Source: a virus
Virus record (IMG/VR): IMGVR_UViG_3300032560_000859
Span: 1 to 23,287 of that record
Strand: one strand, 5' to 3'
Length of the DNA: 23,287 bases
Shown: positions 1 to 23,287 of the stretch, piece after piece
How positions within the stretch are numbered: position 1 is the first letter of the stretch
Layout of the letters: the number at the start of each line of letters is the position of its first letter
Made by a program: the position numbers and the translations under genes
Notes under the pieces: model-generated
What the model saw: the letters and a program-made list of their open reading frames with translations, nothing else
Told to the model about the DNA's origin: nothing
The model's database searches: none

Positions 1-1
1 T

Positions 2-220
2 AATGGCGGTTTCAACAACTCATCATCAGGCGGGGCTCCAGCATTTGGCCAACCGCAGTCAGGAAGTTTCGGGGGTAGTACTGCAGGCGGATTCGGGGCT
101 ACTACGCCAAGCATGGGAGCGCCAGCAGCAGGCGGATTTGGAGCGCCAGCAGGTTCAACACCGGCGTTAAATGCAAACGGACAAAAAATTGTTCCAGCGT
201 TAACTCAACCAATGTTATAA
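2..220 (+). CDS. C-terminal end of a Gly/Phe/Ala-rich protein (partial)
   Basis: An open frame runs in from the left edge and stops with TAA at 218-220, giving 72 residues. The visible part is low in complexity, made of Gly-Gly-Phe and Gly-Ala-Pro units (GGFGA, GAPAAGGFGAPAG), with an uncharged end of about 20 residues. Two near-copies of the DNA unit gcaggcggatt occur at about 81 and 129. Such tails are usually disordered linkers. I cannot tell which protein it belongs to. A single-strand-binding protein tail was considered, but the acidic end typical of gp32 is absent. The next gene begins 10 bases after the stop. Confidence 0.7.
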   Translation, partial: NGGFNNSSSGGAPAFGQPQSGSFGGSTAGGFGATTPSMGAPAAGGFGAPAGSTPALNANGQKIVPALTQPML

Positions 221-230
221 GGAAAACATA

Positions 231-389
231 ATGAAAAAACTATTAGCTGTATTATTAATCGCATTATTTGCTTCAACAGCAATGGCTGCAAAGCCTGTAC
301 CAAAAAAGCCAGCAGTAAAGAAACATCAACGTTTTGATGGTAGTAAAATATCCGACGACAAACCAACTAAACCGGCAAAGAGAAAATAA
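231..389 (+). CDS. Small exported basic protein with signal peptide
   Basis: This 52-residue ORF begins at ATG 231, eight bases after an AAGGA ribosome site at 219-223. The N-terminus is a textbook Sec signal peptide: MKK, a hydrophobic stretch (LLAVLLIALFAS) and an A-M-A cleavage site, predicted between residues 19 and 20. There is no lipobox cysteine. The mature product is only about 33 residues, rich in Lys and Pro (AKPVPKKPAVKK, ending PAKRK), so it would be a small cationic periplasmic peptide. It lies between the Gly-rich protein and the Ig-like protein on the same strand, probably in one transcript. Function is unknown. A role in lysis or envelope disturbance is possible but nothing here proves it. 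Confidence 0.72.
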   Translation: MKKLLAVLLIALFASTAMAAKPVPKKPAVKKHQRFDGSKISDDKPTKPAKRK

Positions 390-398
390 GGACACGTT

Positions 399-665
399 AT
401 GGCAATCGAAATAACAATCACCATGGATCAAACTAGTATTACTTTAGGTAACCCTGTTACTGTTACATATAATTGTACTGGCGCATTTGATACACAAATA
501 CAAGCCGACAATATGGCCAATCCAATTGACTTAGGTGGCGGCGATGTTAGCGGTACTATCAAATTCCTTCCAGTTATGGATGGCGACTTTAATGTTAGCA
601 TAACCGGCACCAACGGAACTGGATACACATCATTGACTCAAAGTGTAGCATGTGTAGTTAATTAA
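399..665 (+). CDS. Ig-like beta-sandwich protein, 88 aa
   Basis: The ORF begins with ATG 399, ten bases after the previous stop, with a ribosome site (AAGGA at 387-391). The protein alternates short beta-type stretches with turns: I-T-I-T-M, T-S-I-T-L-G-N-P-V-T-V-T-Y, then G-D-F-N-V-S-I-T-G-T near the end. This pattern (S-I-x-x-G-x-x-V-x-V-x-Y) is typical of bacterial or phage Ig-like domains that decorate capsids, tails or fibres. There is no signal peptide or membrane segment. It is the last gene before the terminator at 684-713. The fold call rests on the pattern only; the exact role, perhaps virion surface adhesion, is inferred. Confidence 0.7.
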   Translation: MAIEITITMDQTSITLGNPVTVTYNCTGAFDTQIQADNMANPIDLGGGDVSGTIKFLPVMDGDFNVSITGTNGTGYTSLTQSVACVVN

Positions 666-683
666 CCATTTTAAATAAAATTC

Positions 684-713
684 AGGCCGGTAAGTTGACT
701 CTGCCGGCTTTTT
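684..713 (+). terminator. Rho-independent terminator after the Ig-like gene
   Basis: A stem GCCGG (686-690) pairs with CCGGC (704-708), extended by G-T and A-T pairs at its base. The loop is 13 bases and a run of five T (709-713) follows. It lies 20 bases after the stop at 665 and closes the upstream gene group. Its loop also contains the -35 box of the next promoter. Confidence 0.8.
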
Positions 714-723
714 CGTTTATAAT
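695..723 (+). promoter_or_regulatory. Sigma70-type promoter for dnaJ/clpA
   Basis: TTGACT (695-700) and TATAAT (718-723) are separated by exactly 17 bases, five of six and six of six matches to the sigma70 consensus. The predicted start is near 730, only about two bases before the dnaJ start codon at 732, so the transcript would be essentially leaderless. The -35 box sits inside the loop of the preceding terminator. Confidence 0.75.
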
Positions 724-731
724 AATCATAT

Positions 732-1571
732 ATGACTCATTACGAAACTTTAGGCGTTAGCGACAAAGCTACCGCAGACGAAATTAAAAAGGCTTATCGT
801 AAGCTCGCCAGTCAACATCACCCAGACAAAGGTGGCGATAAAGCCAAGTTTCAAGAAGTTCAAGCCGCATACGATACCTTGAGTGACGACAACAAGCGTC
901 AACAGTACGATATGCAACGCAATGGATTCGGTGGCAACAATACTAGAGAATTTCATTTTCACCATAGTGATATGGATGACATTTTTAAACATTTTGGGTT
1001 CGGTGCCGGGGCCGACCCATTTGCTCAACATAGACACCAACATACTAGACGCAACAAAGATCTACGTATAGAAATTCAAATACCATTAGTCACTACTCTA
1101 GAAGAACAAACTAAAACAGTCAGTGTACAAACCACAAATGGCCATAGAGAAACAATTGATGTAACTATACCACGTGGTATTACCAATGGTACACAGATTA
1201 AATATGCTGGCCTAGGTGATAATTTATTTACTACCTTGCCACGTGGCGATTTGTATGTACAATTACGTGTATTTGATGCCGACGGTTTTATCTCCAATGG
1301 TGTTGACTTATACCATAGAATTAGTGTAAACTGTTTGTTAGCAGTAGCAGGTGGTGAAGTTAATGTTACCGGTCTAGATAGTAAGAACTTTACATTAACT
1401 ATACCACCCGGAACACAGCCCGGAATTAAGTTTAGAATACCCGGCCAAGGATTGTATCAGTTGCACTCAGAATTACGCGGTGATTTGTTTGTAGAAGTAG
1501 CAGTAACAGTTCCTCAAAATTTGAGTGCTGAACAGTTAGAAATAGTTCGTTCCTTAATCAATAATCTATAA
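732..1571 (+). CDS. dnaJ: DnaJ/CbpA-like Hsp40 co-chaperone
   Basis: DnaJ proteins deliver substrates to Hsp70 (DnaK) and stimulate its ATPase. This 279-residue protein has a full J domain (about 1-62) with the H-P-D motif at 30-32 and the usual D-N-K-R-x-x-Y-D end, then a Gly/Phe linker (about 64-99, rich in F-G-x-G and His) and a DnaJ C-terminal substrate domain (about 110-275) with P-R-G-I-x-x-G and P-P-G-T-Q-P-G motifs. The CxxCxGxG zinc fingers of classical DnaJ are missing, so it is of the CbpA class. Start ATG 732 matches the normal J-domain beginning but has no Shine-Dalgarno sequence. The ClpA-like gene follows after 8 bases, which suggests a joint protein-remodelling unit acting with host DnaK. 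Confidence 0.93.
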   Translation: MTHYETLGVSDKATADEIKKAYRKLASQHHPDKGGDKAKFQEVQAAYDTLSDDNKRQQYDMQRNGFGGNNTREFHFHHSDMDDIFKHFGFGAGADPFAQHRHQHTRRNKDLRIEIQIPLVTTLEEQTKTVSVQTTNGHRETIDVTIPRGITNGTQIKYAGLGDNLFTTLPRGDLYVQLRVFDADGFISNGVDLYHRISVNCLLAVAGGEVNVTGLDSKNFTLTIPPGTQPGIKFRIPGQGLYQLHSELRGDLFVEVAVTVPQNLSAEQLEIVRSLINNL

Positions 1572-1574
1572 ATA
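1567..1574 (+). promoter_or_regulatory. T4-type late promoter motif TATAAATA before clpA
   Basis: TATAAATA is the exact T4 late promoter -10 sequence. It overlaps the dnaJ stop codon. With T4 spacing, transcription would begin six bases beyond the motif, at position 1580, which is the A of the clpA ATG. There is no Shine-Dalgarno sequence here. The motif is AT-rich and could be fortuitous. Confidence 0.45.
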
Positions 1575-1579
1575 TTTTT

Positions 1580-3868
1580 ATGATCCAACACAATCCAGAA
1601 ATTGAAGTAGTAATTGCTAGTGCAACCGACCTAGCAAAAAAATATAATCACGAATATGTCACGCTTGAACATCTAACACACGGCCTAGTAACATATAAAC
1701 CGTTTAATGATTTACTAGTGGCATTTGGTATTGATACAGTTGGTATAGTGTCTGACCTTGAGGATTACTTGTCAAAGCAGACCTATATTGTAAGTAGCGA
1801 TGCAGATAATATTCCAAAGAAAACACACAGTCTAGAACGTATCTTTAATCGTGCGTTTACACAGGTCCTGTTCAGCGGACGTAACCATGTTCAAATCATT
1901 GACATCTTCCTAAGTATTGCCAGCGAAGTAAATAGCCACTCTAGTTATTTCTTTATCAAGTACGGTCTAGAACGTAGTCAAGTGGTTGAGTACTATAATT
2001 CGCACTATGTTGAAGGAAAACAAAAACGTTTACCAGCAAATGCACGTGCAGACGATATCTTACGTGAGTACTGCGAAGATTTAAACTTAGCCGCTAAAGA
2101 TGGCAAGATCGATCCTGTAGTAGGGCGTGAATTTGAACTGGATGAAATTGCACAGGTACTTGCCAAGCGTAACAAATCTAACGTACTGTTGGTTGGCGAT
2201 CCCGGTGTAGGTAAGACTGCTATTGCAGAAGGACTTGCACGTAACATCGTTGAAGGTAATGTTCCAGAATACCTACGTGACTATACAGTATGGAACTTAG
2301 ACATCGGCTCATTACTTGCTGGATCTAAGTATCGCGGCGAGTTTGAAGAAAAGTTCAAAGACGTTATCGGCGCATTAACTAGTAAAGGCAAGTGTATTTT
2401 GTTTATCGATGAAGCACATCAAATGCGTGGTGCGGGATCTGGATCACAATCCAGCGTAGACTTTGCTAACATGATTAAACCAGCGTTAAGTAAAGGTCAG
2501 ATTAAAGTATTAGCAAGTACTACATGGGAAGAATATACACAGAGCTTTGAAAAGGATCGCGCCTTAATGCGTCGTTTCTGCAGAATGACAGTAGAAGAAC
2601 CTACTCCGGCCACAGCAAAAGAAATCTTGCATGGTCTTAAAGAATACTTTGAAGAATTCCACAGTGGCGAAATTAGCGACGAAGCTATCAATGCCGCAGT
2701 TGATTTATCAGTGCGATATCAACCGGACAAGAAATTACCAGACAAAGCAATTGACTTAATTGATACTGCTTGTGCTAAATTAAAAATTAACGCAATCAAT
2801 TGGACTTGCCGTAAGAGTCACATTGTTGATATTATTAGTAAATTCACTAAGATTCCAGCAGAACAAATTGGTAGTGAAAGTACTAAGACTCTAGTAGACT
2901 TAGAAAGTACTATTAAAACCAAGCTCTATGGACAGGATTCGGTTGTCGATACTGTATTGGATAAGATCTATGTTGCCCGTGCAGGACTTAAAGCAATGAA
3001 CAAGCCAATTGGTAACTTCTTGTTCCTAGGACCAACTGGTACAGGTAAGACAGAACTTGCTAAGTTACTTGCAGAAGGTATGGGAATGAAGATGATTCGT
3101 TACGATATGAGCGAATTCCAAGAGAAACATGCGGCTGCTAAGTTAATTGGTGCGCCCCCGGGCTATGTTGGTTACGATGATAGCAACCTAGGTGGCGGAT
3201 TACTGATTAGCGATATTGAAAAGAATCCAAATTGTGTTGTATTGTTTGATGAAGTTGAAAAAGCGCACCCGGATGTAATGAATATCTTGTTACAGTTAAT
3301 GGATGAAGGCACTATTACAAGTAGTAACGGTAAGAAAGCAGATGCACGTAACGCTGTCATCATTCTTACAAGTAACTTAGGTGCTAGTGCTAACGAGCAA
3401 AACAATATTGGCTTTGGTCGTGAATTACAAAAGTCGGGCGAAGATGATAAAGCAGTTAAAGACTTCTTTAAACCAGAGTTCCGAAATCGTTTAGATGGTA
3501 TTTGCAAATTTAATAAACTGGACCCAATTAGTATTAAGAAGATTGTTGCTAAGTTTATTAATGAGATGAATGATTTGTTAAGTGAAAAAGCATTGAAGAT
3601 TCGCCTAACTGAAGCAGCAACAGATCATTTGGCTGAAGTTGGATACGATAGCAAGATGGGTGCTCGTCTGTTGGGTCGTAAGATTAACGATTTAATTAAA
3701 GTGCCCCTAAGTAAGAAAATCTTGTTTGACGCTATTCCAGTTAATAGTATTATTGAAGTGGATTGGGCCGAAGACGAATTTAAGTTTACTATTTTGGATG
3801 CGTTTACGCCAACAGTACCAACCGTGGATAAAGATGGATATATTGTTCTGGACTCGGTGCAGTCCTAA
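1580..3868 (+). CDS. clpA: ClpA-like AAA+ unfoldase (Hsp100)
   Basis: ClpA hexamers unfold proteins and thread them into the ClpP protease. This 762-residue protein matches ClpA in length (758 in E. coli) and layout: an N-terminal Clp repeat domain (about 1-140), first AAA+ domain with Walker A GDPGVGKT (206-213) and Walker B F-I-D-E (275-278), second AAA+ domain with GPTGTGKT (484-491) and V-L-F-D-E, and the PEFRNRLD sensor region. The coiled-coil middle domain of ClpB disaggregases is absent. Residues 610-612 read I-G-F, the (I/L)-G-(F/L) loop with which ClpA and ClpX dock on ClpP. I see no phage clpP in the window, so it probably captures host ClpP. The start has no ribosome site. Confidence 0.93.
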
Positions 3869-4547
3869 GATAACCGTAGAACATACTACCAAGAAGTTCT
3901 ACGGCAAATATCTATATAAGATCGTTGTGTACTGCCCAGCGGGTCGACTAATTGATGCTAAAGGTCCAATGGACAAAGCATTAGAACACCGACTAGACGT
4001 TAGTCGACATATAACTATGAGTTGGTGGCATGCCAGAGCTAATAGAGATATAGATAAGGCCGATATCTTTCTATTAGATAAATTACGTGTTCTTAAAAAG
4101 ACCACTGATATTAAACTTCGTATAGAAGAACCTCGTGTACAAATATATGCCGCAACCGAAGCCGACCTAGTCAACTTTGTAATAGATCATTTACAACCGT
4201 TTGTTAAAAGTATAGAAACTATAAGCGGACCAGCAAACGAAGAAGCTGCTAAGTTACTAGATTCGGGTGCTATTATTCGTAAAACCGATAATGGGTACAC
4301 CCATAAAGTAATCTTACGAGACGGTAGATATGGAGAAGATATTAAAGATCTTATACTAAATTATTTAGATAATTTGCAGATAGAGAACGTGGGCGTTCCT
4401 GCTAGTTGCAGAGATATGTTTACAAAATCAACAAGTTACGTATGGAATTGTTACTTCTTTACAAATGACCCTAGTGTAACAACCTTTTTAAATTTAATAC
4501 AGCCTGGGATAGTTTCAAATATTCACGAGCTGGTAGTGACTCGCTAA
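3834..4547 (+). CDS. Conserved phage-type protein of unknown function, 237 aa
   Basis: I do not recognise a family with confidence. The chosen start is the in-frame ATG at 3834, which overlaps the clpA end by 35 bases; the frame is open further upstream inside clpA, but that part is a shadow. TTG at 3843 is another possible start. Past a short non-conserved lead the protein reads K-F-Y-G-K-Y-L-Y-K-I-V-V-Y-C-P-A-G-R, then a charged helical middle and a second alpha/beta part with V-W-N-C-Y-F-F-T-N-D near the end. No signal peptide or membrane segment is visible. It is soluble, mixed alpha/beta, and probably translationally coupled to clpA. Confidence 0.75.
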   Translation: MDILFWTRCSPKITVEHTTKKFYGKYLYKIVVYCPAGRLIDAKGPMDKALEHRLDVSRHITMSWWHARANRDIDKADIFLLDKLRVLKKTTDIKLRIEEPRVQIYAATEADLVNFVIDHLQPFVKSIETISGPANEEAAKLLDSGAIIRKTDNGYTHKVILRDGRYGEDIKDLILNYLDNLQIENVGVPASCRDMFTKSTSYVWNCYFFTNDPSVTTFLNLIQPGIVSNIHELVVTR

Positions 4548-4553
4548 TAAATA
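4546..4553 (+). promoter_or_regulatory. Late promoter-like motif AATAAATA
   Basis: AATAAATA fits the NATAAATA late motif of T4-like phages and lies directly after the stop of the preceding gene. A start near 4559 would give a 23-base leader containing a strong ribosome site AAGGAG (4570-4575) before ATG 4582, a normal late-gene arrangement. Confidence 0.5.
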
Positions 4554-4581
4554 ATAGCATACTATATTCAAGGAGCCCGTG

Positions 4582-4746
4582 ATGGCAAAAATGCAAACCG
4601 AAACTTTAGTAATTACGGTTACTAAGTTATTAAAAGACACAGATACAGAGTCTACTGTTCTAACAGATGATGTTGTAGGAAGTTTAGAAGCAGTAGTTTC
4701 AGAATTAGCAGGTGCAGGTGCACTTGTTGAAATCCAAAAAGCATAA
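4582..4746 (+). CDS. Small acidic protein, 54 aa, unknown function
   Basis: A short ORF begins at ATG 4582 behind the best ribosome site in this region (AAGGAG, seven bases upstream). The product starts MAKMQTETLVITVTKLLKD, then has an acidic stretch and a helical end (GSLEAVVSELAGAGALVEI). A predominantly helical fold with one or two strands is likely. It is followed 25 bases later by the glycosyltransferase gene, so the two probably share the late-type transcript starting near 4559. I know of no function; the good leader is the main reason to accept the gene. Confidence 0.7.
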   Translation: MAKMQTETLVITVTKLLKDTDTESTVLTDDVVGSLEAVVSELAGAGALVEIQKA

Positions 4747-4771
4747 ATCAATTAACCAAAGAGAGAAATCA

Positions 4772-5680
4772 ATGAGCGACAAGAAAATCAGTCAAAGCGA
4801 TGCTGTGAATTTAATCAAGGCAGCCGCCGCAAAAGCAAAACAAAGCGCACCTGCTACACCAGCACCAGCACAACAAGCCGGAACACCTTTCGACTTTAGC
4901 AAGATTCATCTGCATATCGGTATTCCATGTTACGGCGGAATGGTAAGTGAGCCAACAATGACTAGTTTCTTGCGTTTTACATTGTTAGCCCAACAAGCGG
5001 GATTAAACTGGTCATTAGACACAATGGTCAATGAGTCATTAGTGACACGTGCTCGTAACAACTTGATGGCCAAGATGATGACCAACACTCAAGCTACGCA
5101 TTTTATGTTTATTGATGCGGACATTCGCTTCCAACCGGAATCAATTCTACAGATGCTTGCATACGATAAAGAAGTTATTGGTGGCTTGTATCCTAAAAAG
5201 GCTCTGCCTGTAAGTTATGTTATTAACTTAAAACCAGAGACAAAGATTCAAGGCGATATCTTTACAGTAGATACAATGGGCACAGGCTTCTTATTGTTCA
5301 AGCGTAGCGTATACGAGCAGTTGATTGCAGCTCATCCAGAGTGCAAGTATGTGGATGACGTAGGTCTAGGCAAGCAGTATGAGCCAATGATGTATTCAAT
5401 CTTTGATTGCAAAATTGACGAGCGTGGACACTATCTAAGTGAAGACTGGTTGTTCTGCCGTCGCTGGCAAGTACTCGGCGGCGAGATTTGGGCACACAGT
5501 AAAGTTCTATTGAATCACGTGGGACACTACGAGTATGCTGGAGACCTAGACAAGATTGCCATCGGCAATCGTGGCAGTATCGGTATCATTGAAGATACAT
5601 TAAAGTCACAAGGTGCCACGCTTAACCAACCATTACAAGCAACTCCTGCTCCGGTGACAGAAAATGTAACTAACGAGTAA
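4772..5680 (+). CDS. GT-A fold glycosyltransferase, 302 aa
   Basis: The start chosen is ATG 4772 (MSDKKISQSD), preceded by GAGAGAAA; an in-frame ATG 60 bases upstream would overlap the small gene and lacks support. After an Ala/Pro-rich lead of about 45 residues the catalytic domain starts with H-I-G-I-P-C-Y-G-G. The metal-binding D-x-D is at residues 115-117 in F-I-D-A-D-I-R-F. Later motifs are G-G-L-Y-P-K-K, M-G-T-G-F-L-L-F, S-E-D-W-L-F-C-R-R-W and L-N-H-V-G-H-Y. This is the family 2-like glycosyltransferase pattern common in T4-like aquatic phages. It would transfer a sugar from a nucleotide sugar to phage DNA, a virion protein or host surface glycan; the acceptor cannot be read from sequence. 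Confidence 0.88.
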   Translation: MSDKKISQSDAVNLIKAAAAKAKQSAPATPAPAQQAGTPFDFSKIHLHIGIPCYGGMVSEPTMTSFLRFTLLAQQAGLNWSLDTMVNESLVTRARNNLMAKMMTNTQATHFMFIDADIRFQPESILQMLAYDKEVIGGLYPKKALPVSYVINLKPETKIQGDIFTVDTMGTGFLLFKRSVYEQLIAAHPECKYVDDVGLGKQYEPMMYSIFDCKIDERGHYLSEDWLFCRRWQVLGGEIWAHSKVLLNHVGHYEYAGDLDKIAIGNRGSIGIIEDTLKSQGATLNQPLQATPAPVTENVTNE

Positions 5681-5682
5681 TC

Positions 5683-6132
5683 ATGTCAGATACAGAAAAA
5701 TTACACATTAAAATTGGACTGTACGGTACGTACTGGGATAAAAAACCCCAGTACAGTATTGCTATCAATGATACTGTGGTTGTTGAAAAAACTCACGTTG
5801 TTACTGACACCAATGAAGTATTTTATGTAGATTTTGATTACGCCATTGTTGAGGGACCAAACACCCTTAAGATCCGCTTAGAAAATAAAGACTGGACAGA
5901 TACTATACAAAACGATGACAAAACAGAGATTCTAAAAGATATGCTGTTAGGTATTAAAAGTATAGAGATAGATGAAATTAATCTAGGCGATCTAGTTTGG
6001 AAAACTGGTGTGTTTACAGGTGATGATACTAGTCGTCCTGTATTAACAAAGTGCGTAAACTTAGGATGGAACGGTACGTGGGCATTGGAGTTTACTAGTC
6101 CATTCTATATCTGGTTGCTCGAAAGTATCTAA
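5683..6132 (+). CDS. Beta-rich protein, possible carbohydrate-binding-module fold, 149 aa
   Basis: The gene starts two bases after the glycosyltransferase stop. The protein is almost all beta-type, with I-K-I-G-L-Y-G-T-Y-W at the start, K-P-Q-Y-S-I-A-I-N-D, N-T-L-K-I-R-L-E-N-K and I-K-S-I-E-I-D-E-I-N-L-G. This order resembles small calcium-dependent carbohydrate-binding modules (CBM36/60-like). Its first 65 residues are clearly related in pattern to the 90-residue protein at 7159-7431 (Y-x3-W-x4-P-x-Y), suggesting duplication. It has an extra C-terminal part (W-K-T-G-V-F-T-G, ending Y-I-W-L-L). A glycan-binding virion protein is my inference, helped by the glycosyltransferase next door. Confidence 0.75.
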   Translation: MSDTEKLHIKIGLYGTYWDKKPQYSIAINDTVVVEKTHVVTDTNEVFYVDFDYAIVEGPNTLKIRLENKDWTDTIQNDDKTEILKDMLLGIKSIEIDEINLGDLVWKTGVFTGDDTSRPVLTKCVNLGWNGTWALEFTSPFYIWLLESI

Positions 6133-6140
6133 GATAAATA
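6133..6140 (+). promoter_or_regulatory. Late promoter-like motif GATAAATA
   Basis: GATAAATA follows the stop at 6132. Using T4 spacing the start would be 6146, just at the ribosome site AGAGG (6146-6150) of the next gene. The motif abuts the hairpin at 6140-6160, so the late RNA would lack most of that hairpin's 5' arm. Confidence 0.5.
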
Positions 6141-6160
6141 TAGTAAGAGGCCCTTACTAT
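6140..6160 (+). promoter_or_regulatory. Hairpin covering ribosome site and start codon of the 6159 gene
   Basis: ATAGTAAG (6140-6147) and CTTACTAT (6153-6160) form a perfect 8-bp stem with the five-base loop AGGCC. The loop holds part of the AGAGG ribosome site, and the 3' arm contains the first two bases of ATG 6159. In read-through RNA the start would be hidden; in RNA beginning near 6146 it would be free. Confidence 0.65.
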
Positions 6161-7157
6161 GTTTATTAACGAATTAGCAGAACCGCAAATACTTGTTGTC
6201 TACCCCGGTAGATTTCAACCTTTTCACAAAGGACATCATGCTGTTTACGAGTTTTTAACTGGTAAATTTGGCCGAAACAATGTCTATATTGCAACTAGCA
6301 ATAAAGTAGAAAAACCAAAATCCCCTTTTACATTCGCAGAAAAGTCATATTTTATGCAATTGACTGGGGTTCCTGCTGACCGTATTGTACAAGCTACTAG
6401 TCCATACAACATTGACAATGTAATAAGCGGCGGACATATCAATATAGCTAACCCAGAAAATACTGTGGTTATATTTGCTGTTAGTCAAAAGGATATGGCC
6501 GAGGATCCACGATTTAAATCATGGACCAAGAAGGACGGTAGCCCGGCATATTTCCAACCCCTCACAGATATCAAGCTCACAGAAAATATGAAAGAGCATG
6601 GTTATATTATGACTGTCCCAACCTTTGATTTTAAAGTGTTAGGCCAACCAATGCAGTCAGGCACAGAGCTACGTAAATTATATTCTGATGCAGATGAAAA
6701 GCAACGTCAATCGATTGTTGCAGACTTATTTGGTAAGTATACTCGTGAAGCTGAACAAATTTTAACTGCTAAACTTCCAGCAGAACAACCGCAGACAACA
6801 GGACTACAATCAGCACCAGAGCCTGTTGATGAAGCTGGCGGTACAGGTGTAGTTGCCAATAAGAAACAAGCTCGAGATCCACGTTATAGCATGAGCTTAA
6901 CAAAGGATGTACGTCCCGGACAAATTAATAAGAGTCTTAAAGCGTTTGATCTAGCCGAAGATTTAGCCTGGGTTAAAGATAGATTAGGAGAAGGTGCAGT
7001 TGATGAATTAACTGCTCGTCATATTGAATATATTAGCCAAGACATTGCTGCTCTTAAACAACGTATTGCCAATGAACAATTACCTTCTAATTATGTTGAA
7101 GCATTAAAGAAAAAGATTGCACAATTAGAAGCAGAACGTGCTAAGTTAGCATTTTAA
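6159..7157 (+). CDS. NMN adenylyltransferase-like nucleotidyltransferase with capsid-targeting-like N-terminus
   Basis: Residues 11-200 form a cytidylyltransferase-type Rossmann domain with the signature G-R-F-Q-P-F-H-K-G-H-H (17-27); H23-x-G-H26 is the (H/T)xGH nucleotide site. The layout, including P-F-T-F-A-E-K, is closest to NMN or related adenylyltransferases, which join NMN and ATP to make NAD; FAD synthetase-like or cytidylyltransferase activity is not excluded. The last 100 residues are a separate helical, probably coiled-coil part. The protein starts M-F-I-N-E-L-A-E and has further L/V-x-E-(A/G) sites at 223-226 (V-D-E-A) and 276-279 (L-G-E-G), fitting the prohead protease consensus. 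It lies between two paralogous beta proteins, and its ribosome site is in a hairpin. Confidence 0.85.
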   Translation: MFINELAEPQILVVYPGRFQPFHKGHHAVYEFLTGKFGRNNVYIATSNKVEKPKSPFTFAEKSYFMQLTGVPADRIVQATSPYNIDNVISGGHINIANPENTVVIFAVSQKDMAEDPRFKSWTKKDGSPAYFQPLTDIKLTENMKEHGYIMTVPTFDFKVLGQPMQSGTELRKLYSDADEKQRQSIVADLFGKYTREAEQILTAKLPAEQPQTTGLQSAPEPVDEAGGTGVVANKKQARDPRYSMSLTKDVRPGQINKSLKAFDLAEDLAWVKDRLGEGAVDELTARHIEYISQDIAALKQRIANEQLPSNYVEALKKKIAQLEAERAKLAF

Positions 7158-7158
7158 T

Positions 7159-7431
7159 ATGACAGAACACACAATAACTGTTGACGTATATGCACACTGG
7201 GGTAATCAAGCTCCTCGATATCGTGTATATGTTGATAACAATCTGTTAACCGAACGTGATTTTATTTGGCCCGGTAGTACAATGTTTGCGAGAGAACGTA
7301 TTGTAGTTAATCTAGATCCAGGCACACACTCAGTGAAAATTGAACAAATAGGTAATAGTGGAACTATACAAGCAAAGAATGTCCTAGTCGACGATATTGC
7401 AAGTTCTCTAGACTTTGTTATACCCGAATAA
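7159..7431 (+). CDS. Small beta-rich protein, paralogue of the 5683 gene product, 90 aa
   Basis: The gene starts one base after the previous stop. Its entire length follows the first half of the 149-residue protein at 5683-6132: strand-forming T-I-T-V-D-V-Y-A-H-W, then A-P-R-Y-R-V-Y-V-D-N-N, a central loop, and G-T-H-S-V-K-I-E-Q-I with a final V-L-V-D-D-I. This is the pattern of a small beta-sandwich like the CBM36/60 carbohydrate-binding modules. No signal peptide is present. Function is unknown; binding of glycans or a role as a small virion decoration protein is inferred from the fold pattern and the neighbouring glycosyltransferase. Confidence 0.75.
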   Translation: MTEHTITVDVYAHWGNQAPRYRVYVDNNLLTERDFIWPGSTMFARERIVVNLDPGTHSVKIEQIGNSGTIQAKNVLVDDIASSLDFVIPE

Positions 7432-7434
7432 ATA
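7427..7434 (+). promoter_or_regulatory. Late promoter-like motif AATAAATA
   Basis: AATAAATA overlaps the stop of the preceding gene, 20 bases before ATG 7455. A start near 7440 would give a 15-base leader holding a weak ribosome site (CGGA, 7444-7447). The position repeats the pattern seen at 1567, 4546 and 6133. Confidence 0.42.
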
Positions 7435-7454
7435 TACTAACAACGGAAATATAT

Positions 7455-7640
7455 ATGAAAAGCTCAGATTTTATTAAAGAAGACGCATCTGCTGGTGCAA
7501 CAGGCGCTAGTAGCGTATCTGCGGTTATGACAGAATTAGGCGGCTCTACCAAAGAGATCGTTAAACGTCAGCACAATTATACAAATCAACGCACTCCGGG
7601 TGGTATTGTTAAAGGCGTTAAGTCGTCAAAGGTTAAGTAA
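7455..7640 (+). CDS. Small protein with capsid-targeting-like N-terminus, 61 aa
   Basis: The product begins M-K-S-S-D-F-I-K-E-D-A, nearly the arrangement of the T4 internal-protein capsid-targeting peptide (M-K-T-Y-Q-E-F-I-A-E-A), with a predicted cut after Glu9. What follows is Ser/Ala/Gly-rich and then basic (K-E-I-V-K-R-Q-H-N-Y, ending K-G-V-K-S-S-K-V-K), suitable for a small DNA-associated internal head protein. Its stop and the next start overlap (TAATG at 7638-7642). I know no named homologue; the internal-head role is inferred from the N-terminus, size and charge. Confidence 0.75.
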   Translation: MKSSDFIKEDASAGATGASSVSAVMTELGGSTKEIVKRQHNYTNQRTPGGIVKGVKSSKVK

Positions 7641-8413
7641 TGGATAATAATTTCTCAGACATTCTAGGTATTTTTAAGAAGCTAAACGAAGGCTCTATGA
7701 AAGAGCTAATGTGGAAAGACGCTGAGCGTATGTCCCGCGAGCAATTCTGCGAAAAATGGGGTAAAGATCACGGCGATTTTTGGGATAGCATCTCTGGAGA
7801 TTTAGACGAAGGTACTATGTCCAGTGCAGAAAAGCACAGCAAAGGTCCTAAGTTTACTGGTTACTGGAAAGGTACAGATGCACGTACTCCAGGTAACAAG
7901 ATGGTTGGCGGATGCGAAGAAGGTGTAGAAGAACAGAACATGGGACCTGGTACAGGCGGTATGGAAGAATGTACATTGGAAGATAAACTACGTGCTCGTT
8001 GGGCAAAAACCAAACGTGAACAAGGTGTCGATGAAGCATTTGGTGGAAATAATCCTGGACAGGCTCCGGCTGCAACAACTCCAGGTGCCGCTCCTGCGGT
8101 TGCACCTAATGCCCCACCTGATATGAATTCCGCTGATGCAAAGAAAATTAAACAAAGTTTGCAAGGTTTAAAAAATAAGATTCCTGGAATCAATGTTGAT
8201 AAAGCAACACAGGCACTAACTAAAACCGATGCCGATCAAAAGTTAGCAACAAACGATAATGCTGCTATTGCAACAGGTCTTGCTCCAGCACTGGCTGATA
8301 TTGCTAAGAACCCACAACTTGCTAGTAAACTTAAAGACTTAGTTAGCCAGGGTCAAAAATCTGATATGGCAGCACAACAGGCAACAGCACAACAACAGGG
8401 TGGAGCACAGTAA
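7640..8413 (+). CDS. Mosaic low-complexity protein with repeated L/V-x-E-G/A sites, 257 aa
   Basis: The start ATG 7640 overlaps the previous stop. The first 60 residues form a helical part with L-N-E-G (15-18) and L-D-E-G (55-58), both fitting the (L/I)-x-E|(G/A) prohead protease consensus. A Gly-rich middle follows, then E-Q-G-V-D-E-A-F-G-G (127-136), a near-copy of the repeated motif in the next protein. An Ala/Pro-rich linker (about 138-160) leads to a helical C-terminal domain of about 80 residues and an Ala/Gln-rich tail. No enzyme motif is seen. I infer a head-internal or scaffold-like component that is cut during maturation. The next gene begins with a TAATG overlap at 8413. Confidence 0.75.
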   Translation: MDNNFSDILGIFKKLNEGSMKELMWKDAERMSREQFCEKWGKDHGDFWDSISGDLDEGTMSSAEKHSKGPKFTGYWKGTDARTPGNKMVGGCEEGVEEQNMGPGTGGMEECTLEDKLRARWAKTKREQGVDEAFGGNNPGQAPAATTPGAAPAVAPNAPPDMNSADAKKIKQSLQGLKNKIPGINVDKATQALTKTDADQKLATNDNAAIATGLAPALADIAKNPQLASKLKDLVSQGQKSDMAAQQATAQQQGGAQ

Positions 8414-10797
8414 TGTTCTTAGATGATATTGTTGGACGTATGTCCGTTGAAGAAGCTAAAAAATCTGTAACAGAATCTCCTGTTGAAAAAGGACGCAAGG
8501 TATTCCCTGGTATGCACGATCCTGCACCAGAAGGAACTTTTGCACACGATCAAGCAAAAAGAACAGTAAGCATGCCGGTAGGTCACAAACCAGGTTGGGC
8601 ATTAGATCCTGTAACAAAATTAAAATTAAAACAACAACGCCGTGCTCGTAATCGTGTTGGTGTAGATGAATCTACATCAGGTATTTGCAAAGTATGTGGA
8701 CAAACTCCTTGCAACTGCACACACATTGTTTCTGAAAACGCATGGAACGATGGTACAAACTCATGGACAAGCGAACACGATCAGTGGACTAAAGAATCGG
8801 TAGAAACCATTGTTCCATTAACCGGTGTTGATGAAGATGGCATGATTGGTCCAGATTCAACAAGTCCTATACACGGTGGTATGAATGAACAGCGGTTAAG
8901 TGTGGGTGATCCTGTTATTGTTACAGCACCAAATGCTTTCAAAGGTAAGACTGGTGAAATCTCAGAGTTTAGTCCAAGTGGCAAGTTTGTTATTGTAAAT
9001 CTTTATAACCATGGTGAACATAGTATGCACCTAAGTGACGTTGAGTACAATCAATATGCTGACGAAGAAGATGAAGGTGTTGAAGAAGGGTTTGATGATG
9101 CTGGCCCAGTTGCTGGCGCTATTACACGTCGTATATTACAACAACGTTTAGACTTATTAAAACAATACGGTCCTGAGCTAGTTGGTGCCGCTGTTGATAA
9201 CGTTGCTGACTATGTTGGCGATGTTGAAGAAATTGGTAGCAGTGATGTTAGTGCTTGGGTAGCACAGGTTGAACGTATGCTTGAAGAAAACCCACCGGAG
9301 GCCTTTGCTGAAGGCTGGCAAGACTTCAATAAGGTAGAGCCATATGCTGTTTGTTTAGCTGGCAAGCCTGTTAAGAAGTTTGACTACTATGAAGAAGCTC
9401 GCAAGTTCCACGACAACTGGAAGAAGAAGTTATATGCTCAAGGCGACAAAGAAAAGGCAGACAAGATTACATTGATGCCGTTGAATCTTGATGAGGAGCA
9501 AAAGCCAGGGTTTGGTGAGTTCCCACCAAAGCAGGAAATTACAATTCTTCCTCCTAAAAAATTAAAGTCAGGCGAGACCTATCAGGACCGCAACAAGTAT
9601 TGGCAATCACAGGGTCAGGCTCCTATTTACAAAACAAACGAAGTAACTAATCGTCACTTTGGTCCTAAAGGTGCTGGCACAGAATTAGCACGTCAGATTC
9701 GTGCCGAGTTAGCAAGCACACAACCACGTAAAGGTACACCAGTTCCAGCCAAAGAATTTGCAAAAGGTATTGAAAAAGATTTACAAAAAGCAATGGCTAA
9801 GCCTAAAATTCAAGTTAAAAAGAACAAAGGTGTGGCGGAAGGTCATGCAGACCAACAACGCAAGATCTTTAAGAAAAACGGCAAACCAGTGGGCGAAGTT
9901 GGTATTGACCGCGAGTCAAGCCCTGGTGCTGGTCAGTGGTATATGAAGTGCTATGCTCGTAATATAGATTTAGCAGGTTACGACTCATATGAAGAAGCTG
10001 TAGCAGAATTAAAGCATTGTATGAAGCAAGGGGTGGCGGAGGCTGTTCCGGTTATATCCGGTGGGGTTGATCCTAAAATTCAGTTCTTACAGCCAACGAT
10101 ACAGTTTGCTGAAAAACACGGATATAAAGTAACAATTAATCCAAATCCCAATGGCAAACTATTTGCAAAGTTGGTTAATAAACAAATTGAACATACTGTT
10201 CGTATAGGGTTTAGTCGTGGTCGAGACCCGGGTACTAAACTTGAAGCTGAGATGACAGACGATTGGGACAGTCAAACTTGGGCGTGGTCAGCAAGAGAAT
10301 TGGCACAAGATTTCAAAGAGTTTTATCGAGATGCACTTAGAGACAGCCCTGTCCAAGGACAGCAAGGTGTGGCGGAAGGCTTCTTTGGTGATATAAAACA
10401 ATCCTTTGCTATTGGTATGGTAGATAAACTTAAAAAAGCAATACCGGCACAATATCATAAACATTATGATTTTGATTCTGTTAAATCTCCAGGTGATACT
10501 AAAGCTATAGTAGCTCGAGCAAGAGCCGCAGGGCATTTGAAAGAACAAGGTGTAGCAGAGGCTGAAACAGATTACTCCAAACGTCGTCAACGTGAGCGTG
10601 ATGTTGATGCTGGTAAGCCAGTTAGCCGTCAACCAAAAAACCCACAAACTGACTACGCTAAAAAACGTGCTCAACAGAAGAAAGAATTAGAGTTAGGCGA
10701 AAGTACAAACTATTGGACTAAACTACAGAGTGAACGTAATACAAAAATTGCTAGTTTAGTAAACGAATTATCGGAAAGTGTTAACAAAACAAAATGA
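8413..10797 (+). CDS. Large modular protein with repeated GVAE(G/A) motifs, putative processed polyprotein, 794 aa
   Basis: This protein looks like a string of small unrelated modules. In order: a basic lead; a four-cysteine cluster (C92, C95, C100, C102) that may bind zinc; a KOW/SH3-like part (about 161-215); a helical segment (about 230-290); two segments with G-K-P-V and a Tyr/Glu-Glu-Ala helix (about 302-365 and 480-535); and a basic C-terminus with two T-D-Y-(S/A)-K-(R/K)-R units. Seams carry G-V-A-E-(G/A) at 473-477, 540-544, 652-656 and 713-717, with G-V-E-E-G at 222-226 and G-V-D-E-S at 83-87. They fit a T4-type prohead protease site. L-S-E-S near the C-terminus resembles the N-terminal leader of neighbouring proteins. 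No catalytic motif is visible. A head-internal polyprotein is my inference. Confidence 0.82.
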   Translation: MFLDDIVGRMSVEEAKKSVTESPVEKGRKVFPGMHDPAPEGTFAHDQAKRTVSMPVGHKPGWALDPVTKLKLKQQRRARNRVGVDESTSGICKVCGQTPCNCTHIVSENAWNDGTNSWTSEHDQWTKESVETIVPLTGVDEDGMIGPDSTSPIHGGMNEQRLSVGDPVIVTAPNAFKGKTGEISEFSPSGKFVIVNLYNHGEHSMHLSDVEYNQYADEEDEGVEEGFDDAGPVAGAITRRILQQRLDLLKQYGPELVGAAVDNVADYVGDVEEIGSSDVSAWVAQVERMLEENPPEAFAEGWQDFNKVEPYAVCLAGKPVKKFDYYEEARKFHDNWKKKLYAQGDKEKADKITLMPLNLDEEQKPGFGEFPPKQEITILPPKKLKSGETYQDRNKYWQSQGQAPIYKTNEVTNRHFGPKGAGTELARQIRAELASTQPRKGTPVPAKEFAKGIEKDLQKAMAKPKIQVKKNKGVAEGHADQQRKIFKKNGKPVGEVGIDRESSPGAGQWYMKCYARNIDLAGYDSYEEAVAELKHCMKQGVAEAVPVISGGVDPKIQFLQPTIQFAEKHGYKVTINPNPNGKLFAKLVNKQIEHTVRIGFSRGRDPGTKLEAEMTDDWDSQTWAWSARELAQDFKEFYRDALRDSPVQGQQGVAEGFFGDIKQSFAIGMVDKLKKAIPAQYHKHYDFDSVKSPGDTKAIVARARAAGHLKEQGVAEAETDYSKRRQRERDVDAGKPVSRQPKNPQTDYAKKRAQQKKELELGESTNYWTKLQSERNTKIASLVNELSESVNKTK
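9829..9843 (+). repeat. GVAEG seam repeat, copy 1
   Basis: The DNA ggtgtggcggaaggt encodes G-V-A-E-G at residues 473-477. The first 14 bases are identical to copy 3 at 10366-10380, and the GTG GCG codon pair contrasts with the GTT/GTA and GCT/GCA common nearby. Confidence 0.7.
10030..10044 (+). repeat. GVAEA seam repeat, copy 2
   Basis: The DNA ggggtggcggaggct encodes G-V-A-E-A at residues 540-544, again with GTG GCG, preceded by caa as in copies 3 and 4. Confidence 0.7.
10366..10380 (+). repeat. GVAEG seam repeat, copy 3
   Basis: The DNA ggtgtggcggaaggc encodes G-V-A-E-G at residues 652-656 and is preceded by cagcaa. It differs from copy 1 only in the last base. Confidence 0.7.
10549..10563 (+). 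repeat. GVAEA seam repeat, copy 4
   Basis: The DNA ggtgtagcagaggct encodes G-V-A-E-A at residues 713-717, preceded by gaacaa. The same gaacaaggtgt occurs at the G-V-D-E-A site of the previous gene (8018-8028). Confidence 0.65.
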
Positions 10798-11231
10798 ACG
10801 AACAATTACTTAAAGCCGCTAAGATTGGGTTTGCAAGCCAATACACTTTCTATTTGAAAGCGGCTTTCTTTCATTGGAATGTGGAAGGTATTAACTTCCA
10901 AGAACTACACGCATTGTTTGATACAATCAACTCTGAAGTGTATGGCGCCATTGATCCGTTTGCTGAAAAGATTCGTGCTCTTGGTGCGTATGCTCCTGGG
11001 AGTAACAGTCGCTTTAGTGTACTGAGTCAAATTGACGATGAAACGAGTGTAGTGCCAGCAGAACAAATGGTCGCTGAGCTATTGCAAGATAGTGATAATA
11101 TGGTTACTATTTTAAAGAAGGTTTACGATGTTGCTGAAGCAGAAGGAGAACATGGTTTCTCCAACTTCCTAGCAGAACGCATGGATGCTTTCCGTAAGCA
11201 CAGTTGGATGTTAAGGGCCACAAGCAAATGA
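10794..11231 (+). CDS. dps: Dps-like miniferritin, 145 aa
   Basis: Dps proteins form 12-subunit shells that oxidise and store iron using peroxide and can shield DNA. This four-helix protein has the family hallmark F-F-H-W-N-V-E-G followed by L-H-x-x-F-D and D-x-x-A-E-K-I-R-A-L-G. The ferroxidase ligands are all present with family spacing: H27, H39, D43, D54 and E58, equivalent to H31, H43, D47, D58 and E62 of Listeria Dps. Length is at the short end of the family because the N-terminal DNA-binding tail is nearly absent. The start overlaps the previous stop (ATGA), so translation is coupled to the mosaic protein. It lacks the targeting-like leader of its neighbours. Protection of phage DNA or the infected cell from oxidative damage is likely. 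Confidence 0.88.
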   Translation: MNEQLLKAAKIGFASQYTFYLKAAFFHWNVEGINFQELHALFDTINSEVYGAIDPFAEKIRALGAYAPGSNSRFSVLSQIDDETSVVPAEQMVAELLQDSDNMVTILKKVYDVAEAEGEHGFSNFLAERMDAFRKHSWMLRATSK

Positions 11232-11638
11232 AAATAAACGAAATTATTACAGAAGATAGCCCGGCCGCTGACGGTAAAAAATTAGCACCAGACCAGTTTG
11301 CTGGCATTAAAGGACTTAAATCCTTGCCAGCATTGAGTATGAACAAGAGTAACGGTTCATTCTACCAACAATATCGATTTGGGCTTGCACTAGCTGGCGC
11401 ACCAGAAATTACAACTCCAGCAGCTGGCGCACTTAGTGGCGACCCAGTAATGACTACCTATACACAAGCAGAACAAGATATGATCGATTTTGCATTCAAA
11501 CAATTAGGGTTAGATCCACATGGCGGCGACCCAGAAAGTCAACTTAATTTAACCGATGACGACAGCAAAGAATCGCCTACTATTAATCGTTCTAGTACAA
11601 CACGCAAAGTTGGTGCTATTGCACTTAAGAAAAAATGA
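11228..11638 (+). CDS. Protein with capsid-targeting-like N-terminus, unknown function, 136 aa
   Basis: The start is ATG 11228, in an ATGA overlap with the dps stop; a start 24 bases upstream is possible but would extend into dps and lose the conserved leader. The product begins M-K-I-N-E-I-I-T-E-D-S, matching the leader type seen at 7455 and 11635, with a predicted cut after Glu9. The remainder is Ala/Gly/Pro-rich with a helical stretch (about 88-105, Q-A-E-Q-D-M-I-D-F-A-F-K-Q-L-G) and a basic end (K-V-G-A-I-A-L-K-K-K). Small size, leader and basic tail suggest an internal head protein. No named family recognised. Confidence 0.78.
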   Translation: MKINEIITEDSPAADGKKLAPDQFAGIKGLKSLPALSMNKSNGSFYQQYRFGLALAGAPEITTPAAGALSGDPVMTTYTQAEQDMIDFAFKQLGLDPHGGDPESQLNLTDDDSKESPTINRSSTTRKVGAIALKKK

Positions 11639-12342
11639 AAATAACAGAGATCATTGTTGAAACCGCAACTTGGCAGAAAAAATCTGGCAAGAATAAGAAC
11701 GGCGGCTTAAACAAGAAGGGCGTTGCTAGTTATCGCAAAGAACATCCTGGTAGCAAATTGCAAACAGCAGTAACTACTAAACCTAGTAAACTTAAAAAAG
11801 GGTCAAAGTCTTCCAAGCGTCGTAAGAGTTTCTGTGCTCGTATGAAGGGCATGAAGAAACACAATACGTCGGCTAAGACTAAGAACGATCCAAACAGTCG
11901 TATCAATAAATCATTACGTAAATGGAATTGCGAATCCGTAGAAGAATTGCAAGACATGTTAATGATTGCAGAATCAAAAATATTTGAAATTATGTATGAG
12001 TCACACGAAAACGATTTTGTTAAATCATTTTTGCCGTTTGCCAAAGAGCATTTAGGAATCAATACATTACCTGTAATTAAAGTAGTCGACCGTGTGCCAG
12101 GCGCAGACGGGACTACATTTGGTTGTTTTAGTCCAGACGACGGTTGCATCTATCTAGTGACAAAAGGACGCCATCCAAAAGATGCGTTACGTACACTAGC
12201 ACACGAACTTGTACACTACAAACAAGCATGTGAAGATCAATTGGATGATACAAGTGGCGAAACTGGCAGTGAAGAAGAAAATGAAGCCAATGCTGAAGCT
12301 GGCATTATTATGCGTAACTTTAGTCAAGCAAATCCAGAATGA
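11635..12342 (+). CDS. DUF6321-like basic domain fused to HExxH zinc metallopeptidase-like domain, 235 aa
   Basis: Three parts are visible. Residues 1-9 are the leader M-K-I-T-E-I-I-V-E. Residues 13-100 are a very basic Gly/Lys/Ser-rich domain (K-S-G-K-N-K-N-G-G-L, K-S-F-C-A-R-M-K-G-M, D-P-N-S-R-I-N-K-S-L-R-K-W-N-C), a set widespread in aquatic T4-like phages that I associate with DUF6321. Residues 125-235 form a zincin-like domain with H190-E-L-V-H194, the zinc-binding and catalytic HExxH motif, followed by an acidic stretch (E-E-E-N-E-A-N-A-E) that may give the third ligand. It would hydrolyse peptide bonds; the substrate is unknown. The start overlaps the previous stop (ATGA). The combination suggests a DNA- or head-associated peptidase. 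Confidence 0.82.
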   Translation: MKITEIIVETATWQKKSGKNKNGGLNKKGVASYRKEHPGSKLQTAVTTKPSKLKKGSKSSKRRKSFCARMKGMKKHNTSAKTKNDPNSRINKSLRKWNCESVEELQDMLMIAESKIFEIMYESHENDFVKSFLPFAKEHLGINTLPVIKVVDRVPGADGTTFGCFSPDDGCIYLVTKGRHPKDALRTLAHELVHYKQACEDQLDDTSGETGSEEENEANAEAGIIMRNFSQANPE

Positions 12343-12419
12343 ACGACTACCCAGTTTGGCCAGAACAAGCAGAAGGCGACGATAGTGATTATAAACGAAA
12401 TCCTTACAGCCCAGTCTGA
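12339..12419 (+). CDS. Possible 26-residue ORF overlapping the deaminase start
   Basis: ATG 12339 forms the same ATGA overlap with the preceding stop that is used by the genes at 10794, 11228 and 11635. It encodes MNDYPVWPEQAEGDD followed by 11 more residues and stops at 12419, in a different frame from the deaminase that starts within it at 12385. It may be a coupling ORF that brings ribosomes to the GTG start, or just chance. No ribosome site of its own is seen. Confidence 0.3.
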   Translation: MNDYPVWPEQAEGDDSDYKRNPYSPV

Positions 12420-12921
12420 TCCCCAAGAAGAATTAGATAGTATACTTGCACGTTGCTGTGAAATGGTTCTTGACGGCCAAGAGTCCGATTCAGAGTTTTA
12501 TGGTATGGTCGGAGCTTGTGTAGTGTATCCAGATGGTCGACGCATATATGGTGTTAACTATGCGACCGAAGATGGGCGCCGAGTACATGCCGAGCGTGCC
12601 GCATTAGAACGTTGTACCGATGCTGATGCTGATTGTATTATAGTAACCACATTAAGTCCTTGCAATCGTCCAATGGATGAACGCTCAGGCGAAAGCTGTG
12701 AAGATCTAATTGCTCATAGCGGCATTAAACACGTTTATTGCGGTTACAAAGACCCCACACAAGAAGAAGATACAAGTACAGAAACAAGTAATCCAAAACT
12801 TAAAGAACTATGCAAAAAACTTGCCGACACATTCTTAGATGAGGATTGTTGGAAAAATTACAAACAAGTTGGTATGAAGAAAAAAGGTGACCATATGGTC
12901 CCTAACTGTATACCAAAATAA
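12385..12921 (+). CDS. CMP/dCMP-type zinc deaminase with phage-specific C-terminal tail, 178 aa
   Basis: Cytidine/deoxycytidylate-type deaminases convert a cytosine-like base to uracil using a zinc-bound water. The zinc site is visible: H68-A-E70 (E70 the proton shuttle) and S-P-C93 with a second cysteine at C105. The gap of 11 residues between the cysteines is longer than the two of most members and closer to the RibD arrangement, so the substrate could be dCMP, a free nucleoside or something different. From about residue 140 a tail (D-C-W-K-N-Y-K-Q-V-G-M-K-K-K-G, M-V-P-N-C) forms a separate small module. The start is GTG 12385, behind AGAAGG; the resulting M-I-I-N-E-I-L-T resembles the leader of the neighbouring proteins. 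It may supply thymidylate synthesis or edit another nucleotide. Confidence 0.82.
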   Translation: MIINEILTAQSDPQEELDSILARCCEMVLDGQESDSEFYGMVGACVVYPDGRRIYGVNYATEDGRRVHAERAALERCTDADADCIIVTTLSPCNRPMDERSGESCEDLIAHSGIKHVYCGYKDPTQEEDTSTETSNPKLKELCKKLADTFLDEDCWKNYKQVGMKKKGDHMVPNCIPK

Positions 12922-12942
12922 GAGATTCACCTTAGGATCCGT

Positions 12943-13725
12943 TTAATTACGGTGTGAATGGGCTCGCCGCTGCCCTTCGAATATATGGAAGTCGTGCTCC
13001 GGAATGTATTTGGAAAAAGCGGTTTTACATTCCTTGTGATATCGAGCAAAGTTTCTGATATCAACTTCTACCTTACAACATAAACAACTAACCCGAGATG
13101 GGGCTGTACCTTTATTGTGAGCAGGTTGACCTTTTCTAGCAATTGATATATTTTTAGCGGCCCGTTCTCTTGCTTCAGCCGATTGCCCTTTAGTTGAGAA
13201 TCCTTTTCTATTTTTAACATCTACGCGAAGATATTCTATATATTCTTTGCTACGTTCATACTTTCCCATATTACCACGGGATAGTTGTCCAGTGCTATAC
13301 TTTAACTCTCGTTCTTTAATAGATTGTTTTATTTGATCTAATCTCTCGGCATCTGTTATTTTTATACCTTTTAAAGGCGACGGAACGTTACGTCTTGCAT
13401 CGGATGATTTTAATCTCAGAGATTCATACCAATGGCTGTTTAATTTATAACGGAGTTGATTATTCGACGTTGTAGCAAACATAAATGCCGCCTTTGCCAT
13501 TTTCATTTTATTTTCGCCTTTGGTCATTTTAGTAAGGAGTAAATGACATATAAAATGTTCTCGAGCAGTTAGTTTAACTAAATTATTTTTTGAATTACTG
13601 CCACCTAAACTTTTTGGTATAATATGGTGACGTTCTGTGTATACTTCTTTTGATAAAACTCTTGATTGTGCGTTAGAAATGATGCTATAATAGAATTTGG
13701 TATATTTGTTGTTGATAAATATCAT
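12943..13725 (-). CDS. HNH homing endonuclease, free-standing, 260 aa
   Basis: This reverse-strand gene encodes a DNase of the HNH homing type, which cuts a cognate site and spreads its own gene by repair. The HNH core is near the N-terminus: E-R-H-H-I-I-P-K-S-L-G-G, N-N-L-V-K-L-T, then A-R-E-H-F-I-C-H. A DNA-recognition region follows, with a NUMOD3-like repeat (A-R-E-R-A-A-K-N-I-S-I-A-R-K-G, about 185-205). Near the C-terminus C-L-C-C with a downstream H-K-E-C (about 217-235) looks like a zinc finger. Its start has a ribosome site AAGGAA (13735-13740). It stands against the direction of its neighbours, between the deaminase and dsbA, and is more AT-rich than they are, as expected of a mobile gene. 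No intron is seen around it. Confidence 0.9.
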   Translation of the reverse strand: MIFINNKYTKFYYSIISNAQSRVLSKEVYTERHHIIPKSLGGSNSKNNLVKLTAREHFICHLLLTKMTKGENKMKMAKAAFMFATTSNNQLRYKLNSHWYESLRLKSSDARRNVPSPLKGIKITDAERLDQIKQSIKERELKYSTGQLSRGNMGKYERSKEYIEYLRVDVKNRKGFSTKGQSAEARERAAKNISIARKGQPAHNKGTAPSRVSCLCCKVEVDIRNFARYHKECKTAFSKYIPEHDFHIFEGQRRAHSHRN

Positions 13726-13753
13726 TGCTGATAGTTCCTTATAAACTGTTAGA

Positions 13754-13783
13754 GTAGTTGGATATCCCCATATCGCGAACTAC
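13754..13783 (-). promoter_or_regulatory. Hairpin at the 5' end of the HNH mRNA
   Basis: On the reverse strand GTAGTT pairs with AACTAC, and inside it GATAT pairs with ATATC around a GGGG loop, with a small internal bulge. The hairpin begins exactly where a late transcript from the motif at 13789-13796 would start (about 13783), and ends about 30 bases before the HNH start codon. Confidence 0.6.
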
Positions 13784-13788
13784 ACTAA

Positions 13789-13796
13789 TATTTATC
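13789..13796 (-). promoter_or_regulatory. Late promoter motif GATAAATA for the HNH gene
   Basis: On the reverse strand the sequence is GATAAATATTAGT, matching the NATAAATA late promoter consensus. The start would be near 13783, giving a 58-base leader with a hairpin and a good ribosome site. Late promoters driving free-standing homing endonucleases are established in T4. Confidence 0.55.
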
Positions 13797-13803
13797 AAAA
13801 TAG

Positions 13804-13832
13804 TTGTGTTTTGCAAATAAATCAAGTATAAT
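13804..13832 (+). promoter_or_regulatory. Sigma70-like promoter for dsbA
   Basis: TATAAT (13827-13832) is a perfect -10 box. The best -35 match, 17 bases upstream, is weak (TTGTGT, 13804-13809). The start would lie near 13839, just ahead of the ribosome site GGAG (13844-13847) and ATG 13856. Confidence 0.5.
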
Positions 13833-13855
13833 AAACTTTTAACGGAGAATCAAAA

Positions 13856-14116
13856 ATGACTGCAAGAATGTTTTCAAACGAGCAACGTGCAAAGCTCACT
13901 CAGATAATTAATGAAGGTATGGCTGTGTTGACAGAAATCGAAGACTTGAACGCAGGGCTTAACGATACTGTAAAAGCCATCGCCGAAGAAATGGAAATCA
14001 AACCAGCTATCCTAAAGAAAGCTATCAAGATTGCACAAAAATCAACACTAGGATCTACTAACCAAGATCACGACGAGTTGAACACTATTTTAGAAACTGT
14101 TGGTAAAACACTTTGA
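13856..14116 (+). CDS. dsbA: DsbA-like double-stranded DNA-binding protein, late transcription accessory
   Basis: T4 DsbA (89 residues) binds duplex DNA near late promoters and is thought to aid late transcription. This 86-residue protein matches it in size and order: a first helix (E-Q-R-A-K-L-T-Q-I-I-N-E-G), then E-I-E-D-L-N-A-G-L-N-D-T-V-K-A-I-A-E-E-M-E as the most conserved block, a helix-turn-helix-like stretch (K-P-A-I-L-K-K-A-I-K-I-A) and an acidic end. A ribosome site GGAG lies nine bases before the ATG. It stands beside the HNH gene and shares its last four bases with the start of the membrane protein gene. Several NATAAATA motifs in this window are plausible targets. Confidence 0.85.
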   Translation: MTARMFSNEQRAKLTQIINEGMAVLTEIEDLNAGLNDTVKAIAEEMEIKPAILKKAIKIAQKSTLGSTNQDHDELNTILETVGKTL

Positions 14117-14406
14117 TATCAAATGTTGTTGCATACATCCGCAAGGATTATGAAGAAAACCCATTACGTTGTGTTTTAGAAATAATAGGTTGGTTTGGTA
14201 GCGTAGGTTGTGCTCTAGGCATGACATGGTTCTTACCTAACCCGCCGCTGTTGCCACTGTATACTATATGGGTAATTAGTACAATAATCTATTCTTGGGC
14301 AGCATGGACACGCGGATCATTTGGCATGCTGGCCAATTATGCGTTGCTGTTTTGTATTGATTCTGTAGGACTAACAAAACTGGTCATCCAATGGTTTAAT
14401 ACATAA
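14113..14406 (+). CDS. Small inner-membrane protein with three predicted transmembrane helices, 97 aa
   Basis: The start is TTG at 14113, overlapping the dsbA stop (TTGA), so translation is likely coupled to dsbA. Three hydrophobic spans are visible: about 17-41 (L-E-I-I-G-W-F-G-S-V-G-C-A-L-G), 44-64 (L-Y-T-I-W-V-I-S-T-I-I-Y-S-W-A-A-W) and 70-91 (F-G-M-L-A-N-Y-A-L-L-F-C-I-D). The N-terminal 15 residues are charged. Conserved-looking W-A-A-W-T-R and F-G-M-L-A-N-Y suggest a real family, though I know no assigned function. The last 70 bases overlap the 3' end of the reverse-strand gene at 14337. Confidence 0.78.
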   Translation: MISNVVAYIRKDYEENPLRCVLEIIGWFGSVGCALGMTWFLPNPPLLPLYTIWVISTIIYSWAAWTRGSFGMLANYALLFCIDSVGLTKLVIQWFNT

Positions 14407-15029
14407 TCGGTTGCAATACTATGTGCTTCGGCACCAGCATGGGTTCCTATAAACGGGAACCCATTTTGTTTTGCCCAATTGATAAATCCGTTGTTGTCAA
14501 ACCATTGGAACTTATCCCAGTCTATCAATGATTTAATACTAGCAAGATACGGATCAGGATTATTAAAACAATAACTATCCTTGATAGCATTGTTGTCCAT
14601 GGAAAATATATAAGATAAGTTATTTTGTTTCAAATATGTTTGCGTAAGCGCAATGTCTTTAAGCGACATATATACTTCCGTATACTCTAGCTTACCGGGA
14701 CCATCTAGCCATTCACGTATTAATCCATTGTCAGTTTCAGAATGTGCTGTAAATCCGTTCCACCCTTGTTCAGTTTTAAATTCGTAGCGATTAGGTGATG
14801 ACCATAGTACAAATACAAAATCGGTATCTGTGTGTTCAGACCCTAGTACTTTACGAGATATCTTACTATTGCTTGATAATGGTTTGCCGCGGCATACATA
14901 ATCTAATTCTAATGCACGAGCAAGTTTGGCAGGAAATGCTAAAGTTTTGTCTTTCCCCGAATTGCCCAATAGTTCAGTGCCATCAATTGGGCTTGATCCG
15001 TAGGCAATTAATCTATTATATTTTGACAT
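14337..15029 (-). CDS. SGNH-hydrolase-like protein, 230 aa
   Basis: The N-terminus reads R-L-I-A-Y-G-S-S, in the position of the G-(D/C)-S nucleophile block of SGNH hydrolases, followed by F-P-A-K-L-A-R-A-L and S-S-N-S-K-I (possible block with Asn). Near the end G-T-H-A-G-A-E-A-H-S-I-A resembles the block holding the catalytic histidine. The family is common in aquatic T4-like phages and would hydrolyse an ester or acetyl group, but the motifs are not all canonical and activity is uncertain. Start ATG (15027-15029, reverse) has no ribosome site and lies five bases from a TTAAATA late-like motif. Its 3' end overlaps the membrane gene by 70 bases. Confidence 0.72.
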   Translation of the reverse strand: MSKYNRLIAYGSSPIDGTELLGNSGKDKTLAFPAKLARALELDYVCRGKPLSSNSKISRKVLGSEHTDTDFVFVLWSSPNRYEFKTEQGWNGFTAHSETDNGLIREWLDGPGKLEYTEVYMSLKDIALTQTYLKQNNLSYIFSMDNNAIKDSYCFNNPDPYLASIKSLIDWDKFQWFDNNGFINWAKQNGFPFIGTHAGAEAHSIATDYVLNHWMTSFVSPTESIQNSNA

Positions 15030-15051
15030 ACTAATATTTAACTGTTATACT
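15023..15051 (+). promoter_or_regulatory. Strong sigma70 promoter for DNA polymerase gene 43
   Basis: TTGACA (15023-15028) is a perfect -35 box, 17 bases before TATACT (15046-15051, five of six), with an extended TG (15043-15044) one base ahead. The start is near 15058, giving an 80-base leader for gene 43. The -35 box overlaps the start codon of the divergent SGNH-like gene. Confidence 0.85.
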
Positions 15052-15071
15052 TACAAGAGTAAATATTAGTA
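15029..15071 (+). repeat. 12-bp perfect inverted repeat across the gene 43 promoter
   Basis: TACTAATATTTA (15029-15040) is repeated inverted as TAAATATTAGTA (15060-15071), centres 31 bases apart, about three helical turns. One arm is in the -35/-10 spacer and the other just after the start. The same core occurs at 13784-13794 and, with one change, at 18751-18761. Confidence 0.75.
15035..15042 (-). promoter_or_regulatory. Late-like motif before the SGNH-like gene (reverse strand)
   Basis: The reverse strand reads GTTAAATA TTAGT ATG; the motif differs from NATAAATA by one base. T4 spacing puts the start at 15029, the A of the ATG, as at clpA. Confidence 0.35.
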
Positions 15072-15102
15072 AGAGTCGTCCACTTTACGGACAAGCAGAG
15101 TA

Positions 15103-15122
15103 GTGTCGGCTCGAAGCGACAC
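15103..15122 (+). promoter_or_regulatory. Leader hairpin upstream of gene 43, possible autoregulatory operator
   Basis: GTGTCG (15103-15108) pairs with CGACAC (15117-15122), leaving the 8-base loop GCTCGAAG. The ribosome site TTGGAG and ATG 15138 follow within 16 bases. In T4 the polymerase binds a leader hairpin with an 8-base loop, next to the ribosome site, to repress its own translation. The loop sequence here is different from T4. Confidence 0.6.
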
Positions 15123-15137
15123 AAAATTGGAGAGTAA

Positions 15138-17798
15138 ATGTCATATATTGACGCATTGTTTGATCGCGATAAAGATCGCATCCATGTAGTAGAACGTATT
15201 GATGGTGAGCGTGTATACAAAGAGTATCCTGCTAACTATGTTTTTTACTACGATGACCCCCGCGGCAAGTTCCGCACTATCTACGACACACCCGTGTCAC
15301 GTTTTAGCACACGCAATGGCAAGGAGTTCCATAAGGAACAACGAATCAACTCAGGTAAGAAGTTATGGGAGTCGGATATTAATCCCATCTTCCGATGCTT
15401 AGAAGAAAACTACCTAGGTGCCACATCACCAAAACTACAAACAGCCTTTTTCGATATTGAGGTGGACTTTGATCCACTTAGAGGTTATAGTAAGCCCGAA
15501 GATCCATTTAATCCAATTACCAGTATATCAATCTATTTGGACTGGATGGATAAGATGGTTACCCTGGTTGTGCCTCCTAAGAGTTATAGTTGGGAATCTG
15601 CACAGGAGATCTGTGATACATACGACAACTGTTTCTTATTTGAACGTGAAGCAGACATGCTCGATACGTTCTTAGATGTAATTCAAGATGCAGATATCCT
15701 ATCAGGTTGGAACTCAGAGGGCTTTGATATTCCCTATACCACTATGCGTATTACCAAGGTCTTGAGCAAGGATGATACTCGTAGACTATGCTTGTGGGGT
15801 CAGTTACCTAAGCAACGTATGTTTGAACGCTTTGGTGCAGAACAATTAACATTTGACCTGCTGGGCCGTGTGCATTTGGACTATATGCAACTGTACCGCA
15901 AGTACACATACGAAGAACGTCATAGCTATAGTTTAGATGCTATCGGCGAGTACGAAGAAGTTGGATCTAAGTTGGCATATGAAGGCACCCTGGATCAACT
16001 ATACAACAAAGAATTCTCAAAGTTTATTGACTACAATAGACAAGATACCCTACTGTTGGCCAAACTAGATAAGAAGTTGCGCTTCTTAGATCTGGCCAAT
16101 GAATTGGCACATGACAATACTGTATTGCTACAAACCACTATGGGCGCTGTGGCAGTTACAGAACAAGCTATTATTAACGAATCGCACAGCCGAGGTTTGG
16201 TTGTGCCCAACAGGAGAGCAAGAGATGATCAAGGAAACACGCAAGCGGCAGGTGCCTATGTTGCTTATCCCAAAAAAGGAATGCACGAATACATCGGTGC
16301 CATCGATATCAACAGTCTCTATCCCTCGGCTATTCGTGCCCTTAACATGGGGCCAGAAACCATTGTAGGACAACTTCGTCCTATTATGACTGATCACTAC
16401 ATCAAAGAAAAGATGGATGCAGGTTCAAGTTTTGCTGATGCATGGGAAAACATGTTTGGTAGCTTAGAGTATCAAGCAGTAATGGCTGGCGAAATAGGTA
16501 CTGAGATTACTATAGATTGGCAAGACGGAAGTAGCGACATAATGAGTGCCGCGGACGTATGGCGCTTGGTATTTGATAGTCGCCAACCTTGGACATTCAG
16601 TGCCAATGGTACAATTTTTAAACATAACACAAAAGGAATTATTCCCGGACTGTTAGAAAGGTGGTATGCAGAACGTAAAGAAATGCAAGCTAAAAAGAAA
16701 GCCGCAACATCTCCGGAAGATACGGCGTTCTGGGACAAAAGACAGCTCGTCAAAAAAATTAACCTCAACTCGCTATATGGTGCGATCCTCAATCCGGGCT
16801 GTCGCTTCTTTGACCAGCGCATTGGCCAAAGTACGACACTTACGGGTCGCATTATTGCCAAACACATGGACGCACACGTTAACGAAGCTATTACCGGGGA
16901 ATACGATCACACTGGCAAATCAGTCATCTACGGCGACACGGACTCGGTCTATTTCTCAGCCTGGCCGCAAATCAAAGAGGAAGTAGAATCTGGGCGCATG
17001 GAATGGAATAGAGAAATCTGTGTACAGTTATACGATACTATTGCAGACTCTGTAAATGATTCATTCCCGGGATTCATGGAACGTGCTTGTCATTGTCCGC
17101 GCGAGATGGGTAGTATTATCAAAGGCGGTCGTGAACTTATTGCTTCAAAAGGTCTGTTTATTAAGAAAAAGCGTTACGGCATTTTAGTGTTTGATATAGA
17201 AGGTAATCGTCTCGATACTCACGGTAAACCAGGCAAAATGAAAGCAATGGGACTTGATTTGAAGCGTAGTGATACGCCTAAGATAGTACAGGAGTTCCTG
17301 AGTGAATTGCTTATGGATGTGCTCACAGGTGCCGAGAAAGAAGCTATTATTGTCAAAGTCAAAGACTTTAAATTAAAGTTTGCAGAAAGACCAGCCTGGG
17401 AAAAAGGTACACCTAAACGTGTAAACAACTTGACCAAGTACACAGCCGCAGAGCAACGTGAAGGCAAAGCCAACATGCCCGGACATGTTCGTGCTGCAAT
17501 GAACTGGAACAACCTAAAGCGTACGCACGGCGACAACTATAGTACCACTATTATTGATGGCATGAAAACTGTTGTGTGCAAACTCAAAGATAATCCAGTT
17601 GGTTACACTAGTGTAGGTTATCCTACAGATGAAACACATATCCCGCAGTGGTTTAAGGACTTGCCGTTTGACGATAACCTAATGGAATCAACTATCGTAG
17701 ATCAAAAGGTAGAAAACTTATTGGGTGTGCTGGAATGGCGGATTGCAGAAAGCACAGATATTAAAACAACGTTTGATGATTTATTCACTTTCGAGTAA
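15138..17798 (+). CDS. 43: DNA polymerase, family B, T4 gp43-like, 886 aa
   Basis: This is the replicative polymerase with 3'-5' proofreading; length is close to T4 gp43 (898). Exonuclease motifs: F-D-I-E (D106, E108), G-W-N-S-E-G-F-D (D197) and Y-N-R-Q-D-T-L-L-L (Exo III). Polymerase motifs: D390-I-N-S-L-Y-P-S (A), K-I-N-L-N-S-L-Y-G-A (B, about 536-546) and Y-G-D600-T-D602-S-V-Y-F (C). The C-terminus T-T-F-D-D-L-F-T-F resembles the tail peptide by which RB69 gp43 holds its sliding clamp, and a clamp is encoded downstream at 18796. There is no intein or intron. The gene has a strong promoter and an 80-base structured leader. A methyltransferase gene follows after three bases. Confidence 0.97.
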   Translation: MSYIDALFDRDKDRIHVVERIDGERVYKEYPANYVFYYDDPRGKFRTIYDTPVSRFSTRNGKEFHKEQRINSGKKLWESDINPIFRCLEENYLGATSPKLQTAFFDIEVDFDPLRGYSKPEDPFNPITSISIYLDWMDKMVTLVVPPKSYSWESAQEICDTYDNCFLFEREADMLDTFLDVIQDADILSGWNSEGFDIPYTTMRITKVLSKDDTRRLCLWGQLPKQRMFERFGAEQLTFDLLGRVHLDYMQLYRKYTYEERHSYSLDAIGEYEEVGSKLAYEGTLDQLYNKEFSKFIDYNRQDTLLLAKLDKKLRFLDLANELAHDNTVLLQTTMGAVAVTEQAIINESHSRGLVVPNRRARDDQGNTQAAGAYVAYPKKGMHEYIGAIDINSLYPSAIRALNMGPETIVGQLRPIMTDHYIKEKMDAGSSFADAWENMFGSLEYQAVMAGEIGTEITIDWQDGSSDIMSAADVWRLVFDSRQPWTFSANGTIFKHNTKGIIPGLLERWYAERKEMQAKKKAATSPEDTAFWDKRQLVKKINLNSLYGAILNPGCRFFDQRIGQSTTLTGRIIAKHMDAHVNEAITGEYDHTGKSVIYGDTDSVYFSAWPQIKEEVESGRMEWNREICVQLYDTIADSVNDSFPGFMERACHCPREMGSIIKGGRELIASKGLFIKKKRYGILVFDIEGNRLDTHGKPGKMKAMGLDLKRSDTPKIVQEFLSELLMDVLTGAEKEAIIVKVKDFKLKFAERPAWEKGTPKRVNNLTKYTAAEQREGKANMPGHVRAAMNWNNLKRTHGDNYSTTIIDGMKTVVCKLKDNPVGYTSVGYPTDETHIPQWFKDLPFDDNLMESTIVDQKVENLLGVLEWRIAESTDIKTTFDDLFTFE

Positions 17799-17801
17799 AA
17801 T

Positions 17802-18743
17802 ATGACAATGCACCTACATGACCTAGTAACACTTAAACAAAAATTAACCAGAGTCTTGAATACAGATTCTGTAGTTAAAAGTTTATTTGATTTACAAAAT
17901 AGCATATCAACTATTAAAACTACCGTTCCTGTACTAAGCGACGAGTATAAACAATACGTGGATAGTTTAATGACCTACTACGATACTGTTATTGAGCAGG
18001 TTCAACGACCAGTTAACGAATTGGAAGTTCAATTGAAACAGATTAACATTCAGATTGATGCAATAACGCAGAAACTGTTTGCTGGAAACTATGAACTAGA
18101 AGAACGGTACGGGACTGTGGATTTTGTTCGTAATAGTCGTAGAATTTATATCAATGCTGATGTTGAACAGACAGTTAAACAACGTATTTTACTGCATACC
18201 AATTGGCGTTACCCTGCATTAGAAATTGGGTGCCGCGATGGTGAATGGACTCAGTTTTTAGTTGCATCTGATCCGTTATATATAATGGATCGCCAGCGAG
18301 AATTTATAGAAAGCACCAACGATAGATTCCCGGAACCATATCAAAACCGTTTGAGAAAATATCCACTTGTTGATCACGACTTGTCTGCGCTACCTGTAGG
18401 ACAGTTTAATTTTATTTTTAGTTGGGGCTATTTCAATTATGTTAGTATGGATACTATGAAACAGTATATCGAACAAGCATATGAATTGCTACGTCCCGGC
18501 GGCATCTTTATGTTCAGTTACAACAACGGTGATACTCCGGCTGGTGCAGGCATGGCAGAAAACTTTGCACAAACTTACATGCCAAAAAGTATGTTGGTAC
18601 CACTATGCGAAAGATTTGGTTATTCTGTTACAGAATTTGACTTTGAACCAAATATCAGCTGGCTTGAAATTAAGAAGCCTGGCACACTTGAAACAAATAA
18701 AGCTCATCAGGTATTGGGCGAAATAAAACACATCAACCTTTGA
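17802..18743 (+). CDS. SAM-dependent methyltransferase-like protein with N-terminal coiled coil, 313 aa
   Basis: The C-terminal half is a Rossmann-type methyltransferase: motif I A-L-E-I-G-C-R-D-G (139-147), D-x-x-F-I-F-S-W-G-Y-F-N-Y (motif IV area) and Y-E-L-L-R-P-G-G-I-F-M-F-S-Y (motif V/VI). About 130 residues ahead of it are helical, with heptad-like Leu/Ile spacing and Q-K-Q-I-N-I-Q-I-D stretches, probably a coiled coil that oligomerises or tethers the enzyme. The target could be DNA, tRNA, a protein or a small molecule; no recognition domain is visible. In T4, regA/62/44 occupy the space between genes 45 and 43, so this insertion is a departure from that order. ATG 17808 is an alternative start. 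Confidence 0.82.
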   Translation: MTMHLHDLVTLKQKLTRVLNTDSVVKSLFDLQNSISTIKTTVPVLSDEYKQYVDSLMTYYDTVIEQVQRPVNELEVQLKQINIQIDAITQKLFAGNYELEERYGTVDFVRNSRRIYINADVEQTVKQRILLHTNWRYPALEIGCRDGEWTQFLVASDPLYIMDRQREFIESTNDRFPEPYQNRLRKYPLVDHDLSALPVGQFNFIFSWGYFNYVSMDTMKQYIEQAYELLRPGGIFMFSYNNGDTPAGAGMAENFAQTYMPKSMLVPLCERFGYSVTEFDFEPNISWLEIKKPGTLETNKAHQVLGEIKHINL

Positions 18744-18768
18744 CTTTATCTAAATATTACTTTACAAT
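18740..18768 (+). promoter_or_regulatory. Sigma70 promoter for sliding clamp gene 45
   Basis: TTGACT (18740-18745) and TACAAT (18763-18768) lie 17 bases apart, each five of six to consensus. The start would be near 18775, with ribosome site GGAG (18782-18785) before ATG 18796. The spacer contains TCTAAATATTACT, one base from the repeat at the gene 43 promoter. Confidence 0.8.
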
Positions 18769-18795
18769 ACATTTATCTTATGGAGAATAAAAACT

Positions 18796-19533
18796 ATGCG
18801 TGATCACTTACTAGACATCGTACAACATACTCATAACCTTGGCGTTATTGATATGATTAAAATTACCGGAACATCAACTGGCACCGCTATAAATGCGTTT
18901 GACCAAGCAACTAAAACAGTAGTATTAAATGCAGAATTCAAAGCCCCGATTGCTGAATTCGTTGGCGTATTTGGTATGCCAAACTTGGATCGCTTGAACA
19001 CTATTATAAATCTTCCAGTCTACAAAGACAATGCCAAGATTACTGTAAGCAAGCAAAAAGATACAGATGGTGAAGATGTGCCAAGCGGTATCAACTTTGA
19101 AAACGAAACAGGCGACTTTAAAAACAACTATCGCTTCATGAGTACTTCTGTTATTAACGATCAATTAAAGAACGTTAAGATGAAGCAGGTTAAATGGGGT
19201 GTAGATATTACTCCTACCAACGCTAGTATTCAGAAACTAAAGTTTCAAGCACAAGCACACTCAGACGCAACATCATTTAGCACTAAGGTTGAAAATGGTA
19301 ACTTGAACTTTTACTTTGGCGACCATAGTTCACATGCTGGACATTTTACTTTTGCATCCGATTGCGGTGGCGCTTTGAGCAAGCAACTACACTGGCCAAT
19401 CAATGTAGTTATTAGTATTTTTAACTTGCCAGGCGACAAGACATTTAAGATCAGTGACGAAGGTGTTGCTGAGATCACTGTAGATAGCGGACTTGCTGTT
19501 TACCACTATATGTTGCCAGCACAAACCAAGTAA
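18796..19533 (+). CDS. 45: Sliding clamp, T4 gp45-like, 245 aa
   Basis: T4 gp45 is a trimeric DNA clamp that tethers gp43 and, on its own, activates late transcription. This protein (T4 gp45: 228 residues) has the conserved blocks of the T4-like aquatic phage clamp: F-M-S-T-S-V-I-N-D-Q-L-K-N-V-K-M-K, A-S-I-Q-K-L-K-F-Q-A-Q-A-H-S-D, F-G-D-H-S-S-H-A-G-H-F, I-F-N-L-P-G-D-K-T-F-K and I-T-V-D-S-G-L-A-V-Y. It has its own sigma70-like promoter and good ribosome site, as expected for a protein needed in stoichiometric amounts. A clamp loader (44/62) is not seen in this window. The next gene overlaps its stop (TAATG). Confidence 0.93.
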   Translation: MRDHLLDIVQHTHNLGVIDMIKITGTSTGTAINAFDQATKTVVLNAEFKAPIAEFVGVFGMPNLDRLNTIINLPVYKDNAKITVSKQKDTDGEDVPSGINFENETGDFKNNYRFMSTSVINDQLKNVKMKQVKWGVDITPTNASIQKLKFQAQAHSDATSFSTKVENGNLNFYFGDHSSHAGHFTFASDCGGALSKQLHWPINVVISIFNLPGDKTFKISDEGVAEITVDSGLAVYHYMLPAQTK

Positions 19534-20540
19534 TGCAACTTTCTGATTCTGTAACTCACATACTATCATTGTATCCTAGGGGACAGGATTGGAAAGAACC
19601 CATAAGAAATCTTTGCGATAGTCCATTTACTGTATTAACAGTAGATTTAGAAGGTAATTGTTTCTTATGCAAATGCGAAGCACACTTACCAATTACTGTA
19701 GGGAACATTCTGGACTTTGCTGATTTAAGTGAAGTCTGGGATAATCCCATTGCACATGAATTACAAAAAACAATCATTGATCGTACCTACAAGTATTGTG
19801 CTGTTCAGCATTGCGGGATTCTAAATCAAAATCTTACGTCTACACATTACTATCTATCTATCAATATAGATGAAAGTTGCAATCTAGCCTGTCCCAGCTG
19901 TCGTAGAGAATTAATCAATCACACCAAGGGCGAACAGTTTGATCGTAAATCCAAGATGGTTAGTCACTTGGTTGAACTAATTAACAAGTTTGATAAACCA
20001 CTGCACTTGACCATGAGTGGCAATGGAGATCCGCTTGCTAGTTTGATTATGCGACCATTGATATTAAATTGGACTCCTAAGAGCAATCAAACTATTAAAC
20101 TGTTTACCAACGGATTATTGATGCGTAAGTTATTACCAGATAGTCCAATATTATCAAACATACAAGAGTTTCAAATCAGCGTAGATGCTGGTAGTCAAGC
20201 AGTATACGAAGTGGTTAGACGCCCAGGTAAATTTAGCGTATTGCAAGATAACTTACAATGGCTATCAGACAATAAGCCTGTTGGTGCCACTGTAAGACTT
20301 ATGTTCTGCTTGAGTGTTAGTAACTATAATGATATTATTAACTTTGCTGAGATGTGCAGTAAGTTTGGCTTTAATGGTGAAATTACCAAAATTGAAAACT
20401 GGGGTACGTTTGATAACTTTGTTGAACAAGATATTATGGCCAAGCCTGGTCCCGAATACAACAAGGTTATTGATTCGTTAAGAGCAGTCAGTACCATGTC
20501 GCATATCACTATCGGATCATTTTTAAAACAACTACTATGA
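19533..20540 (+). CDS. Radical SAM enzyme with N-terminal SPASM-like cysteine cluster, 335 aa
   Basis: Radical SAM enzymes use a 4Fe-4S cluster to split S-adenosylmethionine into a reactive radical. The cluster motif is C116-N-L-A-C120-P-S-C123. Ahead of it, residues 40-95 contain five more cysteines (C43, C46, C48, C89, C94) with V-G-N-I and W-x-N-P-I between, the pattern of a SPASM/twitch auxiliary-cluster domain. Usually this domain is C-terminal, so its N-terminal position is notable. Later blocks (M-S-G-N-G-D-P-L, L-F-T-N-G-L-L-M, S-V-D-A-G) fit the radical SAM barrel. The start overlaps the clamp stop (TAATG) and the end overlaps the next start, so it is part of a coupled operon. SPASM enzymes often modify peptides; the target here is unknown. 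Confidence 0.88.
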   Translation: MQLSDSVTHILSLYPRGQDWKEPIRNLCDSPFTVLTVDLEGNCFLCKCEAHLPITVGNILDFADLSEVWDNPIAHELQKTIIDRTYKYCAVQHCGILNQNLTSTHYYLSINIDESCNLACPSCRRELINHTKGEQFDRKSKMVSHLVELINKFDKPLHLTMSGNGDPLASLIMRPLILNWTPKSNQTIKLFTNGLLMRKLLPDSPILSNIQEFQISVDAGSQAVYEVVRRPGKFSVLQDNLQWLSDNKPVGATVRLMFCLSVSNYNDIINFAEMCSKFGFNGEITKIENWGTFDNFVEQDIMAKPGPEYNKVIDSLRAVSTMSHITIGSFLKQLL

Positions 20541-21160
20541 GTTTTTTAGATTACTATAGAGCAAAAGGTCACGTGTTTGGGGAGTGCATGACACACTCAG
20601 AGTCTGACTTGATGTATATAAACATTCCTAAAAATGCAACATCGTGGACCAAGCCAAACTTAGCAGACTTTGAGTGGGAGTTTTACAATTACCACACAGA
20701 TAACCTATACCACAAGACTGCTATGGTTGTGTTACGTGACCCAGTTGAACGCTGGGCCAGTGGTATGGCCGAGTACTTGTATCTGTACCACAGGGACTGG
20801 ACCACTAGCTCATTTACTACGGAGCTACTGGATTTAATATTCGACAAGATTGCATTTGACGACCACACCGAGAAACAAGTATACTTCATTGAAGGATTAG
20901 ATTTAAGTCGTTGCGTATTCTTTAAGTTTGATGAGCACTATAGAGAAAACTTTAGCAACTTCTTAGCAGAAAATGGAATGCCAAATAATTACCGTAATTA
21001 TGCAAAACAACATGTAAGTGATAATGATGCAATAAGAAAACAGTTTAAAGAAATTTTTACCCAGGCATTGAAAAACTCTAAATACCTTAATCAAGTTGAA
21101 GACTATTTCAGACAAGACCTTAAATTAATCGAGCAAACACAGTTCTATGGAACAAGATAA
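20537..21160 (+). CDS. Sulfotransferase-like protein, 207 aa
   Basis: Residues 30-37 (I-P-K-N-A-T-S-W) match the 5'-phosphosulfate loop of sulfotransferases and residues 66-77 (L-R-D-P-V-E-R-W-A-S-G-M) match the 3'-phosphate motif (R-D-P-x-x-R-x-x-S). These enzymes move sulfate from PAPS to a hydroxyl group on sugars, proteins or small molecules. At 207 residues it is short for the family but has the core in the right order. The catalytic base normally found after the second motif cannot be assigned by eye. It overlaps the radical SAM gene by four bases and the DpdA-like gene by 14, indicating one translational unit. Confidence 0.8.
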   Translation: MSFLDYYRAKGHVFGECMTHSESDLMYINIPKNATSWTKPNLADFEWEFYNYHTDNLYHKTAMVVLRDPVERWASGMAEYLYLYHRDWTTSSFTTELLDLIFDKIAFDDHTEKQVYFIEGLDLSRCVFFKFDEHYRENFSNFLAENGMPNNYRNYAKQHVSDNDAIRKQFKEIFTQALKNSKYLNQVEDYFRQDLKLIEQTQFYGTR

Positions 21161-22763
21161 CCTAACCCTAAAACAAAACGACTATGCCATATTTCTCCCG
21201 GCTATTAGTGGTTTCTATGCTACCTTTGTAGGTAAGCAACGCAATGAAGAATACGTAGACCCTGCACGTTTCCCGCAGGGCTTAACAGATATGGAACAGA
21301 TGAACTGGCTAAATGACCAGAAAGCCCTGTTCCCATATAAGTGGTCGCTCTACTCCGGCGGCCACGCAAACCTCGACCTTAACAAGCAAGACTGGTCAGA
21401 GGACATGGTTCGCAATCGTGATCCCAACACACTAATGCTAGGTGACTCGGGTGGATTCCAGATTGCTAAAGGATTATGGGAAGGAGATTGGAAGGCCGGA
21501 TCAGGATGCCCTAAAGCCCAGAAGAAACGTGAACAAGTTTTAGCTTGGCTTGACGGTATTGCTGATTATGGTATGACTCTTGATATTCCAACCTGGGTCA
21601 TTCATGATAAGAACGCTAGTGACAAGTGCGGCATTCGAACGCTCAAAGAAGCTGTAGATGCAACTAAGTTCAATAACGACTACTTCATGGAACATCGCAA
21701 GGGTGTTGCCAATGGCGGAATGAAGGTACTTAACGTACTACAGGGCGCCAATCACAAGGATGCAGACGAATGGTATGAACTAATGAAGGATTATTGCGAT
21801 CCTGTTAAGTATCCAGACACACACTTCAATGGGTGGTCAATGGGTGGTCAGAACATGTGCGACGTACACTTGATCCTTAGACGATTAATTGCATTGAAGT
21901 ACGATGGCCTACTTAAAGAAGGTGTACACGATTGGATGCACTTTTTGGGTACAAGTAAACTAGAGTGGGCAGTCTTGCTGACTGTTATTCAACGTAACGT
22001 GCGTAAGTATATCAATCCTAGTTTCACTATTAGCTTTGATTGTGCTAGTCCGTTCCTTGCTACTGCCAACGGACAGGTTTACTTTGAAAATGTATTTGAG
22101 AATAATAAGAAGTGGTCTTATCGCATGGCACCTAGTGCAGATGATAAGAAATACAGTACAGATACACGCAAGTGGTCGGATGGAGTAGTAGCCGACGGTA
22201 TTTACGATAATTGGATGGAAAGTCCTATTAGCAATATGCTTACCATGAAAGATATCTGTATCTACAATGGTGGTGTTGTTAAAGCAGGTGTTACCCTCAC
22301 AGAGGATAACTTCCGCGATCCTGAAATGTACGATGTGCTACCAAGTGTAAACAAAAATGGCAAATGGGGCAAAACATCGTGGGATTCATTTAGCTATGCA
22401 TTATTAATGGGTCACAATGTTTATTTACATTTAACTGCGGTACAAGAAGCTAATCGTAGATTTGATGCAGGCGAACATCCAGCAATGATGCGTTGTAGTG
22501 GGCCAGGCGGTGAATACTTTGAGCAGATCGTAGAAGCAATCTTTGCAGCACCAGATCGCGAAACAAGTGAAGCTATTATCGAACAGTACAGTAGTTACTG
22601 GATGGAGATTGTAGGCACACGTGGCTTTAAAGGTAAGAAAGCATTGAATAGCCAAACTATGTTTAACGCATTGTTTGATTACGAAGTAGATGAAGTAGAA
22701 GAACATCATATTGATGATTCCGGATTTGATGAAACCAAACTAGACGAACTGGAAAACGAATGA
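21147..22763 (+). CDS. dpdA: DpdA-like tRNA-guanine-transglycosylase family protein (DNA 7-deazaguanine modification), 538 aa
   Basis: TGT-family enzymes swap guanine for a 7-deazaguanine base. DpdA members act on DNA, and in phages this protects against restriction. The family motif G-D-S-G-G-F-Q is at 99-105 (D100 the base-handling Asp), followed by M-T-L-D-I-P, V-L-Q-G, W-S-M-G-G and a second Asp, D298 in S-F-D-C-A-S-P-F, in the position of the nucleophile. The C-x-C-x2-C zinc site of tRNA-specific TGT is not apparent. The protein is long (538 versus about 375 in bacterial TGT), with extra segments as in phage DpdA. Start ATG 21147 overlaps the sulfotransferase end. No preQ0 synthesis genes are seen, so the base must come from elsewhere in the genome or the host. 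Confidence 0.85.
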   Translation: MEQDNLTLKQNDYAIFLPAISGFYATFVGKQRNEEYVDPARFPQGLTDMEQMNWLNDQKALFPYKWSLYSGGHANLDLNKQDWSEDMVRNRDPNTLMLGDSGGFQIAKGLWEGDWKAGSGCPKAQKKREQVLAWLDGIADYGMTLDIPTWVIHDKNASDKCGIRTLKEAVDATKFNNDYFMEHRKGVANGGMKVLNVLQGANHKDADEWYELMKDYCDPVKYPDTHFNGWSMGGQNMCDVHLILRRLIALKYDGLLKEGVHDWMHFLGTSKLEWAVLLTVIQRNVRKYINPSFTISFDCASPFLATANGQVYFENVFENNKKWSYRMAPSADDKKYSTDTRKWSDGVVADGIYDNWMESPISNMLTMKDICIYNGGVVKAGVTLTEDNFRDPEMYDVLPSVNKNGKWGKTSWDSFSYALLMGHNVYLHLTAVQEANRRFDAGEHPAMMRCSGPGGEYFEQIVEAIFAAPDRETSEAIIEQYSSYWMEIVGTRGFKGKKALNSQTMFNALFDYEVDEVEEHHIDDSGFDETKLDELENE

Positions 22764-22960
22764 CAATCACCGCACGTATTAAACACTTAGAAGAACAACA
22801 TGCTAAACTGGATAAGAAGGTTGATGGTTTAGAAAAATCTGGAGCATTCCAGGACGAGTTACTTAACAAATTGAAGAAGCAACGGTTGCATATCAAAGAC
22901 GATATTGCTAAACTTAAAGAAACTGTGGCATTTGAACAAAGTAAAAAAGATAAATCATGA
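22760..22960 (+). CDS. DUF465/YdcH-like small coiled-coil protein, 66 aa
   Basis: The start overlaps the previous stop (ATGA). The sequence fits the DUF465 pattern: R-I-K-H-L-E-E-Q-H-A-K-L-D-K-K-V, a short turn with S-G-A-F-Q-D-E-L-L, then L-K-K-Q-R-L-H-I-K-D-D-I-A-K-L. Two helices are predicted to pair as a helical hairpin. DUF465 proteins are mostly of unknown function and widespread in Proteobacteria. It is within the overlapping gene run starting at the clamp. The end overlaps the next start by four bases. Confidence 0.8.
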   Translation: MTITARIKHLEEQHAKLDKKVDGLEKSGAFQDELLNKLKKQRLHIKDDIAKLKETVAFEQSKKDKS

Positions 22961-23287
22961 TTAGAGCAGGACACGAACAGGTAGACTTTTTTGTAGGTAC
23001 AGAAGTAGAGCATACACCGGCATTTGGGCAACGGACTCTATTTGTTGTAGGTGTACAGGATTCCGAAACTGTCTTACTTATGGCTCATAAAAATGAGTGT
23101 AGACACGTTTACTTTGGTGCCAATCAAAGTTTCCCTGATCCGGCTGTAAACGATGCCGCAACGTGGAAATCGTGGGAAAACATGATCCTAGTAGCATTAC
23201 GATTAGGTTTACTATGCACCTTAGATATTGATGTTAAGTCAGTAGAAGGATTAATAGAAGGTCCACTATGCGAGTACAACAACTTTA
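22957..23287 (+). CDS. Conserved phage protein of unknown function (partial, 3' end missing)
   Basis: ATG 22957 lies in an ATGA overlap with the DUF465 gene, and the frame stays open to the right edge (110 residues). It reads M-I-R-A-G-H-E-Q-V-D-F-F-V-G-T-E-V-E-H-T-P, then R-T-L-F-V-V-G, Y-F-G-A-N-Q-S-F-P and L-L-C-T-L-D-I-D-V, all looking well conserved and soluble, of mixed alpha/beta type. I associate this set with an uncharacterised family frequent in marine T4-like phages; no function is known to me. Conserved acidic and histidine residues (H6, E16, E18, H19) might bind metal. Confidence 0.78.
   Translation, partial: MIRAGHEQVDFFVGTEVEHTPAFGQRTLFVVGVQDSETVLLMAHKNECRHVYFGANQSFPDPAVNDAATWKSWENMILVALRLGLLCTLDIDVKSVEGLIEGPLCEYNNF

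Follow-up and report, generated by a model that had tools for sequence, protein, structure and literature searches.

A late promoter within a start-hiding hairpin of a giant T4-like phage: a probable case of translation gated by the RNA 5' end

Whether a late phage gene can be translated or not according to where its RNA begins is the question raised by a short intergenic junction in the window, i.e., the whole stretch of 23,287 nucleotides analysed here. On its + strand, a gene coding for a cytidylyl/adenylyltransferase-like protein of 332 aa (6159..7157; PF01467, E = 1.9e-5; TIGR00125, E = 6e-8; weak matches to NMNAT in the PDB) follows a gene at 5683..6132 which would be the source of read-through RNA and whose stop codon (6130-6132) adjoins a T4-type late promoter box, GATAAATA, at 6133..6140; in relatives, too, the stem is preceded by a similar gene end. 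Further late promoter boxes are found at neighbouring genes, one at 7427 and one, AATAAATA at 4546..4553 (+), belonging to the upstream operon (ATG 4582). As judged by its DNA polymerase, which is closest to those of Sinorhizobium phage Phosso (51%) and Agrobacterium phage Atu_ph07 (47%), the window is a fragment of a giant T4-like phage, and a gene for a gp55-like late sigma factor is present in six of ten related contigs (E = 6e-15 to 8e-6), the window itself comprising only 23 kb.

As a reading made from the letters alone (the sequence-only reading) had claimed, the promoter box abuts a perfect 8-bp stem, in which the 5' arm ATAGTAAG (6140..6147, +) pairs across the loop AGGCC (6148..6152, +) with the 3' arm CTTACTAT (6153..6160, +), the latter including the AU of the start codon ATG at 6159-6161. 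The same reading had the stem enclose the Shine-Dalgarno-like AGAGG (6146..6150, +) together with the first bases of the ATG. Both do lie within the hairpin, but only two of the five bases of AGAGG are paired, the other three being in the loop, and the predicted stem is longer, with 15 bp including two G-U pairs (6133-6147 with 6153-6167), so extended that it also takes in the promoter box and codons 2-3. The fold energy of 68 nt amounts to -17.5 kcal/mol (z = -3.8; 0 of 200 shuffles as good), and an RNA begun at 6146 folds weakly (-3.4). In terms of computed folds, opening the start region would cost 11.7 kcal/mol on read-through RNA versus 0.8 kcal/mol on late RNA. When the 18-nt leader was shuffled, comparable stems extending to the ATG arose in 0.24% of trials. 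Since perfect hairpins of at least 8 bp are in no excess across the whole window (2 found versus 2.75 expected), it is the position of the hairpin that is unusual. A perfect 9-bp hairpin, ATGGGTTCC/GGAACCCAT with an 8-nt loop, lies at 14439-14464 within the coding region of a - strand gene (14337-15029).

The position of the late RNA start was approached by counting the distance from TAAATA to ATG in five related contigs (about 986 kb) and in the window. The distribution is bimodal, one peak being sharp and located at exactly 5 nt, the other broad and lying near 20; the former comprises 53 genes versus 1-5 for control hexamers not overlapping the box; the control hexamer ATAAAT does overlap it and peaks accordingly. 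Shine-Dalgarno signals are scarce in the 3-8 nt class (9% versus 65%; mean anti-SD energy -0.98 versus -4.44), and these short-spacing genes are apparently transcribed as leaderless late mRNAs. Read in this way, the short class places the late start at the sixth base after TAAATA, here presumably 6146 (+), in agreement with T4, where roughly one helical turn separates the late box from the start downstream (PMC2988020); the earlier proposal of a late start at about 6146 is thus backed indirectly by this calibration. The 5-nt peak is absent in T4, in Phosso and in the examined part of Atu_ph07, and T4-type late genes without a leader were not found described in the literature that could be searched. 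Within the window, the 5-nt spacing occurs at 1567-1580 (+) and 15040-15029 (-), and further examples are found in G001, G004, G005, G007 and G008; upstream of the ClpA-like gene at 1580 the short spacing is kept in three relatives. Orthologs share the leaderless state in 51 pairs versus 21 with shuffled labels (largest of 1000 shuffles 46), and the hairpin state in 17 pairs versus 7.8, which is not significant (largest 21).

With respect to the nucleotidyltransferase gene itself, only two distant homologs were obtained from the phages collection, and IMG/VR was used for relatives. TAAATA is present upstream of 57 of the 68 distinct ortholog starts. The stem of the window (stem A, TAGTAA..TTACT with variable loops) is conserved in ten distinct sequences (the window, L002, L003, L006, L007 and L009-L013), all of which beat leader shuffles; in two of them, L007 and L013, the late leader lacks a clear Shine-Dalgarno. 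In fifteen orthologs the stem is an unrelated one, formed by CCTCTATAG and the SD arm CTATAGAGG (p < 0.05 in 13 of them), and further unrelated stems are found in L030, L024, L032 and L033. The arms of stem A hardly vary and thus show little covariation, and in both the stem-A and the CCTCTATAG groups covariation is too weak to decide anything. In seven orthologs CAGCAAY pairs with codons 3-6, where one pair is C-G or U-A, changed on both sides, and 56 of 56 cells are paired; in energetic terms this stem hides the start weakly. Finally, TAAATA lies 5-7 nt before the ATG in fourteen orthologs. Stem loss in close relatives with no compensating change had been named beforehand as an observation that would speak against the element, and here it comes through with a qualification: L004 and L008, which fall into the stem-A clade of a quick ortholog tree with many weakly supported inner branches, have lost the stem, but their promoters lie 7 and 6 nt, respectively, from the ATG. 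What these stems have in common is an arrangement and not a sequence, the 5' arm being located before the late start and the 3' arm at the ribosome site.

A blind scan of IMG/VR DNA for the pattern TAAATATAGTAA-N4..13-TTACTATG returned 51 contigs with 38 distinct elements. Nearly all of these precede one of two types of nucleotidyltransferase gene, and most follow an upstream gene with a similar end. In 27 of the 38 elements, the free pair at the inner end of the stem is a standard one (G-U included). A looser genome scan returned mostly unrelated genes. In L290-L340, this stem is found upstream of both types of nucleotidyltransferase gene, the YPGRFQPFH and the FGRMNPPT type, and in L320, a 289-kb contig, the exact hairpin of the window precedes a diverged protein, which gives the impression that the gene following the element was exchanged.

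To compare the locus with T4, a start-hiding score was defined as the cost of opening the region from -14 to +3 on read-through RNA minus that on late RNA. The top scores in T4, ranging from 9.6 to 13.4 kcal/mol, are those at 66997 (e, two promoters), 45612 (I-TevII), 46855 (49), 71918 (segB) and 144431 (I-TevI); e, I-TevII, 49 and I-TevI are named among the T4 genes with such structures, and segB as implicated (PMC3014915, PMC2988022). T4 soc, which is also named in the literature for such a structure, stays below 4 kcal/mol in the scan. The window gene at 6159 scores 10.9 kcal/mol and thus falls within the range of the known T4 cases. In a survey of 454 leadered late promoter-gene pairs from 13 genomes or fragments, a score of at least 6 was reached by 13.9% of the pairs, as opposed to 3.3% after promoter swapping and 4.9% of non-late starts; in several, e.g., L175, L168, L165 and L193, the promoter lies in the loop and the anti-SD arm upstream of TAAATA. 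The expected preference for read-through contexts was not borne out: hairpins are not enriched downstream of a close co-directional gene, where 12% was found as compared to 21% with the co-directional gene farther away, 7% behind a terminator and 15% in divergent arrangement.

Three other features of the window may be recorded here. An HNH homing-endonuclease-like gene at 12943-13725 (-) has a late promoter box about 63 nt upstream, near 13794-13789, and a structured leader (131 nt, z = -2.4), and a similar gene in G002 has a start-hiding score of 6.9. The proteins encoded at 6159, 11209 and 11635 (+) have similar N-termini (MFINELAE, MKINEIITE and MKITEIIVE), which we take to recall the capsid-targeting sequence of T4 internal proteins; in G001 such a pattern is found in 9 of 683 ORFs versus 1 with shuffled N-termini. 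The motif G-V-[ADE]-E is repeated seven times in 8413-10797 and twice in 7640-8413 (+), and these repeats may be sites at which a head protein is cleaved by a protease during processing.

Taken as a model built from sequence comparison, the element is probably a 5'-end-gated translation device of the T4 gene e/I-TevI type, and the T4 logic proposed for it at the outset is well supported by the conserved box, the calibrated start, the stem in ten sequences and the score. On RNA begun upstream of 6133, bases 6133-6147 would pair with 6153-6167, so that the start codon would be buried together with some of the Shine-Dalgarno bases; RNA from the gene's own promoter, starting at about 6146, would keep no more than two bases of the 5' arm and stay open. 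With late RNA open and read-through RNA folded, the nucleotidyltransferase gene would be translated mainly from its own late transcript. What the analysis shows is the sequence, the predicted stem and its conservation, the unrelated stems of other orthologs and a score like that of T4 cases; the start at 6146, pairing in vivo and the strength of the effect are inferred from these, and the RNA silenced may be early, middle or upstream late.

The physics of such a device would be the same if its purpose was that of an operon insulator and not of a clock. The stem would then hide the start on late RNA coming from 4546, so that the dose of the protein would be set by the gene's own promoter only. 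We consider this a real, if tentative, contender: late boxes are present at neighbouring genes on either side, and no terminator-like site was found on the + strand between 4546 and 6159; against it stands the documented use of the device in T4, which is directed against early and middle read-through RNA (PMC3014915, PMC2988022). Given the late boxes of the surrounding genes, early RNA and late RNA from upstream are equally likely to be what the stem silences. Of the "temporal translation switch" in the sequence-only reading, gating by the 5' end is therefore upheld by comparison, whereas "temporal" is a plausible reading: with the upstream late promoter and no terminator-like site found in between, read-through RNA may itself be late. 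To call read-through RNA "silent" likewise claims more than the folds show: because the upstream stop codon abuts the stem, a ribosome terminating at 6130-6132 could open it.

An inverted repeat that overlaps a late promoter might be a DNA operator for a dimeric repressor, and T4 I-TevI does repress its own late promoter (PMC2988022); however, from one stem-A element to another the arms lie several bases closer together or farther apart, and the stems found at this place in orthologs include ones unrelated in sequence, so that we regard an operator as unlikely. An RNA processing site, at which the hairpin would be cut to separate the gene from the operon, would fit a hairpin situated exactly at the intergenic junction. 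Yet the late promoter abuts or lies inside the 5' arm across unlike stems, an arrangement that processing does not need, which makes this explanation, too, a rather improbable one. That an AT-rich promoter spacer just happens to complement the start region would accord with perfect 8-bp hairpins being in no excess window-wide, but conservation in ten distinct sequences, the shuffle tests and the blind scan render coincidence very improbable indeed.

Beyond the single gene-e-like device, RNA-start-dependent translation might be a genome-wide strategy for late genes in giant T4-like phages, in which split stems hiding the ribosome-binding site and leaderless mRNAs would be interchangeable, and one gene family would have switched between both and rebuilt unrelated stems several times. 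Comparative data lend this generalisation nearly even chances. In T4 the device is known from a handful of genes; a score recovering most of the T4 cases exceeds its controls across giant T4-like phages, and one nucleotidyltransferase family has several unrelated stems at the same place. It would seem from this that the translation of late genes in these phages often depends on the 5' end of the RNA, and sequence rules are gained for annotating late promoters and true start codons. The device as such is already known, and the gene, the phage group and the apparent breadth are additions; for the breadth and for the interchange of hairpins and leaderless starts, no description was found in the searchable literature.

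Among known systems, the split hairpin of T4, documented against early and middle read-through RNA (PMC3014915, PMC2988022), comes closest. In gene e (lysozyme) the late box likewise lies in the 5' part of a start-hiding hairpin and late RNA would begin at the Shine-Dalgarno, with scores of 13.4 and 11.5 as compared to 10.9 in the window gene; however, gene and stem sequence are different, e has two late promoters, and its device was proven by experiment whereas that of the window is predicted. I-TevI, I-TevII and segB likewise have a late promoter located inside a hairpin which covers the ribosome site and can form on read-through RNA only, but these genes reside in introns or among tRNA genes, in contrast to the window gene, which encodes a nucleotidyltransferase and has many late promoters around it. 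Leaderless mRNAs, finally, resemble the element in that orthologs with TAAATA 5-7 nt before the ATG would likewise depend on the RNA start, while the window gene differs from them by a putative 13-nt leader, a Shine-Dalgarno and a stem.
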